A stretch of 64,000 bases of DNA from an uncultured Lachnospiraceae bacterium (GTDB taxonomy: Bacteria > Bacillota > Clostridia > Lachnospirales > Lachnospiraceae). The position numbers and the translations under genes were made by a program. The notes under the pieces are model-generated. The model saw nothing but the letters and a program-made list of their open reading frames with translations, did no database searches and had not been told where the DNA came from. The number at the start of each line of letters is the position of its first letter. Within the stretch, counting starts at the first letter, position 1. Location: contig CAMNFR010000005.1 of NCBI GenBank assembly GCA_946537305.1, positions 1 to 64,000 of the forward strand, given 5' to 3'. This document shows, in pieces, positions 1 through 64,000 of this stretch.

Positions 1-2284
1 CTTTCTGCTCCTGCTTCGGTGCTCCTTCCGGTTCAGGCTTAGGTGCCGCTTCCGGTTCCACCGGTTCTTCCGCTGTCGCAGGCTCTTCTTCAGAATCCGT
101 CAAAGTCACAGGAATCTGCTCCACTGTCGCCTCTGTTATTACCGGCTCTTCTGCCACTTCACTCTCCTCTACTGCCATTTCTTCATCCTTGCAGATCTTC
201 CGGTTATAGAAATACCAGTAAAGTCGTTCCTGAGAAGACGTCCCTTCTCCGCCTTCTTCGCGGAGATAGCTGCCATCCGGCTGCATGGTGCGGGCTTTTT
301 CTTTGTCCTCCCGGAAGGCATTTAACACCTCGTGGATCTGTTCTCTGGTCTCGGGCGTACGTACCTCAATAAAGGCCTCTACGCGGCGCTCCAGATTGCG
401 GTTCAGAAGATCTCCGGATCCGATAAAGATCCTCTCGTCCTCTCCTTCTCCGAAGGCATACACGCGGGAGTGCTCCAGCCAACGGCCGACCACGCTCTTG
501 ATGGTAATATTTTCCGTTTTGTCCGGGATACCTGGCTTTAAGCAGCAGATCCCTCGGATGAACAGTTCGATCTTCACGCCCGCCCGGGAACATTCGATCA
601 GTTCATTCATGATATCCCGGTTGTTCAGGGAATTCACCTTAATGCATACACGGCCGGCTGCGCCTTTTCCGCGCTCCCTTTGCAGCATCTCGATAACGCG
701 GCTCTTAAAGCTCAGAGGCGCAATCCACAGCGTTTTTGCTTCCGGCGGGAACTCACCGGCTTCCAGGGCTCGGAAGGCTGCCTCTGCATCCGCCGCGGCC
801 CCCTCATCGGACGTGATCAGGGACAGATCGGTATACTGCTCACTGGTGACCTCGTTGTAATTGCCGGTCCCCACCTGGGTGATATGTTTTAAATTTCCCT
901 CTGACTGCCGTGTGATCAGGCAGAGCTTGCTGTGTACCTTCTGACCCGGCAGACCGTAGATAATACGGCATCCTGCGTCCTCCAGCATCTCGGAGTAATC
1001 GATATTGCTCTGCTCATCAAAGCGGGCACGAAGTTCCAGCAGGCACAGCACGTCCTTGCCTCGGTCGGCGGCATAGGCCAGTGCCGCTGCTACTTTACTG
1101 CTGTTGGAAAGTCGGTAGAGCGTTATCTTGATGGAGATTACCTCCGGGTCATCCGCCGCCTCGTACAGCAGATCCACAAACGGGTTCATGCTCTGGAAGG
1201 GGAAGGACAGCAGCAGGTCATGCTTATCAATATAATCAATATATTCGCCCTTCTTCAGGCCGATATTTTTGGCCGGCTTCCGCTCCTCGTACTTATAATC
1301 TGCACCGCCGCGGATACTGCTCCGGAAGGACAGATCAAAGGGGACCGTCGTCGTAAACACACGATGCTCCGGTACGCCGATCTTTTTCACAAGGATGGCC
1401 TTTGACGCCTGGGATAGCTTTCCGAAGATCTGCAGTCTTACAGGCATTTCTCTCTTGCGCTTGCGGAGCATATTGGACATCTTGTCCCTGAAATCATCGT
1501 TGTCCTTGCGGTCCTCAATGAATACATCCGCATTTCTTGTCACACGGATGACCGCCGATTCACGGATCTCTTCTTTTTTCAGAAGAATCGGCAGGAAGCG
1601 CCGCACCAACTGCGCCGTAAGAACAATCTTCTGTCTTCCGTCCAGTTCAAAGGCCGTGTACGCGGGAAGTCGGTTCAGCGGCACTACGGCCAGACGCACT
1701 GCCGGTTCACGCCCCACAAAGGCAACTACATAGGATTCGCCGCCCCACATAAACGGCAGCGGCTGGTTCAGGTCCATGATCCTGGGGGCCAGAAGATGAC
1801 GGAATTCCCCAAAGTGCTTTTTGCACATCAGTTCATCTACCTTAGAGATCTTCTTGAAATCCAGGATATCGATGCCGTCTGCCTTCATTTCTTCCTTCAG
1901 TGTCTTCCACACACTTTCTGCTAAAGCCTGCTGCTTGCGCACGGCCGCCAGAATGTGTGCCACCTGCTCTGCGGGCGTCCAGCCGGATACAGGATCCTTA
2001 TGATTCGGCAGCAGCTTTTCCCGATGCGTCAGAATACCGACGCGCACCCGGAAGAACTCCTCCATATTAGACTGATAGATCATCAGGAATTTCAGGCGTT
2101 CCAGAAGAGGCACCGTGTGGTCTGCCGCTTCCTGCAGGACGCGCAGATTAAATTCCAGCCAACTAAGTTCCCGGTTGACGAACCAGTCATTGGCCGGTGC
2201 GGGAAGTACAACGGCCTTCTTGACCTTCGGTCCCTCATTTTTCTTTGTATCTTTTTTCTTGATGTTTTTCGTTTGGTCTGCCAT
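1..2284 (-). CDS. ppk1: Polyphosphate kinase 1, partial (C-terminus off the left edge)
   Basis: This enzyme reversibly transfers the ATP gamma-phosphate onto polyphosphate through a phospho-histidine intermediate. The ORF track misses it because no stop codon lies inside the window; I read the frame by hand. The N-terminal domain begins with NRELSWLEFNLRVL. The two phospholipase-D-like halves carry VHSKLCLITR, with the presumed phosphorylated His, and GRWLEHSRVYAF. About 760 residues are visible, already longer than a usual PPK1 (about 700). The last 70 or so visible residues are a Glu/Pro/Ala/Lys-rich tail ending APKPEPEGAPKQEQK at the edge, so the protein carries a disordered extension. AAGGAG precedes the ATG, which lies 17 nt after the ppk2 stop, so the two form an operon. 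Function is certain; the tail's role is unknown. Confidence 0.95.
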   Translation of the reverse strand, partial: MADQTKNIKKKDTKKNEGPKVKKAVVLPAPANDWFVNRELSWLEFNLRVLQEAADHTVPLLERLKFLMIYQSNMEEFFRVRVGILTHREKLLPNHKDPVSGWTPAEQVAHILAAVRKQQALAESVWKTLKEEMKADGIDILDFKKISKVDELMCKKHFGEFRHLLAPRIMDLNQPLPFMWGGESYVVAFVGREPAVRLAVVPLNRLPAYTAFELDGRQKIVLTAQLVRRFLPILLKKEEIRESAVIRVTRNADVFIEDRKDNDDFRDKMSNMLRKRKREMPVRLQIFGKLSQASKAILVKKIGVPEHRVFTTTVPFDLSFRSSIRGGADYKYEERKPAKNIGLKKGEYIDYIDKHDLLLSFPFQSMNPFVDLLYEAADDPEVISIKITLYRLSNSSKVAAALAYAADRGKDVLCLLELRARFDEQSNIDYSEMLEDAGCRIIYGLPGQKVHSKLCLITRQSEGNLKHITQVGTGNYNEVTSEQYTDLSLITSDEGAAADAEAAFRALEAGEFPPEAKTLWIAPLSFKSRVIEMLQRERGKGAAGRVCIKVNSLNNRDIMNELIECSRAGVKIELFIRGICCLKPGIPDKTENITIKSVVGRWLEHSRVYAFGEGEDERIFIGSGDLLNRNLERRVEAFIEVRTPETREQIHEVLNAFREDKEKARTMQPDGSYLREEGGEGTSSQERLYWYFYNRKICKDEEMAVEESEVAEEPVITEATVEQIPVTLTDSEEEPATAEEPVEPEAAPKPEPEGAPKQEQK

Positions 2285-2300
2285 AGCAGCAACATTCTCC

Positions 2301-3794
2301 TTAGTCGTTCAGTATCTTTTCCATATGATGATCGATGGCCTCCTCCAGGGCCTCGATGATGATCTCCAGGGTGCGGATGCGGGCGTATTTTTTATCATTG
2401 GATTCAATGATAAACCAGGGTGCATTCTTTGTGCTGGTCTTTTCCAGCATTTCATCGATGGCTTCCTCGTACTGAGGCCATTTTTCGCGGTTGCGCCAGT
2501 CCTCATCCGTGATCTTCCACTGTTTTTCCGGTGTGTTCTGCCGGTCGGTAAAGCGGGCCAGCTGGGTATCTGAATCAATATGGATCCAGAATTTTAATAC
2601 TACAGCGCCCCAGTCGGTCAGCTGCCGTTCAAATTCGTTGATCTCGTTATAGGCGCGCTTCCAGTCCTTTTCGGTGCAGAACCCTTCCAGCCGCTCCACC
2701 ATGACACGCCCGTACCAGGTGCGGTCGAAAATGCATACATGGCCGCTCTTCGGAAGTCTTGTCCAGAACCGCCACAGGTACTGACGGTTCAGTTCATGCG
2801 GCTCAGGCGAAGCAATGGGCATCACATCAAAGCCGCGGGGATCCAGCGGATAGGTGACGCGGCGGATGTTGCCGCCCTTACCGGCAGCGTCCCAGCCTTC
2901 ATAGCAGAGCACGACCGGAATCTTCCGGCGGTAGATAATATTGTGCAGCTCTGCCAGACGCTTCTGCAGCTTCTTCAGTTTTTCCTTGTACTCCTCTTCC
3001 TCCAGCGCGGGGCTCAGATCTACCTCCGAAAGCTTCGGCATGGGGATCAGCGGGAAGTCCTCCTCGAACGGGTCGCCGTTATATTTCCCTTTTTCAAGGG
3101 CCTTTTCGATCTTACCGGTCAGAAGAGCCAGGGAGTCACGCACGGCTTTGCGGCGCTTGCTTCCGTCGATCTTATGCCATTTCACGGTGTCCCCGGTGGC
3201 ATCCATAAAGTTCTCATAGGCCTCCCGGAACCGTTTGTATTCCCGGTGCTGCCAGCGGTCTTCCTCTGTGACACGCCACTCTGTATTGGCCTTATCCTGC
3301 AGATTGGCCAGTCTCTCGAATTGCTCCTCCTTTGAAATATCCAAAAAGATCTTCAGAATAATATAACCGGCGTCCCGCAGCTGCCGCTCAAATTCATTCA
3401 CGGAGCGCACACGTGTTTTATATTCTTTCTTGGTGATCTCATGGCGCACATACTTGCGCACGACATCCTCCATCCAGCCAGAATCATAGAACATGATCTT
3501 CCCGTTTTCCGGAATCTTTTCTGCATAGGGATACAGGAACGGGTACCGGCATTCATTCTCCCGCTGAATGACCGGGGAAGTCACATTATAAAAACGGGGA
3601 TCGATCTCACTGATCAGCTCATTGATCAGACTTCCCTTGCCGGCAGCGGCCCAGCCCTCTATCAGCACGATTACTGGAAGTTTTGCCTCCCGCAGGAGCT
3701 GCTGCTGACCCTTCAGCTTTTCCAGAAGGGCTTTAACCTCCTGTTTCATTTGTTCTTTTTTGCTGATTTTTTCCTCTTTGATTTCCTCTGACAT
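2301..3794 (-). CDS. Two-domain PPK2-family polyphosphate:nucleotide phosphotransferase
   Basis: PPK2-family enzymes phosphorylate AMP, ADP or GDP using polyphosphate. At 497 aa this protein has two fused PPK2 domains. The first has the P-loop IEGWAAAGKGSLINEL near residue 50, and the second has YEGWDAAGKGGNIRRV near residue 300. The usual lid/Walker B signature FDRxWY is intact only in the second half (IFDRTWYGRVMVERLEGF). The first half has YDSGWMEDVV, so the N-terminal domain is probably structural, as known for class II polyphosphate:AMP phosphotransferases. AGGAGG lies 5 nt before the ATG. It is first in an operon with ppk1, behind a consensus promoter. The pairing implies polyphosphate made by PPK1 can be drawn on for ADP/ATP. 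AMP preference is inferred from the two-domain layout. Confidence 0.9.
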   Translation of the reverse strand: MSEEIKEEKISKKEQMKQEVKALLEKLKGQQQLLREAKLPVIVLIEGWAAAGKGSLINELISEIDPRFYNVTSPVIQRENECRYPFLYPYAEKIPENGKIMFYDSGWMEDVVRKYVRHEITKKEYKTRVRSVNEFERQLRDAGYIILKIFLDISKEEQFERLANLQDKANTEWRVTEEDRWQHREYKRFREAYENFMDATGDTVKWHKIDGSKRRKAVRDSLALLTGKIEKALEKGKYNGDPFEEDFPLIPMPKLSEVDLSPALEEEEYKEKLKKLQKRLAELHNIIYRRKIPVVLCYEGWDAAGKGGNIRRVTYPLDPRGFDVMPIASPEPHELNRQYLWRFWTRLPKSGHVCIFDRTWYGRVMVERLEGFCTEKDWKRAYNEINEFERQLTDWGAVVLKFWIHIDSDTQLARFTDRQNTPEKQWKITDEDWRNREKWPQYEEAIDEMLEKTSTKNAPWFIIESNDKKYARIRTLEIIIEALEEAIDHHMEKILND

Positions 3795-3877
3795 GGCTTC
3801 CTCCTGTTCATAATAATTCTGAGTAACTATTTACCGATTTTTGAAATACGAAAGGGCAATTTTGTCATATATAGTTT

Positions 3878-3906
3878 ATTATACGAAATCAAAACAGATA
3901 ATACAA
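3878..3906 (-). promoter_or_regulatory. Sigma-A-type promoter of the ppk2-ppk1 operon
   Basis: On the minus strand TTGTAT and TATAAT are separated by exactly 17 nt, about 85 nt upstream of the ppk2 ATG. The surroundings are AT-rich compared with the rest of the window. It lies just beyond the terminator of the preceding TPM-domain gene, so the polyphosphate operon starts fresh here. Confidence 0.75.
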
Positions 3907-3933
3907 GAAAAAATAGCAAAAATATACGATAAA

Positions 3934-3969
3934 GGCTGCTGTGCCGGAATCTTTTCCGGCACAGCAGCC
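3934..3969 (-). terminator. Rho-independent terminator after the TPM-domain gene
   Basis: A near-perfect hairpin, GGCTGCTGTGCCGGAA paired with TTCCGGCACAGCAGCC, is followed on the minus strand by TTTATCGTATATTTTTGC. It sits 45 nt past the end of the TPM-domain gene. It is the first strong terminator I see after more than 21 kb of tightly packed minus-strand genes. Confidence 0.8.
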
Positions 3970-4013
3970 ACATCAGTAATGTAAGCATATTCTGTTGATC
4001 CAAGTCCCCGGTA

Positions 4014-4859
4014 TCAGAATTTACCGGAGTGTCCGGAGAAACCACCGGAATCTACAGAGGTCCCGCCTCCGCCGCCTCCGGATCCTTTATTTCTCTGGAT
4101 ATGGCGGTGCGTGATCGTGCGGTTCTGGAAAACATCTCTTCTGCGATCCACCGTCAGACTGCCCCGGATCGCGTACACGTTCGCATTTCCGGCTTCCGTA
4201 GCCGTCTTCATGCTGCGGTAGGAGCCGCCGACCACAGAACCACCCGCGATCAGGCCGATGATCATGGCGATCACACGCTCCATAAAATGCCTTGCAGACT
4301 TAGCATCCGGGTCCGTATCTACATCAAAAGGCTCACCGTCACGCGCCATCTGCAGGTACTTTTCACTCTGCGTCAGATAGTCGGAAAAGCCGCCGTACCA
4401 GTCGTTATTGCGGAAGTTATCCAGATAGACCTCATCCAGCTTTTCTTTTCCGTAATCCGTAAAGGCCATATTGCCGAAATCACCATGTGCAATAATCGCA
4501 AAATCCCGGTCGTTCATGGAGAGCATCAGCATCTCGCCATCTCTTCCATCCCCGTAGCCGAAATCCATATCCTGCCAGATGGATTTTGCCGCATCATAGG
4601 GACTGGCGGCATTATAATCCTGATAATCATTGACTGTAACAATATAGCAGGCACACTGATAATCCGCCGCCACCTGTGCGGCCTTTTCCTGCAGCGCATT
4701 CTGTTCTTCTTCAGTCATGATTCCGGCCGTATCCCACACATAGACTCCGGAATAATCTGTATTTTCACCGGTTGCCAGCACAGCTGCAGGGGCTGTCAGC
4801 AGAAAGAGGACCGAAAGGATCATTGCAAAGCAAAGGAAAGCTTTTTTCATTTCTTTCAT
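4014..4859 (-). CDS. Secreted/membrane TPM-domain (YgcG-like) protein
   Basis: 281 aa from the chosen ATG. A signal peptide (KKAFLCFAMILSVLFLL, then APAAVLA) precedes a TPM domain: VWDTAGIMTEEEQNALQEKA near residue 40 and GDGRDGEMLMLSMNDRDFAI near residue 100. A single membrane helix (MERVIAMIIGLIAGGSVVGG) lies near residue 200. The C-terminus is Gly/Ser-rich (GSGGGGGGTSVDSGGFSGHS), the usual end of this family. The ORF track begins at a GTG 9 nt upstream that overlaps the GGAGG Shine-Dalgarno, so the ATG 8 nt downstream of GGAGG is preferred. TPM proteins are extracytoplasmic and some have phosphatase activity or help build membrane complexes, but no specific role can be read here. It follows the zinc-ribbon gene closely. 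Confidence 0.75.
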   Translation of the reverse strand: MKEMKKAFLCFAMILSVLFLLTAPAAVLATGENTDYSGVYVWDTAGIMTEEEQNALQEKAAQVAADYQCACYIVTVNDYQDYNAASPYDAAKSIWQDMDFGYGDGRDGEMLMLSMNDRDFAIIAHGDFGNMAFTDYGKEKLDEVYLDNFRNNDWYGGFSDYLTQSEKYLQMARDGEPFDVDTDPDAKSARHFMERVIAMIIGLIAGGSVVGGSYRSMKTATEAGNANVYAIRGSLTVDRRRDVFQNRTITHRHIQRNKGSGGGGGGTSVDSGGFSGHSGKF

Positions 4860-4871
4860 ACCGATCACCTC

Positions 4872-6089
4872 CTAAAACAGCAGGTTCAGCAGCAGCGAAA
4901 GCACTACGGTAATGCCTCCTGCCAGGCCGAAGAACCAGGCCGCCATCTTCCCCTTGGAAACGGGCAGATCTCCCACGATCTTTCCGGTCTGTCCGTTCAT
5001 GGCGAACAGGAAATCTTTTCCGTCCCAATGTGTGTTCAGGATCCATACCGGCAGCAGCGCATAGCTGACCTTGCCTCGATGAATCTGCACATTCTCCCGG
5101 ATAACATTACACGAACCATAACCGGTAACAGTCTGTTCGATCTGTTGCACAAAGGTGCTGCGCACACGTTTTTCGATCCGCGGAATATTTTCCTTGGCTG
5201 AAACATCATATTTGTCCGCCAGATATCCCGGAAGATACGCGGTGGAGAACTCCTTCAGATCTTCGTAGTGAAACGGCTCTATGGCATCCATGTGACCGTC
5301 AGGCATCTTTTTGGCACCGTCCGCCGGCACGCGCGAAAAGGCCATGCGTCCGCCGCGTTCCACCTGGAAATGTTCTGTTTCCGTTGTCTCCGTATCCCCG
5401 CGGGTATAGGTATGCGTTCTGGTCGCGTGGAAATGCACCGAGCCCGCCGCCTCTCCGTCGAACAGCCAGAAAGGCACGTAGATCCCCTTGATCTCACGGA
5501 TATGGCTCTCTCTGGTAAACGCAGAGGGAAGCAGTCTCTTGCCTTTATAGAGCGTTCTGAGCGCATTCTCCGCCGCCGCCTGATCCAACTTGAAAGGAAT
5601 GATGTAATCCGGCTTCAGCGTTCCAGCGAACTGCCCCGGAATAATGGAAGGATTGTTGCAGTACGGGCACTGTGTGGCAGCCGTGGTCTCCTCGCAGATA
5701 AGCTCCGCGCCGCAGGAAGGGCAGTGATAAGCCTTCATACCGGCCGCTTCTGCGCCCCAGTCACTGGTAATACCATCTGCATCCCAGGGATTTTCCTGTT
5801 CCGCCTCATGTTCCTCCGCGACCGATTCACCGGCAGCAGTATCCGAAGCCGTCATTTCCGCGGCAGCGGTCCCTGACTGTGCGGAAGCTGCAGACTCCTG
5901 TGCCGCCGCTTCCTCTTCCTGGACCATGGCCTGCGCCGCCTGTTCATCCTTCTCCCGATAATACTCTTCTACCTCAGCCACCGTATAGGTGCTGCCGCAG
6001 TAATCGCAGACCAGCTTTCCGCTGGCAGAATCAAAATGCAGCGGGCCGGTACAGGCCGGGCACTGATAGTTTGTTATCTGAGATGGCAT
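4872..6089 (-). CDS. Zinc-ribbon membrane-anchored protein of unknown function
   Basis: 405 aa. An N-terminal zinc ribbon (YQCPACTGPLHFD, then LVCDYCGSTYTV) is followed by an acidic Ala/Glu-rich linker. A second zinc ribbon (YHCPSCGAELIC, then TQCPYCNNPSII) lies near residue 120. A conserved beta-rich region begins KPDYIIPFKLD and continues with IKGIYVPFWLFDGEA. The protein ends in one hydrophobic segment (FFGLAGGITVVLSLLLNLLF). Proteins of this layout are common in Clostridia next to TPM-domain proteins and have been called TFIIB-type zinc-ribbon proteins, but nothing suggests transcription-factor activity. The C-terminal helix suggests tail anchoring with the ribbons in the cytoplasm. It lies 12 nt before the TPM gene, so the two probably act together. 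Function is not assigned. Confidence 0.75.
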   Translation of the reverse strand: MPSQITNYQCPACTGPLHFDSASGKLVCDYCGSTYTVAEVEEYYREKDEQAAQAMVQEEEAAAQESAASAQSGTAAAEMTASDTAAGESVAEEHEAEQENPWDADGITSDWGAEAAGMKAYHCPSCGAELICEETTAATQCPYCNNPSIIPGQFAGTLKPDYIIPFKLDQAAAENALRTLYKGKRLLPSAFTRESHIREIKGIYVPFWLFDGEAAGSVHFHATRTHTYTRGDTETTETEHFQVERGGRMAFSRVPADGAKKMPDGHMDAIEPFHYEDLKEFSTAYLPGYLADKYDVSAKENIPRIEKRVRSTFVQQIEQTVTGYGSCNVIRENVQIHRGKVSYALLPVWILNTHWDGKDFLFAMNGQTGKIVGDLPVSKGKMAAWFFGLAGGITVVLSLLLNLLF

Positions 6090-6131
6090 AATAAATCCCT
6101 CCCTTTCCCGCAGCAGCCTGACTGTTCCGGG

Positions 6132-7478
6132 TTAAGACTGAACCACCGATTTATGTTCCCATACGCCGCTCTTATAGCGCGCCAGGTTAATGATACAAGT
6201 TACGCTCCATGCCAGCGGAAGGCTCCACCAGATCGAGCGGTAGCTGATCCAGGTGAGCGCCATCAGATAGGCACTGATCACACGGATAGCCAGATTGATA
6301 AAACTGCTGACGGCCGTGATCTTAACATCTCCGGCGCCCTGCAGAAGTCCTGCCGCTATGGTATAGGCAGAATTCGGCAGCATAAAGATCACAAGAAGAT
6401 CCAGATGCGCGGCACCTCTGGCCAGCCCTTCTTCGCTGATGTGGAATATGGACAGCAGCTGTGTATCGAATGCGATCATAAATGCCGCAATGACCGCGCT
6501 GATGCCGACGGCCACCAGAACGGTATGCCGGAATCCCCGCCGTACACGGTCCGGACGGCCCGCGCCGATGTTCTGCCCGGTAAAGCTGGCCATGGCAGAG
6601 CTGAAAGCGCTTGGAATGATATGGATGAAGGATTCCACCTTCTGTTCCGCTGCAAACCCTTCTATACTGGCCGCCCCGAAGGAATTGACCAAACGCTGCA
6701 GAATAATAAATCCAACGCTGAGCACCGAAGTCTGCAGCATGATCGGGAGCGAGATCCGTCCGATCAGCAGCGCCTTTTCCCGCCGCCACATACGGTTCTC
6801 TTTTCGAAGAAGGTTGTACTCCGGGTAGTGCTTGTTCAGATATCGCATGCATGCAGCTGCGGACCCCGCCTGGGCGATCACTGTGGCCAGGACAGCGCCC
6901 ACGACCTCCAGATGGAATACGACCACAAAAAGCAGATCCAGTACTACATTGATGATGGCAGCCACCAGCAGGAAAAGCATGGCACCGCGGGAATCCCCAT
7001 GAGCACGAAGGATTCCGTAGCAAACATTATAGACAAATTGAAACAGCAGGCCGACCGCATAAATGCAGAAGTACTGCAGACTGTATACCAACATGTTGTC
7101 AGGCGTTCGCAGCAGACCGGAAATCAAAGGCCTGGCTCCGACCAGACAGATCAGGATAACGACCGCGCTCACGGCCAGCCCCAGGAGCTGAGCTGTCATG
7201 GCGGTCTCTTTCACATCCTGATCCCTTCCGGCTCCGTAGAACTGGGAGGTCACGATATTCACTCCGTTCCCCAGGGAGGTGCAAAGAAAATTCACCAGCA
7301 TAATGGAGGAGGCCAGCAGACCAATGGCACCGAAGGCGGTCTCGCCGACAAAGGTCCCCACGATCACACTGTCCACGAAGGAATATAACGCCTGCAGCAG
7401 GCTGGCACCCATCAGAGGCAGGGAAAACCTCAGGATCACAGGCCATTCCCTGCCTTCTGTCATGTTATTATGCTTCAT
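6132..7478 (-). CDS. MATE-family multidrug/cation antiporter
   Basis: 448 aa, about twelve hydrophobic segments in two similar halves, the normal size for MATE exporters, which expel organic cations or drugs in exchange for Na+ or H+. The N-terminus has the family look: ILRFSLPLMGASLLQALYSFVDSVIVG, read in pieces, with VDSVIVGTFVGETAFGAIG after the first helix. The start overlaps the 3' end of purD by 11 nt, so translation is probably coupled to the purine genes. Substrate cannot be predicted. An export role connected to purine synthesis is possible but rests only on position. Confidence 0.9.
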   Translation of the reverse strand: MKHNNMTEGREWPVILRFSLPLMGASLLQALYSFVDSVIVGTFVGETAFGAIGLLASSIMLVNFLCTSLGNGVNIVTSQFYGAGRDQDVKETAMTAQLLGLAVSAVVILICLVGARPLISGLLRTPDNMLVYSLQYFCIYAVGLLFQFVYNVCYGILRAHGDSRGAMLFLLVAAIINVVLDLLFVVVFHLEVVGAVLATVIAQAGSAAACMRYLNKHYPEYNLLRKENRMWRREKALLIGRISLPIMLQTSVLSVGFIILQRLVNSFGAASIEGFAAEQKVESFIHIIPSAFSSAMASFTGQNIGAGRPDRVRRGFRHTVLVAVGISAVIAAFMIAFDTQLLSIFHISEEGLARGAAHLDLLVIFMLPNSAYTIAAGLLQGAGDVKITAVSSFINLAIRVISAYLMALTWISYRSIWWSLPLAWSVTCIINLARYKSGVWEHKSVVQS

Positions 7479-8742
7479 CTATGGCCTTTCCGATATCGGA
7501 GCGGCAGAACATGCCCTCCCAGGAGATTTCCTTCGCAGCCTTATAGGCATTCGCCCGGGCTTCCTTCAGGGTATCTCCCAGCGCCGTCACGCCCAGTACG
7601 CGGCCGCCGTTGGTAAGAAACTTTCCTTCCGGCGACAACTTTGTACCAGCATGGAAGACAAAGTAACCGTCTTTTCCTTCCAGCTTCTCCAGGCCGTGGA
7701 TCTCAAAACCCTTCTGATAGGACACGGGATAGCCGCCGGAAGCCAGCACCACACACACGCAGGCGTTATCTGCAAATGTCAGTTCGATCTGATCCAGCGT
7801 ACCGTCCACACAGGCCTCCATGACCTCTACAATATCATTCTCCATGCGAGGAAGCACGACCTGTGCTTCCGGATCGCCGAAGCGGGCATTATATTCCAGC
7901 ACGCGAGGGCCTTTTTCCGTCAGGATCAGCCCGAAGAAGATGATGCCTTTGAATTCTCTGCCTTCCGCGCGCATGGCGTCCACCGACGCCTGGAAAACAT
8001 ATTTCCGGCAGAACTCCTCCACCTCCGCCGTGTAGAAGGGGCTGGGGGAGAAGGTGCCCATACCGCCGGTATTCAGTCCCTGATCTCCATCGAGAGCACG
8101 CTTGTGGTCCTGTGCGGAGGTCATGGTGCGGATGGTCTTTCCATCCACAAAGGAAAGAACGGAGACCTCCCGACCGGTCAGGAATTCCTCCACGACCATG
8201 CGGTTGCCGGCTGAGCCGAACTTCTTGTCCATCATGATCTCCCGGACGCCGTCCATGGCCTCTTCTTTTGTCTGGCAAATCAGTACGCCTTTGCCAAGCG
8301 CCAGACCGTCCGCCTTCAGAACGATGGGATAATCGGAATGCTCCAGATATTCCATGGCGGCCTGCGGATCATCGAAGGTCTCATAGGCTGCCGTGGGAAT
8401 ATTATATTTCTTCATCAGATCTTTAGAGAACGCCTTGGACCCCTCCAGAATGGCTGCATTCTTCCTGGGTCCGAACACACGCAGGCCGGCCGCCTCAAAA
8501 ACGTCCACAATACCGCCGACCAGCGGATCATCCATACCGATGACCGTCAGATCGATCTCTTTTTCCTTCGCAAAGGCAGCCAGCGCATCAAATTCCATGG
8601 CGCCGATCGGCACGCATTCCGCGATCTGCCCGATTCCGGCATTTCCCGGTGCGCAGTAAATTTTATCCACCTTCGGGCTCTGTGCGATCTTCCACGCCAG
8701 AGCATGCTCTCTTCCGCCGCTTCCTACGATTAAAATCTTCAT
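7468..8742 (-). CDS. purD: Phosphoribosylamine-glycine ligase
   Basis: PurD (GAR synthetase) joins glycine to phosphoribosylamine with ATP, the second step of IMP synthesis. 424 aa, the family length. The N-terminal fold starts MKILIVGSGGREHALAWKIA. The ATP-grasp core includes YPIVLKADGLALGKGVLI and VVEEFLTGREVSVLSFVDG. The metal-binding end is RVLEYNARFGDPEAQVVL. It is last of a purK-purE-purM-purN-purD run, 15 nt after purN. Fully intact. Confidence 0.97.
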   Translation of the reverse strand: MKILIVGSGGREHALAWKIAQSPKVDKIYCAPGNAGIGQIAECVPIGAMEFDALAAFAKEKEIDLTVIGMDDPLVGGIVDVFEAAGLRVFGPRKNAAILEGSKAFSKDLMKKYNIPTAAYETFDDPQAAMEYLEHSDYPIVLKADGLALGKGVLICQTKEEAMDGVREIMMDKKFGSAGNRMVVEEFLTGREVSVLSFVDGKTIRTMTSAQDHKRALDGDQGLNTGGMGTFSPSPFYTAEVEEFCRKYVFQASVDAMRAEGREFKGIIFFGLILTEKGPRVLEYNARFGDPEAQVVLPRMENDIVEVMEACVDGTLDQIELTFADNACVCVVLASGGYPVSYQKGFEIHGLEKLEGKDGYFVFHAGTKLSPEGKFLTNGGRVLGVTALGDTLKEARANAYKAAKEISWEGMFCRSDIGKAIDEA

Positions 8743-8757
8743 ATTGTTCTCCCCTCT

Positions 8758-9360
8758 TCAGGCTTTCCCGTTGTGACTGTCTGCGATCATCTGGATCGCC
8801 TGTGGCAGCAGCTTCCACTCTGCCTCTTCCATGATGCGCCGCTGTAATGTCTGCGGCGTATCACCTTCTTTCACCTCCACAGCCTTCTGCAGCAGAATGG
8901 GGCCTGTATCTGTACCGGCGTCCACATAGTGCACCGTAGCACCGGAGACCTTCACGCCCCGTGCCAGCGCTGCCTCATGCACGCGCAGACCGTAGTAGCC
9001 GACGCCGCAGAAGGAAGGGATCAGCGATGGATGGATATTGATGATCTGCTTCGGATATCTGGCCACCATCTCCGGTGGGATCTTGACAAGATAACCCGCC
9101 AGAACGATCAGATCCAGCCGATACTCTTCCAGTTTTTCCATCAGTGCCCGGTGGAAATCCACCCGTGCCGGATAATCGCCCGGAGAAACGCAGACGGCCG
9201 GAATATTATGCTGTCTGGCACGTTCCAGGGCGTAAGCCCCCGCATTATTGCTGATGACGACCTCCAACGAAACTCCCGTCAGTCTTCCGTCTTCTACCTG
9301 ATCTATGATCGCCTGTAAATTTGTGCCTCCTCCGGAGACCAGTACGCCCACTCGCAGCAT
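8758..9360 (-). CDS. purN: Phosphoribosylglycinamide formyltransferase (folate-dependent)
   Basis: PurN transfers a formyl group from 10-formyl-THF to GAR. 200 aa. It starts MLRVGVLVSGGGTNLQAIID, with the phosphate-binding loop. The catalytic Asn-x-His is in IINIHPSLIPSF, and the catalytic Asp is in VDAGTDTGPILLQ. Family length is about 190-210. The gene lies 11 nt after purM and 15 nt before purD, within the purine run. Confidence 0.97.
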   Translation of the reverse strand: MLRVGVLVSGGGTNLQAIIDQVEDGRLTGVSLEVVISNNAGAYALERARQHNIPAVCVSPGDYPARVDFHRALMEKLEEYRLDLIVLAGYLVKIPPEMVARYPKQIINIHPSLIPSFCGVGYYGLRVHEAALARGVKVSGATVHYVDAGTDTGPILLQKAVEVKEGDTPQTLQRRIMEEAEWKLLPQAIQMIADSHNGKA

Positions 9361-9371
9361 AGGAACCTCCT

Positions 9372-10403
9372 TTAAACGATATCAACGCCCTTTTCGCCTG
9401 CCAGGATCTCTCCGACCACATAAGCCTTTTCACCGGCAGACTCAATGGCTGCACACACAGCTTCCGCCTGATCGGCTTCCACGGCCAGCACCATGCCGAG
9501 GCCCATGTTGAATGTATTATACATCATCTGCTCTTCGATCCCGCCGCTGCTCTGCAGCATTTCAAAAATCGGCGGAATAGGATATCCGCTCTTGCGGACG
9601 CTGGCACGAACGCCATCCGGCAGCATACGCGGGATGTTTTCGTAAAAGCCACCGCCGGTAATATGGCTGCAGCCCTTGATGGTGATGCCAGCCTCACGGA
9701 CCGCCTTCAGGGCCTTAACATAGATCTTGGTGGGGGTCAAAAGAGCTTCTCCCAGCGTCTCGCCCAGAGAATCAAAATACGTGTTCAGTGTCTCCTCATT
9801 CATGCGGAATACACGCCGCACCAGTGAATATCCATTGGAATGGATACCGGAAGAAGCGATGCCGACCAGAACATCTCCGGGCACGATGTTTTCCCCGGTG
9901 ATCATCTCTTTGCGGTCTGCCAGACCCACGGTAAACCCGGCCAGATCATATTCATCCTCGGGCATCAGACCGGGATGCTCTGCGGTCTCGCCGCCGATGA
10001 GGGCCGCCCCTGCCTGACGGCAGCCTTCCGCCACGCCGGATACGATCTGGGCGATCTTTTCCGGTTCATTCTTGCCGCAGGCAATGTAATCCAGAAAGAA
10101 CAGCGGTTCCCCGCCGGCACAGGCCACATCGTTCACGCACATGGCCACGCAGTCAATACCGATAGTGTCATGCTTATCCATCAGGAAGGCGATCTTTGTT
10201 TTGGTCCCTACGCCGTCGGTGCCGGAAAGAAGGACCGGATCATCCATTTCTTTGATTGCCTTCATATCAAAAGCACCGGAAAATCCACCGATACCGCCCA
10301 GGACCTCCGGGCGGAAGGTGGCCGCTACATGTTTCTTCATCAATTCCACGGAGCGGTATCCAGCTTCGATATCCACACCGGCTTCTTTATAATTCATAGC
10401 CAT
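9372..10403 (-). CDS. purM: Phosphoribosylformylglycinamidine cyclo-ligase
   Basis: PurM (AIR synthetase) closes the imidazole ring of FGAM using ATP. 343 aa from the chosen start. It begins [20 protein letters not shown] and contains the PurM/PurL fold landmarks [18 protein letters not shown] and [14 protein letters not shown]. The ORF track extends 39 codons further upstream, into the 3' end of purE. The ATG at the chosen start has AAGGAGAAG about 10 nt upstream, and the family begins with MNYKEAGVD, so the longer version is rejected. Followed closely by purN. Confidence 0.97.
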
Positions 10404-10434
10404 CTGCGTTCTTCTCCTTTTTTGTAAGCGTTCA

Positions 10435-10950
10435 TTACATCTGTTCCAGATAAGCTTTATATCCGATATTTTCCAGCTTCTGTGCCTTTTCTTCCACCAT
10501 GGTGCGCAGCCCTTCGGCATAATCGGCTACACGCTGCATCAGTTCCGGATCCGAAAGACCGACGATCTTGGCCGCCAGCAGCCCGGCATTCAATGCGCCG
10601 TTGATGGCCACAGTAGCTACTGGAATTCCCGGAGGCATCTGTACGATTGAATACAGGGAATCCACACCGCTCATAGTACGTGTCTGTACCGGAACACCGA
10701 TGACCGGAAGGGTCGTCTGTGCCGCCACCATTCCCGGCAGATGGGCAGCGCCGCCGGCTCCTGCCACGATCACTTTAATGCCGCGATCCGCCGCCGTTTT
10801 GGCATATTCCGCCATGCGGTCCGGCGTGCGGTGGGCAGAGACAACAGTCAGCTCATAGGGGACGCCCAGCTCATCCAGCATTGCGGCCGCCTTGCTCATG
10901 ACGGGAAGATCTGAATCACTTCCCATGATAATTCCAACTACAGGATTCAT
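10435..10950 (-). CDS. purE: N5-carboxyaminoimidazole ribonucleotide mutase, class I
   Basis: PurE converts N5-CAIR to CAIR. 171 aa, with the substrate loop [14 protein letters not shown] at the start and the catalytic-site [11 protein letters not shown] near residue 40. Central [23 protein letters not shown] is also characteristic. Because purK lies immediately upstream, this should be the class I mutase that needs N5-CAIR rather than the class II carboxylase. The gene sits between purK and purM with gaps of about 30 nt. Confidence 0.97.
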
Positions 10951-10982
10951 AGATAACCTCCTTGGGTCCCAGTCTGCAATGA

Positions 10983-12110
10983 TCAGATACCGATAGCCTC
11001 ATGAGCCGCACGCACGGCTGCCAGGGCTTCCTCCAGTGTTTCTCCGGTGGCAGTAATATGCCCCATCTTCCGTCCTGTCTTTACCTGTTCCTTGCCGTAA
11101 ATATGCACTTTTACATTCGGCAGACGGTAGGCTTCCTCCAGGCCGCTCACCTCCGCAATACCGTTGCGGGCTCCGATGATATTCTTCATGGCCGTAGGGC
11201 GGATCAGGTCCGGGTTGCCCAGCGGCAGTCCCAGAATCGCCCGCACATGATTTTCATACTGTGATGTATAGCAGCCCTCAATGGTATAGTGACCGGAATT
11301 GTGCGGACGGGGCGCCAATTCATTCACCAGGATATGACCTTCCTTCGTCACGAACAGTTCAATACACAGCATACCGCAGGCATCAAATGCCTTCAGGCAG
11401 TCTCTGGCCACCTGCATGGCCTCCGCCGCAGAAGCATCTGAGATCTTCGCCGGCACGGTGGTCTCATCCAGGATACTGTTCTTGTGCACATTTTCCGCCA
11501 CCGGGAAGACAGCCATCTCTCCGTTTTCACTGCGGCAGGCTAAAATAGAAACCTCTTTATCAAAATCGATCAGCCGCTCCGCCATCAGAGGGAGGCGTCC
11601 GCCTCCCAGGGCTTCATAGGCTTCCGACGCTTTTTCTTCGGATTCTACCAGGGCGTTCCCTTTGCCGTCGTATCCTCCCGTACAGGTCTTCAGCATATAG
11701 GGATATCCGTAGATTTCCCCAGCCTTTTTTACATCCTCCAGGCCTTCAACAGCGCAGAAATCCGGCACGCGGATATCATGCTTTGCCAGCCACTGCTTCT
11801 GCACCAGCTTGTTTTGGATCCTGGAAAGTGTCTCCGCAGAGGGATAGACCTTATATCCCTGGGCCTCCAGCTTGCGCAGCGCCTCTACACTGATGTGTTC
11901 GAATTCATACGTGACCACGTCCACGTCCGCCGCCATCTTCAGGATAGCGCCAACATCATCAAATTCCGCCACCACATGAGAATCCGCAATGCTGTGCGCA
12001 GGACAATGCAGCGTAGGGTCCAGGATCGCGAACTGCGTATCCAGACGTTTTCCGTCCAGGATCATCATTTTTCCCAGCTGACCTCCGCCGATGATACCGA
12101 TTTTCTTCAT
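10983..12110 (-). CDS. purK: N5-carboxyaminoimidazole ribonucleotide synthase
   Basis: PurK uses ATP and bicarbonate to make N5-CAIR from AIR. 375 aa with an ATP-grasp fold. The N-terminus is [20 protein letters not shown]. The central part has [20 protein letters not shown], and the C-terminal half has [20 protein letters not shown], which is highly typical of PurK. It is the first purine gene in transcription order, 32 nt after a small membrane-protein gene, with no visible promoter or PurR/G-box-like leader between them. Confidence 0.97.
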
Positions 12111-12142
12111 GATATTCTCCTCTTTATGTTTTTACCCCCACG

Positions 12143-12511
12143 CTACTTTGCGAAGACCGCGCCCAGCAGGTATAAAAGCACCAGTACTGCGATCACACCG
12201 CCATTCGTATAGACGCCGATCTTCCAGTTCATCCGGCTTTCCGCTCCCACGCCAAAGTGACCATAGACGGTGACGCCGATGCCGGCGATGCCAAGCGCAA
12301 GGGCCATGAGCGCCATCAGAATGATCGGCCATCCGGCCTGACCGCCGGATAGCGTGGCCCATACCAGACCCCCGACCACCAACAGTGCTGCCAGAATAAA
12401 GAAGAACATGGCCATCTCCATAAAGGTGACATCCTGAATGCGTTCCGAAAAGGATTTCTTTTCAATGAATTCAATGCCATGACGCGTTCGTTTCCAAGTT
12501 ACACGGGCCAT
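12143..12511 (-). CDS. Small four-helix membrane protein of unknown function
   Basis: 122 aa. A charged cytoplasmic N-terminus (RVTWKRTRHGIEFIEKKSFSE) is followed by about four hydrophobic segments: MAMFFFILAALLVVGGLVWA, a second with IILMALMALALGIAGIGVTV, and a last one, VIAVLVLLYLLGAVF, at the C-terminus. I do not recognise the family with certainty; similar small proteins occur in Lachnospiraceae. Its ATG overlaps the pyrE stop by one base (TAATG), so it is translationally coupled to pyrE, and it sits exactly at the junction between the pyrimidine and purine genes. A transport or regulatory role in nucleotide metabolism is only a positional guess. Confidence 0.7.
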   Translation of the reverse strand: MARVTWKRTRHGIEFIEKKSFSERIQDVTFMEMAMFFFILAALLVVGGLVWATLSGGQAGWPIILMALMALALGIAGIGVTVYGHFGVGAESRMNWKIGVYTNGGVIAVLVLLYLLGAVFAK

Positions 12512-13191
12512 TATGATTCTTTCACCCCGTATTTTTCATAGTAGGCATCGATGCGCGCTTTCATGGCGTCATCGATCAGCACTTTGCCGCCGCACGGGCG
12601 ATTATACAGATGTTCAACGACTTCTGCCATGGTCACGATGGCTGTCGTGCGGATCCCGTATTTCTCCTGGATCTCGGAGAGAGCGCTCTTGGTCCCCTGT
12701 CCGCGTTCCATACGGTCCACGGACACCACCAGACCTACGACAGAGATATCTCCCTGCGCTTTCAGGATCGGCATAGTCTCTCCGATGGAGGTGCCGGCCG
12801 TCGTAACATCCTCGATGATAACGACCTTATCTCTGTCTTCAATCGGGCCTCCCAGCAGGATTCCCTTATCACCATGGTCCTTGACTTCCTTGCGGTTGGA
12901 GCAGTAGCGGATCTGTGCGCCGCAGAGCTCGCTTAAGGCAATCGATGTCGTCACAGACAGCGGGATTCCCTTATAGGCCGGTCCGAAAAGAACATCAAAA
13001 TTCGTACCATAGGCATCCGCGATGGCACGGGCATAGTATTCGCCCAGCCGCTTCAGCTGACTGCCGGTGCGGTAGAACCCGGTGTTTACAAAGAAAGGTG
13101 TCTCTCGTCCGCTCTTGGTCACGAAATCGCCAAAACGCAGCACCTCGCACTCTACCATAAATTCAATAAATTCTTTCTTATACTGTTCCAA
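12511..13191 (-). CDS. pyrE: Orotate phosphoribosyltransferase
   Basis: PyrE joins orotate to PRPP to give OMP. 226 aa. The type I phosphoribosyltransferase PRPP loop is KVVIIEDVTTAGTSIGETMP near residue 120, and the N-terminal half has VLFGPAYKGIPLSVTTSIAL. Slightly longer than the E. coli enzyme and similar to Clostridia forms. It begins one base after the end of pyrD and is followed by the small membrane protein with a TAATG overlap. Confidence 0.97.
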   Translation of the reverse strand: MEQYKKEFIEFMVECEVLRFGDFVTKSGRETPFFVNTGFYRTGSQLKRLGEYYARAIADAYGTNFDVLFGPAYKGIPLSVTTSIALSELCGAQIRYCSNRKEVKDHGDKGILLGGPIEDRDKVVIIEDVTTAGTSIGETMPILKAQGDISVVGLVVSVDRMERGQGTKSALSEIQEKYGIRTTAIVTMAEVVEHLYNRPCGGKVLIDDAMKARIDAYYEKYGVKES

Positions 13192-13192
13192 A

Positions 13193-14101
13193 TCAGTCCT
13201 CCTTCAGGCGAATTTCAGAAACATCCTTCATGCCGAACCGCTGCATATACGCCTCGATTCCTTCAATGATTTTCAGTGTAACAGTCGGATCATGGAAATT
13301 GGCGGTCCCGACGGATACCGCCGAGGCGCCGGCCATCAGGAATTCAATGGCATCCTCTGCACAGGCAATCCCTCCCATGCCGATCACCGGGATCTTCACC
13401 GCGTGCGCCGTCTGATAGACCATGCGCACCGCCACCGGCTTAATGGCAGGCCCGGAAAGACCGCCGGTCCGGTTGGCCAGCGCGAAGGTACGGCGATTGA
13501 TGTCAAATTTCATTCCTGTGATGGTATTGATCAGGGATACGGCATCGGCACCGGCAGCTTCTACCGCTTTCGCCATCTCTGTAATATCCGTCACATTGGG
13601 TGAAAGCTTCATAATGACGGGCTGTGCCGCCACTCGTTTGACAGCCTTTGTAATAGTCTCAGCCGCCTTTGGATTCTGCCCGAAAGCGATTCCGCCCTCC
13701 CGCACATTGGGACAGGAGATATTGATCTCCAGCATATCCACCCGTGGGCAGTCCGCCAGACGCTCCACGACCTCTACATAATCTTCGGCAGTGCGGCCGC
13801 AGACATTTACGATGACCTTTGTCTTCGGATAATCCGTCAGAAAAGCCAGATCACGTTTTGTAAAGGTATCGATCCCGGGATTCTGCAGGCCGATGGCATT
13901 CAGCATACCGGAGGTCACCTCTGCCACGCGCGGCGTCGGATTTCCGGGCCATGGGACATTTGCCACCCCCTTGGTGACGACCGCGCCAAGGCGGTTCAGA
14001 TCCATCATTTCAGCATATTCCATGCCGGAACCGAAGGTACCGGAAGCCGTCATGACCGGATTCTGCAGGGTTACGCCTGCCAGTGTTACCGAAAGGTTCA
14101 C
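13193..14101 (-). CDS. pyrD: Dihydroorotate dehydrogenase, class 1B catalytic subunit
   Basis: This FMN subunit oxidises dihydroorotate to orotate and passes electrons through PyrK to NAD+. 302 aa. The active-site Cys loop is EINISCPNVREGGIAFG near residue 130; a Cys rather than a Ser marks class 1. The FMN phosphate site is in IPVIGMGGIACAEDAIEFLM near residue 245. The start overlaps the pyrK stop as ATGA, so the two subunits are translationally coupled. Confidence 0.97.
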   Translation of the reverse strand: MNLSVTLAGVTLQNPVMTASGTFGSGMEYAEMMDLNRLGAVVTKGVANVPWPGNPTPRVAEVTSGMLNAIGLQNPGIDTFTKRDLAFLTDYPKTKVIVNVCGRTAEDYVEVVERLADCPRVDMLEINISCPNVREGGIAFGQNPKAAETITKAVKRVAAQPVIMKLSPNVTDITEMAKAVEAAGADAVSLINTITGMKFDINRRTFALANRTGGLSGPAIKPVAVRMVYQTAHAVKIPVIGMGGIACAEDAIEFLMAGASAVSVGTANFHDPTVTLKIIEGIEAYMQRFGMKDVSEIRLKED

Positions 14102-14862
14102 AGGACCACCTCCCTTGCATCAAAGACCGGTCCCTCTTTGCAGATCCGGCGGTTATGTACCTGGGAATGCTCATCCACATTCTCCGTCTGACACACGCAG
14201 GCCAGGCATGCACCTACACCGCACGCCATTCGTTCCTCCATGGAGACATAACATGGAATATCCTTTTCCAGTGCAAAGGCTTTTACGGCCCGCAGCATTG
14301 GCAGTGGGCCGCAGGCAAAGATCACATCCGCCTGTACGTGATTCTCTCGAATGGCATCCAGCACATTTCCACGGGTCCCCTTGCTTCCGTCCTCCGTGGC
14401 AATGACCAGCTCGGCGACTGCCCGCAGATCCTCCTCCAGATACGTGCGGCTGCGGTAGCCCATGGCCAGGACCTTCTCCCCGGGCAGGGACTTCGCCAGC
14501 TCCAACAGCGGCGGAACGCCGATGCCGCCTCCCACGATGAGTGCCCGCCCCGGATTCTCCAGAGGGAAGCCATTTCCCAGCGGCCCCATCACATCCAGGA
14601 AGTCGCCCGGTTTCATCTCAGAAAATTCCCGCGTACCGGCACCGGCCACGCGGTATACCAAGCGCAGCCGTCCGCAGGCGCGATCAATCTCACAGATACT
14701 GATCGGACGCGGCAGCAGTCTGGTGGGATCCTCCGGATAGAGAGCCAGGAACTGGCCCGGGCACGCACACGCCGCGATATCGGCTGCCTCTATCCACATA
14801 TCATAAATGTCATCTCCCAGCGGGAGGTTCTGCACAACGGCAGCATTACATCTGTATTTCAT
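14098..14862 (-). CDS. pyrK: Dihydroorotate dehydrogenase electron-transfer subunit
   Basis: PyrK carries FAD and a [2Fe-2S] cluster and links PyrD to NAD+. 254 aa. The FAD-binding region has LLPRPISICEID near residue 50, the NAD-binding loop is ALIVGGGIGVPPLLELAKSL near residue 110, and the cluster ligands are in ACGVGACLACVCQ with a last Cys in RRICKEGPVF. Lies between pyrF and pyrD and overlaps pyrD. Confidence 0.97.
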   Translation of the reverse strand: MKYRCNAAVVQNLPLGDDIYDMWIEAADIAACACPGQFLALYPEDPTRLLPRPISICEIDRACGRLRLVYRVAGAGTREFSEMKPGDFLDVMGPLGNGFPLENPGRALIVGGGIGVPPLLELAKSLPGEKVLAMGYRSRTYLEEDLRAVAELVIATEDGSKGTRGNVLDAIRENHVQADVIFACGPLPMLRAVKAFALEKDIPCYVSMEERMACGVGACLACVCQTENVDEHSQVHNRRICKEGPVFDAREVVL

Positions 14863-14871
14863 AGGCTTTCC

Positions 14872-15789
14872 TTAAAAAATGGTCTTCAGATCTTCGATCA
14901 TATCCAGCACCGCCGCCCGGGAGGCCTCTGCAAAATGTTCTGCTCCAAAGCGGGCATATTTTTCCTGCTTCCACGCGGCAATGATTCCGCGGGAAGAATT
15001 CACGATCGCACCAAGACCGTCCTCATTAAAATACGGAGCCAGATCTGCCGCCGTGCCGCCCTGCGCACCATAGCCTGGCACCAGAATAAAGGCCTTCGGC
15101 ATGATCTTTCTAAGCACCTTTCCCATCTGCGGATAGGTAGCCCCCACAACAGCACCCACATAGCTGTAATCCTCTCCCATGCAGCTCTCGCCCCAGGCAG
15201 CTACCTTCTCGCCGACCCATTCATACAGCGGGCGCCCATCGATCAGACGATCCTGGAACTCTCCGCTCGAAGGATTGGAAGTCTTGACCAGAATAAAAAC
15301 ACCCTTCTTTTCGGCTCTGCAAACATTCAGGAAAGGTTCAATACCATCGGATCCCAGGTACGGATTCACTGTAATAAAATCCTCATCAAAGCCGCGGCAG
15401 ATAGTATTCCCCACCTGAACACTGCCCAGATGACCATCGGCATAGGCGGCCGAGGTGGATCCGATATCGCCCCGCTTAACATCTCCGATCACGATCAGCC
15501 CTTTCTGATGGCAGTAATCGATCGTCTTCTTATATGCCAGCATGCCGGGAACACCAAACTGTTCATACATCGCCACCTGAGGCTTAACAGCCGGAATCAG
15601 ATCATAGACCGCATCCACGATCTCCTTATTAAACTGCCAGATCGCCTCCGCAGCCCCTTCCAGGGTCTCGCCGTACTGCTCATAAGCTTTCTTTTGAATA
15701 TGCTCCGGAACGAAGGCCAGCTTCGGGTCCAGACCGACAACGACAGGCGCGCCAGTAGCCCTGATTTTCTCAATTAGTTTTTGTATCAT
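14872..15789 (-). CDS. pyrF: Orotidine 5'-phosphate decarboxylase, type 2
   Basis: PyrF decarboxylates OMP to UMP. 305 aa, the longer type 2 form. The catalytic Lys/Asp array is in IVIGDVKRGDIGSTSAAYAD near residue 110. The N-terminus GAPVVVGLDPKLAFVPEHI and the phosphate-site region ILVPGYGAQGGTAADL fit the family. First of the pyrF-pyrK-pyrD-pyrE run and 24 nt downstream of a secreted-protease gene. pyrB, pyrC and carAB are not in this window. No PyrR-type attenuator hairpin was found ahead of it. Confidence 0.96.
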   Translation of the reverse strand: MIQKLIEKIRATGAPVVVGLDPKLAFVPEHIQKKAYEQYGETLEGAAEAIWQFNKEIVDAVYDLIPAVKPQVAMYEQFGVPGMLAYKKTIDYCHQKGLIVIGDVKRGDIGSTSAAYADGHLGSVQVGNTICRGFDEDFITVNPYLGSDGIEPFLNVCRAEKKGVFILVKTSNPSSGEFQDRLIDGRPLYEWVGEKVAAWGESCMGEDYSYVGAVVGATYPQMGKVLRKIMPKAFILVPGYGAQGGTAADLAPYFNEDGLGAIVNSSRGIIAAWKQEKYARFGAEHFAEASRAAVLDMIEDLKTIF

Positions 15790-15813
15790 ACAAGGATCCT
15801 CCTCAACATACCT

Positions 15814-17256
15814 TTAGTACTTCTTCGTATACGCCTTGATCCGCGCAGTAGACCCGCTCTTGTATCCTGCCAGATCCAATTTCTGACCGTTCACGATGAT
15901 ATAACTCTGTTTCTTTTTCTGTTTTGTCTTGCTCTTGATATTCCCAATTGTAGAGGAAACATCGGTCAGAATCGTCGGTCCGTCGGCGGCCTTCAGTGTG
16001 ACCGCCACCGTAAATTTATCCCCCTTCTTCAGCTTTACGCTTTTCTTCAGAGGAATCGTGACAAATCCTGCCTCCCGGATGGTCCCGGTCTGCGCTTTTG
16101 AAAGCATTTTTTTGCCGGAAAGCGGTTTCCCGCTCTTCGGATTTTTGTAGATCTGAATGGAATAACGAATGTCCTGAGAAAAGGTAGCTACGCCCACGGC
16201 CATCAGCTTCTGCTTTTGGGCTCCTTTTACAGTAAAGATGTTGGCTGCGGTAAATTTGCTTCCCTGCTCCGGCCTCAACTGCAGACCATCAAAGGCCACG
16301 CCGCCGTCATACTGGTAATTATATTTATAGGATGTGGCGCTTTTCGTCTGAAAAGTATAGGCCGGGCTGTTCACCAGACTGGGCTCCTCATAGGAAAGCC
16401 AGAAATATCCTTTGTTTCCCCAGCCGGTGCTCCACTGGTTCTTGCACAGCCAGGCACCGTCGGTGGCCGGCGGATAGACAAAATTGGAGCGGCTGTAGTG
16501 ATCATCCCATCCGACAATATTGACCGCGTGATTCGGATCCTGCGACCAGGGACAGCAGTAGGCTGCATTGCCGGGATGAAAATAGGCGTTATTATAATAA
16601 AAACCAACGGCGGCAGAACCACTGCTCATAACAGCTCTCTTTACACGGTCCATCTGCTGCATGGGGATCAGCTCAAAGCCCTGTACATGCAGTACGTTCT
16701 TATACGCCTTTTTTGCACTCAGCTTGCTGTGGATTTTAGCATAGGGAGCCGTTGATTCCTTTACCGGCCCTGCCCAGGTCAGAAGCTGAAAAGCATTCGC
16801 TACCAGAACGCCTCCGTCCGTGGCCGCACTGCCGGTGGTACTGGTCGAATCCCCCTTAAGGCCTCCAAGTGAATCTGCCTTTTTATGATGCAGAAAATAG
16901 AGCAGATGTCTTTCGGAAAGATCCAGAGAAGTCGTAGCTGTCTTTTTCCCCACCTTCACCTTATGAGCGATCGCGTGGCTCTCCACAGAGCTGATCGTAG
17001 CAAAATAGCTGCAGGTACCATAAGGACGCTGGTCCTTTACAGAGGTCACCGCAGTGGAACGGTATGCGGAGGGCAGTGTGCCATAGAGGACCTGACCATA
17101 GGGATCGGAGGAACGGACAGGCAATCGGTCTTCCAGATGGGTCAGAGATGTGAACATATCGGATGTTGCAAATACTGACGGTGCCGGCAGGATCATGCTC
17201 ACAAGCAAGACCAGGCACAGCATCTTCCTAATCCAGGATCGCTCCCTCATTTTCAT
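15814..17256 (-). CDS. Secreted papain-like (C1 family) cysteine peptidase with lectin-like C-terminal domain
   Basis: 480 aa. It has a clear signal peptide (KMLCLVLLVSMILPAPSVFA). The C1 catalytic domain has its nucleophile in VKDQRPYGTCSYFATIS near residue 80, the His in DPNHAVNIVGWDDHYS near residue 245, and the Asn in LCKNQWSTGWGNKGYFWLSY near residue 270. The remaining 180 residues are a beta-rich domain resembling the lectin-like domain that follows C1 peptidases in many Firmicutes, with a basic Lys-rich tail. The active site looks complete, so an exported, active protease is likely; the target is unknown. It is placed between recN and pyrF, an odd home for an extracellular enzyme. GGGGG precedes the ATG. 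Confidence 0.85.
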   Translation of the reverse strand: MKMRERSWIRKMLCLVLLVSMILPAPSVFATSDMFTSLTHLEDRLPVRSSDPYGQVLYGTLPSAYRSTAVTSVKDQRPYGTCSYFATISSVESHAIAHKVKVGKKTATTSLDLSERHLLYFLHHKKADSLGGLKGDSTSTTGSAATDGGVLVANAFQLLTWAGPVKESTAPYAKIHSKLSAKKAYKNVLHVQGFELIPMQQMDRVKRAVMSSGSAAVGFYYNNAYFHPGNAAYCCPWSQDPNHAVNIVGWDDHYSRSNFVYPPATDGAWLCKNQWSTGWGNKGYFWLSYEEPSLVNSPAYTFQTKSATSYKYNYQYDGGVAFDGLQLRPEQGSKFTAANIFTVKGAQKQKLMAVGVATFSQDIRYSIQIYKNPKSGKPLSGKKMLSKAQTGTIREAGFVTIPLKKSVKLKKGDKFTVAVTLKAADGPTILTDVSSTIGNIKSKTKQKKKQSYIIVNGQKLDLAGYKSGSTARIKAYTKKY

Positions 17257-17304
17257 ATGTAAATCCCCCTTTGTGTGAACTCTGTTTTCCTTAATACCGT
17301 ATTT

Positions 17305-18981
17305 TTACAGGTTCTTTTTTGTTTCCTCCGCCAGCGCCTTGATCTCTCTGGCGTTCCGATATACAGTATCCGTGACTCTGGCGCCGCCCAACAGTCTGGC
17401 CAGTTCTTCCACGCATTCTTCTTCCGCTAGCCGGCGGATCTCTGTCTGCGTGCGCCCTCCTGTTTCCTGCTTGCGGATCCGGTAATGGGCATCGGCCATA
17501 CCGGCGATCTGCGGCAGATGTGTGATGCAAATGACCTGGCGATGTCTTCCGATCAGCGCCAGCTTTTCTGAAACCTTCTGCGCGGTGCGCCCGCTGATGC
17601 CGGCGTCCACTTCATCAAAGATCAAGGTAGGAATCTCATCTTTATCTGCGAGAACCGCCTTGATGGCCAGCATGATACGGGAAAGTTCACCGCCGGAAGC
17701 AACTCGTCCCAAAGGCTGAGGCTCCTGACCGGCATTCAGAGAAATATAAAACTCTGTCATATCCTGCCCATACGATGCAGGCTCCGCCAATTTCTCCATT
17801 CGAATATCAAAATCCACATGAGAGAAATTCAGTTCCTGAATGGCTTCTGTCAAACGTTCTCTCAATGGCGGTATCGCTGCCCGGCGTGCGTCAGAAAGTT
17901 CATCGGCCGTTTGTTGTAATTCAGTCCTGGCCAGTTTGTATTCGGCTTCCGCCAACTGCTGCTTCTCCGAAAAGGAAGTCAGCTCTTCGATCCTGGCTTC
18001 CCGTGAAACAAGGGCTTTCATGACCTCCTCAAAAGAACCGCCGTATTTGCTTTCAATGTGATGGATCTCGTCCAGACGGTCCCCGATGCGGCTAAGTTCC
18101 TGAGGATCTGCCGCCAATGCATCCCTGGCGTCAGACAGCTCTCTTGTCACGGAAGACATCAGATCATCGATCTGCATCAGTTCGCCCGAAAGTTCTTCCA
18201 AAGAAGTGTCGTATTTTGTTACGGATGATAATTCTCTGGCAGCGCGGGAAATCTTTTCGGAAGCTGAATCGCCTTCCGCCAGCAGCATATATGCCTCTCC
18301 GAGGGCTTCCTGAATGCGCTGCGCGTGAGAAAGGCGTTTAAAAGAAACCTCCAGTTCCTCTTTTTCACTTTCTTTTAGCCTGGCATTCCGGATTTCTTCC
18401 GCCTCATACTGCAGAAAATCCAGTTCTCGTCTGCGTGACTCTTCGTCCATCCCCCAGCGGTCAAGTTCCTTTTTGCTCTTCTGGAACCTGGTGTATGCTG
18501 CGCTCATCACCTGACGCAGCCGGACCATTTCCTCACCGCCGAATTGATCCAATACCTCAAGATGCTTTTCTTTTTTCATCAGAGACTGATGTTCGTGCTG
18601 GCCGTGAATATCGATCAATAGTGATGTCACCTGCCGCACGCGGGCGCTCGTGACAGTCTCATCATTGATCTTATGGACACTGCGGGACGGATAGATCTTG
18701 CGGGAAATGACAATACAGTCATATTCCGTGCTGATGTCCATTGCCTGCAGCGCTTCTGCCTTCTCCGGATCCAGAGAAAAGACCATTTCCACATACGCGA
18801 ATTCACAGCCGGACCTAAGACACCCGCTGTGGATTCGCCCTCCCAGACAGGCGTTCACCGCATCGATCAGCAGCGATTTTCCGGCACCGGTCTCTCCGGT
18901 CAATATATTCAGCCCCTCGGCAAAATCTACATCCGCCTCTTCAATCAGGGCAAAGTTCCTGACATGCAGATTGATCAGCAT
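17305..18981 (-). CDS. recN: DNA repair protein RecN
   Basis: RecN is an SMC-like ATPase that acts early at double-strand breaks. 558 aa, normal length. Walker A is LTGETGAGKSLLIDAVNACL near residue 30. Long coiled-coil arms fill the middle (many Glu/Lys/Arg heptads, for example KESEKEELEVSFKRLSHAQR). The ABC signature region SGGELSRIMLAIKAVLADKD and Walker B TLIFDEVDAGISGRTAQKV follow near residue 440. It is 16 nt after nadK; the argR gene usually found between them in Clostridia is absent. Confidence 0.96.
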   Translation of the reverse strand: MLINLHVRNFALIEEADVDFAEGLNILTGETGAGKSLLIDAVNACLGGRIHSGCLRSGCEFAYVEMVFSLDPEKAEALQAMDISTEYDCIVISRKIYPSRSVHKINDETVTSARVRQVTSLLIDIHGQHEHQSLMKKEKHLEVLDQFGGEEMVRLRQVMSAAYTRFQKSKKELDRWGMDEESRRRELDFLQYEAEEIRNARLKESEKEELEVSFKRLSHAQRIQEALGEAYMLLAEGDSASEKISRAARELSSVTKYDTSLEELSGELMQIDDLMSSVTRELSDARDALAADPQELSRIGDRLDEIHHIESKYGGSFEEVMKALVSREARIEELTSFSEKQQLAEAEYKLARTELQQTADELSDARRAAIPPLRERLTEAIQELNFSHVDFDIRMEKLAEPASYGQDMTEFYISLNAGQEPQPLGRVASGGELSRIMLAIKAVLADKDEIPTLIFDEVDAGISGRTAQKVSEKLALIGRHRQVICITHLPQIAGMADAHYRIRKQETGGRTQTEIRRLAEEECVEELARLLGGARVTDTVYRNAREIKALAEETKKNL

Positions 18982-18997
18982 ATCCTTTCCTTTCTTT

Positions 18998-19861
18998 TTA
19001 AGACATTTTTATACGTAATGTCTCCAGAAAGCTCTGGGAGCTGAGCTTTAAGATCTTGGTCACCTGCTGCGCCCGCACCAGCTCGATGCGGGATCCCGGC
19101 GGCACCTCCACCGCCTTGTCTCCGTCAAAATAAGCCACATATTCCGTCTGGCCTGTTATATCCTTTTCACTGCCCAGGATCTCCAGTTCCACCTTGTCCG
19201 TAGAAGAAAGGATCAGGCTTCGGTTATTCAGGGAGTGCGGCGCAATAGGCGTCACCAGAAACAGCTTGGCTGTCGGCTCTACAATTGGTCCGCCGCAGGA
19301 GAGATTATAGGCCGTAGAGCCAGTGGGCGTGGACACAATAATACCGTCAGCATTATAAAGATACAGGAACGACCCGTTTACATAAAGCTTAAATTTAAAG
19401 ATCCGGAGTGCCCGGATACGGTTTACGGTGAGATCATTCAGGGCCACATCCTCTTCCAGCACCTCGCCTGTGGGCGAAAGGACCCGCCCCCGAAGCATCA
19501 TGCGCTCTTCGATAAAGAACTCTCCGGCAATGATGCGCTCAAGGATATCTGTGATATTATTTTTATCTCCCTCGGTCAGATATCCCAGCGTTCCCAGGTT
19601 AATGCCCAGAAAAGGAACATTCAGATCCACCAGATTTCGGGCCGCCCGCAGCAACGTGCCGTCACCGCCTAGCACAATCACACAGTCTACATGGGTAGGC
19701 AGTGCAGAATCCGGCGTCCGCACTCCATTCGCAGTAATTTCATGATCCGCTTCCTGAACAAAGCAGCTTTTGCCACGCTTCATCAGATAATTCCGGATCA
19801 TCTCTGTTGTGGCAAGATTTTCATCTTTCTGTTTATTGGTAATGACATAAAAATGATTCAT
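18998..19861 (-). CDS. nadK: NAD kinase
   Basis: NadK phosphorylates NAD+ to NADP+. 287 aa from the chosen ATG. The diagnostic GGDGT loop is CVIVLGGDGTLLRAARNLV near residue 70. The nucleotide-binding DVALNDLTVNR and VSTPTGSTAYNLSCGGPIV also fit. The ORF track starts four codons upstream at a TTG; the ATG with GGAG 6 nt before it is the better start. Lies between tlyA and recN, the standard Clostridia order. Confidence 0.95.
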   Translation of the reverse strand: MNHFYVITNKQKDENLATTEMIRNYLMKRGKSCFVQEADHEITANGVRTPDSALPTHVDCVIVLGGDGTLLRAARNLVDLNVPFLGINLGTLGYLTEGDKNNITDILERIIAGEFFIEERMMLRGRVLSPTGEVLEEDVALNDLTVNRIRALRIFKFKLYVNGSFLYLYNADGIIVSTPTGSTAYNLSCGGPIVEPTAKLFLVTPIAPHSLNNRSLILSSTDKVELEILGSEKDITGQTEYVAYFDGDKAVEVPPGSRIELVRAQQVTKILKLSSQSFLETLRIKMS

Positions 19862-19879
19862 AGTCCGCTCCAAAACAGG

Positions 19880-20683
19880 CTACCGGTCCAGCGCCCGGTG
19901 CGCCTCTTCCACCACTGCGGAAGCATTAATGTTTTCGTCAGTCCCGGCATCTGCATTCAGCGAGAGGTATAACAGGTATTCAATATTTCCTTCCGGTCCC
20001 TTGACCGGAGAAAAGGTCAGTCCTCTTACAGAAAAACCGATGCTGACGGCATGATCAAGCACCATGGAGATGACCTCCCGGTGTGTCTCAGGGTCTCTTA
20101 CGACCCCCTTCTTTCCTACCTTTTCTCTTCCGGCCTCGAACTGAGGCTTGATCAGACAGATCACCTCTCCATCCAGGCTCATCAGCGCCTTTAACGGCGT
20201 CAGTACTTTGGTCAGAGAGATGAAAGAAACATCCACGGAAGCCAGACGGATCTCATCCGGGATCTGATCCGGCGTTACATAACGGATATTGGTCTTTTCC
20301 ATACATACAACCCGCGGGTCCTGGCGAAGTTTCCATGCCAGCTGGCCGTAGCCCACATCCACGGCATACACCTTTACGGCGCCGTTCTGCAGCATACAAT
20401 CCGTAAATCCCCCGGTAGAGGCACCAACATCCATACAGATGCACCCATCCGGGGACACCGGAAAGGTCTGCATGGCCTTTTCCAGCTTTAATCCGCCGCG
20501 GCTGACATAGGGCAGCGTCTTTCCCCGCACCTCAACGGAAGCATCCTCCGGAAATGTGCCGCCGGCTTTATCCTCCCGCTGACCGTCCACAAAGACGATT
20601 CCCTCCATGATCATAGCCTTCGCTTTTTCACGTGAGGGCGCCAGTCCTCGTTCTGTCAACAGTACATCCAGTCTTTTTTTCAT
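19880..20683 (-). CDS. tlyA: TlyA-family rRNA 2'-O-methyltransferase
   Basis: 267 aa. An N-terminal S4 RNA-binding domain (KKRLDVLLTERGLAPSREKA) is followed by an FtsJ-like SAM-binding fold with MDVGASTGGFTDCMLQNGA near residue 90 and VYAVDVGYGQLAWKL after it. TlyA-type enzymes methylate 2'-OH of specific cytidines in rRNA; some members also behave as pore-forming haemolysins, though methyltransferase activity is the better-supported role. The track starts at a GTG inside the end of dxs; the ATG used here gives the usual KKRLDVLL start. GGAG lies 13 nt upstream, which is a little far. Confidence 0.92.
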   Translation of the reverse strand: MKKRLDVLLTERGLAPSREKAKAMIMEGIVFVDGQREDKAGGTFPEDASVEVRGKTLPYVSRGGLKLEKAMQTFPVSPDGCICMDVGASTGGFTDCMLQNGAVKVYAVDVGYGQLAWKLRQDPRVVCMEKTNIRYVTPDQIPDEIRLASVDVSFISLTKVLTPLKALMSLDGEVICLIKPQFEAGREKVGKKGVVRDPETHREVISMVLDHAVSIGFSVRGLTFSPVKGPEGNIEYLLYLSLNADAGTDENINASAVVEEAHRALDR

Positions 20684-20687
20684 GAGT

Positions 20688-22553
20688 TTATACACGCTCC
20701 AGCTCGTTAAGGATTTTCCGGGTGACCGATTCGGTATCCAGGCCCAGCATTTCCTTAAGAATGGTCACATTGCCATGCTCCACATAACAGTCAGGTATGG
20801 CCACGGAAAGAATCGTACCATGATAATCCAGGGCCGCAAGCGCCGCATCCACGTGTTCACCAAAGCCGCCCTTTGCTACATTTTCTTCCAGAGTCACTAC
20901 CACCGAATGGGTCGTCAGAAGTTCTTTAAGAAGTTCCGTATCCAGCGGCGCCGCAAAACGCGCATTTACCAGCGACACGGAATAGCCCTTTTCTTTCAGC
21001 GCTTCTCTGACCTCCCACGCTGTTTCCACCATGGAACCGATGGCCAGCAAAAGGATCCCTTTTTCACGGAACATGCATTCCGCCTTGCCGTATTCAATGG
21101 GAGGACGGAAATCCTTCATCTTTTCCAGCGCGGTGCCGCGCGGATAGCGAATCGCGAGCGGCCCGTTAAAATCAACAGAAAAACGAAGCATATCTGCCAG
21201 TTCATAGCAGCTTTTCGGAGCCATCACGGTCATGCCGGGAATCATGCTGAGATAGGACAGATCAAAAATCCCCTGGTGTGTCTCGCCGTCACTTCCTACG
21301 ATACCTGCACGGTCCAGACAGAAGGTGACCGGCAGATGCTGAATGCATACATCGTGGATCATCTGATCAAATCCTCGCTGCAGGAAGGAGGAATAGACAC
21401 AGAAATATGGCTTCAGACCGCCTGCAGCCATTCCGGCCGCAAAAGTGACCGCATGCTGCTCAGCGATGCCCACATCAAAGAAGCGGTCCGGATAGCGCTT
21501 TGCGAAGCGCTTCAGACCGGTGCCTTCCGGCATGGCCGCCGTAATCGCCACGACCTCCGGATGCTTAGCGGCAATGTCACAAAATACCTTGGCAAACACC
21601 TTGGTCCAGCTGGGGCTTCCGCCGCCGCCTTTCGCTTTTCCCGTGGCAATATCAAAAGCACCTACCCCATGGAAATGCTCCGGATAATGCTCTGCGGGGG
21701 CATAGCCTTTTCCTTTTTTGGTGATCACATGAACCAGAACGGCACGGTTCAGGCGTTTGGCTTCCTCCAGGACACGCACCATTCCCGGGATATCATACCC
21801 GTCGACCGGTCCCAGATAAGTAATATCCATCTCCTCGAATACCATTCCCGGAATCACCAGCTGTTTGATGCTGCTTTTGGTGCGGCTGATGCGCTCCACC
21901 AGAGAATTACCGATTCCAGGAATCTGTGAAAGTGCCGAGGAAACATTTTCTTTCAGGCCGTTGTAGACCGGCGCCGTGCGGATGCGTCCCAGCGCGCGGG
22001 AAATGCCGCCCCGGTTTTCCGCGATGGACATGTTGTTATCATTCAGAACGATAATATAATTGCCGTGGAACTGAGAAGCGTTGTTCAGTGCCTCCAGCGC
22101 CATGCCGCCTGTCAGGGCACCATCACCGATAATCGACACAACATACCCATCTTCTCCCCGCATCTGACGCGCCTGTGCCAGGCCCAGTCCCGCAGAAATG
22201 GATGTTGAGCTGTGGCCGGTATTAAAGGCATCGCATTCACTCTCGCGACGGTTCGGAAAGCCGGAAAGTCCCTGATAGGTGCGAATGCTTCCGAATTCCT
22301 CACGCCGACCGGAAAGGATCTTATGCGTATAGGACTGGTGTCCCACGTCCCAGATCAGCTTGTCCTGGGGCAGATCGAAGGCCAGATGCAGGGCCATGGT
22401 AAGCTCTACTACGCCCATGTTCGATGCAAGATGGCCGCCGTTTTGGCTGATCTTATCCAGAATATAGGTGCGGATTTCCTCTGCCAGCGCCGAATATTCC
22501 GACGGATCAATCTTTTTTATATCATTCGGTGCGTTGATGCGCTCCAGGATCAT
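20688..22553 (-). CDS. dxs: 1-deoxy-D-xylulose-5-phosphate synthase
   Basis: Dxs condenses pyruvate with glyceraldehyde 3-phosphate using thiamine diphosphate, the first step of the MEP isoprenoid pathway. 621 aa, normal length. The ThDP motif is IGDGALTGGMALEALNNA near residue 145. The domain-2 landmark DVGIAEQHAVTFAAGMA and LDRAGIVGSDGETHQGIFD are present. The C-terminal transketolase domain is complete. It sits directly after the prenyl synthase ispA, so substrate and product genes for isoprenoid supply are together. Confidence 0.97.
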   Translation of the reverse strand: MILERINAPNDIKKIDPSEYSALAEEIRTYILDKISQNGGHLASNMGVVELTMALHLAFDLPQDKLIWDVGHQSYTHKILSGRREEFGSIRTYQGLSGFPNRRESECDAFNTGHSSTSISAGLGLAQARQMRGEDGYVVSIIGDGALTGGMALEALNNASQFHGNYIIVLNDNNMSIAENRGGISRALGRIRTAPVYNGLKENVSSALSQIPGIGNSLVERISRTKSSIKQLVIPGMVFEEMDITYLGPVDGYDIPGMVRVLEEAKRLNRAVLVHVITKKGKGYAPAEHYPEHFHGVGAFDIATGKAKGGGGSPSWTKVFAKVFCDIAAKHPEVVAITAAMPEGTGLKRFAKRYPDRFFDVGIAEQHAVTFAAGMAAGGLKPYFCVYSSFLQRGFDQMIHDVCIQHLPVTFCLDRAGIVGSDGETHQGIFDLSYLSMIPGMTVMAPKSCYELADMLRFSVDFNGPLAIRYPRGTALEKMKDFRPPIEYGKAECMFREKGILLLAIGSMVETAWEVREALKEKGYSVSLVNARFAAPLDTELLKELLTTHSVVVTLEENVAKGGFGEHVDAALAALDYHGTILSVAIPDCYVEHGNVTILKEMLGLDTESVTRKILNELERV

Positions 22554-22571
22554 AAAATCACCTCATACATT

Positions 22572-23426
22572 TTAGTAAGACCTGTTTTCCAGTCTGCGAA
22601 TGAATGTTCGGAAGAAACCATGATCCCCCGGGAGCTGATCCAACAGGGAAATGGCCTCATCACTCAGGCGGCTTACTTCCGATTGAGCGGCCTTCAGGCC
22701 ATACAGCGTAACATATGTCGTCTTCTGGTTTCGTTCATCTGAACCGATGGGCTTGCCCAGTTCTTCCTCTGTGGAGGAGACATCCAGGATATCATCCCTG
22801 ATCTGAAACGCAAGTCCCAAGTCGGTCCCCATCTGCTCCAGCATGCGAATCTGATCTTCTCCTGCTCCTGCCAGAATACCGCCGATCATCAGCGAAGCTT
22901 CTAGCAGCGCACCCGTCTTTAATCTGTAAATAAAGTCCAGCATATCCGCTGTCAGTGGTTTTCCTGTATTTTCTACATCGACCACCTGACCGCCCACCAT
23001 GCCATAGATGCCGGCCTTCTGTGCCAGTACGCCCATGGCCCGTGCTGCCCTGTCCGGATGCGCTGTAAGCGAAAATCCCTTTGCAGCCGTCTCGAACGCG
23101 TACGTGAGCAGTGCATCGCCGGCCAGAATGCCCATATCCTCCCCGTAGCTAAACCAGGTGGTAGGCTTACCGCGCCGCAGTGTGTCGTTGTCCATGGCAG
23201 GAAGATCATCATGTACCAGTGAATAGGTATGAATCATCTCCATGGCCGCCATAAAAGGCTCTATGACCTCTTCACTGCCGCCGAAAAGTGCATATGCCTC
23301 CTGCATCAGCGCAGGACGCACTCTTTTTCCGCCTGCCTGCAGGCTGTAACAGGAAGCCTCGATCACGGTCTTCTGAAATCCCTCTCCCTGCGGAAGATAC
23401 TTCTCTATGATTTTCTCAATATCCAT
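22572..23426 (-). CDS. ispA: Geranyl/farnesyl diphosphate synthase
   Basis: Short-chain trans-prenyl transferase. 284 aa. The first Asp-rich motif is SLVHDDLPAMDNDTLRRGKP near residue 75 (DDxxxxD, the bacterial type), and the second is AFQIRDDILDVSSTEEELGK near residue 215. The length and small residues before the first motif fit FPP synthase, but product length cannot be proven from sequence. Two bases downstream of xseB and followed by dxs. Confidence 0.93.
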   Translation of the reverse strand: MDIEKIIEKYLPQGEGFQKTVIEASCYSLQAGGKRVRPALMQEAYALFGGSEEVIEPFMAAMEMIHTYSLVHDDLPAMDNDTLRRGKPTTWFSYGEDMGILAGDALLTYAFETAAKGFSLTAHPDRAARAMGVLAQKAGIYGMVGGQVVDVENTGKPLTADMLDFIYRLKTGALLEASLMIGGILAGAGEDQIRMLEQMGTDLGLAFQIRDDILDVSSTEEELGKPIGSDERNQKTTYVTLYGLKAAQSEVSRLSDEAISLLDQLPGDHGFFRTFIRRLENRSY

Positions 23427-23428
23427 GA

Positions 23429-23674
23429 CTATTCCTCACCTCCGCTTCCTGCCTCCAGGATCTGCATCTGCTTTTCAATGCGGTCCACTTTCTCATTCAG
23501 GGCCTGCACCATTGTCAGTCCCCGCTGGTATCTCCGAAAGGTCTCTTCCAGCGGATGCTCCTGCTGCTCCAGATCTTCCACCAGCGCTGTCAATTCTTCC
23601 AGCAGCACATCTGCAGGAATTTCTTTATATTCTTCTGTTCCCATGCCTTCATCGGCTTTCTTTTCCGTGGTCAT
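23429..23674 (-). CDS. xseB: Exodeoxyribonuclease VII small subunit
   Basis: 81 aa, a helical hairpin protein. The family core is LTALVEDLEQQEHPLEETFR followed by YQRGLTMVQALNEKVDRIEK. XseB binds the XseA coiled coil to form exonuclease VII, which degrades single-stranded DNA from both ends. The start overlaps xseA as ATGA, giving translational coupling of the two subunits. The C-terminus is a short acidic tail. Confidence 0.93.
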   Translation of the reverse strand: MTTEKKADEGMGTEEYKEIPADVLLEELTALVEDLEQQEHPLEETFRRYQRGLTMVQALNEKVDRIEKQMQILEAGSGGEE

Positions 23675-24888
23675 GCATTCCTCCGCATAATATCCGTGAT
23701 CTGTGCCTGCATTGTTCCGTCCGCCACATGGATGCGGACATTGTCTCCCGGAGACACCTGCGCGGCAGAACGCAGCGCTCTGCCGTCTTCACTCTCCACA
23801 TACGCATATCCACCGGCCATTTTTTTCAGGGGTGATGTGCCATCCAGCCTGGCAGCCAGCACGGCGGATCTGTGCCTTCGCGAGAGAATACTCTGCTGCA
23901 TGATCAGGATCAGTTTTTCCTGAAGATCCGAAATGGCAAGTCTCTGGTTATCCAGTCGATGCCTGGGCGTGACCAGTTCAAGTCGGTAGGATGCCTGCCG
24001 TATTCGGGCGCGCTGTTCCTGAATGCATCGGTTCGCGGCAGCAGTAAGTCTGCGCTTCATCTGCGTGAGTTCCTGATCATAGGAGGCGATATCGTAAACA
24101 GCCATCTCCGCTGCTTCAGAGGGCGTGGCCGCTCTTCTATCCGCTACCAGATCCGCAATCGTTGTATCGGTCTGATGGCCCACCGCGGAAATTACGGGCG
24201 TACTGCAGTCAAAGATGGCGCGAGCAACCGGCTCCTCATTAAAAGCCCACAGATCCTCTATGGATCCGCCGCCTCGTCCCACGATCATCACATCCACGCC
24301 AATCCTGTCCAGCTGCCTGATGCCCCGCACAATACTCGGCACCGCATATTCTCCCTGTACAATGGCAGGATACAGTATCACCTGCACGTAGGGATTTCTT
24401 CTTCGGGCGATCTTTTCAATATCACGGATGGCAGCTCCGTCCGGAGCTGTAACTACGCCCAGACGACGGATAAATCGGGGAATGGGCTGCTTGTACTCCT
24501 CTGCGAACATTCCCATCTCTGCCAGTCTGGCTTTCCGTTCCTCGAGAATTCGGAAAAGATCTCCCTGTCCGGCCTGCTCAATGGCAGAAGCAAAAAGCTG
24601 ATAGGTCCCGGTCTTTTCATAGACGGAAATACGTCCGCTTACCAGCACCTGCTGACCTTCCTGCAAACGAAAACGAAGGCCGATCCGGTCTCTGGCGAAC
24701 ATCACTGCCGCCAGGGCTCCCGTCCCGTCCTTCAGTGTAAAATAAATATGTCCGGAATTATGGTATTTGCAATTGGAAACTTCGCCCTGTACCGTAACCT
24801 GGCGCAGGACGAAATCGTGCTGAAGCAAATCCCGAATATAGGAATTCACCTGTGTAACGGTTAGCACTCTGGTTCTTCCGTTCCCCAT
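23671..24888 (-). CDS. xseA: Exodeoxyribonuclease VII large subunit
   Basis: 405 aa. The N-terminal OB-fold domain begins LTVTQVNSYIRDLLQHDFVL and contains GEVSNCKYHNSGHIYFTLKD. The catalytic domain contains VVTAPDGAAIRDIEKIARRR, DVMIVGRGGGSIEDLWAFNE and ISAVGHQTDTTIADLVADRR, all diagnostic. A coiled-coil region follows, then a C-terminal segment with KMAGGYAYVES. Shares a TAATG with the end of nusB. Confidence 0.97.
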   Translation of the reverse strand: MGNGRTRVLTVTQVNSYIRDLLQHDFVLRQVTVQGEVSNCKYHNSGHIYFTLKDGTGALAAVMFARDRIGLRFRLQEGQQVLVSGRISVYEKTGTYQLFASAIEQAGQGDLFRILEERKARLAEMGMFAEEYKQPIPRFIRRLGVVTAPDGAAIRDIEKIARRRNPYVQVILYPAIVQGEYAVPSIVRGIRQLDRIGVDVMIVGRGGGSIEDLWAFNEEPVARAIFDCSTPVISAVGHQTDTTIADLVADRRAATPSEAAEMAVYDIASYDQELTQMKRRLTAAANRCIQEQRARIRQASYRLELVTPRHRLDNQRLAISDLQEKLILIMQQSILSRRHRSAVLAARLDGTSPLKKMAGGYAYVESEDGRALRSAAQVSPGDNVRIHVADGTMQAQITDIMRRNA

Positions 24889-25298
24889 TACACCTCTAAT
24901 CCCTTCGCAAGCTTTCCCAGGATGGCGTTCACAAAGGCCGGCGAATCGTCCCCGCCGTATTCCTTCGCCAGCTCCACCGCCTCGTTGATAGCCACCCGCA
25001 CCGGCACCGTTTCATCGTACTTCATTTCGTACCATGCCAGTCGGAGAATGGCCAGTTCTACCTTACCCATACGCGCGGTCTTCCAGCCTTCGGAGACAGC
25101 GTTGATATCCGAATCCATAGACGGGATCATGGCAGAGATCTCAGCCGCCCGGGCGGAAAGCATTTCCCCGGCTTCGGCGTCCACCGCTGCAATATCCTGC
25201 AGGTAGCGATGACACTGCTCCGTGTATTCCTCCGGCCGGTAGAATTCTCCCAGGAATAATTCTTTAAAGATGTGTTCTCGAATCTCTCTTCTTGTCAT
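24888..25298 (-). CDS. nusB: Transcription antitermination factor NusB
   Basis: 136 aa all-helical protein that binds boxA RNA with NusE (S10) to prevent premature termination of rRNA transcription. The sequence ends with the family signature [28 protein letters not shown], read in pieces, and has [14 protein letters not shown]-like residues ([20 protein letters not shown]) before it. ATGA overlap with asp23 upstream. Confidence 0.95.
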
Positions 25299-25675
25299 GC
25301 TTTCATTACCACGCCGGCGATCTTAATATTCACCTGACGAACCTTATATCCGATCATATTTTCGACATTCATTTCTACACGCTCCTGCACTTTGGCAGAG
25401 GTCTTGGGAATGGAATAACCGAAATCGATATTGATGGAAAGGTACACCGTCACTTCATTGTTCTCAATTTCAACCTTGACAGCTTTTGCCAGCGCACCGC
25501 GGGAAAGCTTCGGAATCTGCTCTCTCACAAGATTATCCCCCAGAGAGATCACGCCTTCCGTATCCGCTGCGGCAATGGCAGCCACCTTGGCTACGACTTC
25601 TTCATCGATTACCACGCGTCCGGCTTCTTTTTCCAGGATCACATGCTTCATTTTCTTTTCGGCTTCATTTGCCAT
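25295..25675 (-). CDS. Asp23/Gls24-family envelope stress protein
   Basis: 126 aa. The conserved core runs [20 protein letters not shown] and continues with [20 protein letters not shown] and [20 protein letters not shown]. The family is cytoplasmic and membrane-associated in Gram-positives and connected with envelope homeostasis; in Clostridia the copy upstream of nusB is nearly constant. First gene behind the promoter at 25.7 kb; GGAGG lies upstream of the ATG. Confidence 0.93.
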
Positions 25676-25708
25676 GAGTTTTTATCCTCCCTCCGATTTT
25701 CCCGTTTC

Positions 25709-25737
25709 AGTATAGCAGAGGTACGCCTATTATGCAA
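25709..25737 (-). promoter_or_regulatory. Sigma-A-type promoter of the asp23-nusB operon
   Basis: TTGCAT and TATACT are separated by 17 nt on the minus strand, about 35 nt upstream of the asp23 ATG. It is the last clear promoter I see before the 21 kb of tightly packed minus-strand genes. Confidence 0.75.
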
Positions 25738-25764
25738 GCTTTTACGCAACATGCAGTAGGCGGT

Positions 25765-26703
25765 TTACGCAAAGCTGACTACCTGTGTGACCGGCTGAGC
25801 AGGCTCCAGTTTTTCCGCATAGAGCACCGGGCCTTCTTCCCCATACTGTTTTACAAATTCCTTCCGGATGCGGGCCGTAATGGTGACCCAGGTCTTGTCC
25901 GCCCATTTATATGCTTCCGGAAAATGGCACAGATATCCCAGAAAGACCATGTCTGCCTCGCAGCAGGTCATGGCCATACGGCCGGGCACAAAGCTGTCCT
26001 TCGGCAGTGTCTTCTGCTTGTGGATCATGGCCGTAAAACGGACCGTCTTGCCGTCATAGCGATCCGGATTCTCAGAGGCATCCAGGAACCAGATGCCGTA
26101 ATCCTGATTGGTGACCTCTATGACCGGAGCGTTCAGATCGTAGGGGAGATCCTCCTCAATAAAGGCATCCAGCTCGCCCTGATCGTCCTCAAACACCACA
26201 TCACAGGAAGGGTTGACCGCCCGGAATATACGCTTGATCCGGGGAAGATCCATATCTGCGGAACTGCGGTTGACAATAATGACCTCAGAGCCGCGGGCGT
26301 TATTCCCGAAAACGGATTTCATATTGGCAAAATAGGTCTCGAACGTGGAACCGTCCACCATCATCAGCTGCTGGTGAAGGAACCATCCCTGCGGCAGGAT
26401 CAGATCTCTGGGATCCCACATGCCATTATATTCAATGATCACACGCTCCGCTCCATGCTTCTGGCGCAGCGCCTCCATGTGCGCAGGCGTCAGATCAGAC
26501 TGATCTTCGATGATCTCCGGGAAGGTACGATTCCATGCCAGCATATCCGGATCGTATTCCTCTTCCCCCTCCTCGCAGATCAGGAGCAGCGTATTCCCCT
26601 CGATGGAAAAATAGTCTTCCGTAATGGTACCGGACAGAAAGCTTGTCTTGCCGCTGTCCAGAAAACCGGTGATCAAAAATACCGGTATCTCAGGCTGTTT
26701 CAT
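25765..26703 (-). CDS. CobW-like GTPase fused to a DUF1980/TIGR03943-like domain
   Basis: 312 aa. The N-terminal P-loop domain has VFLITGFLDSGKTSFLSGTI and HGAERVIIEYNGMWDPRDLI, as in CobW/COG0523 proteins, but lacks the CxCC metal-binding motif of its neighbour. A switch-like region VIIVNRSSADMDLPRIKRIF follows. The last 100 residues (DGKTVRFTAMIHKQKTLP, then PGRMAMTCCEADMVFLGYLC) resemble the C-terminal half of TIGR03943/DUF1980 proteins, which normally accompany an integral-membrane permease of the YcgR type. No such permease is nearby. Follows the His-rich GTPase by 7 nt, so both are in one transcript. A role in metal handling is inferred from the neighbour and the fold; substrate is unknown. 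Confidence 0.7.
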   Translation of the reverse strand: MKQPEIPVFLITGFLDSGKTSFLSGTITEDYFSIEGNTLLLICEEGEEEYDPDMLAWNRTFPEIIEDQSDLTPAHMEALRQKHGAERVIIEYNGMWDPRDLILPQGWFLHQQLMMVDGSTFETYFANMKSVFGNNARGSEVIIVNRSSADMDLPRIKRIFRAVNPSCDVVFEDDQGELDAFIEEDLPYDLNAPVIEVTNQDYGIWFLDASENPDRYDGKTVRFTAMIHKQKTLPKDSFVPGRMAMTCCEADMVFLGYLCHFPEAYKWADKTWVTITARIRKEFVKQYGEEGPVLYAEKLEPAQPVTQVVSFA

Positions 26704-26709
26704 AATCTG

Positions 26710-27882
26710 TTACCTTCCTGCAAAGAGCTCTTTAATCTTATCTGTATGAATATCCGCGCCGATCACGCACACCTTACCGGTGACATCCGGCGATCCCTCG
26801 CGGACCTCTGTCTCACCGGGGACCATATCAAAATACAGCCATCCGCTGCCGTCGGCGCCGGCCACCATGCCCTTCGCACGCAGTACCGCGCCATAGGTTT
26901 CCGCATCGTCCAGTGCGGCCAGGATCTCTTCCAGCTCCGAGGTGCGGAATTTCCGGGACGTCTCACAGCCCCAGCTGGTAAACACATCATCCGCGTGGTG
27001 ATGCCCATGGTGATGATGGTGATGATGCTCGTGCTCATCCTCATCGTCGTCGTGGTGATGATGATGTTCATGTTCATGCTCATCCTCATCGTCGTCGTCA
27101 TGATGGTGATGATGATGTTCATGTTCATGCTCATCCTCATCGTCGTTGTCATGATGGTGATGATGATGCTCATGTTCATGCTCATCCTCATCGTGATGAT
27201 GGTGATGGTGATGCTCGTGCTCGTGCTCTTCCTGCTCACGGCGCACGGCTTCGATCAGTTCCTGCATCATGGCATCCTCTACCTTGCCGGCAGCTTCCAT
27301 GGTCTCCAGGATCTGTTTACCGGTGATCTCGCTCCAGTCGGTGGTGATAATGGTCGCCTTGTCATTCAGCGTACGGATCAGTTCCGTAGCCTCTGCGACC
27401 TTGGCTTCCGAGGCCATGCCTGTGCGGCTTAACACCACTGTGCCGGCCGTCTCGATCTGGTTGCTGAAGAATTCGCCGAAATTCTTCATATACACTTTGC
27501 ATTTCTTAACATCAACAACTACGATTGCTGTATTCAGTTCCACATCACAGCCCTGGGTGGCGTTCTGTACAGCCACCATAACATCAGAAAGCTTGCCCAC
27601 GCCGGAGGGCTCGATGATGATGCGGTCAGGCTGATAGGTTGACAGTACTTCCTTCAGTGCTGTTTCGAAATCACCCACCAGTGTACAGCAGATGCAGCCG
27701 GAATTCATTTCGCGGATCTCAATACCGGCCTCCTTCAGGAAACCGCCGTCAATGCCGATCTCACCGAATTCGTTCTCGATCAGTACGACCTGCTCCCCGG
27801 CCATTGCCTCTTTCAGTAGCTTCTGGATCAGCGTTGTCTTGCCGGCGCCAAGGAAACCGGAAATGATATCAACTTTTGTCAT
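26710..27882 (-). CDS. COG0523 G3E-family GTPase, metallochaperone type, very His-rich
   Basis: 390 aa. Walker A is ISGFLGAGKTTLIQKLLKEA at the N-terminus. The metal-binding CxCC motif is in EMNSGCICCTLVGDFETALK near residue 65, followed by RIIIEPSGVGKLSDVMVAV. The guanine-specificity region (TVVLSRTGMASEAKVAEATE) has no clear NKxD. A His/Asp/Glu stretch of about 75 residues with roughly forty His lies between the GTPase and the C-terminal domain; the C-terminal domain (LRAKGMVAGADGSGWLYFDM) is complete. Such proteins deliver or store Zn, Co or Ni. The promoter with a palindromic operator candidate upstream suggests metal-responsive control. Zinc is the likeliest metal, but that is inference. 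Confidence 0.88.
   Translation of the reverse strand: MTKVDIISGFLGAGKTTLIQKLLKEAMAGEQVVLIENEFGEIGIDGGFLKEAGIEIREMNSGCICCTLVGDFETALKEVLSTYQPDRIIIEPSGVGKLSDVMVAVQNATQGCDVELNTAIVVVDVKKCKVYMKNFGEFFSNQIETAGTVVLSRTGMASEAKVAEATELIRTLNDKATIITTDWSEITGKQILETMEAAGKVEDAMMQELIEAVRREQEEHEHEHHHHHHHDEDEHEHEHHHHHHDNDDEDEHEHEHHHHHHDDDDEDEHEHEHHHHHDDDEDEHEHHHHHHHGHHHADDVFTSWGCETSRKFRTSELEEILAALDDAETYGAVLRAKGMVAGADGSGWLYFDMVPGETEVREGSPDVTGKVCVIGADIHTDKIKELFAGR
27001..27233 (-). repeat. In-frame tandem repeat encoding the His-rich segment
   Basis: The minus-strand codons for EDEHEHEHHHHHHDDDD-like units recur with periods of 45, 51 and 51 bp (CATCCTCATC on the plus strand recurs at 27036, 27081, 27132 and 27183). 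Copies differ at a few synonymous or D/N positions. All periods are multiples of three, so repeat-number changes would alter the His content without a frameshift. Confidence 0.85.
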
Positions 27883-27917
27883 TTATATTACACTCCTTCC
27901 GTAAACACAATTCAATA

Positions 27918-27936
27918 TAGGGATTATTTAACCCTA
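27918..27936. promoter_or_regulatory. Palindromic operator candidate upstream of the COG0523 gene
   Basis: The inverted repeat TAGGG-N9-CCCTA sits just downstream of the -10 box, at about +8 to +26, where a bound repressor would block transcription. The regulator is unknown. The position and the metallochaperone gene behind it suggest a Zur/Fur-type metal sensor, though the sequence does not match the classical Fur box well. Confidence 0.5.
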
Positions 27937-27943
27937 ACAAGTA

Positions 27944-27972
27944 TTTATAGCACACGTTACGATAAAATGCAA
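27944..27972 (-). promoter_or_regulatory. Sigma-A-type promoter of the GTPase pair
   Basis: TTGCAT and TATAAA are 17 nt apart on the minus strand, about 60 nt upstream of the start of the His-rich GTPase. The preceding operon's terminator ends only a few bases further upstream. Confidence 0.72.
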
Positions 27973-27977
27973 ACAGG

Positions 27978-28003
27978 AAAAAGCGGGCAGGCACCCGCTT
28001 TTT
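27978..28003 (-). terminator. Rho-independent terminator after the Hsp70-like gene
   Basis: AAAAAGCGGG and CCCGCTTTTT pair across a six-base loop, followed on the minus strand by TTTTTCC. The symmetric A/T tails would let it work on both strands. It closes the nrdG-like/membrane/Hsp70-like operon. Confidence 0.8.
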
Positions 28004-28024
28004 TATCTTTATCTGATGTGTTTA

Positions 28025-29935
28025 CTATCCCAACGGAATCTCTACAACCTCCGCCATGCTTGTGAGACACTTCTCGATCTGCGTGGAGATCTCTTCCACC
28101 ATGCGCTCCGTCAATGCCGCATTCTTTTCCTCTTCAGAATTATAATAGAAATTCTGACGGATGGCGGCGGCCAGCGTATCCTTACGATTCTCAATGGAGT
28201 GCTTCGGCGCCAGCTTACGCATGGGAATCGGAAGATCCGCTTTCAGGAATGCCGCCTCCATGGGACCTTTGCCAAGAAGCAGCAACAGGAAGGAAGCCAT
28301 GGCACCGGCCAGAATGCCCGCCGGTCCGCTGGAAAGAATCGCAATGCCGCTTCCACCACACAATAGTCCAATAATCACTGATACCAATGAATCGAACAGC
28401 CAAGTCAATTCGTCCACACCGAACACGTTTTTAGCATCGATATGGATATCGATCTCTGAAGCCTTCAGATAAGATGTCAGACTAAGTGCCGTATACGGAA
28501 TATGATGCTTTGCACAGATCGGCATGGTGTGTTCTTCCAGATCGCCAGCTACCGGCTTCAGCCATTCCGCCACCGGTCGGCGCAGCCTCTCCCTGGCTTC
28601 ATCCGAGCGGAGAAACTCTTCAATGCCACGCTGCAGCTCTGCATCGGTATCTGCGAGTCTTCGGATTTCCCCGTTTCGCCATCTGGCAAAAACTGAGGCC
28701 GCCACCTGGTCGATGATCGGATCGACCAGCGTATCGATCACAGAACGGTACAGATCAAAAATATGCTTCTGAACGATCTCTTCCACGATATGGGAGGAAT
28801 TCAGCTGCTGAAGTTCCTCGCGAAAATCCCGGAGATCATCATCGATCCTACCGCACCAGGCAAGCCCACGCGAAACAGCAAATTCCGGTTCTTTTCCGCG
28901 GATCACGATGGCATCCGGAAATACAGACAGGCACCAGTCCTGGATCACGGAAAGTCGGGAAACGCCGCCGGTCAGGAAAATCAGCTCCGGCTGGCTCTGC
29001 CCGATCTGCGCGCGCACATTCTGCAGACTGTTCACAAAGACCTCCCGGAAGGAGCGTCCCTCCAGTCGGTCCATAGGACCTTCCAGAATATTTTTCGCGA
29101 TCTTTTCGTCCACGGAGACCGTCAGACGAACGGGCGTCTCATAAAGAATGCGGACCGTTTGCCGGCAGCCGTTCTCTCTCCAATAGTCTTCATCCGAAAA
29201 ATAGGTTTCCTTGCATTTTCTGGCGGCAAATTCGCAGTAGGTGCGCCAGGCATCGCTTTTTGTGAAGATCTCCTTTATCTGAGAAGCCTGTCCGGAAGCC
29301 TTTACCGCCTCTTCCAGGATCATCTCATCCATCAGCCCGCCGCCAAGCGCCACCTCACCGGCCGTTCGCATTTCCACCTCCCGGCCACCCATGATATAGG
29401 CAAAGTCGGTCGTGGAAGATCCGATATCGACGACCAGGACCGGCCGGGACAGGATATCATATCCAACCTGCAGATGCCTGGACTGACAAGCCGAGACCAT
29501 GGCCGCCCGCGATTCTGATATGATGCGAAGCGGCGGGAAAGAGGCATCTTCAAATATCCGCCGATAATCCTCTCTGGCCTGTGCGTTCCAGCCAGCCGGG
29601 CATCCGATATAAAAGCAGCCGTCATTTTCCGGATCAATGGCTCCGCTTGTATACAGTTCAGTCAGTACACCGGAGGCAAAGCGACGGATGTCCATCCTGC
29701 TGTCACGGTCCGTAAGGAACCGTGTCTTAAAGCGTAGCCCGCGCTTCACGGCACCGGGCAGATAACAGGCCGCCTCACCGATCCTCTGGGTACCGTCAGG
29801 CATCAGGGCATAGGCAGATATAAAACTTTCCGCTCCGGCTACCGGCAGCATTTCCGGAAGTGCCGGATCATCTTTTTTCAGGTGAGAGACCGCGCTTTCG
29901 GCGTCTCCCAGATCAAAGCCGTAAAAATGTTCCAT
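28025..29935 (-). CDS. Membrane-anchored Hsp70/actin-fold ATPase of unknown function
   Basis: 636 aa. The actin/Hsp70 ATPase landmarks are present but altered. Phosphate-1 is FYGFDLGDAESAVS at the N-terminus (DLGDAES instead of DLGTTNS). Connect-1 is IISESRAAMVSACQS near residue 145. Phosphate-2 is VLVVDIGSSTTDFAYI near residue 170. The adenosine loop is LIFLTGGVSRLSVIQD near residue 320. There is no recognisable Hsp70 beta-sandwich substrate domain. Instead a mostly helical region precedes a hydrophobic hairpin near residues 520-555 (DSLVSVIIGLLCGGSGIAIL, then GILAGAMASFLLLLLGKG) and an amphipathic helical tail. It follows a two-helix membrane protein and a radical SAM activase in one operon. 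ATP-dependent conformational action at the membrane is inferred; the client is unknown. Confidence 0.8.
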   Translation of the reverse strand: MEHFYGFDLGDAESAVSHLKKDDPALPEMLPVAGAESFISAYALMPDGTQRIGEAACYLPGAVKRGLRFKTRFLTDRDSRMDIRRFASGVLTELYTSGAIDPENDGCFYIGCPAGWNAQAREDYRRIFEDASFPPLRIISESRAAMVSACQSRHLQVGYDILSRPVLVVDIGSSTTDFAYIMGGREVEMRTAGEVALGGGLMDEMILEEAVKASGQASQIKEIFTKSDAWRTYCEFAARKCKETYFSDEDYWRENGCRQTVRILYETPVRLTVSVDEKIAKNILEGPMDRLEGRSFREVFVNSLQNVRAQIGQSQPELIFLTGGVSRLSVIQDWCLSVFPDAIVIRGKEPEFAVSRGLAWCGRIDDDLRDFREELQQLNSSHIVEEIVQKHIFDLYRSVIDTLVDPIIDQVAASVFARWRNGEIRRLADTDAELQRGIEEFLRSDEARERLRRPVAEWLKPVAGDLEEHTMPICAKHHIPYTALSLTSYLKASEIDIHIDAKNVFGVDELTWLFDSLVSVIIGLLCGGSGIAILSSGPAGILAGAMASFLLLLLGKGPMEAAFLKADLPIPMRKLAPKHSIENRKDTLAAAIRQNFYYNSEEEKNAALTERMVEEISTQIEKCLTSMAEVVEIPLG

Positions 29936-29938
29936 AGA

Positions 29939-30832
29939 TCAATCCTCCGCCTCTGCCGCAAGGCCGCGGGCCAAAAGCGTGCCTTCATAGACCAGTGCCG
30001 GGCGAATCGTACTGCTCTCACGCGAAGGCAGCACATCAAACCAATCCCTGTTCTTTCCGTTATAAGAAACCTCCTGAATGCCGCGCCGGTGCAGATAATA
30101 CGGAACCTGTGCTGCCTGTTCCAGGCAGTAGGCGCCGTCTCCGCTCTTTCCAGCCTCCAGCAGCTGTCCGAGAAGCGTCCAGAGGTAACTGTCCTCACGG
30201 GCTATGGACTCCTCCGAGCGTTCTGTCAGCAGCTGTTGCTGTCCCCGCAGGATCTGTTCCAGTTCCTGGTCGATCCCCTGAATTGCGGCGGCATAGATGC
30301 GCCAGATCCTGTTAACATCCGGTACTGTTTCTACCTGCTGTTTCACGGATGGGACCGGATGACGAACCGAACGTCCCGACGCGTAAAAGCATAGGCTGCT
30401 AACGATGAGAAAACCGGCCGTCCAGGGAATAGCCTTTACGGGAAAGGTTTTTCCGAATGTCAGGAAAAGAAACATTGCCGCGGCTGCCAAACCTGCAATG
30501 CCCAGGAACAGCAGCACATGATGTTTTGCGGACATCTGCGGCTTTTCCGCTTCTTTCCCGCCGTTTTCCTTTCGCTCCCAGATGCGGGTCTCTCCCACGG
30601 TATCTGTCAGCCAGACGGCAGACTGCAATGCACGCATCATCCCAGCGGCAGCCTGTCGGCAATATGGATCGTCACATGTCTCGTTGTACTTCACCAGAAG
30701 CCGGCTGCACTCTTCCGACAGCACAGAAACAATCTTTTCTGCCGAGCCGGCGGCTTCCATTGCATGCAGAATAGATTCCCTGTCCTTTTCCAGCAGCGAA
30801 AGCATGCTGACTTGTGTTCTTCCTTCACTCAT
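29939..30832 (-). CDS. Two-helix membrane protein of unknown function, partner of the Hsp70-like ATPase
   Basis: 297 aa. Residues 1-100 are helical and acidic, with a Cys pair in YNETCDDPYCRQAAA. Two adjacent membrane segments follow (VLLFLGIAGLAAAAMFLFLTF near 110, and AIPWTAGFLIVSSLCFYASG near 135). A soluble C-terminal helical region (RIYAAAIQGIDQELEQILRG) carries a strongly conserved-looking end, RESSTIRPALVYEGTLLARG. I do not recognise the family. It overlaps the nrdG-like stop as ATGA and ends 3 nt before the Hsp70-like gene, so the three proteins are made together. Both this protein and the ATPase have paired membrane helices, which suggests a membrane complex with cytoplasmic domains; a co-chaperone or nucleotide-exchange role is a guess. 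Confidence 0.7.
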   Translation of the reverse strand: MSEGRTQVSMLSLLEKDRESILHAMEAAGSAEKIVSVLSEECSRLLVKYNETCDDPYCRQAAAGMMRALQSAVWLTDTVGETRIWERKENGGKEAEKPQMSAKHHVLLFLGIAGLAAAAMFLFLTFGKTFPVKAIPWTAGFLIVSSLCFYASGRSVRHPVPSVKQQVETVPDVNRIWRIYAAAIQGIDQELEQILRGQQQLLTERSEESIAREDSYLWTLLGQLLEAGKSGDGAYCLEQAAQVPYYLHRRGIQEVSYNGKNRDWFDVLPSRESSTIRPALVYEGTLLARGLAAEAED

Positions 30833-31431
30833 GATCTATCACCATTATTCATTCTTGTACCGGACATCCACTTTTCACAGAGACAAATCGATCCACTTTG
30901 AAGGGATGACTGAAGATCTACGATCCGCTGATTCCGTGATCCCCGAAATGCCAGCAGCAGGTCTTTTTCCTCTTCGTGAAACCTTCCGTCTACCAGGACA
31001 TCTGTCAGTGTCAGTATTTCATGAAGTTCCGGAATATCCGCCCGTTTTCGCCGTTCCTGATCCTCACCGGCACCGGGATCTGTCAGGGTGAATCTTCCCT
31101 TCTCCGCCTTCAGTGTAAAACCGGTATAGATCCAAATGTCTTTTCCGGGAAGGATTTCCCGGATCAATCGCAGCAGCGGCAGCAGATCCCGTTGATTTTC
31201 CGGCTCCATGGGTTCACCGCCCAGAACAGTCAACCCCTGAATATAATCCGGTCTAAGTTCCTCCAGTAACTGCATCTGTGCTGCTTTATCGAATTCCTTT
31301 CCGTAGGAAAAATCCCAGGTGTGCGCACTGAAACAGCCGGGACAGTGATTTCTGCACCCGGAAACAAACAGGGATACCCGAACGCCCGGCCCGTTTTCTA
31401 TACTGAAAGGTTTAATGTTTCCGAAATACAT
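30829..31431 (-). CDS. Radical SAM activating enzyme (NrdG-like)
   Basis: 200 aa. The N-terminus is typical of glycyl-radical-enzyme activases: KPFSIENGPGVRVSLFVSGC, and the [4Fe-4S] ligands are in SGCRNHCPGCFSAHTWDF (CxxxCxxC). The SAM-binding GGEP is in LTVLGGEPMEPENQRDLLPL. The protein continues with LVDGRFHEEEKDLLLAFRGS, matching anaerobic ribonucleotide reductase activase. The matching nrdD reductase is not adjacent; the partners in the operon are a membrane protein and an Hsp70-like ATPase. It could serve an nrdD elsewhere or have a different target. The C-terminal 25 residues (Cys-containing SGSICLCEKW) are beyond the usual end. Confidence 0.85.
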   Translation of the reverse strand: MYFGNIKPFSIENGPGVRVSLFVSGCRNHCPGCFSAHTWDFSYGKEFDKAAQMQLLEELRPDYIQGLTVLGGEPMEPENQRDLLPLLRLIREILPGKDIWIYTGFTLKAEKGRFTLTDPGAGEDQERRKRADIPELHEILTLTDVLVDGRFHEEEKDLLLAFRGSRNQRIVDLQSSLQSGSICLCEKWMSGTRMNNGDRS

Positions 31432-31472
31432 TGATCTCTCCTACGAAGCAGCAATCTTTGTTGATCGTATTT

Positions 31473-31502
31473 ATTATACGGCAATCGTTTGGAGATGGTC
31501 AA
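31473..31502 (-). promoter_or_regulatory. Sigma-A-type promoter of the nrdG-like/Hsp70-like operon
   Basis: TTGACC and TATAAT are 18 nt apart on the minus strand, about 40 nt upstream of the nrdG-like ATG. A GGAG Shine-Dalgarno lies before the ATG. This implies the three genes form an independent transcript ending at the 27.98 kb terminator. Confidence 0.75.
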
Positions 31503-31589
31503 CCTTCAAATTTGCGGCAGTGTCGGGTTGTAGTAAAAGAGCACGTTCACTGGGAAATTAAAGTTTGCGCGTTAGCATTGAGTCCATGC

Positions 31590-31654
31590 GCCAAGAAACA
31601 TTAAGCAGACACGGAGGAGCTTGCTCATCCGGGACTGCTTAATGTTTTCTTGGC
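31590..31654. repeat. Long intergenic hairpin (19-20 bp arms)
   Basis: GCCAAGAAACATTAAGCAG at the left and CTGCTTAATGTTTTCTTGGC at the right are inverted copies, differing by one extra A. The 26-base interior contains a second partial stem around GGAGGAGC-TTG-CTCATCC. An outer pair GTCCATGC/GCATGGAC also occurs about 8 bp left of it and 55 bp right of it. There is no U-tract, so it is not a simple terminator. It could be a structured RNA, a remnant of a small non-autonomous element, or a DNA structure. No ORF here looks real. Confidence 0.6.
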
Positions 31655-31762
31655 ATACGGCGAAAGCCGCGACAGCGAGCGCCCGCGAATGCGGGTGCGA
31701 GATGGAGGCATGGACGCAGGTCGTGGTACGTGTTGTGGTGCATGTCGCGGTGCAAAATCTGG

Positions 31763-32034
31763 GGTAATGAAATATTTTTAATACCTCGGAATTTGCACAA
31801 CATGCCATTTATGACCTTTGAAAAGAATGATATGTGCAATTCTTAAGGTCGTAAGATAGATTTACTACCCTTTTTGACTCCTTCTGCTTGCCTCAGAGAC
31901 GGAAAAGGGGTAGCAAATCTTGTTTACCACACAGGAAATTGCACAAATCAATTTTGGCACAGGATTACTATATCTGGGATGTGCACAATACGAGGTAGCA
32001 AAGATTGTTTGCTGCCCTGGAATTTTGCACAGAT
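31763..32034. repeat. Cluster of degenerate ~40 bp repeats, mixed orientation
   Basis: Four copies, and a possible fifth partial, share conserved ends GGTAGCAAAT and TTGCACAAAT around a more variable middle. I place them at 31763-31803 (plus), 31830-31869 (minus), 31909-31948 (plus) and 31994-32034 (plus). A partial copy, mainly the TTGCACA end, lies at 31963-31990 between the last two, which start 85 bp apart. The minus and next plus copies form an inverted pair that could fold into a long hairpin. The 31909 and 31830 copies match at about 28 of 40 positions with no gap. It is not a CRISPR: orientation varies and copies diverge. Function is unknown. Confidence 0.65.
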
Positions 32035-32115
32035 TATTTCTAGAGAATACGCAGCCGAAGCTTTTCAATGACAGATATAAGCAAATCGACAAACCTATAT
32101 TTGAAGAAATTAGCA

Positions 32116-32145
32116 TAAAAAAGCTGCCGCAGATACTGCGGCAGC
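32116..32145 (-). terminator. Rho-independent terminator of ackA
   Basis: GCTGCCGCAG and CTGCGGCAGC form a 10 bp perfect stem with a three-base loop, followed on the minus strand by TTTTTTATG. It lies about 25 nt past the ackA stop. Confidence 0.88.
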
Positions 32146-32168
32146 CAAAAGAATTCTTTTAGTGGAAA

Positions 32169-33362
32169 TTACTGCACCAGACGAACGGTCTCGCGGGCAA
32201 TTGCCAGCTCTTCGTTCGTGGGATACAGCACGACCTGCACCTTGGAATCGGGAGCAGAGATGATGCGTGCTTCGCCGCGGACGTTGTTGGCTTCATCGTC
32301 GATCTTAACGCCCAGATAGCCAAGGTACTCGCAGATAGCCTTTCTGGTCTTCATATCATTCTCGCCTACGCCGGCAGTGAAAGCAATGGCATCTACACCG
32401 TTCATAGCAGCGGTGTAAGCACCGATGTACTTCGCGACACGGTATACGAACGCATCCAGTGCGACAGCAGCTTCTTCGTTGCCCTCTTCTCTGGCCTTTT
32501 CAACATCACGGAAGTCAGAGGAGACCTCGGACATGCCCAGCATACCGGACTTCTTGTTCAGGATGTTCAGCATTTCGTTGATATCCTTGCCTTCTTTGTT
32601 CATGATGAACTGCAGAACAGCGGGATCCACATCACCGGAACGGGTGCCCATGATCAGACCTTCCAGAGGAGTCAGGCCCATGGAGGTATCTACGCACTTG
32701 CCGCCGATGGAAGCAGAGATGCTGCCGCCGTTGCCCAGATGGCAAACAATAACTTTGCCCTTCTTGGGATCCAGGTGGCAGAACTTCAGGACTTCACCGG
32801 ACACGAACATATGGCTGGTGCCGTGGAAGCCGTAGCGGCGGATGCTGTACTTCTCATAGTACTCATGAGGGATAGCATACATGTAAGCCTTGGGAGGCAT
32901 GGACATACCGAAGGTGGTATCGAATACAGCCACGTTCGGGGTGCCGGGCATAGCTTCCTCACAGGCCTCGATGCCCATCAGGTTGGCCGGGTTATGCAGC
33001 GGGCCAAGATCGAAGCACTCGCGGATAACATCCTTTACCTGCTGATTGACAACGATAGATTCCGTGAACTTGATGCCGCCGTGCAGTACGCGGTGACCGA
33101 TTGCGGAGATCTCACTGGTATCCTTGATGACACCGTGCTCCGGATCCACCAGCGCATCCATGACCAGCTTAATAGCCTGGGTATGGGTGGGCATGGGGGC
33201 TTCCTGAACAAAAGGCTCTTTGCCGGTGGGCTTGTGGGTCAGTACAGAACCCTCAATACCGATACGCTCGCAGAGACCCTTGGCGATAACGCTCTCGTTA
33301 TCCATGTCGATCAGCTGATACTTCAGCGATGAGCTTCCGCAGTTAAGAACTAAAACTTTCAT
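32169..33362 (-). CDS. ackA: Acetate kinase
   Basis: AckA makes ATP and acetate from acetyl phosphate and ADP in fermentation. 397 aa from the chosen ATG. It begins MKVLVLNCGSSSLKYQLIDM with the first phosphate loop. ASKHA-fold landmarks VFDTTFGMSMPPKAYMYAIP, KVIVCHLGNGGSISASIGGK and IAFTAGVGENDMKTRKAICE follow. The track adds 28 residues upstream, but AGGAGG lies 9 nt before the chosen ATG and the family starts there. It is monocistronic, with its own promoter and terminator; pta is not adjacent. Confidence 0.97.
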   Translation of the reverse strand: MKVLVLNCGSSSLKYQLIDMDNESVIAKGLCERIGIEGSVLTHKPTGKEPFVQEAPMPTHTQAIKLVMDALVDPEHGVIKDTSEISAIGHRVLHGGIKFTESIVVNQQVKDVIRECFDLGPLHNPANLMGIEACEEAMPGTPNVAVFDTTFGMSMPPKAYMYAIPHEYYEKYSIRRYGFHGTSHMFVSGEVLKFCHLDPKKGKVIVCHLGNGGSISASIGGKCVDTSMGLTPLEGLIMGTRSGDVDPAVLQFIMNKEGKDINEMLNILNKKSGMLGMSEVSSDFRDVEKAREEGNEEAAVALDAFVYRVAKYIGAYTAAMNGVDAIAFTAGVGENDMKTRKAICEYLGYLGVKIDDEANNVRGEARIISAPDSKVQVVLYPTNEELAIARETVRLVQ

Positions 33363-33456
33363 TGGACTGTTCCTCCTGAATCTAATGATTGGCACGCACC
33401 CTTTGCAAGATGAGCGAAGAATAATGAACCATCCCCGACCGTGCAATCTTATGTTT

Positions 33457-33485
33457 ATTCTAACCGATATTTCAAACGCTGTAAA
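33457..33485 (-). promoter_or_regulatory. Sigma-A-type promoter of ackA
   Basis: TTTACA and TAGAAT are 17 nt apart on the minus strand, giving a leader of roughly 90 nt before the ackA ATG. No riboswitch-like fold was recognised in the leader. Confidence 0.6.
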
Positions 33486-33524
33486 GGTGCTTTTTTATAT
33501 CATTAGTCTATCACTTGTTACAAA

Positions 33525-34211
33525 TTAACTATCAGTTTTCACGGCCGGAACATCTTCGCTGCTCTCTGTCCGGTGATGATTCAGTCCGACATGATCCCGT
33601 CTAAGCGAATATACGCACCCACAGTAATCCTGCCGGTACATGCCGAATTCCCGGGAAAGCTCACAGGAACGAAGATATCCGTTCTTTTTCTTGAAATCAG
33701 AAAGCAGCCAGGCTGTACCGCCGATCTCTTCTGCCACCTTCTCTCCGATCTCATTCAGCTTCTGTGCATTCTTCAACGGGCTAACTGTCAGGGTCGTGGT
33801 AAAGTAATCGAAACCACCGGCAGCAGCCATCTGCGCTGTCTTCCTCAGGCGAAGCTCGTAGCATCGAAAGCATCTCTCGCCGCCCTCCGGAAGGTTTTCA
33901 TATTCTCGGGCGATCTCGTAAAACTCCTGTGGGTCATATTCACCCGCCAGGAAAGAGATCGGATGTACCTGCGGAAACAATGAAATCAGCCTCTCCTGCT
34001 CCGCGACACGGTGCGCATACTCTTCCTCCGGGTAGATATTGGGATTGTAGTAAAAGACGGTGACCTTGAAAAATTCCGTCAACCGTTCCATCACAGAGGT
34101 ACTGCAGGGGCCGCAGCAGCTGTGCAGAAGAAGTGTCGGCACTTCTCCCGCTGCGCGGTGCCTTTCAGCCATCCGCTCCATTTCCCGATTGTAATTTATC
34201 TGTCCTCCCAC
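33525..34211 (-). CDS. queH: Epoxyqueuosine reductase QueH
   Basis: QueH reduces epoxyqueuosine to queuosine in tRNA using a [4Fe-4S] cluster, replacing QueG. 228 aa. The conserved Cys ligands appear in LLLHSCCGPCSTSVMERL near residue 30, FRCYELRLRKTAQMAA near 135, and RQDYCGCVYSLRRD near 200; FYYNPNIYPEEEYAHRVAEQ and TTTLTVSPLKNAQ also fit (formerly DUF208). The start is a GTG inside the end of the upstream MBL gene, because the family begins INYxREME, as here. Coupled to the MBL gene by a 16 nt overlap. No other queuosine genes are nearby. Confidence 0.93.
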   Translation of the reverse strand: MGGQINYNREMERMAERHRAAGEVPTLLLHSCCGPCSTSVMERLTEFFKVTVFYYNPNIYPEEEYAHRVAEQERLISLFPQVHPISFLAGEYDPQEFYEIAREYENLPEGGERCFRCYELRLRKTAQMAAAGGFDYFTTTLTVSPLKNAQKLNEIGEKVAEEIGGTAWLLSDFKKKNGYLRSCELSREFGMYRQDYCGCVYSLRRDHVGLNHHRTESSEDVPAVKTDS

Positions 34212-35812
34212 TTTGTGAGTACCCCTTCCAAATCCTTGGTCAGACGGCGCACCTCCTGATTGGGTCGGCCGTTAAAGGAAGCAATCAACGATGTGATCTT
34301 TCTTCCCACTTCTACCAGAGCGGCATACAGCAGGCTTGCCTTGGTGCCGGAAGGTGCACGCTCAGGTACCGGAATGCCTTCCGTCATCTCGATGCAGCGT
34401 CCGGTGGCCAGATCAAAGGACGTTCCGCTGTACGGTGCGACGGCAAAAGGAAAACCGTACTCTTCTTCCAGACAGGTGGCAAAGGACTGCGTCACCGTAT
34501 CCTCCCCGTGGTTTACAAAGACGATCTCCGGTTTCTTTTCAAAGGCCCGGATCCAGCGCAGAAGACCCGCTTTGTCGGCATGGCCGCTGATGTTGGCCAG
34601 ATATCCGATCTCTGCATTGACCTGAATATCTTCTCCGAAGAGCTTTACAGATGTCGCGCCGTCAAACAGTGTGCGTCCCAGCGTTCCCATCGCCTGATAG
34701 CCGGCAAACAGGATCAGACATTCCTCCCGCCACAGATTATGCTTCAGGTGATGGCGGATACGGCCGGCTTCGCACATGCCGCTGGCGGACAGGATCACCT
34801 TAGGGTTCAGGTCAAAGTTAATGGCTTTGGATTCTTCCGCAGAAACAGCGACTTCCAATCCGGGGAAGAACAGTGGATTCTTGCCGGAAGCCAGGACTTC
34901 CTGCATCTCTTCATCAAAGTAGCAGGGATCCGTCTGCACAAAAATACTGGTAGCTTCATTAGCCAGGGGTGAGTCCACGAACACCTTAAAGCCGTCATGT
35001 CCCGTGACCAGCCCGCGCTCTTTGATCTCACGGATAAAATAAAGAAGCTCCTGTGTACGTCCTACCGCAAACGAGGGAATGACTACATTGCCGCCCCGAT
35101 CGAAGGTCTTCTGCAGATGTGCGGCCAGCTGATGTACGAAATCCTCATTGGCAGGCGGTTTTTCGTGAAAACGATCACCGTAGGTAGACTCCATCACCAC
35201 ATAATCTGCCTCTTTAATATACGAAGGATTCTTCAGGATGGGTTTGTCCCGGTTGCCCAGGTCCCCGGAAAACACGATTTTTTTGGTGACGCCGTCTTCT
35301 GTCAGCCACATTTCCACCTCCGCGGACCCCAGCAGATGTCCGGCGTCTCGGAAGCAGATATCAACCCCTTCCAGAATGGAAACGCGTTTGTCATAAGGAT
35401 ACGGAACGAACCGGCGGATCGCTTCTTCGGCATCCATTGTATCATACATGGGTTCCACTTCACCGCTGCCGGCACGTTTGCCCTTCCGGGTCTTCCATTC
35501 CGCTTCAAACTCCTGGATATGCGCGGAATCAAGCAGCATGATATTGCACAGATTCGAGGTGGCCTCTGTGGCATAGATCTGACCCTTGAACCCTTTTTTG
35601 GCCAACAGGGGAAGAAGCCCGGAGTGATCGATATGCGCGTGTGTCAGCACCACGCAGTCTACATCAGAAGCCCGCACCGGCATCTCCTGATTTACGAACA
35701 TATCTTTCCCCTGCTCCATACCATAATCCACAAGCAGATGTCTGCCGTTAATGGTAATCATGGTACAGGATCCTGTCACCTCGTGTGTTGCCCCCAAAAA
35801 GGTAATTTCCAT
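34196..35812 (-). CDS. Metallo-beta-lactamase/beta-CASP RNA-processing-type hydrolase
   Basis: 538 aa. The MBL core begins EITFLGATHEVTGSCTMITI. The di-zinc motif HxHxDH is in VLTHAHIDHSGLLPLLAK, with further ligands in CFRDAGHLLGSAEVEMWL and VFSGDLGNRDKPIL. The beta-CASP insert carries VMESTYGDRFHE, KVILSASGMCEAGRIRHHLK and NISGHADKAGLLRWIRAF. This layout matches the CPSF73/YSH1-like RNA endonuclease branch of MBL proteins rather than RNase J. The last 50 residues are a family tail. RNA cleavage is probable but the substrate is unknown. queH overlaps its 3' end. Confidence 0.88.
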   Translation of the reverse strand: MEITFLGATHEVTGSCTMITINGRHLLVDYGMEQGKDMFVNQEMPVRASDVDCVVLTHAHIDHSGLLPLLAKKGFKGQIYATEATSNLCNIMLLDSAHIQEFEAEWKTRKGKRAGSGEVEPMYDTMDAEEAIRRFVPYPYDKRVSILEGVDICFRDAGHLLGSAEVEMWLTEDGVTKKIVFSGDLGNRDKPILKNPSYIKEADYVVMESTYGDRFHEKPPANEDFVHQLAAHLQKTFDRGGNVVIPSFAVGRTQELLYFIREIKERGLVTGHDGFKVFVDSPLANEATSIFVQTDPCYFDEEMQEVLASGKNPLFFPGLEVAVSAEESKAINFDLNPKVILSASGMCEAGRIRHHLKHNLWREECLILFAGYQAMGTLGRTLFDGATSVKLFGEDIQVNAEIGYLANISGHADKAGLLRWIRAFEKKPEIVFVNHGEDTVTQSFATCLEEEYGFPFAVAPYSGTSFDLATGRCIEMTEGIPVPERAPSGTKASLLYAALVEVGRKITSLIASFNGRPNQEVRRLTKDLEGVLTKWEDR

Positions 35813-35931
35813 GGAACCGCCTCTCTTTCATTTCTTTGTACGGTGATGTTACAATAATAAGATACCACGAACCGGTGATATTTTCCATAGTATTTTTATC
35901 TTTGTGTCGAATTTCTATGAAAGGATCAACC

Positions 35932-35960
35932 TTGACACCGCTCTAAAAGATATCTATACT
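35932..35960 (+). promoter_or_regulatory. Near-consensus sigma-A promoter for the plus-strand 156 aa gene
   Basis: TTGACA and TATACT are separated by 17 nt, 39 nt ahead of the ATG. It is one of the closest matches to consensus in this window. GGAGG follows 7 nt before the start codon. Confidence 0.8.
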
Positions 35961-35998
35961 CATCCTATGACCGAAAACATCGCGCCGGAGGTAATACC

Positions 35999-36469
35999 AT
36001 GATCGGCTTACGCATCGCAGATATCCGCGATTTCACATCCCGCCTTTTTGTTAAGAATACCTTTGATTCCTTCGAACTGGCGGAAGCAGAATTTGTGACC
36101 CATTATACCACCACCCTGGACGGAACGCTGACCGAACCTCAGGAGGATCATCTTCATGCCACCTGGGGACAGGTTCGCCCTGTGGCCTATGCCGTGATCC
36201 GGGGAAAGGAGCTGCCGCATTCGTTTCGACTGGTCCTGCGCCTTTCCGACGAGAACGTAAAAAAAACGCTCGCCTCCCTAGGGCTGTCGATCAGCCCGGA
36301 GGAAGTAGGAGCGCTTTTTTTGAACATTCTTTACAATCACGAGCAGCTGACCGTTGTTACCGGTTGTTCCCTGAAGACCTTTTCCCTGGATAAGACCCTG
36401 GAAAAAGAATGGGACCGGCTGGCGCGCCGCTTTTTCGCCAAGAATCAGATTCCTGTTGAGGAAGTTTGA
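35999..36469 (+). CDS. Small conserved protein of unknown function (possibly DUF5721)
   Basis: 156 aa, soluble. It begins MIGLRIADIRDFTSRLFVKN and continues DSFELAEAEFVTHYTTTLDG and SFRLVLRLSDENVKKTLASL. From memory the N-terminus resembles DUF5721, a Lachnospiraceae protein, but I cannot confirm that. No catalytic motif is apparent. It is one of only two plus-strand genes here, convergent with the histidine kinase, and it is likely transcribed strongly from its own promoter. Nothing nearby points to its job. Confidence 0.8.
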   Translation: MIGLRIADIRDFTSRLFVKNTFDSFELAEAEFVTHYTTTLDGTLTEPQEDHLHATWGQVRPVAYAVIRGKELPHSFRLVLRLSDENVKKTLASLGLSISPEEVGALFLNILYNHEQLTVVTGCSLKTFSLDKTLEKEWDRLARRFFAKNQIPVEEV

Positions 36470-36472
36470 CTA

Positions 36473-36502
36473 TGAGAAAAGGGACCTGTCCCCGATTTCT
36501 CA
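36473..36502. repeat. Hairpin between convergent gene ends, GGGACCTGTCCC core
   Basis: TGAGAAA and TTTCTCA form an outer stem and GGGA/TCCC an inner stem with a CCTG loop. It begins 3 nt after the plus-strand gene and includes the histidine-kinase stop codon. No U-tract follows on either strand, so termination is uncertain; it may be a bidirectional end structure or an intergenic repeat. Confidence 0.5.
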
Positions 36503-38044
36503 TTCCATATAGGAGTAGACAGAGCCTTCGTTCTGACGCAGCGTTTCGTGACTGACCGCATCGAGCTCAAACCAGAATTCTACGCCGCCGTCACGGTTGC
36601 GTACGCCGCAGCGCGTGCCGTGGGCGGTGATGACCGCCTTTACGATGGAGAGTCCGATGCCGCTGCCGCCGTAGCTTCTTGTCCTGGCTTTATCCACCTT
36701 ATAGAACTTATCCCAGATATGCTCCAGTTCACTCTCCGGGATGGGATTTCCGGTATTGTGCACAGAAATGATGGCCCGTCCTCTTCGCTCGAGTACCCGT
36801 ACAGTGATAGTACCGGGATTGCTGACATAGTGGCAGGCATTGCTCAGATAATTGGAGACCACGCTTTCGATCATGAACTCATCCGCATCCACAAAGACCT
36901 CCTCCGGCATCATCAGATGCCAGTCACAGTCTTTTTCCGCTGTCATGACCTTCATAGAATCTGTTACCGCGTGGATCAGTTCCGTCACATTAAAGACCTC
37001 TTTTTCGATCTTCATTTCTCCGGATTCGATCTCATCCAGGCTCAGCAGTCTGCGAACGATCTGATTCATCTTCCGGGCTTCGTCCTGTATGACCTCACAG
37101 TAAAAAGCCGCGCTCTCCGGGTCATCCGCCACGCCCTCGGTCAGCCCTTCCGCATAACCCTGAATCAGCGCAATGGGCGTTTTCAGTTCGTGAGAGACGT
37201 TGGACAGGAACAAACGGCGCATCTCATCCACCTTTTCTTTTTCCCGCAGATCCCGTTCCAGCTGCGCGTTGGCCTCCCGGAGTTCCCGGATAGCGCGCGA
37301 AAGATTGTCCGACATCAGGTTAATATTTTCTCCCAGTATGCCGATCTCGTTGTTTTCTTTTCCTTCATAGCGCCGGTCGAAGGTCAGCTCTGCAGCCTGT
37401 CCGGAAATCTCCGCCATCTCTTCAATGGGCCTTGTCAGCTGTCCAGCGGCCAGATACATCACAAGGCCGCCCGCCGCGATCGCAAAAAGGCCAAGATAGA
37501 TCAGGAACCGACTGGAAAGAGCCACGCTGTCCTGGATTCCTTCCAGTGGCGTGGACATAAAATATAAGATATCTTCTCCCAGATAACCGATGCATTCGAT
37601 CTCGTCATTCTTCATGCGCTTGTTAAAGCCGCGGCAGATAAGATAGTCATCGGTGCGCTCGTAGACCTCGACCTCGTCCAGTTCTTCATCCTCCTCCGTG
37701 CTCTCGAACAGAAGCTGCATCGCAGAAAGACGCTCCGCCTGGTTCAGGCTGGAGGCATAGACCAGATAAGGCGTATCGGAAAGGTGGTCCACAATAACGG
37801 TATCGATATTGCTGTTGCGGATCTCCCGCTCCAGCGCTTCCAGGGATTCACTGCTGAAGTTATCATCGGCACAGGTCTGGATCTGACTGATCTCTTCTTT
37901 GATCTGCCGCTGCTTGCGCATGATCGCATAGCGCTCCAACTGTGTGGCATTTATGACCCACAGTGCCGCAATGACCGCAGCAAGGATCCCCGCGATCAAA
38001 ATGGTATATTGTATTCGCAGAGATCCGCGTCTATGCCCGATCAT
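36500..38044 (-). CDS. HAMP-domain sensor histidine kinase without adjacent response regulator
   Basis: 514 aa. An N-terminal membrane helix (IQYTILIAGILAAVIAALWV) leads to an extracytoplasmic sensing region of about 130 residues, which includes the acidic stretch FESTEEDEELDEVEVYERTD. A second helix (FLIYLGLFAIAAGGLVMYLA) is followed by HAMP (TRPIEEMAEISGQAAELTFD). The H-box is FLSNVSHELKTPIALIQGYA, the N-box lies in ESVVSNYLSNACHYVSNPGT, and the G-boxes are FYKVDKARTRSYGGSGIGLS. All catalytic motifs are intact. No response regulator is next to it; instead its ATG overlaps the hisB stop as ATGA. Signal and partner are unknown. Confidence 0.9.
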   Translation of the reverse strand: MIGHRRGSLRIQYTILIAGILAAVIAALWVINATQLERYAIMRKQRQIKEEISQIQTCADDNFSSESLEALEREIRNSNIDTVIVDHLSDTPYLVYASSLNQAERLSAMQLLFESTEEDEELDEVEVYERTDDYLICRGFNKRMKNDEIECIGYLGEDILYFMSTPLEGIQDSVALSSRFLIYLGLFAIAAGGLVMYLAAGQLTRPIEEMAEISGQAAELTFDRRYEGKENNEIGILGENINLMSDNLSRAIRELREANAQLERDLREKEKVDEMRRLFLSNVSHELKTPIALIQGYAEGLTEGVADDPESAAFYCEVIQDEARKMNQIVRRLLSLDEIESGEMKIEKEVFNVTELIHAVTDSMKVMTAEKDCDWHLMMPEEVFVDADEFMIESVVSNYLSNACHYVSNPGTITVRVLERRGRAIISVHNTGNPIPESELEHIWDKFYKVDKARTRSYGGSGIGLSIVKAVITAHGTRCGVRNRDGGVEFWFELDAVSHETLRQNEGSVYSYME

Positions 38045-38628
38045 AGTGTCCCCTTGGTGGAAAGCACCTCTTGAATGCGGGGATCGGCCTGCGTGGCAGC
38101 ATCGAGCGCCTTGGCAAAGGCCTTGAACATGGCCTCCATGATGTGATGGTCATTTTCCCCGTAAAAAACCTTAATATGTAGATTCATGGCAGCACTGTAG
38201 CTGACCGCATAAAAGAACTCCCGGGCCATCTGTGTATCCATTTCACCCACACGGTCGCTGTGAAAAGCGGCGTCCCAGGCAAAATAGGGCCGGCCGGAAA
38301 GATCTACGGCACAGAGCACCAGCGCCTCATCCATGGGGAGGATGCAGCTGCCATAGCGCTTGATGCCGCGCTTATCGCCCACCGCCTCACGGATCGCGTT
38401 TCCCAGCACGATGCCGGAATCTTCGATGCTGTGGTGGCAGTCCACGAAGGTATCCCCCTTGCAGGCAAGCTCCAGATCGAACAGACCGTGACGCGCGAAG
38501 CCGTTCAGCATATGGTCAAAAAAGCCGATGCCGCTGGCAATCTTCGCCTTCCCGCTCCCGTCCAGATTTAGGCTGCAGGTAATTTTTGTCTCACTGGTAT
38601 TTCTGGCAATCTTTGCAATCCTCTCCAT
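38041..38628 (-). CDS. hisB: Imidazoleglycerol-phosphate dehydratase
   Basis: HisB dehydrates imidazole glycerol phosphate in histidine synthesis. 195 aa, the monofunctional form. The two Mn-binding motifs are VDCHHSIEDSGIVLGNAIRE near residue 65 and GENDHHIMEAMFKAFAKALD near residue 160. No other his gene is in the window, so it is a detached member of the pathway here. It lies 15 nt after nhaC and is coupled to the histidine kinase. Confidence 0.96.
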   Translation of the reverse strand: MERIAKIARNTSETKITCSLNLDGSGKAKIASGIGFFDHMLNGFARHGLFDLELACKGDTFVDCHHSIEDSGIVLGNAIREAVGDKRGIKRYGSCILPMDEALVLCAVDLSGRPYFAWDAAFHSDRVGEMDTQMAREFFYAVSYSAAMNLHIKVFYGENDHHIMEAMFKAFAKALDAATQADPRIQEVLSTKGTL

Positions 38629-38643
38629 AGTATCTCTCCTGTT

Positions 38644-40257
38644 TTATGCGTTTGCGCTCTGTCCGGACTTCAGTATCATCTTAATGAAGACCATCAGCGC
38701 GATCATCATTGCTATGGCGACCGGAAGCACAATAAATGCATTGGGAACAAATCCAGCCAGCACATAGGCAAAGAAGCTGACTGCCGCCGCGGTAATCGCG
38801 TAGGGCAGCTGAGTATTTACGTGGGTAATATGATCACACTGAGCACCGGCGGATGCCATAATGGTGGTATCCGAGATTGGGGAGCAGTGATCACCGCAGA
38901 CCGCGCCGGCCATACAGGCGGAAACACAGACCACGCCCAGGGGATTGGTCAGCGGGAATATCTTCAGCGTGATCGGGATCAGGATGCCAAAGGTGCCCCA
39001 GGAAGTACCGGTAGCAAAAGCCATGAAGCAGCCGATCAGGAAAATGATGGCAGGCAGGAAGTACGTGAATCGTCCCGCATAGCTGTTGACAACAGCTTCC
39101 ACGAACTGCTTGGCGCCTAGAGAATCTGTCATATTTTTCAGGCTCCAGGCAAAGGTCAGGATCAGAATGGCGGGGACCATGGCCTTAAATCCCTCCGGGA
39201 TGGAGTCCATCAGCTCCCGGAAGGAAAGTGTCTTACGGAACATAAAGAAAGCGACCGTCAGGATCAGCGTCACAGAGGAGCCGAGCATCAGACCTATAGA
39301 TGCATCAGCATCCGAGAAAGCCTGCACAAATCCTGTGCCGGAGAAATATCCGCCGGAATAGACCATGCCGATCACGCAGGCAACGATCAATACCAGCACC
39401 GGGAGGATCAGGTCGATCACGCGTCCCTTGGAATTGGCTTCTTTATCAGCCTCTTCCGCCATGGCTTTCATGCCGGAAAAAATATCTCCGTTTTCCTCTG
39501 CATTTTTCTCAAACGCAGCCATCGGGCCAAAATCGATGTGCATCAGAGCCATCGTGATCATCATCACGATGGTCAGGATCGCATAGAAGTTGAACGGAAT
39601 GGCACGGATAAAAAGTTCAAAACCATTTCCGTCCGTCACAAATCCGGAAACAGCCGCTGCCCAGGAGGATACCGGGGCAATAATGCAGACCGGTGCGGCC
39701 GTGGCATCGATCAGATATGCCAGCTTGGCACGGGAAATCTTATGCTTGTCAGATACAGGGCGCATAACAGAGCCCACGGTCAGGCAGTTGAAATAGTCGT
39801 CAATAAAGATCAGGACTCCCAGTGCAATGGTCGCAAGCTGTGCGCCGGCACGGGTATGAATGTGTTCCTGGGCCCAGCGACCGAACGCAGCGGAACCGCC
39901 CGCCTTGTTCATCATGGCTACCATAGCGCCGAGCACGACCAGGAATACCAGAATGCCCACATTATAGGAATCCGCCAGCGAAGCGACAATTCCATCGTTG
40001 AAAACATGCAGCAGTGTTCCTTCAAAGCTGAAGTTGGAATACAGCATACCGCCCACGGCAATACCGATGAACAGGGAAGAATACACTTCCTTGGTGATCA
40101 GTGCCAGGGCAATGGCAATGACCGCCGGCATCAAAGACCAGAAGGTCATGTAGAAAGGAGTATTCGGAATCTCCTCCTCTGCAGCCAGGACAACGCTCGG
40201 CATCATTGCCGTAAAAAGAACGGCGCCAAGCAGCAATCTCTTGATTTGTTGTTTCAT
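38644..40257 (-). CDS. NhaC-family Na+/H+ antiporter
   Basis: 537 aa, about twelve hydrophobic segments plus a cleavable-looking or leading segment (LLLGAVLFTAMMPSVVLAAE). The family shows as TFWSLMPAVIAIALALITKE, VIDLILPVLVLIVACVIGMV and TGTSWGTFGILIPITLKIF; the last corresponds to the conserved core. NhaC proteins exchange Na+ for H+, sometimes coupled to amino acids or malate/lactate. Substrate specificity cannot be told. The hisB gene follows 15 nt later, and a DUF896 gene precedes it. Confidence 0.88.
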   Translation of the reverse strand: MKQQIKRLLLGAVLFTAMMPSVVLAAEEEIPNTPFYMTFWSLMPAVIAIALALITKEVYSSLFIGIAVGGMLYSNFSFEGTLLHVFNDGIVASLADSYNVGILVFLVVLGAMVAMMNKAGGSAAFGRWAQEHIHTRAGAQLATIALGVLIFIDDYFNCLTVGSVMRPVSDKHKISRAKLAYLIDATAAPVCIIAPVSSWAAAVSGFVTDGNGFELFIRAIPFNFYAILTIVMMITMALMHIDFGPMAAFEKNAEENGDIFSGMKAMAEEADKEANSKGRVIDLILPVLVLIVACVIGMVYSGGYFSGTGFVQAFSDADASIGLMLGSSVTLILTVAFFMFRKTLSFRELMDSIPEGFKAMVPAILILTFAWSLKNMTDSLGAKQFVEAVVNSYAGRFTYFLPAIIFLIGCFMAFATGTSWGTFGILIPITLKIFPLTNPLGVVCVSACMAGAVCGDHCSPISDTTIMASAGAQCDHITHVNTQLPYAITAAAVSFFAYVLAGFVPNAFIVLPVAIAMMIALMVFIKMILKSGQSANA

Positions 40258-40313
40258 TGTTTTCTCCTTTATCGCTTTACACTTTTCTATTTTAAAGCCT
40301 TGGGCAAATTCCC

Positions 40314-40544
40314 TCAGCTCGGCTTTTTAGGCGTCTGTCCGCCGTATTTTTCTCCCAGGTTCTCCCGGTGCCCATCCGGATATTCCACGGTGATGGAGTT
40401 CAGGGAACCGCGCAGATTGGCGCGGATGGCAGCAATATAATCGCGGCGAAGCGTTGCCTGCTCCTCTGCTTCCTCCGGCGTAAGGCCCACGGATTTGGCC
40501 TTATGATACAGGGCGTTGATACGGTCAATGTCCTTCATATCCAT
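40314..40544 (-). CDS. DUF896 (YnzC-like) small protein
   Basis: 76 aa. It matches the DUF896 pattern: an N-terminal helical hairpin RINALYHKAKSVGLTPEEAE with the conserved EQATLRRDYIAAIRANLRGS. Members of the family are short cytoplasmic proteins of unknown function, connected with stress regulation in Bacillus. GGAGG stands before the ATG (AAGGAGGTTTATTCTTT). The C-terminus is a flexible Gly/Lys/Pro segment. Confidence 0.9.
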   Translation of the reverse strand: MDMKDIDRINALYHKAKSVGLTPEEAEEQATLRRDYIAAIRANLRGSLNSITVEYPDGHRENLGEKYGGQTPKKPS

Positions 40545-40624
40545 AAAGAATAAACCTCCTTGAGTGTTAAAAATATAATGCAGCAGTTCTGATCTGTTTG
40601 ATCATTTGCCACTATAGATTATCA

Positions 40625-42241
40625 TCACCGGTCTTGTATATACGGAGAATAACGGGCGATGATTTCCTCGGCCGTCCTTAATCCGTCCACAGCAGCAGAG
40701 GTAATTCCACCCGCATAGCCGGCGCCTTCCCCACAGGGAAACAGTCCCTTTACACTGCTTTCCTTATGTTCATCCCGCAGGATCCTGACCGGAGAAGAAG
40801 TCCGGCTCTCCACACCGGAAAAGATGGCATCCGGTCGGTCAAAGCCCGAAAGGTGTTCTCCAAAGAGCGGCATGGCTTTCAGGATCGCACCGGAGATCTC
40901 CTCCGGAAGTACCTCACGGAGATTTCCCCAGGCCCAGGCGCCGCAGATATCGGGGAGTACATCCCCCATTGTTCCCGTAGAGGCTCTTCCCCTCCGGAAA
41001 TCCTCATAGGTCTGAACCGGAACGCTGCCTCCTCTGTGCTCCCAGGCCAACGCTTCCAGCCTGCGCTGAAAAGCCATTCCCGCCAGCACGTCTTCACTTC
41101 TGAAATCCTGCGTGCCCACCGGCACCACCAGGGCTGCGTTGGCATTCCTGCCTCCGCGGTCAGCGTAGCTCATGCCGTTTACAGCCAGACGCGATGCTTC
41201 CGAGGAAGCATTGACTACCTTTCCGCCCGGGCACATACAGAACGAGTATACGCTCCGCCCATCGGCCGGATGTGCCCTCAGCTTATAATCCGCCACAGGC
41301 AATCCGTTCCCCAAAGCATCGTGGGTACCGTATTGGGCCATATTGATGTCCCGCTGCGGATGTTCAATGCGAAGACCCACGGCAAAGGGCTTTTGTTCCA
41401 TGGGGATACCCTTTTCATGCAGCATCGCAAAGGTGTCCCGTGCCGAATGCCCAATCGCAAGGATCACAGTATCCGCGGGCAATTCATATATATTACCATT
41501 AGATTCCCGGCAAAGGATGCCGTGAACTCTTCCGTCCGGCGTCAGCAGCAGCTCCTGTGCACAGGTGTGAAAGCGGACCTCACCTCCGAGGGAAAGAATC
41601 TGCTCTCTCAGGTTCCGGACCACCCGCTGCAGGGTATCCGTCCCCAGATGCGGCTTATTCCAGTACAGTATAGAGGGATCTGCGCCTGCTTCCACGAACC
41701 ATGTCAGGACCTGAAAAATACGGCCGCTCTTTTCTTTTACCTGCGTATTCAGCTTTCCGTCCGAAAATGTCCCGGCACCGCCTTCTCCGAACTGAACATT
41801 CGATTCGGTCCGCAAAGGTTCTCCGCGCCAGAAAGCATCCACATGTTCTTTTCGTTCTTCTACCGGTGCACCGCGTTCGATCATGATCGGCGCATAACCG
41901 GCCTCCGCCAATGCGCGTGCACAGAATAATCCTGCAGGACCGGCGCCGATGATCACCGGACGCAGTGACAGGGGGTTCGCTCCTCTTTCCGGGAAGCGGT
42001 ACATCCTCGGCTCGGTGACGGTCACATTCTTATCTCGGTTCCTGCGCAGGAACTCTTTCTCTCGCGGGAAGGATGTTTCCACCGCCGCTGTATAATGAAT
42101 ATCCTCTTTCTTTCTGGCATCCAGCGATAACTTGCGCAGCTCCCACGGCGCATTGGCCGGAAGTCTCTTCTTCACAAGCTCTGCGGAAATATCTTCTTCC
42201 TTGAATCCGGGCGCTAGCCGCAGATTGGAAACTAAAATCAT
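40625..42241 (-). CDS. FAD-dependent oxidoreductase (COG2509 type)
   Basis: 538 aa from the chosen ATG. An N-terminal domain of about 95 residues (ILVSNLRLAPGFKEEDISAE) precedes the dinucleotide fold VIIGAGPAGLFCARALAEAG. The family signatures VQFGEGGAGTFSDGKLNTQV and the late SSPVRILRDEHKESSVKGLF with PCGEGAGYAGGITSAAVDGL are present. COG2509 proteins are FAD-binding and of uncertain substrate. The track adds 18 upstream residues; the chosen ATG has GGGAGG 7 nt upstream and overlaps the HI0933-like stop (ATGA). It is the last gene of the phoH-ybeY chain. Confidence 0.9.
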   Translation of the reverse strand: MILVSNLRLAPGFKEEDISAELVKKRLPANAPWELRKLSLDARKKEDIHYTAAVETSFPREKEFLRRNRDKNVTVTEPRMYRFPERGANPLSLRPVIIGAGPAGLFCARALAEAGYAPIMIERGAPVEERKEHVDAFWRGEPLRTESNVQFGEGGAGTFSDGKLNTQVKEKSGRIFQVLTWFVEAGADPSILYWNKPHLGTDTLQRVVRNLREQILSLGGEVRFHTCAQELLLTPDGRVHGILCRESNGNIYELPADTVILAIGHSARDTFAMLHEKGIPMEQKPFAVGLRIEHPQRDINMAQYGTHDALGNGLPVADYKLRAHPADGRSVYSFCMCPGGKVVNASSEASRLAVNGMSYADRGGRNANAALVVPVGTQDFRSEDVLAGMAFQRRLEALAWEHRGGSVPVQTYEDFRRGRASTGTMGDVLPDICGAWAWGNLREVLPEEISGAILKAMPLFGEHLSGFDRPDAIFSGVESRTSSPVRILRDEHKESSVKGLFPCGEGAGYAGGITSAAVDGLRTAEEIIARYSPYIQDR

Positions 42242-43503
42242 CGTACCGCCTCCCCGGCGCACTGACCCGCCAGCCACCCGCTGCTGAAGGCCCACTGCAG
42301 ATTATAGCCGCCGCAGATGCCATCCACATCCAGGAGCTCTCCAGCCAGATACAGTCCCGGACAGAACCTGGATTCCATGGTGGCGAGGTCAACCTCCCTG
42401 GTAGGGATTCCGCCGGCGGTGACCTGCGCTGCCTCAAAGCCCAGGGTCCCGGTAATGGTCAGAGGCAGCGACGTACATGTCTCCCACAGTTTTTTTCTCT
42501 CTGCCTCTGAAAGAGATCCCACCAGTCGCCCGGAATGTACATTTGCCAGCGACATCAATACCTCTGCAAGATGATCCGGAAATAAGCCTGAAAAGATCTG
42601 CCCCACGGTGATCTTTGCCCACCGGCTTTCCGCAGCGGTCTCGGCAAACCACTGCTCCTTTGTCCATTCCGGCAGGAAATTGATCAATGCCTTTACGGGC
42701 GGCCGTGCCGTCTTATTTCCTGCCTTTCCATTTTCGGACAGCTCACAGGAAGCATATCGGCTCACCTGAAAAACCGGAATGCCTGAAATCCCATAGGATG
42801 CCAGTTGCAGTTCTCCTTCTGCTTCTGCCCTCTTTTTATCCCGGATCAGCAGCGTGATCCGACCGCGGGTCCTGACATGCTCCCAGCGGCGGCAGAACTT
42901 TTCTGCGGCCGTCAGCGACACCAGGGCCGGCACCGGCTCCAGCAAGGAATGTCCCAGTCCCTGTGCCAGCGCATACCCGCTGCCATCGCTTCCGGTAACA
43001 GGAGCTGCCTTGCCGCCCGTTGCCAGGATGACGCGTGACGCGGCAAAAATGTCTCCGTTCTCGGTTCGTACCGAAAAGCCCTCTGTCTCTGAACCCGAGA
43101 CCGCCTTCACAAGACAGTCCGTCTGAATACAAACGCCCATCCTTTGGGCTTCCTGTTCCAGAAGCGCCCGTACCGCGGACGCCTGATGGCTCCGCGGATA
43201 GCAGTATCCTTCTTTTTCAGCAGTGATCATGCCGCGTTCCGCAAACCATGCGATCAGATCCTTTTCGGTAAAGGAACCGATTACCCGCATGGCAGCACCG
43301 GTTTCCCGGCTGCGGAAGCAGTCATTCTTCATGCGTCTGTTGGTATAATTGCAGCGGCCGTTCCCGGTCATCAGGATCTTTCTGCCGGGACGCTTTCCGC
43401 CCTCAAGCAGCAGCACCGACGCACCGCACTCCGCTGCGCGGATGGCCGCCATCATCCCGGAGGCGCCTCCGCCCACCACGATCACATCCGCCGGATTTTT
43501 CAA
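42238..43503 (-). CDS. HI0933/YhiN-family FAD-dependent oxidoreductase
   Basis: 421 aa. The N-terminal FAD fold is ADVIVVGGGASGMMAAIRAA, followed by the family-specific PGRKILMTGNGRCNYTNRRM. The C-terminal FAD contact is GLYLAGELLDVDGICGGYNL with QWAFSSGWLAGQCAGEAV. The substrate of YhiN-like proteins is not established. It is the third gene in an ATGA-overlapped chain phoH-ybeY-this-COG2509, and it is followed by a second FAD enzyme, so the two flavoproteins may act on related substrates. Confidence 0.92.
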   Translation of the reverse strand: MKNPADVIVVGGGASGMMAAIRAAECGASVLLLEGGKRPGRKILMTGNGRCNYTNRRMKNDCFRSRETGAAMRVIGSFTEKDLIAWFAERGMITAEKEGYCYPRSHQASAVRALLEQEAQRMGVCIQTDCLVKAVSGSETEGFSVRTENGDIFAASRVILATGGKAAPVTGSDGSGYALAQGLGHSLLEPVPALVSLTAAEKFCRRWEHVRTRGRITLLIRDKKRAEAEGELQLASYGISGIPVFQVSRYASCELSENGKAGNKTARPPVKALINFLPEWTKEQWFAETAAESRWAKITVGQIFSGLFPDHLAEVLMSLANVHSGRLVGSLSEAERKKLWETCTSLPLTITGTLGFEAAQVTAGGIPTREVDLATMESRFCPGLYLAGELLDVDGICGGYNLQWAFSSGWLAGQCAGEAVR

Positions 43504-43994
43504 CGCAGGATCCCCAGCCTTTCCATCAGAAGACGCTGACGTGCCTCCATCAGCTCGCGCTCCTCTTCCTCCATGTGGTCATAGCCCATCAGATGCAGCA
43601 TACTGTGCGCCACCAGAAAAGCCAGCTCGCGCTCTCTGGAATGACCGTATTCCTCCGCCTGTGCGATCACATGCTCCAGCGAGATCACTATATCGCCCAG
43701 AATCAGTTCGCCTGTTTCCGGATGGAACAAATCTTCATCTTCCTCCAGGCAGGAGAAATCTCCGGGGGCCGGATACTCTGCCATCGGAAAAGACAATACA
43801 TCGGTAGGTGCATCGATTTCCCGGTTTTCACGGTTGATCTCGTGAATGCCGGCGTCATCGGTCAGCAGTACACTGACCTCTGCCTCATAGGGGCATTCCT
43901 CCTGATCCAGCGCCGCCTCGATTACCCTGCGGATCAGCGGTTCCTCCTCTAATCCCAGGGAAATCTCTGTTTCTTTATCTACATAGATGGTCAT
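43500..43994 (-). CDS. ybeY: Endoribonuclease YbeY (16S rRNA maturation)
   Basis: 164 aa. The zinc-binding catalytic motif is LVAHSMLHLMGYDHMEEEER near residue 130 (three His; the second position of the usual HGxxHLxGYDH is Ser). EINRENREIDAPTDVLSFPM near residue 55 is also diagnostic. YbeY trims 16S rRNA and takes part in ribosome quality control. Overlaps phoH upstream and the HI0933-like gene downstream by ATGA. Confidence 0.95.
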   Translation of the reverse strand: MTIYVDKETEISLGLEEEPLIRRVIEAALDQEECPYEAEVSVLLTDDAGIHEINRENREIDAPTDVLSFPMAEYPAPGDFSCLEEDEDLFHPETGELILGDIVISLEHVIAQAEEYGHSRERELAFLVAHSMLHLMGYDHMEEEERELMEARQRLLMERLGILR

Positions 43995-45007
43995 GAGCGT
44001 CTCCTCAACCGGTAGGTCTGCCGGCGCTTTTCCTGATAAGCCTCTTTTTTCTCATATTTTTCGTAGGCTTCCACGATCTGCTGTACCAGCGGATGCCGGA
44101 CAACGTCTTTATTCGTGAGCGTTACCATGCCGATGTCTTCTACTTCCCGAAGCACGCGCACGGCAACATCCAGACCGGAAGCCTGACCGCTCGGAAGGTC
44201 TTTCTGGGAGGGGTCCCCGGTAATGACCACCTTCGAGCCAAAGCCGATACGTGTCAGGAACATTTTCATCTGGGCAGGCGTGGTGTTCTGCGCCTCATCC
44301 AGAATAATATAGGCGTTATCCAGTGTGCGGCCGCGCATATACGCCAGCGGCGCCACCTCGATCAGACCCTTTTCACTGTTGGCCAGATAGCTCTCAGCAC
44401 CCATGATCTGATAGATGGCATCGTACAGCGGACGCAGATAGGGATCGATCTTGCTCTGCAGATCGCCCGGCAGGAAGCCAAGGTTCTCTCCGGCTTCTAT
44501 GGCAGGCCGGGTCAGAATGATCCTGTTGACCTCATTATTTTTGAACGCCTGGATGGCCATCGCCATCGCCAGATACGTTTTTCCGGTGCCGGCAGGTCCC
44601 AGTCCAAAGCAGATCATTTTTTTACGGATCGTATCCACATATTTTTTCTGCCCCAGTGTCTTGGGCTTGATAGGCTTGCCGCCCACCGTGCGGCAGATAA
44701 TATCGCCGTCTAAAGAAACGACCTCCTGCTCACGGTGTTCATTCGATACCGAAAGAAGATATTGTACGTTCTGATCCTGGATCTCCGTACCGTGCTCACA
44801 AAGCTCCAGCAGACTGTTCAGGATCTGCTCCGCCTTCTCACACCCGTCCTCCGGTCCGATCAGCTTCATGCCTCCTTCCCGGGGAATCAGAGAAACACGA
44901 AAAGCCCGTTCTATTTTTTTGAGGTGTGTATCCGCCGGTCCGCAAAGACTGCTCATATACGCCGCAGGGATATCGATTGTTTTTTCTGTCATTCCTAAGA
45001 ACCTCAT
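43991..45007 (-). CDS. phoH: PhoH-family ATPase
   Basis: 338 aa. An N-terminal KH-like region (RAFRVSLIPREGGMKLIGPE) precedes a P-loop domain with Walker A CFGLGPAGTGKTYLAMAMAI near residue 135. Walker B is NAYIILDEAQNTTPAQMKMF near residue 235, then KVVITGDPSQKDLPSGQASG. PhoH proteins are predicted RNA helicase/ATPases that work with YbeY. It starts the phoH-ybeY-FAD-FAD chain, about 45 nt downstream of rpsU. Confidence 0.95.
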   Translation of the reverse strand: MRFLGMTEKTIDIPAAYMSSLCGPADTHLKKIERAFRVSLIPREGGMKLIGPEDGCEKAEQILNSLLELCEHGTEIQDQNVQYLLSVSNEHREQEVVSLDGDIICRTVGGKPIKPKTLGQKKYVDTIRKKMICFGLGPAGTGKTYLAMAMAIQAFKNNEVNRIILTRPAIEAGENLGFLPGDLQSKIDPYLRPLYDAIYQIMGAESYLANSEKGLIEVAPLAYMRGRTLDNAYIILDEAQNTTPAQMKMFLTRIGFGSKVVITGDPSQKDLPSGQASGLDVAVRVLREVEDIGMVTLTNKDVVRHPLVQQIVEAYEKYEKKEAYQEKRRQTYRLRRRS

Positions 45008-45016
45008 CCGGTTATG

Positions 45017-45044
45017 GAAAAGGCCAGTCCCTCGGGACCGGCCT
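45017..45044 (-). terminator. Rho-independent terminator of rpsU
   Basis: AGGCCGGTCCC and GGACTGGCCT pair across a short loop, followed on the minus strand by TTTTCC. It sits 12 nt past the rpsU stop and just before phoH, so phoH transcription probably depends on readthrough or an internal promoter. Confidence 0.75.
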
Positions 45045-45055
45045 GACCGTACAAA

Positions 45056-45232
45056 TTAGTTGTATTTGCGCTTTCTGGCAGCTTCAGACTTTTTCTTACG
45101 TCTTACGCTGGGCTTCTCATAATGCTCTCTTTTGCGAATCTCCTGCTGAATGCCATCCTTCGCGCAGTTTCTCTTGAATCTGCGAAGTGCACTGTCCAGA
45201 GTTTCGTTCTCTTTTACGATAACATTTGCCAT
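45056..45232 (-). CDS. rpsU: 30S ribosomal protein bS21
   Basis: 58 aa, too short for the ORF track; read by hand on the minus strand. It starts [20 protein letters not shown] and ends [15 protein letters not shown], a typical bS21. GGAGGG and a second AAGG stand upstream of the ATG. It has its own promoter and terminator. In Clostridia rpsU commonly lies near phoH/ybeY, as here. Confidence 0.97.
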
Positions 45233-45306
45233 AAAGCCTTCCTAACCTCCCTCCAGTTGTGTAATTTGTGCAACTGTTTGGGTAACCATCTCAAAGCACA
45301 ACAGTA

Positions 45307-45334
45307 ATTATATCATAATATTTCATTTCGTCAA
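45307..45334 (-). promoter_or_regulatory. Sigma-A-type promoter of rpsU
   Basis: TTGACG and a perfect TATAAT are separated by 16 nt on the minus strand. The resulting leader of about 65-70 nt includes a short stem CAGTTG-N11-CAACTG just upstream of the Shine-Dalgarno, which could modulate S21 synthesis. Confidence 0.8.
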
Positions 45335-45371
45335 GGAAATTTTCATCCCGGAGGCAAAAAGTTCCCTGCTC

Positions 45372-46643
45372 CTATTTGGTCAGGCCTTCACTTCGATCTT
45401 CGATCTTTTTAAGCACACGCGCCGCCTCATCCCCGGTCAGGACCGTGGGCTGATAGTTATTTGTTTCATTGGAAGAAGAAATGGAACAGGGAATGATCTC
45501 CGGCTCCTCGGAATCGACCTCGCTCCCGGTGACGGTAAAGGTCTGCTGAAGGATCATGGTGTCTTTATCGGAAGGATTGGAATTCCCGCCGAAGCAGAAA
45601 TTGCCGAGACTGTAAGCTATGGTCTTTCCCTGGTAGGTCTCGATGCCCTGCAGTACATGGGGATGATGGCCGACCACGATATCCGCGCCTTCATCAATGG
45701 CCAGGTGCGCGAGCGCTACCTGGGTGGAATCTGGTTTGGAATCCTTTTCCACGCCCCAGTGGAACACGGCTACGATCAGCTCTGCGCCCTGACTTTTGAG
45801 GGCCGCGATATTCTTCTTTACGTCCTCCTGGGCGTCCATTCCCTTGGAAAGCTCATAGATGCCCGCCAGTCCCACCTTTACGCCGCCGGTCTCCACGATC
45901 TTGACCACATCATAGCCAAAAGAGGTAATCCCGGCGTTCTCCAGTGTGTTCACCGTATCGTCATAGCTGTCACTGCCGTAATCATGACTGTGATTATTAG
46001 CCAGATTGGCGGCTTCCACAGAGGAGCTTGTAAGAACATCCACGTAAGAGGGATCTCCCTTAAACGCATAGGTCTTGTCCGCGCGCGCCGTGGCTGTGGT
46101 AAATGTACCTTCCATGTTGACGATCGTCAGATCGTCGCGGGAAAAAATGCTGCGCACATTTTCCAGGAAATAGCTTCCGCCGTTATTTTCATAATAGGCA
46201 TTAAAACTGCGGGACTGATCGAAATGTTCGTCAGTCCCAAGCGTGCAGTCTCCTGTAAAACTAAGTGTAACGGTGTGCGGAACCGCAGCTACCGTAGACT
46301 CCTCCGTTTCGGGGACCGACTCTCCCTCCCCGGAGGGCGGAACGGTCTCCACGGGCATGGTCTCACGGGCGCCGGCCGCGCTCTGTCTTCCCAGCATATG
46401 CGAAAACAGCACGATGCAGCCGATCAGAATCGCCGCAAGCACCACTGCAAAGATCACCGTAAAACGGCGCACCATACGGCGGCGGTACCGGCGCAGTAAT
46501 GCGCCGGCCTCCGCCATTTCATCTTTCACATTTCCGCCGTCGCGGGCCAGTCGTTTTACGATCAGTTCCGCGTCGTACAGATCCTGTTCCCCTGTCAGGC
46601 TTTTTCTGATATTGATCACAAGCCTGCGAATTGCTTCCCCCAT
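45372..46643 (-). CDS. CapA-family (poly-gamma-glutamate synthesis type) membrane-anchored metallophosphatase-like protein
   Basis: 423 aa. A cytoplasmic N-terminal region of about 60 residues is followed by one membrane helix (TVIFAVVLAAILIGCIVLFS). An extracellular Ser/Glu/Thr-rich linker leads to the CapA domain, with LSFTGDCTLGTDEHFDQSRS near residue 150, VNMEGTFTTATARADKTYAF near 195, AANLANNHSHDYGSDSY near 235, and VVGHHPHVLQGIETYQGKTI near 345. The fold is that of calcineurin-like phosphoesterases. CapA anchors poly-gamma-glutamate in Bacillus, but capBC are not nearby, so that role is not shown. It follows alaS by 30 nt. Confidence 0.87.
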   Translation of the reverse strand: MGEAIRRLVINIRKSLTGEQDLYDAELIVKRLARDGGNVKDEMAEAGALLRRYRRRMVRRFTVIFAVVLAAILIGCIVLFSHMLGRQSAAGARETMPVETVPPSGEGESVPETEESTVAAVPHTVTLSFTGDCTLGTDEHFDQSRSFNAYYENNGGSYFLENVRSIFSRDDLTIVNMEGTFTTATARADKTYAFKGDPSYVDVLTSSSVEAANLANNHSHDYGSDSYDDTVNTLENAGITSFGYDVVKIVETGGVKVGLAGIYELSKGMDAQEDVKKNIAALKSQGAELIVAVFHWGVEKDSKPDSTQVALAHLAIDEGADIVVGHHPHVLQGIETYQGKTIAYSLGNFCFGGNSNPSDKDTMILQQTFTVTGSEVDSEEPEIIPCSISSSNETNNYQPTVLTGDEAARVLKKIEDRSEGLTK

Positions 46644-46673
46644 GATTTCCTCTCCTGGCTGTAAGGCGATGGA

Positions 46674-49316
46674 TTACTTCAGCTGTCCGGCAAGGATTTC
46701 TTCTGCCAGCATGAGCGCTGCAGGAATTCCTGCAGGGTTCTTGCCGCCGGCCTGTGCCATATTGGGACGTCCGCCGCCGCCGCCGCCGACCTCTTTGGCG
46801 ATGGCCTTGATCAGATTTCCCGCATGAGCACCTGCCTTCTGCGCGCCATCCGAAGCGCTGACGACCAGGCTCACCTTACCGTCCGCGGCAGAGGCCAGGA
46901 CCAATACTCCATCTCCTAGCTTATCCCTCAGCTGATCGCCAAGATTACGCAGACCGTTCATGTCCAGACCATCCACGGATGTGGCGAGCAGACGCACGCC
47001 CTTCACCTCTTTGACCTGATCCATGACATCGCCCATAGAAGCCTTTGCCAGCTTGTCCTTCAGCTTTTCGTTTTCGGCACGGGCGGCCTTTACATCCTCC
47101 TCCAGCTGGGTTATGCGCTGTACCAGGCTGGCAGGCGTCGTCTTGGCGGCGGCTGCAGCATTGCGGAGCATGGTCTCCACAGAAGCGTAATAATCCAGCA
47201 GGTTTGCGGAGGTAAGGGCTTCGATACGCCGTACGCCGGCAGCAATGCCGGATTCAGACAGGATCTTAAAGCAGTTAATATCTGCTGTATTCTTTACATG
47301 GGTGCCGCCGCAAAGCTCCGTGGAGGTTCCCATGGTGACTACGCGGACCTCATCCCCGTACTTTTCGCCGAACAGAGCCATGGCGCCGGTCTTTTGCGCC
47401 TCCTCCAGGGACATGACCTTTGTCTCCACCGGATAAGACGCACGGATCATTTCATTCACCTTGGCTTCCACGTCCGCAATTTCCTGCGCCGTCATGGCCT
47501 GGAAATGGCTGAAGTCAAAGCGGAGGGTATGCTCATCGTTATAGGAACCGGCCTGGGCCACATGGCTTCCCAGCACCTCCTGCAATGCCTTCTGCAGCAG
47601 ATGCGTGGCGCTGTGGTTCTTGCAGGTGGCAGCGCGTCTCTCATGGTCGATGGTCAGCGTAACACTGTCTCCAGTACGGAACACGCCACTCTCTACCACG
47701 CCCACGTGGCCGACCTTACCGCCTTTTAAGTTCAGCACGTCACGCACCGCAAAGCGGGAGCCATCAGCCAGCGTGATCATACCGGCATCGCAGTTCTGTC
47801 CGCCCTTGGTGGCATAAAAAGGTGTGATATCCGTAAGGATGGTGCCTTCCTGCCCGTCCGTCAGGGCTTCAACGATCTCATCGGCAGTCGTCAGTACCTG
47901 AATGGTGCCTTGGCAGCTCTCTTTTTCATAGCCAACGAATTCTGTGGTCAGCTCCGCGTCGATCTGCGCGTAGATGTTTTCTTCCTCGCCCATATAGTTG
48001 GTACCCTTGCGGGCAGAACGGGCCATTTCCTTCTGATGTTCCATAGCGGCGGCGAAGGTCTCCTCATCTACCGTCATATCCTTCTCCGCCAGGATCTCTT
48101 TCGTCAGATCCAGCGGGAAGCCGAAGGTATCATACAGCTTAAAGGCATCATCGCCGGAAAGTTCCTTTTTGCCTTCCGCCAGGGCAGCCTGAGTCATCTC
48201 ATCCAGCTTGGCCAGACCGGAGTCGATCAGTCTTGCGAATTTTTCTTCTTCCTGACCGATGACCTTGGTAATAAATTCCTGTCTGGTCTCCAGTTCCGGA
48301 TAACCATCCTTGGAAAGCTCAATGACCTTCAGGGACAGTTTTGTCAGGAAGCCATCCTCAATGCCGAGCATGCGTCCGTGGCGGGCGGCGCGGCGAAGCA
48401 GGCGGCGCAGCACATAACCACGGCCTTCGTTGCTGGGCAGGATACCGTCAGAGACCATGAACGTAACGGAACGAATATGGTCGACGATCACGCGGACAGA
48501 AATGTCCTTCTTCGGGTCTGTCTCATAGGCGTAATCCTGTGCCATATGGCAGACCTCATCCAGCAGGGCCTTAAAGGTATCAATGGAGAACACCGTATCT
48601 ACATCCTGAACGACCACGGCCAGACGCTCCAGGCCCATGCCGGTGTCGATGTTCTTATTTTCCAGTTCGACATAATTTCCTTTGCCGTCACCGTCGAACT
48701 GTGTGAACACGTTGTTCCAGATTTCCATATAGCGGTCGCAGTCGCAGCCCACGGTGCAGGTAGGCTTGCCGCAGCCATATTTTTCTCCGCGGTCATAATA
48801 GATCTCGGAACAGGGACCGCAGGGACCGGAGCCGTGCTCCCAGAAATTATCTTCTTTGCCAAAGCGGAAAATGCGGTCCGCAGGAATCCCCATCTTCTTG
48901 TTCCAGATCTCAAAAGCTTCGTCATCGTCCTGATAGATGGAAGGATACAGACGGTCAGGGTCCAGTCCAACCACCTCGGTCAGGAATTCCCAGGACCATT
49001 CGATGGCTTCATTCTTAAAATAGTCTCCAAAGGAGAAGTTGCCCAGCATCTCAAAGAAGGTCAGATGACGGGCGGTAATTCCCACGTTTTCGATATCGCC
49101 GGTGCGGATGCACTTCTGACAGGTAGCCATGCGGCGGCGGGGCGGCACTTCCTGGCCCGTGAAATAGGGCTTTAAGGGCGCCATGCCTGCCGGGATCAGC
49201 AGAACGGAATTATCGTTGTGGGGAATGAGGGAATAGCTGTTCTTGCACAGATGGCCCTTGCTCTCAAAGAAATCCAGGAACATCTGGCGCAGCTCGTTGA
49301 CACCATACTTTTTCAC
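46674..49316 (-). CDS. alaS: Alanyl-tRNA synthetase
   Basis: 880 aa from a GTG start, the family length. The catalytic domain begins KYGVNELRQMFLDFFESKGH, with TCQKCIRTGDIENVGITARH and FWEHGSGPCGPCSEIYYDRG. The editing domain zinc ligands are in NHSATHLLQKALQEVLGSHV and ELCGGTHVKNTADINCFKIL. The C-Ala domain ends in a Gly-rich loop (GGGGGGRPNMAQAGG). The track extends 11 residues upstream; GGAGG lies 8 nt before the chosen GTG. No T-box leader is visible in the 82 nt gap upstream. Confidence 0.97.
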   Translation of the reverse strand: MKKYGVNELRQMFLDFFESKGHLCKNSYSLIPHNDNSVLLIPAGMAPLKPYFTGQEVPPRRRMATCQKCIRTGDIENVGITARHLTFFEMLGNFSFGDYFKNEAIEWSWEFLTEVVGLDPDRLYPSIYQDDDEAFEIWNKKMGIPADRIFRFGKEDNFWEHGSGPCGPCSEIYYDRGEKYGCGKPTCTVGCDCDRYMEIWNNVFTQFDGDGKGNYVELENKNIDTGMGLERLAVVVQDVDTVFSIDTFKALLDEVCHMAQDYAYETDPKKDISVRVIVDHIRSVTFMVSDGILPSNEGRGYVLRRLLRRAARHGRMLGIEDGFLTKLSLKVIELSKDGYPELETRQEFITKVIGQEEEKFARLIDSGLAKLDEMTQAALAEGKKELSGDDAFKLYDTFGFPLDLTKEILAEKDMTVDEETFAAAMEHQKEMARSARKGTNYMGEEENIYAQIDAELTTEFVGYEKESCQGTIQVLTTADEIVEALTDGQEGTILTDITPFYATKGGQNCDAGMITLADGSRFAVRDVLNLKGGKVGHVGVVESGVFRTGDSVTLTIDHERRAATCKNHSATHLLQKALQEVLGSHVAQAGSYNDEHTLRFDFSHFQAMTAQEIADVEAKVNEMIRASYPVETKVMSLEEAQKTGAMALFGEKYGDEVRVVTMGTSTELCGGTHVKNTADINCFKILSESGIAAGVRRIEALTSANLLDYYASVETMLRNAAAAAKTTPASLVQRITQLEEDVKAARAENEKLKDKLAKASMGDVMDQVKEVKGVRLLATSVDGLDMNGLRNLGDQLRDKLGDGVLVLASAADGKVSLVVSASDGAQKAGAHAGNLIKAIAKEVGGGGGGRPNMAQAGGKNPAGIPAALMLAEEILAGQLK

Positions 49317-49398
49317 TACAGTTACCTCCAAATCGTGTTGTCTTTGCAATTTATTTTTTCGGCAGCGGTAAATATACGTCCGCTCCGATGAAATGGCT

Positions 49399-49890
49399 TC
49401 AGTGTTTCAGGCTCTCCATATAGACAGTATCCTCCGGAAGGTCATCCATAAGCGCGGCGGCACAGGCCAGGCTGTCGCAGCGTTCGTTTTCGGGATGTCC
49501 TGCATGCCCTTTTACCCAGGTCCAGGTGATACGATGCGGGGCCGCTGCGGCCAGGAGACGCTGCCAGAGATCAATATTCTTCACTTCATTGGGCTTTCCG
49601 CGGCGGAAATCGCTCTTCAGCCAGCCGTCGATCCAATGTTGATTAAATGCATTGATCACATAGGCGGAATCCGATACCATGACCACTTCACAGGGCCGGT
49701 TCAGCGCTTCCAGTCCCTTGATCGCGCCCATCAGCTCCATTCGGTTGTTGGTGGTCCGCCGGAAGCCTCCGGATAGCTCCTTTTCATGAAGGACGCCTTT
49801 GGGATCCGTATACTGGATCACCGTGCCGTAACCGCCGGGGCCTTCAGGATTGCCCTTAGCCGCCCCGTCGGAAAAGATCTTGACCTGCAT
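49399..49890 (-). CDS. rnhA: Ribonuclease H
   Basis: RNase HI cleaves the RNA strand of RNA:DNA hybrids. 163 aa. The four acidic active-site residues appear in VKIFSDGAAKGNPEGPGGYG, NNRMELMGAIKGLEAL, VVMVSDSAYVINAF and WVKGHAGHPENERCDSLACA. The C-terminal 25 residues go beyond E. coli RNase HI. Its start overlaps the deoD stop by one base. Confidence 0.96.
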   Translation of the reverse strand: MQVKIFSDGAAKGNPEGPGGYGTVIQYTDPKGVLHEKELSGGFRRTTNNRMELMGAIKGLEALNRPCEVVMVSDSAYVINAFNQHWIDGWLKSDFRRGKPNEVKNIDLWQRLLAAAAPHRITWTWVKGHAGHPENERCDSLACAAALMDDLPEDTVYMESLKH

Positions 49891-50597
49891 CAGTTCAGCG
49901 CCGCCTCCAGCGCCACCTCCATCATCTCACGGAAGGAGGTCTGGCGGTCTTCGGGACTCAGGGCTTCTCCTGTGTAGATATGATCGGAAATCGTGAACAT
50001 CCCAAGCGCATGCTTTCCGGCATGAGCCGCGATCATATAGAGCGCAGCCGACTCCATCTCCACACAGAGCACGCCCATGCGCTTCCAGGCATCGTTGAAA
50101 CCGGGGTCATCATTATAGAAAACATCCGAGGAAAGGATGTTCCCTACCTTAAGACTGATGCCTTTTTTCTCAGCGATTTCCGCCACGCGGCGAAGCAGTG
50201 TGAAATCCGCCACCGGCGCAAAGGTACCGGGCAGGCGGTACTGGGAAGCAAAATTCGAATTGGTACAGGCGCCGATGCCTGCCACGACATCCCGCAGCTT
50301 TACGGAATCGCTTAAGCCTCCGGCGGAACCGATGCGGATAATGGTATCTACATCGTAAAAATGATAGAGCTCATACGCATAGATCCCGATGGACGGAATG
50401 CCCATGCCGCTTCCCATCACGGAAACAGGCTTTCCTTTGTACTCACCGGTGAACCCCAGCATGTTGCGGACAGTATTAAAGCACTTGACATTGGTCAGAT
50501 ACGTCTCTGCAATATATTTCGCGCGCAGAGGATCTCCCGGCATCAGAACGGTGCGGGCGATATCTCCCGGCTTTGCGGTATTATGGGGTGTGGACAT
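49890..50597 (-). CDS. deoD: Purine-nucleoside phosphorylase, DeoD type
   Basis: DeoD splits purine nucleosides with phosphate. 235 aa. It begins PGDIARTVLMPGDPLRAKYI, contains YDVDTIIRIGSAGGLSDSVK, and has the nucleoside-binding end VLCVEMESAALYMIAAHAGK. Hexameric bacterial class by similarity. Lies between gpsA and rnhA, where nucleoside salvage is not expected, so co-transcription may be incidental. Confidence 0.96.
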   Translation of the reverse strand: MSTPHNTAKPGDIARTVLMPGDPLRAKYIAETYLTNVKCFNTVRNMLGFTGEYKGKPVSVMGSGMGIPSIGIYAYELYHFYDVDTIIRIGSAGGLSDSVKLRDVVAGIGACTNSNFASQYRLPGTFAPVADFTLLRRVAEIAEKKGISLKVGNILSSDVFYNDDPGFNDAWKRMGVLCVEMESAALYMIAAHAGKHALGMFTISDHIYTGEALSPEDRQTSFREMMEVALEAALN

Positions 50598-50609
50598 CGT
50601 ATCTCCTCC

Positions 50610-51614
50610 TTATTCCCACGGAAGCAGCGGATTTTCTACGGTCTTATCTCGCAGAAGCAGCTTGTTGACAGCATCTTTGGCAGGCAGATCTGCGAACAGT
50701 ACCTGATAGATTGCCTCAGTGATCGGCATATTGACACCGTATTTGAGCGCCAGCGCGCGGGCGGCCTTCGTGGAATAAACACCCTCGACCACCTGGTTGA
50801 CCTCTTCCATTGCCTGCTGCATGGTACGTCCCTGACCGATCAGGATACCGGCTCTGCGGTTGCGGCTGTGCATGCTGGCGCAGGTAACGATTAGATCGCC
50901 GATGCCGGAAAGGCCGTACAGTGTCTCGGAACGGGCTCCCATGGCCAGTCCCAGGCGGGCGATCTCCGCCATGCCGCGCGTGATGAGCGCCGCCTTGGTA
51001 TTATCGCCATAGCCCAGACCGTCGGCAATGCCGGCTGCCAGGGCTATAACATTCTTCAGAGCTCCGCCCAGCTCGATGCCCAGGATATCCGGGCTGATAT
51101 AGACGCGGAAGACCGGGCTCATGAAGATCTCCTGCAGCCATTCCGCCGTTTCCTTCTTCTCTGCAGCAATGACTACAGAGGTAGGAATGCCGCGGCTGAC
51201 CTCCTCCGCATGGCTGGGACCGGAAAGAACGGCCACCACCGCCTGCGGGATCTCCTCGGAGATCTGCTGTGTCAGAACGGCCAGGGTCTCCTCTTCGATT
51301 CCCTTGGCGACATTGACGATTACCTGACCCTCCCGGATATAGGGGCTGACCAGCTTTGCCGTGCGGCGGGTGAACACCGACGCCACAGCCATCACGATCA
51401 GTTCCGGCTCCCGGGTAGCCTCTTCCAGATCCTTGGTGAATTTCACACTGTCCGGAATCACCGCACCGGGCAGATTCTTATGCGCGCGGGTCGTCTGCAG
51501 CATATCGATCTCCGCAGGTACCGCAGACCAGACTGTAACTTCATTCCCGTTGTTTGCCAGCAGAATAGCCAGTCCCATGCCCCAGGTACCGGCGCCCATT
51601 ACCGTAATTTTCAT
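50610..51614 (-). CDS. gpsA: Glycerol-3-phosphate dehydrogenase [NAD(P)+]
   Basis: GpsA reduces DHAP to sn-glycerol 3-phosphate for phospholipid synthesis. 334 aa. The dinucleotide loop is ITVMGAGTWGMGLAILLANN, and substrate-site sequences AVLSGPSHAEEVSRGIPTSV and GIELGGALKNVIALAAGIAD follow. The ORF track starts at an ATG two codons upstream; the ATG 6 nt after GGGGG is preferred. Adjacent to plsY, which uses its product. Confidence 0.96.
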   Translation of the reverse strand: MKITVMGAGTWGMGLAILLANNGNEVTVWSAVPAEIDMLQTTRAHKNLPGAVIPDSVKFTKDLEEATREPELIVMAVASVFTRRTAKLVSPYIREGQVIVNVAKGIEEETLAVLTQQISEEIPQAVVAVLSGPSHAEEVSRGIPTSVVIAAEKKETAEWLQEIFMSPVFRVYISPDILGIELGGALKNVIALAAGIADGLGYGDNTKAALITRGMAEIARLGLAMGARSETLYGLSGIGDLIVTCASMHSRNRRAGILIGQGRTMQQAMEEVNQVVEGVYSTKAARALALKYGVNMPITEAIYQVLFADLPAKDAVNKLLLRDKTVENPLLPWE

Positions 51615-51624
51615 AAGCATCCCC

Positions 51625-52260
51625 CTAAAACAATTTATTTTCTGTTCCTGCCATCAGTCTGCCGATATTTGTGCGATGTCTCCAGATGGCCATTGCCGCC
51701 CAGAAGGCGACGACCACACAGGATTCAACAAAATACGGGCTTCCGCTGATGGCAAGGTGCCCGGTCGCCCCCATGGCCGTCCACATAACAAAGAATGCGA
51801 TGACCACCAGGATCGACCCCAGAGATACATAGCGGGAAAGGATAACCGTTCCCAGAAAAATGATCAGACACACCAGAAGGATCCATTTATCCATGGCCAC
51901 GATCAATGCCGCCGTACAGGCAATCCCCTTGCCGCCCTTAAAATTCAGATAGAAAGGGAAATTGTGTCCCAGTACAGTACCGATTCCCGTATAGAGAGCC
52001 AGCAGCTCTCCCCGGGCATCATGCATGACCCCGCCGTTGAACAGGAAAATGGTCAGGGCCATAGCCAACCACAGCTTCAGCAGATCCCCCAGAAAGACAA
52101 TGGCTCCGGCCTTTTTCCCCATCACACGCAGCGCGTTCGTGGTGCCGGAATTGCCGCTTCCCTTCTGGCGGATATCCACCCCGTTCATTTTCCCGTACAG
52201 ATATCCCGTCTGGAAAAGTCCGAAAACATATCCGATCAGAATACACCAGATCCTTACCAT
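51625..52260 (-). CDS. plsY: Acyl-phosphate:glycerol-3-phosphate acyltransferase
   Basis: PlsY acylates glycerol 3-phosphate at position 1 with acyl phosphate in the membrane. 211 aa with about five hydrophobic segments. Conserved loops are MNGVDIRQKGSGNSGTTNAL near residue 30, LYTGIGTVLGHNFPFYLNFK near residue 100 with GGKGIACTAALIVAMDKW after it, and a C-terminal RHRTNIGRLMAGTENKL. Lies between der and gpsA, a common Clostridia arrangement. Confidence 0.95.
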   Translation of the reverse strand: MVRIWCILIGYVFGLFQTGYLYGKMNGVDIRQKGSGNSGTTNALRVMGKKAGAIVFLGDLLKLWLAMALTIFLFNGGVMHDARGELLALYTGIGTVLGHNFPFYLNFKGGKGIACTAALIVAMDKWILLVCLIIFLGTVILSRYVSLGSILVVIAFFVMWTAMGATGHLAISGSPYFVESCVVVAFWAAMAIWRHRTNIGRLMAGTENKLF

Positions 52261-52265
52261 AAAAA

Positions 52266-53591
52266 TCAGTCCTTTTCTTTCCGTTCCCGGATCAGGAAGC
52301 GAAGCGCCGTCCCCCGGAAGCCGAAGGCCTGACGAATACGGTTTTCCAGATAGCGGGTATAGGAAAAGTGCATCAGCTGTTTATCGTTTACAAAGACCAC
52401 AAATGTGGGCGGCTTGACGGAAACCTGAGTAATATAGTACAGTCTCAGTCGTTTGCCCTTATCCGACGGCGGCTGCTGCAGTGCTACCGCCTCCGCCATG
52501 ATTTCATTCAGCACACCGGTAGCGACACGCAGGTTGGAATTTTCCAGGATCACATCAATATATTCAAACAGCTTGCCCACGCGCTGTCCCGTCTCTACAG
52601 AAATGAACAGGATCTCCGCATACGAAAGGAAGGATAAGGTCTGACGGATCTTTTCCGTAAATTCCTTCATGGTCTTGTCGGTCTTTTCGATCAGATCCCA
52701 TTTATTTACCACGATCAGGATTCCCTTGCCCCGGTCATGGGCAATACCCGCGATCTTTGCATCCTGTTCCGAGATCCCTTCAGAGGCATCGATCACCAGC
52801 AGCACAACGTCGGCGCGCTCCACAGCGCTGACCGCACGGATTATACTGTAATGTTCGATTTCCTCTTTGATCTTATTTTTACGCCGGATGCCGGCCGTAT
52901 CGATCAGCACGTATTCTCGTTTATGATACGTGACCACGGAATCGATGGCATCCCGAGTGGTTCCGGCCACATTAGATACGATGACTCGGTTCTCGCCCAG
53001 CAGCTTATTCACAATGGAGGACTTGCCAACATTGGGCTTTCCTACAATAGCGATCTTGGGGCGCTCATCCTCCGTATCCTCCTGCGGGATCTCCCGAAGA
53101 TGCTCTGCAAGAACATCCAGCATATCACCCAGCCCCAGACGGGAAGCCGCGGAAATCGGAATCGGATCTCCCATGCCCAGATTATAAAATTCATAGACGT
53201 CCGGCATCTGCTTCTGGAAGCTGTCCACCTTGTTGACGACCAGCAGCACCGGCTTCTGCGATCTGCGCAGCATATCCGCTACCTTGGCATCCGCATCTGT
53301 CAGCCCCTGTCTTACATCGGTCATAAACAAAATAACATCCGCTGTCTGAATGGCGATCTCCGCCTGCTCCCGCATCTGGGAAAGGATGACATCCTTTGTA
53401 TCCGGTTCAATACCGCCCGTATCGATCAGCGTAAAGGCGTAATTCAGCCAGGTACAGTCCGCATAGATGCGGTCCCGGGTGACGCCCGGCGTGTCCTGCA
53501 CGATGGAGATCCTCTCCCCCGCCAGTACATTAAAGAGGGTGGATTTCCCCACATTGGGACGCCCCACCACGGCAACGATCGGTTTGCTCAT
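52266..53591 (-). CDS. der: Ribosome biogenesis GTPase Der (EngA)
   Basis: 441 aa with two tandem GTPase domains. The first P-loop is [20 protein letters not shown] at the N-terminus, and the second is [20 protein letters not shown] near residue 185. The matching NKxD elements are [20 protein letters not shown] and [23 protein letters not shown]-like C-terminal domain ([20 protein letters not shown]) binds rRNA. Der helps mature the 50S subunit. Complete. Confidence 0.97.
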
Positions 53592-53612
53592 ATAGTAAAC
53601 TCCTGTTCTGTA

Positions 53613-54977
53613 TCACGATTCTAATTCATAGCCTGCATAGATGCCAGGGTTCCCGTCATCATCCGCCTCTCCCAGAAACGCTGCCAGTACCGCGTCCCCG
53701 TCCCGCGGGACCACGCGTACCGGGATTCCAAGTTCATCCTCCACACGGCCAACGGTCACATCATCCAGGAAGACGTCCTCCCCGCTGCGCAGCATGTTGC
53801 AGGGAATCAAAAGTTCTGTGCCCAGTGCTTTGCCCGAAAGCTGTGCCAGAAGGTCCTGCCCCGTGACCAGCCCGGAGACGGTAATTTTCTCCCCAAAGAA
53901 ATCATTCCGCACCGGGAAGATGCGCACCTCCACCTGCGGGAATTTTTCCCGCACGGCCTGCGCCAGCTGCTGCATATAAGGTGCCATCAACTCTCCCGTA
54001 GCCACAGAAACGCGGCGCACCCGCCGGTCCCCCACACGTTCCCTCAGTGCCTCCGTAAATTCCGTCAGCAGCAAACGCACGAAGCCGACACCGTTTTCCA
54101 GCTGCAGATAGCCGTCGTAGCGCTCCTCCTCCGGCATTTCCCGCCCTGCGGTGATATAAAACTCATCGCTGGCGTGCACAAAATGCAGACCGAACTGCTT
54201 ATAGCATACACGCTGCCAGGATTCGATCGCATCAATCGTCTCTCCTGCCAGGACCGGCGTTACGGGCGGGATTTCCGCCAGGCCGCGCCGGAACTTTGTC
54301 AGGCCCACCGGCACCACAGAGACGCTTCGCATCACCGGGGCATACTGCATAAGATCACGGATCGTCCTTGTCAGCTCTCCGCCGTCATTATACCCCGGGC
54401 AGAGAACGATCTGCCCATTCATCTCTATATCCGCCTCATACAGGCAGCGGATCTTTTCCAGTGAGCTGCCCGCAAAACGATTATGAAGCATACGGCAGCG
54501 AAGCTCCGGATTGGTGGTGTGCACGGAAATATTGATAGGTCCCAGGCGATATCGGATGATCCGGTCGATATCGGCATCGCTCATATTTGTCAGGGTCACA
54601 TAATTCCCCTGCAGGAAGGACAGCCGGGAATCATCATCCTTAAAATAGAGTGTTTCCCGCATGCCCGGAGGCATCTGATCGATGAAGCAGAAAATACAGG
54701 CATTCCGGCAGGACCGGTATTCGTCCATAATGCCCTGCCCGAAGCGGATGCCCAGATCCTCATCCTCTTCTTTTTCGATTTCCAGCAATACCTCTTCCCC
54801 TGACTTCTCGCGGATCAGCATTTCCAGATAGGTATCCTGACACAGAAAATCGTAATCAAAGATATCCGCCAGTTCCTGTCCGTTGATGGCCAGCAGCACG
54901 TCGCCGGGCGCGACCTCCAGTTCCTCCGCGATCGAGCCCGGAAGGACTTCGGCTATAACATGTTCGTGTTTTTTCAT
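53613..54977 (-). CDS. PDZ-domain radical SAM protein (DUF512/TIGR03279 type)
   Basis: 454 aa. An N-terminal PDZ-like domain (VLPGSIAEELEVAPGDVLLA) precedes a radical SAM core with CxxxCxxC in RSCRNACIFCFIDQMPPGMR near residue 110. DUF512 then follows (VLAGETIDAIESWQRVCYKQ, and later FFGEKITVSGLVTGQDLLAQ). Function is not known; the gene is widely linked to der. It is the first gene behind a promoter divergent from prs. All three Cys are present, so the cluster should form. Confidence 0.93.
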   Translation of the reverse strand: MKKHEHVIAEVLPGSIAEELEVAPGDVLLAINGQELADIFDYDFLCQDTYLEMLIREKSGEEVLLEIEKEEDEDLGIRFGQGIMDEYRSCRNACIFCFIDQMPPGMRETLYFKDDDSRLSFLQGNYVTLTNMSDADIDRIIRYRLGPINISVHTTNPELRCRMLHNRFAGSSLEKIRCLYEADIEMNGQIVLCPGYNDGGELTRTIRDLMQYAPVMRSVSVVPVGLTKFRRGLAEIPPVTPVLAGETIDAIESWQRVCYKQFGLHFVHASDEFYITAGREMPEEERYDGYLQLENGVGFVRLLLTEFTEALRERVGDRRVRRVSVATGELMAPYMQQLAQAVREKFPQVEVRIFPVRNDFFGEKITVSGLVTGQDLLAQLSGKALGTELLIPCNMLRSGEDVFLDDVTVGRVEDELGIPVRVVPRDGDAVLAAFLGEADDDGNPGIYAGYELES

Positions 54978-55009
54978 CGCCCTACCTCCAAGCTCTACTT
55001 AACCCATGT

Positions 55010-55038
55010 ATTGTACCACAAGCTTATCTCTTTTGCAA
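55010..55038 (-). promoter_or_regulatory. Sigma-A-type promoter of the radical SAM-der-plsY-gpsA operon
   Basis: TTGCAA and TACAAT are 17 nt apart on the minus strand, 33 nt upstream of the radical SAM ATG. It is back-to-back with the prs promoter. Confidence 0.72.
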
Positions 55039-55064
55039 ATAAATATTCTGTCGTCCATTTCTCC

Positions 55065-55093
55065 TTGCCAAGAGACCAAATCCATGTTATGAT
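55065..55093 (+). promoter_or_regulatory. Sigma-A-type promoter of prs
   Basis: TTGCCA and TATGAT are 17 nt apart on the plus strand, about 40 nt upstream of the prs ATG. GGAGGATATA is the ribosome binding site. Confidence 0.72.
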
Positions 55094-55132
55094 GCAAACG
55101 TTCTGAGAATCAGCACCATATCGGAGGATATA

Positions 55133-56320
55133 ATGGCTAAAGACTACACTTTTAAGAACACGATCCCGCTGGCTCCGTTGAAGATCGTTGCCATGGATAA
55201 TTGCAGGGATTTCGGCAAAAAAGTAGATGATTACATCGTCGGTTTCCGCAAACACGACCAGGAAATCCTGAAGGCCCGTGAAGCGAACATTGAATTCCGC
55301 GGCTATGATATGGATTCCTATCTCCTCCCCACCTCCTGTCCCCGTTTCGGGTCCGGCGAAGGCAAGGGCATGATCCACGAAAGCGTGCGAGGTGTTGACC
55401 TGTTTATCATTTCCGACGTCACCAACTACAGCATGACCTTCCCGATGTACGGCCGCGAGCACATGATGTCCCCGGATGATCACTATCAGGATCTGAAGCG
55501 TATCATCGCCACCGCGATGACCACCGCACGGCGCGTTAATGTGATCATGCCTTTCCTGTACGAGAGCCGCCAGCACAAGAGATCCGGCAGAGAATCTCTG
55601 GACTGCGCGATGGCCCTGGAGGAACTGGCCGACATGGGCGTGACCAACATCATCACCTTTGATGCCCACGACCCCCGCGTACAGAACGCCATTCCGCTGC
55701 ACGACTTCGACAGCTTCCCCTGTGTCTATCAGTTCATGAAAGCTCTGCTTTCCAAAGAAAAGAACATCCCCATCAGCAAGGATGAGCTGATGATCATCAG
55801 CCCGGATGAGGGCGCCATGGGCCGTGCCGTCTATCTTGCCAACAACCTGGAAGTAGACATGGGTATGTTCTATAAGCGGCGCGACTATTCCCGTATCGTA
55901 AACGGCAAGAACCCCATCGTTGCACATGAATTCCTGGGTTCGGACGTAGAAGGCAAGACCGTGATCATTGTAGATGACATGATCGCCTCCGGCGATTCCA
56001 TGCTGGACACCTGCAAGGAGCTTCGCCGCCGCAAGGCCAAACGAGTAATCGTCTTCTGTACCTTCGGTCTGTTCACCTCCGGTTTTGAAAACTTTGATCG
56101 CTACTATGAGGCCGGATACTTCGATTATATCGTGACCACCAACCTGAACTACCGCAAGCCCGAGCTGCTGGATCGCCCGTGGTATCTGGAAGCGGACATG
56201 ACCAAATATGTGGCCACCATCATCAACACCCTCAACCATGACGTCTCGCTCAGCGACATCATGAGCCATACCGAGAAGCTGCAGCGGCTCATCAACCGCT
56301 ACAAAAGAGGGGAATTTTAA
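55133..56320 (+). CDS. prs: Ribose-phosphate pyrophosphokinase (PRPP synthetase), long form
   Basis: Prs makes PRPP from ribose 5-phosphate and ATP, the donor used by the pyr and pur enzymes encoded in this window. 395 aa, longer than the usual 310-320. The extra length is N-terminal and internal (MAKDYTFKNTIPLAPLKIVA, and the segment around DHYQDLKRIIATAMTTARRV). The phosphoribosyl loop is VIIVDDMIASGDSMLDTCKE near residue 280 and the catalytic Lys/Arg region is MGMFYKRRDYSRIV. The long form occurs in Lachnospiraceae and relatives. One of two plus-strand genes; strong own promoter and terminator. Confidence 0.9.
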   Translation: MAKDYTFKNTIPLAPLKIVAMDNCRDFGKKVDDYIVGFRKHDQEILKAREANIEFRGYDMDSYLLPTSCPRFGSGEGKGMIHESVRGVDLFIISDVTNYSMTFPMYGREHMMSPDDHYQDLKRIIATAMTTARRVNVIMPFLYESRQHKRSGRESLDCAMALEELADMGVTNIITFDAHDPRVQNAIPLHDFDSFPCVYQFMKALLSKEKNIPISKDELMIISPDEGAMGRAVYLANNLEVDMGMFYKRRDYSRIVNGKNPIVAHEFLGSDVEGKTVIIVDDMIASGDSMLDTCKELRRRKAKRVIVFCTFGLFTSGFENFDRYYEAGYFDYIVTTNLNYRKPELLDRPWYLEADMTKYVATIINTLNHDVSLSDIMSHTEKLQRLINRYKRGEF

Positions 56321-56351
56321 CCCAATGCAGAACCATGCGAAACAAAAAAGA

Positions 56352-56388
56352 AACAACCCCTGTGCTTGCACTAAGGGGTTGTTTTTTT
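56352..56388 (+). terminator. Bidirectional rho-independent terminator between prs and the exporter pair
   Basis: AACAACCCCT and AGGGGTTGTT form a 10 bp stem, followed on the plus strand by TTTTTTT. On the minus strand TTTCTTTTTTG follows, so it can stop both convergent transcripts. Confidence 0.88.
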
Positions 56389-56409
56389 ATGTTTCATATG
56401 GTGAGAATC

Positions 56410-56457
56410 ACCAAAGTCACAGACAAAAGCGCTGAAGGCGCGTCTGTGACTTTTGGT
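56410..56457. repeat. Large hairpin downstream of the exporter pair
   Basis: ACCAAAGTCACAGAC and GTCTGTGACTTTTGGT pair with one bulge around a GC-rich centre (AAAAGCGCTGAAGGCGC). It has no U-tract of its own and lies between the exporter stop and the terminator. It may stabilise the mRNA end. Confidence 0.55.
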
Positions 56458-56469
56458 TCTGCATTATCA

Positions 56470-56913
56470 TCAGATCCTATGTTCTCTGCGATAGCTGCGG
56501 AACAGCATGGGCCCGATCATGGATCCCAGTGCGATACCTAACAGCGCCTGTGCAAGAATGACCAAATGATGCATCATCGCCGGTTGATCCAGCTGGATCA
56601 TTGCCATGATCATTTCGTACAGGACGTCACCGGGGATCAGAAGTACCAGTGCCGGATACAGGAATTTGGCAATGGAAACCTTCTTATGCATACCCACCAA
56701 CTCTGCGTACAGCGTTCCGACAAGCGCCGCTACCATGGTATAAAACAGACGGTTAAACAGCAGCGACTCACAGATGATCAGCACAATGCGGGTGACAACA
56801 CCTGCCAGGCCTGCCCATACCAGTTCTTCCTTTCTGATGCCGAAGCAAATACCAAAGCCAATGGTACACGTAAACGAAAATAAGCACGCCAATAATATTT
56901 CCGTGATCGCCAT
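56470..56913 (-). CDS. Threonine/serine exporter, C-terminal-half subunit (ThrE-like, DUF3815)
   Basis: 147 aa from the chosen ATG. Hydrophobic, with about four or five segments (AITEILLACLFSFTCTIGFG, then TRIVLIICESLLFNRLFYTM). The partner gene upstream encodes the N-terminal ThrE domain; together they make a split ThrE. The track starts 15 codons earlier inside the partner gene, but the ATG with GGAGG 9 nt upstream overlaps the partner stop (TAATG). Threonine/serine efflux is inferred from the family. Confidence 0.83.
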   Translation of the reverse strand: MAITEILLACLFSFTCTIGFGICFGIRKEELVWAGLAGVVTRIVLIICESLLFNRLFYTMVAALVGTLYAELVGMHKKVSIAKFLYPALVLLIPGDVLYEMIMAMIQLDQPAMMHHLVILAQALLGIALGSMIGPMLFRSYRREHRI

Positions 56914-57683
56914 TACAGTACACCTCCAAATATCACCAAAGAAAGGTAAAATCCGCACGCTACAGCCAGTGTCTCCAGAAAAGCTGTCATAAACAGAAGA
57001 CCGCCGCTTAACACGCGGCCGTTCAGCATCTCACGACAGGCATTGATCAGCGGAATTCCCGGGATCAGGCCAATGCAGTTGATGATCATCAGAAGATAAG
57101 GATTCGAATGCAACCCCGTCTTATAGCCGATCATGATCACACTGCCCGCCAGGAACGAAGAAATACCGCACAGCAGCAGATGATTCACCGGAAAGATCTC
57201 ATGCATGTACATCTGCGTCCCCATCGCAATGGCAATGCCGATCGCTACCAGTACGCCGCCCATAACGCCGCCGCCGATAAAATAATTCAGCGAAAGCAGG
57301 GCAATCGCCATCCCGCAGATGATCATGGGTCTCGGATACGGCGGATGTATGGATATTGCGTGCAGCTTCTCCTTCAGGGTGCTCACAGGGATATGATTGT
57401 CACGGATCTCCCAGGCCAGGCGGTTCAGCTGCGTCAACTGCTCCATATTGACCAGGATATCTCCCACCGTTTTATGACGCATCACAGGCTCCTGATCCTT
57501 CGGCTGTACAGAGATCATCAGCGTATGCGGCAGCATGAAAATATCCGGTTCTTCAATGCCATAGGCATGAAAGATCAGATGCAGCAGATCATCTGTTCGC
57601 CAGATTTCACCGCCGCTGGTCATTAATCGGGCACCGAATTCCACCGCGAAATCCATTAATTCATTCAGTTCTTTTCTTTCCAT
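56913..57683 (-). CDS. Threonine/serine exporter, N-terminal-half subunit (ThrE-like, DUF1212)
   Basis: 256 aa. A soluble domain of about 110 residues (NELMDFAVEFGARLMTSGGE, then EEPDIFMLPHTLMISVQPKD) precedes about five hydrophobic segments (MIICGMAIALLSLNYFIGGG, CGISSFLAGSVIMIGYKTGL). This matches DUF1212, the N-terminal half of ThrE. It overlaps the C-terminal-half gene and lies 15 nt after trmD, so it is probably transcribed with the rRNA/tRNA-modification cluster. Confidence 0.85.
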   Translation of the reverse strand: MERKELNELMDFAVEFGARLMTSGGEIWRTDDLLHLIFHAYGIEEPDIFMLPHTLMISVQPKDQEPVMRHKTVGDILVNMEQLTQLNRLAWEIRDNHIPVSTLKEKLHAISIHPPYPRPMIICGMAIALLSLNYFIGGGVMGGVLVAIGIAIAMGTQMYMHEIFPVNHLLLCGISSFLAGSVIMIGYKTGLHSNPYLLMIINCIGLIPGIPLINACREMLNGRVLSGGLLFMTAFLETLAVACGFYLSLVIFGGVL

Positions 57684-57698
57684 CTTCTCTTCTTCCCG

Positions 57699-58451
57699 TT
57701 ACGTATTTTCCGAGTCCCTTGTCATATATTCCTGCAGGAACCTTTTTTCTTTACTGCTGAGGTCTGCCGATTCCAGAAGATCCGGTCTGCGTTCTCCGGT
57801 ACGGATCAGGGACTGCTCCCGACGCCATTTCGCGATATTGGCGTGATGCCCGGACAATAGCACCTCCGGCACCGCTTCTCCCCGAAAGACCTCCGGGCGC
57901 GTATACTGGGGATATTCCAAAAGACCGTCAGAAAAGGACTCATCCTCCGCCGATTCACTGTTATTCAGCACGCCCGGCACCAGTCTTGCAATGGCATCTA
58001 TCATCACCAGGGCCGGCAGTTCCCCACCGGTCAGCACATAATCGCCGATAGAGACCGGTTCCGCCCCGATCTGTATCAGCGCGCGCTCATCTACGCCTTC
58101 GTAATGCCCGCACAGGATCACCAGGTCCTCTTCACGCGCCAGCTCCTGCGCCATTTTCTGACTGAACACCTGCCCCTGAGGTGTCACATAGATCACGCGG
58201 GGGTGTTTCTCTCCTTCAATCCCGGAAGTCACCGCGTCAAACGCCCGGCAGATCGGCCCAGCCTGCATCACCATGCCGGCGCCGCCGCCGTACGGATAAT
58301 CATCTACATGGCCATGTTTGTTTTCTGCATAGTCACGGATATTCGTGGCGCTTACGGAAATCTGTCCCTTACTCTGCGCCCGCCCCAGAATACTGGCGGC
58401 GCAGCACTGTTCGATCATTTCCGGGAATAAAGTCAGCACGTGGAATTTCAT
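57699..58451 (-). CDS. trmD: tRNA (guanine-N1)-methyltransferase
   Basis: TrmD methylates G37 in tRNAs to m1G and prevents frameshifting. 250 aa. The SPOUT trefoil-knot residues are in YPYGGGAGMVMQAGPICRAF, LCGHYEGVDERALIQIGAEP and SIGDYVLTGGELPALVMIDA. Overlaps rimM as ATGA. The usual next gene, rplS, is missing here; the ThrE-like pair follows instead. Confidence 0.97.
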   Translation of the reverse strand: MKFHVLTLFPEMIEQCCAASILGRAQSKGQISVSATNIRDYAENKHGHVDDYPYGGGAGMVMQAGPICRAFDAVTSGIEGEKHPRVIYVTPQGQVFSQKMAQELAREEDLVILCGHYEGVDERALIQIGAEPVSIGDYVLTGGELPALVMIDAIARLVPGVLNNSESAEDESFSDGLLEYPQYTRPEVFRGEAVPEVLLSGHHANIAKWRREQSLIRTGERRPDLLESADLSSKEKRFLQEYMTRDSENT

Positions 58452-58957
58452 AGATCCCTCAGTCCTTCCATTATATGCACCGTCATGGTTCCGGCTTCAA
58501 TATCCACTTCCTGCACGCAGTCCGCGATGGCGGGCAGCAGCAGCTCTCCCTGCGCGGTCTGCACCGCATACACATCGTTTGCGCCGGTCTGAATGACTTC
58601 TGAAAGTCTGCCAAGTTCCTCGCCTTCATCTGTATATACCATGATACCGATCAGATCTGCAATAAAGTATTCATTCTTTTTGAGGGGAATCGCTTCTTCG
58701 CGGGGTACGAAAAGTCCGGCACCCTTGAGGGGTTCGATATCGTTGATGTTGTCGATTCCCTTGAACTTCAAGAGTACCATCTGCTTTGCGAATCGAACGG
58801 ACTCGATTTCCAGCACACGTTCTTCTTTGGGCGCGCGCAGGATGACCTTTTTCAGTTTTTTAAAGCGTTTGGGATCATCGGTCGTGGGGAAGACCTTGAT
58901 CTCTCCTCGGATGCCGTGCGTATTGGTGTAGATTCCTACTTGAAAGTGCGTTTCCAT
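58448..58957 (-). CDS. rimM: 16S rRNA processing protein RimM
   Basis: RimM assists maturation of the 30S head. 169 aa. It starts FQVGIYTNTHGIRGEIKVFP, the conserved family opening, and has ADLIGIMVYTDEGEELGRLS and ELLLPAIADCVQEVDIEAGT. Overlaps trmD. A strong hairpin lies between khpA and rimM, so its level may differ from that of rpsP. Confidence 0.95.
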   Translation of the reverse strand: METHFQVGIYTNTHGIRGEIKVFPTTDDPKRFKKLKKVILRAPKEERVLEIESVRFAKQMVLLKFKGIDNINDIEPLKGAGLFVPREEAIPLKKNEYFIADLIGIMVYTDEGEELGRLSEVIQTGANDVYAVQTAQGELLLPAIADCVQEVDIEAGTMTVHIMEGLRDL

Positions 58958-59015
58958 AGTTTGTCCTCGTGTACTGTATTAATCTGTAGACTTGCTGATT
59001 CCCGAAAGGTACTGT

Positions 59016-59052
59016 GAAAAAGTGGGTCACAGGAATCGTCCTCTGACCCACT
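59016..59052 (-). terminator. Terminator or attenuator between khpA and rimM
   Basis: AGTGGGTCA and TGACCCACT pair across about 14 nt, followed by TTTTTC on the minus strand. It is a strong rho-independent shape placed inside an otherwise continuous rpsP-khpA-rimM-trmD run, so it could reduce expression of the downstream genes. Confidence 0.72.
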
Positions 59053-59065
59053 AAAACTGCCGGAA

Positions 59066-59293
59066 TTATTTGATATCCAGTGTAACCTTTTTGTCTTCCC
59101 GGGATGCTGCCGCCTTCACGACAGAACGGATCGCCTTGGCGATGCGTCCCTGCTTGCCGATCACTTTGCCCACATCGGCCGGATCTACGGTCAGCTCCAG
59201 AACAGTCTCGTCCTCACCCTCGCTCTCCGTAACCACGACAGCTTCCGGATTGGTCACCAGGGATCTGGCAATGACCTCTACCAGTTCTTTCAT
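59066..59293 (-). CDS. khpA: KH-domain RNA-binding protein KhpA
   Basis: 75 aa. The single KH domain has GKVIGKQGRIAKAIRSVVKA with the GxxG loop. KhpA partners with KhpB in Gram-positives to bind RNA and influence cell division and envelope growth. Conserved position after rpsP. Its N-terminus is KELVEVIARSLVTNPEAVVV. Confidence 0.94.
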   Translation of the reverse strand: MKELVEVIARSLVTNPEAVVVTESEGEDETVLELTVDPADVGKVIGKQGRIAKAIRSVVKAAASREDKKVTLDIK

Positions 59294-59308
59294 GCACAGA
59301 CCTCGAAA

Positions 59309-59551
59309 TTATTCGATACCAGCGATCTTGAACAGCTTGGCAACGGTATCCGTGGGCTTTGCGCCGTTAGCCAGCCACTTCTTCGCCTTCTCAGCATCGA
59401 TCTTGATCTCGCTGGGATTCTTGGAAGGATCATAGGTTCCCAGCTCATCGATGAATCTGCCATCGCGAGGATAACGGGAATCCGCAACCTGTACACGATA
59501 GAAAGGAGCCTTCTTCTTACCCAGTCTTGTCAAACGAATCTTAACAGCCAT
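59309..59551 (-). CDS. rpsP: 30S ribosomal protein bS16
   Basis: 80 aa. It starts [20 protein letters not shown] and continues [20 protein letters not shown], typical bS16. AGAGG lies upstream of the ATG (AAGAGGTGTAAAAA). The 116 nt upstream, after ffh, is AT-rich and probably holds a promoter, but several candidates exist and I cannot choose one. Confidence 0.97.
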
Positions 59552-59667
59552 TTTTTACACCTCTTATAATATAATAATAATTTATGATCAAGCACGACAA
59601 TTGTGTGCAAGATTTCAACAACAGTAAATTACAGTGCGCCAAGCCGCTGCATTTCGGTTCCGCCTTA

Positions 59668-61038
59668 TCAGAACGGAAGTCCGAATCCGCCGCCCTTGCC
59701 TCCGAACAGGCCGCCCATGCCGCGTCTGCCCTTTTTGCCCATCATGCCGGACATCTGCTTCATCATCTTCCGGCTCTGATCGAACTGTTTGACCAGGCGA
59801 TTGACCTCGGAAATATCCACACCGGCACCTGCCGCAATGCGGCGTTTCCGGCTGACATTCAGCAGATCGGGATTGGAGCGTTCCTGCGGTGTCATCGAGT
59901 AGATGATGGATTCGATCCGCCGGATCTGTTTGTCATCCGGCATATCGGTATCCTTTACCTTCCCCGCCAGTCCAGGGATCATGCCGATGATGTCTGAAAG
60001 AGACCCCATCTGACGGATCTGTGAGAACTGATCCAGGAAATCGTTGAAGTCGAATTCCGCCTTGCGGAACTTCTGCTCCATCTCGCGGGCTTTCTGCTCA
60101 TCCGTGGTGCTCTGCACTTTTTCGATCAGGGAAAGTACATCGCCCATACCCAGGATTCGGGAAGCCATACGATCCGGATAGAACTGTTCCAGGTCGGAAA
60201 GCTTTTCGCCCATACCTACATACAGGACGGGCTTGCCGGTCACGGCACGGATGGAAAGTACCGAACCGCCTCGGGTATCGCCATCGAGCTTTGTCACGAT
60301 GATGCCATCCAGACCTACCTTGTCATTGAAGGAGGAGGCTACATTTACGGCATCCTGACCGGTCATGGCGTCTACCACCAGGATGGTCTGGTCGATCTCG
60401 ATATTCTCCTTGATGGAGATCAGCTCTTCCATCATGGCCTCATCGATGTGCAGACGACCTGCGGTATCGATGATGACTACATTCAAGCCGTTCTTTTCGG
60501 CATGCTCCAGCGCAGCCTTGGCGATATCCAGCGGCTTGTTCTGGTCGCCCATGGTAAATACAGGTACACCCTGCTTTTCACCGTTCACCTGCAGCTGTTT
60601 GATGGCTGCAGGACGATAGACGTCGCAGGCTACCAGCAGCGGCTTGCGGCCCTTTGCCTTCAGCTTTCCGGCGATCTTGGCGGCTGTTGTCGTCTTGCCG
60701 GCGCCCTGAAGACCTGCCATCAGCAGGACCGTGATCTGATTTCCGGGCTTTAAGGCAATCTCGGTGGTCTCGGAGCCCATCATGTTGATCAGTTCTTCGT
60801 TAACGATTTTGATGACTGTCTGGCCGGGCGTAAGAGAATTCAGTACCTCTTCGCCCACAGCACGGGCTTCCACATCCTTCACGAACTTTTTGACAACCTT
60901 AAAGTTGACATCCGCCTGAAGGAGGGCCATCTTTACTTCTTTCATGGCCGATTTGACATCTGCCTCAGACAGCCGTCCCTTGCCCCGAAGGTTCTTAAAT
61001 ACATTCTGTAATTTTTCGGAAAGGCTCTCAAATGCCAT
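59668..61038 (-). CDS. ffh: Signal recognition particle protein Ffh
   Basis: Ffh binds SRP RNA and signal sequences and delivers ribosomes to FtsY. 456 aa. The NG domain has LMAGLQGAGKTTTAAKIAGK near residue 105, VIIDTAGRLHIDEAMMEELI and IIVTKLDGDTRGGSVLSIRA. The Met-rich M domain follows (SRKMMKQMSGMMGKKGRRGM), with a Gly-rich end. It starts directly after ylxM. Confidence 0.97.
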   Translation of the reverse strand: MAFESLSEKLQNVFKNLRGKGRLSEADVKSAMKEVKMALLQADVNFKVVKKFVKDVEARAVGEEVLNSLTPGQTVIKIVNEELINMMGSETTEIALKPGNQITVLLMAGLQGAGKTTTAAKIAGKLKAKGRKPLLVACDVYRPAAIKQLQVNGEKQGVPVFTMGDQNKPLDIAKAALEHAEKNGLNVVIIDTAGRLHIDEAMMEELISIKENIEIDQTILVVDAMTGQDAVNVASSFNDKVGLDGIIVTKLDGDTRGGSVLSIRAVTGKPVLYVGMGEKLSDLEQFYPDRMASRILGMGDVLSLIEKVQSTTDEQKAREMEQKFRKAEFDFNDFLDQFSQIRQMGSLSDIIGMIPGLAGKVKDTDMPDDKQIRRIESIIYSMTPQERSNPDLLNVSRKRRIAAGAGVDISEVNRLVKQFDQSRKMMKQMSGMMGKKGRRGMGGLFGGKGGGFGLPF

Positions 61039-61380
61039 TTACAGCTCTCCAATCTCGCGGGAAATCTCCGCGATCTGCCGGACAAGTTGCCCGTCGCCGG
61101 TGGTTTCATATTCCTGCGCCAGCCGGCCGATCTTTTCTACAAGGACCCTGGTGGTCTCAAATTTCTTCACCAGGCCAAGCTTATCCTCATATTCCTGAAG
61201 AGAACGGCTGCAGCGCCGGATCAGATCGTGTACGCTCTGCCGGCTGGTGTGATGCGCTTCCGCCACTTCGCTCAGCGAGAAATCACCGAAGACAACGTCC
61301 TCATAGATCTGCCGCTGGTGCTCCGTCAGCAGCTCCCCGTAAAAATCATAAAGTAAAGTCTGTTCCAGAATCTTTTCCAT
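61039..61380 (-). CDS. ylxM: YlxM-family HTH protein associated with SRP
   Basis: 113 aa from the chosen ATG. A helix-turn-helix region is FSLSEVAEAHHTSRQSVHDL, with QTLLYDFYGELLTEHQRQIY before it. YlxM is thought to assist the SRP pathway; it always sits before ffh in Firmicutes. The track starts 15 codons upstream at a non-ATG codon, inside the promoter, so the shorter form with AGGTGA before the ATG is preferred. Confidence 0.93.
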   Translation of the reverse strand: MEKILEQTLLYDFYGELLTEHQRQIYEDVVFGDFSLSEVAEAHHTSRQSVHDLIRRCSRSLQEYEDKLGLVKKFETTRVLVEKIGRLAQEYETTGDGQLVRQIAEISREIGEL

Positions 61381-61396
61381 GGCGCTCACCTGCGGT

Positions 61397-61425
61397 ATCA
61401 TATCAGATTGCAGTTGGCTTGTCAA
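61397..61425 (-). promoter_or_regulatory. Sigma-A-type promoter of ylxM-ffh
   Basis: A consensus TTGACA and TATGAT are 17 nt apart on the minus strand. The -10 box ends only 16 nt before the ylxM ATG, so the leader is very short. Confidence 0.82.
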
Positions 61426-61463
61426 GTGTTTTTCCTTGACAAAAAGAATTACATAAAAAAGAA

Positions 61464-62786
61464 TTACTTCTTTACGGGATGTGCCCGTTCTGCTTCGGTG
61501 ACTTCGCCGGCATGATGCGCGTTGGTATGTACATCAATATACTGCATTTTCAGCTTGGAATACAAAATACGCTGACTGGAATAGAGCCCGCTGTAGCCGG
61601 ACAGTACAAAGCTGATGCCGCAGGCCAGTGTATAAAAAAGAGCGCCGCGGGTACCGAACAGTTCTATGGCCAGGAATATCGAAGCGATAGGGCAGTTCAC
61701 GGCGCCGCAGAAAACGGACACCAGACCGATCGCGGCGGCAAAGCCTGCATGAATACCCAACAGAGGACCGGCCAGAGCTCCAAAGGTCGCGCCCACAAAG
61801 AAGGACGGAACAACTTCACCGCCCTTAAAGCCGGCTGCCAGTGTGATCGCCGTAAAAAGAATCTTCAACAGGAAGGAAAGCGGTTTTGTCTCTCCCATTC
61901 CCACGGCACGGGTGATCGATACCACGCCGGCTCCGTTGTATTCCTGTGTGCCGACCAGCAGTGTCAGCGCGATGACGGCGGCTCCACCTACGACCACGCG
62001 CAGCCAGGGATTTTTCAGGTATTTTTTCATCTCATGCTCTGCCAGATGCATGACGCCGCAGAAGAGTACGGCGACCAGCGCGCAGAGAATCGCAAGTACC
62101 GCTACCTTCAAAAAGGTAAAAGCGTCATGCGCAGGAACATAGACCGGGAATCGAGTCGGGCGAACCCCCAGCACCAGCGAGATTCCGTAGGCCACCAGGG
62201 CTGCCAGGAAGCACGGCACCAGAGCTGCGTGATAGATCAGGCCGATACTGATGACCTCCAGTGCGAAGATGGTCGCCGCCAGCGGCGTCCCGAACAAGGC
62301 AGAAAACAGGGCTGCCATCCCCATCATGGTAGTCATACGGATGTCTTTATCGTCCAGTCGGAACAGCCGCCCGGTCTGATAGCCGATGGTCCCGCCCATC
62401 TGAAGAGCTGCGCCCTCTCTTCCGGCGGAGCCGCCGCATAGATGTGTGAGAACGGTTGCCGCAAAGATCGCGGGCAGCAATGTCAGGGAAACGCCCCGGC
62501 CAAGCTGTACTTCTTCTATAATATTATTTGTCCCCAGTTTTTCCGCACGGGCCAGTTTATAGATAACAACAATCAAAAGTCCAGCCACCGGCAGCAGATA
62601 AAGCATCCACGGGTGTTCGCCCCGGAACTCGGTAGCAATCTCTACGCCGATATGAAAGGCAGAGCCCACCAGTCCGCTGACAGTCCCCACCACGCCCGCA
62701 ACCAGGGTCCATTTGGCCATTATTCGAATATAGATCCACCAATGAGAGAAATAATGAACAATATTTGAAGCAATTCTTTTCATCAT
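61464..62786 (-). CDS. CLC-family transporter of the fluoride/proton antiporter (CLC-F) type
   Basis: 440 aa with about ten or more hydrophobic segments. It is a CLC protein, but the motifs differ from chloride exchangers. The first motif reads EKLGTNNIIEEVQLGRG in place of GSGIP, the second is GGSAGREGAALQMGGTIG in place of GREGP, and the third is GFKGGEVVPSFFVGATFG in place of GxFxP. The gating Glu in GREG is kept. This pattern matches CLC-F, the fluoride exporters that protect bacteria from HF, so fluoride export is likelier than chloride transport. No fluoride riboswitch (crcB motif) was recognisable upstream. It precedes ylxM on the same strand. Confidence 0.83.
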   Translation of the reverse strand: MMKRIASNIVHYFSHWWIYIRIMAKWTLVAGVVGTVSGLVGSAFHIGVEIATEFRGEHPWMLYLLPVAGLLIVVIYKLARAEKLGTNNIIEEVQLGRGVSLTLLPAIFAATVLTHLCGGSAGREGAALQMGGTIGYQTGRLFRLDDKDIRMTTMMGMAALFSALFGTPLAATIFALEVISIGLIYHAALVPCFLAALVAYGISLVLGVRPTRFPVYVPAHDAFTFLKVAVLAILCALVAVLFCGVMHLAEHEMKKYLKNPWLRVVVGGAAVIALTLLVGTQEYNGAGVVSITRAVGMGETKPLSFLLKILFTAITLAAGFKGGEVVPSFFVGATFGALAGPLLGIHAGFAAAIGLVSVFCGAVNCPIASIFLAIELFGTRGALFYTLACGISFVLSGYSGLYSSQRILYSKLKMQYIDVHTNAHHAGEVTEAERAHPVKK

Positions 62787-62831
62787 GAAGCCACCTTATC
62801 GATTTATCAACAGCCCCCAGGCACTTCATGG

Positions 62832-62860
62832 ACTATAGCATAAAAAGAAAGGGAGCACAA
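62832..62860 (-). promoter_or_regulatory. Candidate promoter of the CLC-F gene, overlapping the ppdK terminator
   Basis: TTGTGC and TATAGT are 17 nt apart on the minus strand, within the ppdK terminator stem. The -35 match is moderate, so confidence is limited. Confidence 0.45.
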
Positions 62861-62871
62861 GACTCCCTTTC
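62842..62871 (-). terminator. Rho-independent terminator of ppdK
   Basis: GAAAGGGAG and CTCCCTTTC pair across a seven-base loop, followed on the minus strand by TTTTTATG. It lies about 40 nt past the ppdK stop. Confidence 0.82.
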
Positions 62872-62909
62872 TCAATGTGTCATAAAATTATGTGATGTAA
62901 CAGTTCGAC

Positions 62910-64000
62910 TTAGCGAGGGAACTGGATAGCAGCCTGCGCAGCAGCCAGACGTGCGATCGGCACGCGGAACGGCGAGCAGGATACATAGTTCAGGCCGACC
63001 TTGTGGCAGAACTCCACGGAGCTCGGATCGCCGCCGTGCTCACCGCAGATGCCGAGCTTGATCTCGGGTCTGGTTCTGCGGCCGTTCTCAACAGCATACT
63101 TCACCAGCTTGCCAACACCCTTCTGGTCCAGCTTCGCAAAAGGATCGAACTCGAAGATCTTGTTCTGATAGTAGCTGTCCAGGAACTTTCCGGCATCATC
63201 ACGGGAGAAACCGAAGGTCATCTGGGTCAGATCGTTGGTACCGAAGGAGAAGAACTCAGCTTCCTCGGCGATCTCATCGGCCAGCAGAGCGGCACGAGGG
63301 ATCTCGATCATGGTTCCGATATGATAGTTGATGAAGCTGTTCTTTTCTTTCTTCACCGCTTCCGCTGTCTCGATAACAACATTGCGGACGAACTCCAGCT
63401 CCTTCTTGTCGCCGACCAGCGGGATCATGATCTCGGGAACGATATCATACATATCCTCGGCCTTGACTTCGATAGCAGCCTCGATCAGAGCACGGGTCTG
63501 CATGCGAGCGATCTCCGGATAGGTGATAGCCAGACGGCAGCCACGGTGACCCATCATCGGGTTGAACTCGTGCAGATCGTCGCAGCGCTCCTGAACCTCT
63601 TCTGCGGTCAGGCCCATATCCTTGGCCAGTGCAGCGATGTCTTCAGGATCGGTGGGAACGAACTCATGCAGAGGCGGATCGATGTAACGAACGGTCATCG
63701 GTCTGCCGCGCAGGGCCTTGTACATGGCCTTGAAGTCTTCCTTCTGATAAGGGATCAGCTCGTTCAGAGCGGCTTCTCTCTCTTCCACGGTGTCGGAAAG
63801 GATCATGCGGCGGATCTTCGGGATACGATCATCGTCGAAGAACATATGCTCGGTACGGCACAGGCCGATACCCTCAGCACCCAGACGCACGGCCTGTTCG
63901 GTATCACGAGGAGTATCCGCGTTGGTACGGATCTGCAGCTTTCTGTACTTGTCAGCCCAACCCATAACACGGCCGAAATCGCCGCCAACGTTGGCCGGAA
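62910..64000 (-). CDS. ppdK: Pyruvate, phosphate dikinase, C-terminal part (runs off the right edge)
   Basis: PpdK interconverts pyruvate, ATP and phosphate with PEP, AMP and pyrophosphate, and serves anaerobic glycolysis or gluconeogenesis. About 360 residues, the PEP/pyruvate-binding barrel, are visible. The track's Met start at 63965 is internal, because in-frame codons continue upstream (PANVGGDFGRVMGWADKY). Landmarks are LQIRTNADTPRDTEQAVRLG, GLCRTEHMFFDDDRIPKIRR, FSFGTNDLTQMTFGFSRDDA and the catalytic Cys region KLGICGEHGGDPSSVEFCHK. The N-terminal ATP-binding domain and the His-swivel domain lie outside the window. Confidence 0.96.
   Translation of the reverse strand, partial: PANVGGDFGRVMGWADKYRKLQIRTNADTPRDTEQAVRLGAEGIGLCRTEHMFFDDDRIPKIRRMILSDTVEEREAALNELIPYQKEDFKAMYKALRGRPMTVRYIDPPLHEFVPTDPEDIAALAKDMGLTAEEVQERCDDLHEFNPMMGHRGCRLAITYPEIARMQTRALIEAAIEVKAEDMYDIVPEIMIPLVGDKKELEFVRNVVIETAEAVKKEKNSFINYHIGTMIEIPRAALLADEIAEEAEFFSFGTNDLTQMTFGFSRDDAGKFLDSYYQNKIFEFDPFAKLDQKGVGKLVKYAVENGRRTRPEIKLGICGEHGGDPSSVEFCHKVGLNYVSCSPFRVPIARLAAAQAAIQFPR

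Follow-up and report, generated by a model that had tools for sequence, protein, structure and literature searches.

The window, a stretch of 64,000 nucleotides, carries on its reverse strand a pair of genes for two GTPases. The upstream gene encodes a COG0523 protein (GTPase1), and the downstream gene a protein in which a second GTPase domain (GTPase2) is fused to a DUF1980_C domain (Table 1). A previous sequence-only reading had placed the fusion gene 7 nt behind a His-rich COG0523 gene; the pairing stands, and the gap is 6 nt (26704-26709). Upstream of the pair, positions 28025-30832 (reverse strand) appear to encode a 636-aa Hsp70/actin-like protein and, after it, one of 297 aa that has hydrophobic segments. 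Antisense to the pair runs a 566-aa open frame of Met/Val/Leu repeats (25732-27432, forward strand), which mirrors the repeated His codons of GTPase1 and is very likely no real gene.

Table 1. Features of the two-GTPase locus in the window
Feature	Position	Strand	Evidence
COG0523 GTPase1 partner, 390 aa, complete, with CobW_C	26710..27882	-	PF02492 (2.9e-40) and PF07683 (1.2e-7)
CICC metal-binding motif of GTPase1, residues 63-66	27685..27696	-	sequence
His/Asp/Glu-rich repeat linker of GTPase1, approximate limits	27001..27231	-	24 His within 40 residues
GTPase2-DUF1980_C fusion protein, 312 aa, soluble	25765..26703	-	start ATG; open reading frame and profile matches; 60 confirmed relatives
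GTPase2 domain, residues 1-180, G3E/COG0523-like P-loop, without CxCC	26164..26703	-	PF02492, AF2 model, tree
Walker A GFLDSGKT, residues 13-20	26644..26667	-	G13, G18 and K19 invariant
ExNG signature EYNG, residues 91-94, where COG0523 partners have EPSG	26422..26433	-	motif counts
DUF1980_C domain, residues 185-305, predicted OB-fold	25789..26151	-	PF21537, AF2 and Foldseek
CCxxD motif CCEAD, residues 247-251, candidate metal site	25951..25965	-	conservation across fusions and relatives

In Pfam, the cobW family (PF02492) matched residues 7-167 of the fusion protein with an E value of 2.5e-6, above the gathering cut-off. Together with the Walker A motif, this bears out the earlier assignment of a P-loop GTPase domain without CxCC. 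The NKxD-like base-recognition motif of the window copy is imperfect (NRSS). A profile check likewise confirmed that the C-terminus resembles DUF1980/TIGR03943 proteins, with a significant match to DUF1980_C (PF21537; E 2.6e-23, 82.7 bits against a cut-off of 25.9). Of the two profiles that had been proposed for this check, PF09323, the membrane N-terminal part of DUF1980, had no Pfam match in the window fusion, and TIGR03943 from NCBIfam reached 83.7 bits (E 1.2e-23), slightly below its equivalog cut-off of 88.8 bits. When 30 fusions were searched with TIGR03943, an E value of 3e-25 was reached by only one. Pfam gave no match to CobW_C (PF07683) in the window fusion, though its partner has one. 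No transmembrane segment was found in the window fusion, where the highest Kyte-Doolittle mean over 19 residues was 1.14, nor in any of the 61 fusions compared. The protein is neither a COG0523 member, as it lacks CxCC and CobW_C, nor a TIGR03943 permease subunit, as it lacks the membrane part and the permease.

A survey with PF21537 covered 391 genomes of the same class and yielded matches in 126 of them. We fetched the 60 loci where the match fell in a frame of about 300-355 aa, and all 60, from 56 Clostridia genomes, encode the same fusion. A scan of GTDB contigs returned at least 590 relatives, mostly Lachnospiraceae among the 80 listed, and outside the class the fusion was present in two further genomes of a phylum sample (G707 and G740). 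Because the architecture recurs in the confirmed relatives and in the scan matches, chance or artefact is excluded as its source. As far as sequence goes, the fusion is an established and widespread Bacillota family and no local accident.

The two kinds of GTPase domain are separated by their motifs. CxCC is present in 71 of 71 GTPase1 domains versus none of 79 GTPase2 domains (0/61 in fusions, 0/18 in permease-linked or solo GTPase2). EPSG occurs in 68 of the 71 COG0523 domains and in none of the 79 GTPase2 domains, 78 of which carry ExNG. Residues G13, G18 and K19 of Walker A are invariant in the 61-sequence fusion alignment and also in alignments A1 and A2. Because Walker A is intact everywhere and ExNG is conserved, GTPase2 represents a distinct, conserved type and no decayed copy. 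In the DUF1980_C half, C247 and C248 are invariant in 61 of 61 fusions and D251 is kept in 98%; CCxxD was also carried by every one of 22 membrane DUF1980 proteins and by all three DUF1980_C proteins of znu operons. The AF2 model of the whole fusion (pLDDT 88.2) matched HypB (2hf8, 1.5e-6) and YjiA (4ixm, 2.4e-6) in the PDB, as well as UreG, and a sequence search of solved structures gave YjiA matches only, all weak. The separate model of DUF1980_C (pLDDT 92.9, pTM 0.86) was matched by Foldseek to OB-folds, namely a CST subunit (8d0b_C), SSB, RPA and Asp/AsnRS, and the domain is accordingly a predicted OB-fold whose CC(xxD) is invariant.

The only conserved neighbour of the fusion is the COG0523 gene, found on the same strand in 56 of the 61 fusion loci (window included). 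It lies directly upstream in 51 loci, with gaps of -62 to +114 nt, and 371-720 nt upstream in three; the order is reversed in two. The remaining loci are either cut by a contig end inside the COG0523 gene (2/61) or solo (3/61). The adjacency suggested by the sequence-only reading was thereby upheld, and widespread solitary occurrence was not seen in this survey. CICC is present in 56 of 56 partners and the His-rich linker in 54 of 56 (16-26 His per 40 residues). The median count is 22 His per 40 residues in fusion partners versus 3 in permease-operon partners, a contrast that would largely be one historical change if the fusion arose once, so that its p-value should not be over-read. Clustering of the neighbours showed no cluster besides COG0523 in more than 9 of the 61 loci, and Fur-family, znu and ArsP_1 permease genes were present in none of the 61. 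The usual permease is therefore absent, as had been proposed, and a family search for PF03773 found none in the window's own genome, which is 82.9% complete. Upstream of the 56 COG0523 partner genes, the best scores for a Zur box (B. subtilis consensus) were like those of shuffled sequence, and a simple search for palindromes ahead of the fusion and the permease operons found nothing in common.

Solo paralogous fusions without a COG0523 neighbour were located at 6868-7803 of L068, 6960-7895 of L085 and 6662-7597 of L087. Two further paralogous fusions (L060 and L061) stand beside a different COG0523 protein, of the YjiA-like NDxG type and without the His-rich linker. Together these five are a second fusion subgroup, possibly with another client.

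In other Bacillota, GTPase2 also occurs in operons for ArsP_1 permeases, often located behind fur and znuABC. At L192, the gene preceding the membrane DUF1980 protein encodes a cobW domain (residues 7-166) fused to ArsP_1 (227-519), and the same architecture was found at L200, L204, L208 and L213 (for example, 5219-6829 of L200 and 5844-7376 of L208). The order COG0523, GTPase2-ArsP_1 permease, DUF1980 protein with three transmembrane segments recurs at L200-L202, L204, L205, L207-L213 and L220-L222. GTPase2, permease and DUF1980 are three separate genes at L218 and L219, the unfused architecture of GTPase2 being confirmed in L218, while at L214-L217 and L223 the permease and DUF1980 genes are present and the GTPases are missing, as in ScfAB/YcgRQ. 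Among the 24 permease-type loci (L200-L223), 11 contain a Fur-family gene and 6 have an ABC-3 ZnuB-type permease nearby. Inside znuABC operons (L194, L195 and L199), DUF1980_C was also found on proteins whose N-terminus is a signal or anchor.

The membrane DUF1980 proteins examined have three hydrophobic segments. In the two inspected by eye (L200 and L208), basic residues follow the second segment, which by the positive-inside rule would put DUF1980_C outside the cell. In the soluble fusion it has to be cytosolic, which would mean a change of side. A set of short DUF1980_C proteins with one transmembrane segment (L180-L191, for example 6135-6683 of L181) comes from genome families mostly without ArsP_1. 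These short forms lack CCxxD (0/12) as well as a neighbouring permease gene, and they group in a clade of their own in the tree; they may represent a second, metal-independent use of DUF1980_C.

Judged by its domains, the fusion is the first and the last member of the row GTPase2, permease, transmembrane part and DUF1980_C, in the same order and with both membrane parts absent, and it looks like the membrane operon minus its membrane parts. The sequence-only reading had proposed that the fusion replaces a separate TIGR03943 protein. DUF1980_C is indeed carried on a GTPase, but the GTPase half of the fusion also belongs to the permease operon. Since relatives have GTPase2 fused to ArsP_1, or solo between the COG0523 and permease genes, replacement is an incomplete account: the DUF1980 half is encoded by the next gene in these relatives, and the fusion is thus missing their entire membrane portion.

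Phylogenetic trees of the two halves support this descent. The GTPase tree places the fusion GTPases in one clade (87/98) among permease-linked GTPase2 domains. In the DUF1980_C tree the fusions again form one clade (94/94), and the nearest membrane relatives in both trees are L208-L211 and L192/L193. The agreement of both halves supports one fusion event. In AU tests, a single clade of all permease-linked GTPase2 domains was not rejected (p 0.09), and one of all membrane DUF1980_C domains was borderline (p 0.045). The nesting of the fusion among membrane forms weakly suggests a direction from membrane to soluble.

Several systems resemble parts of this architecture. ScfAB, SMU.746-SMU.747 and B. 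subtilis YcgR-YcgQ, each an ArsP_1 permease with a TIGR03943-DUF1980 protein, have been described as a membrane complex, putatively a permease, whose function is unknown, ScfA being a membrane protein with 8 transmembrane domains (PMC5584981). They share with the window protein a DUF1980_C with CCxxD, a motif that we verified in the membrane DUF1980 proteins of this analysis, and the wider Bacillota operon has the same kind of permease. In contrast, the window protein has no permease or transmembrane part and its DUF1980_C is joined to a GTPase, whereas the part of PMC5584981 drawn on here reports no GTPase partner for ScfAB. The COG0523 zinc metallochaperones (YciC/ZagA, ZigA, YjiA) have in common with the fusion the Walker A motif and, according to the model and its matches to YjiA and HypB, the G3E fold, and its partner is a full COG0523 member. 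The fusion differs from them in lacking CxCC and EPSG, in having DUF1980_C instead of CobW_C, and in belonging to a separate deep clade. The GTPase2-ArsP_1 proteins found here resemble it in having the same GTPase2, the same kind of upstream COG0523 partner and DUF1980 in the operon. However, they are membrane-bound, their DUF1980_C sits on a separate protein with three transmembrane segments and is predicted to face outward, and their COG0523 partner is mostly without the long His-rich linker. The DUF1980_C proteins of znuABC operons have the same Pfam domain and CCxxD, but are exported, lack a GTPase and are part of a ZnuABC importer operon. Our literature search, with most subscription journals and preprints outside it, found no description of the GTPase2-ArsP_1 permease or of the soluble fusion.

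We propose that the window pair is a soluble offshoot of a zinc system, a two-GTPase module handling zinc in which DUF1980_C, through CCxxD, would serve as metal or client head; we hold this to be somewhat likelier to be right than wrong. Zinc handling we infer from the operon context of the relatives and from published Zur binding. The Zur protein of B. anthracis binds DNA upstream of both an ArsP_1 permease operon and COG0523 genes (PMC6336718). That TIGR03943 proteins and their permease are under metal control, as the sequence-only reading stated, is thereby sustained for the permease version; for B. subtilis ycgRQ it is not, since these genes have been described as controlled by ECF sigma factors (PMC5584981). 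Because the fusion loci have no Fur-family or znu genes and no enriched Zur-box-like site, zinc would be assigned to the fusion by descent and from its partner.

In the membrane form, the OB-fold of DUF1980_C would capture Zn(II) with CCxxD outside the cell, the permease would hand it inward, and at the inner face GTPase2 together with GTPase1 would receive it onto CxCC in a GTP-gated step. The soluble form may perform the same handover within the cytosol. There, DUF1980_C would be the metal- or client-binding head of GTPase2 and would bind or sense zinc through CCxxD. G3E GTPases commonly dimerise, and GTPase2 might pair with GTPase1 as a heterodimer and exchange zinc with this His-rich partner, whose linker could act as a zinc reservoir replacing the transport channel. 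The pair would then allocate scarce zinc to putative client proteins, with import left to a separate znuABC. The GTP-driven metal delivery already suggested by the sequence-only reading would be a presumptive part of the proposal.

Another metal is an unlikely alternative: the pair could handle cobalt, nickel, iron or manganese, or could metallate one dedicated enzyme. There are other COG0523 proteins whose clients are Co or Fe ones (PMC2770081), no zinc gene stands beside any fusion locus, and the Fur-znu genes of the window's own genome lie on another contig. Yet the membrane relatives accompany znuABC and Fur-family genes, and DUF1980_C is present as an extra protein in znu operons. Nor does any client enzyme recur beside the fusion, with neighbour clusters other than COG0523 confined to at most 9 of the 61 loci.

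Less probable still is that the protein carries no metal, the OB-fold binding another ligand, such as nucleic acid or a cell-wall precursor, and the GTPase pair acting as a stress switch. The best matches of the DUF1980_C models are nucleic-acid-binding OB-folds, and in S. mutans and group A Streptococcus the permease with DUF1980 has been tied to acid stress, biofilm and infection fitness, and not to metal (PMC5584981). OB-fold matches, however, indicate a fold and tell little of the ligand. A metal is favoured by the CC pair that is invariant within CCxxD, by a partner that has CxCC and is rich in His, and by the znu and Fur-family genes around the relatives.

In one version of the sequence-only reading, the fusion would take the place of a separate TIGR03943 subunit and cooperate with a permease whose gene lies at another site of the genome. 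Some PF03773 permease was indeed found in 15 of 56 fusion genomes. This reading is nevertheless improbable, as 41 of the 56, like the window's own genome at its stated completeness, have no PF03773, no fusion locus has one, and three fusion genomes (G243, G249 and G168) also contain a complete membrane operon including its own DUF1980. For comparison, PF03773 was present in 16 of 16 permease-type genomes tested. Adjacency and common fold might suggest that the GTPase half arose by a recent duplication of the COG0523 gene next to it and has since decayed. This has next to no chance of being correct, given the 100/100 split between COG0523 and GTPase2 in the GTPase tree, the rejection of a joint clade of fusions and their own partners (AU p 3e-52) and the conserved Walker A and ExNG.

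Beyond the zinc-handling module favoured for the window pair, we tentatively suggest, with more doubt than confidence, an undescribed Bacillota class of GTPase-coupled zinc transporter, composed of a COG0523 protein, a CxCC-less G3E GTPase fused to ArsP_1 and an extracellular CCxxD OB-fold. The window protein would be its soluble offshoot, a transporter turned into a chaperone of two GTPases that allocates zinc and has a His-rich store, with the capture domain moved to the cytosol. If true, this would amount to a metal permease into which G3E GTPases are built. It would also clearly exemplify the loss of membrane parts from a transport operon, with the soluble domains from outside and inside joined to each other. 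Through the GTPase forms, the permease and DUF1980 pair so far lacking a function (ScfAB, SMU.746-747, YcgRQ) is connected with zinc chaperones of the COG0523 family, with regulators of the Fur family and with ZnuABC, so that a function in zinc can be put directly to the test. Since gut Lachnospiraceae commonly have the soluble form, this form is relevant to how abundant gut bacteria allocate zinc.

Other loci of the window's own genome add some observations. Its separate fur-znuA-znuC-znuB locus on contig 6 (4108-8207 of L230, forward strand) consists of a Fur-family gene, ZnuA, an ABC ATPase and an ABC-3 permease, followed by a lipoprotein (7545-8207) in the place of the DUF1980_C protein of L199. 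This lipoprotein has a CC motif positioned like that of DUF1980_C and is probably a diverged relative; Pfam did not recognise it, and its profile similarity in hhalign was weak (E 0.0015, probability 17%). On contig C46, two adjacent HypB-like GTPases (3293-3961 and 3989-4747 of L231, reverse strand) were considered as a second pair and rejected, as they look like HypB paralogues; they are probably nickel or hydrogenase maturation GTPases. Contig C17 encodes an unusual COG0523 fusion, a 511-aa protein with cobW, CobW_C and histidine-phosphatase domains (894-2429 of L004).
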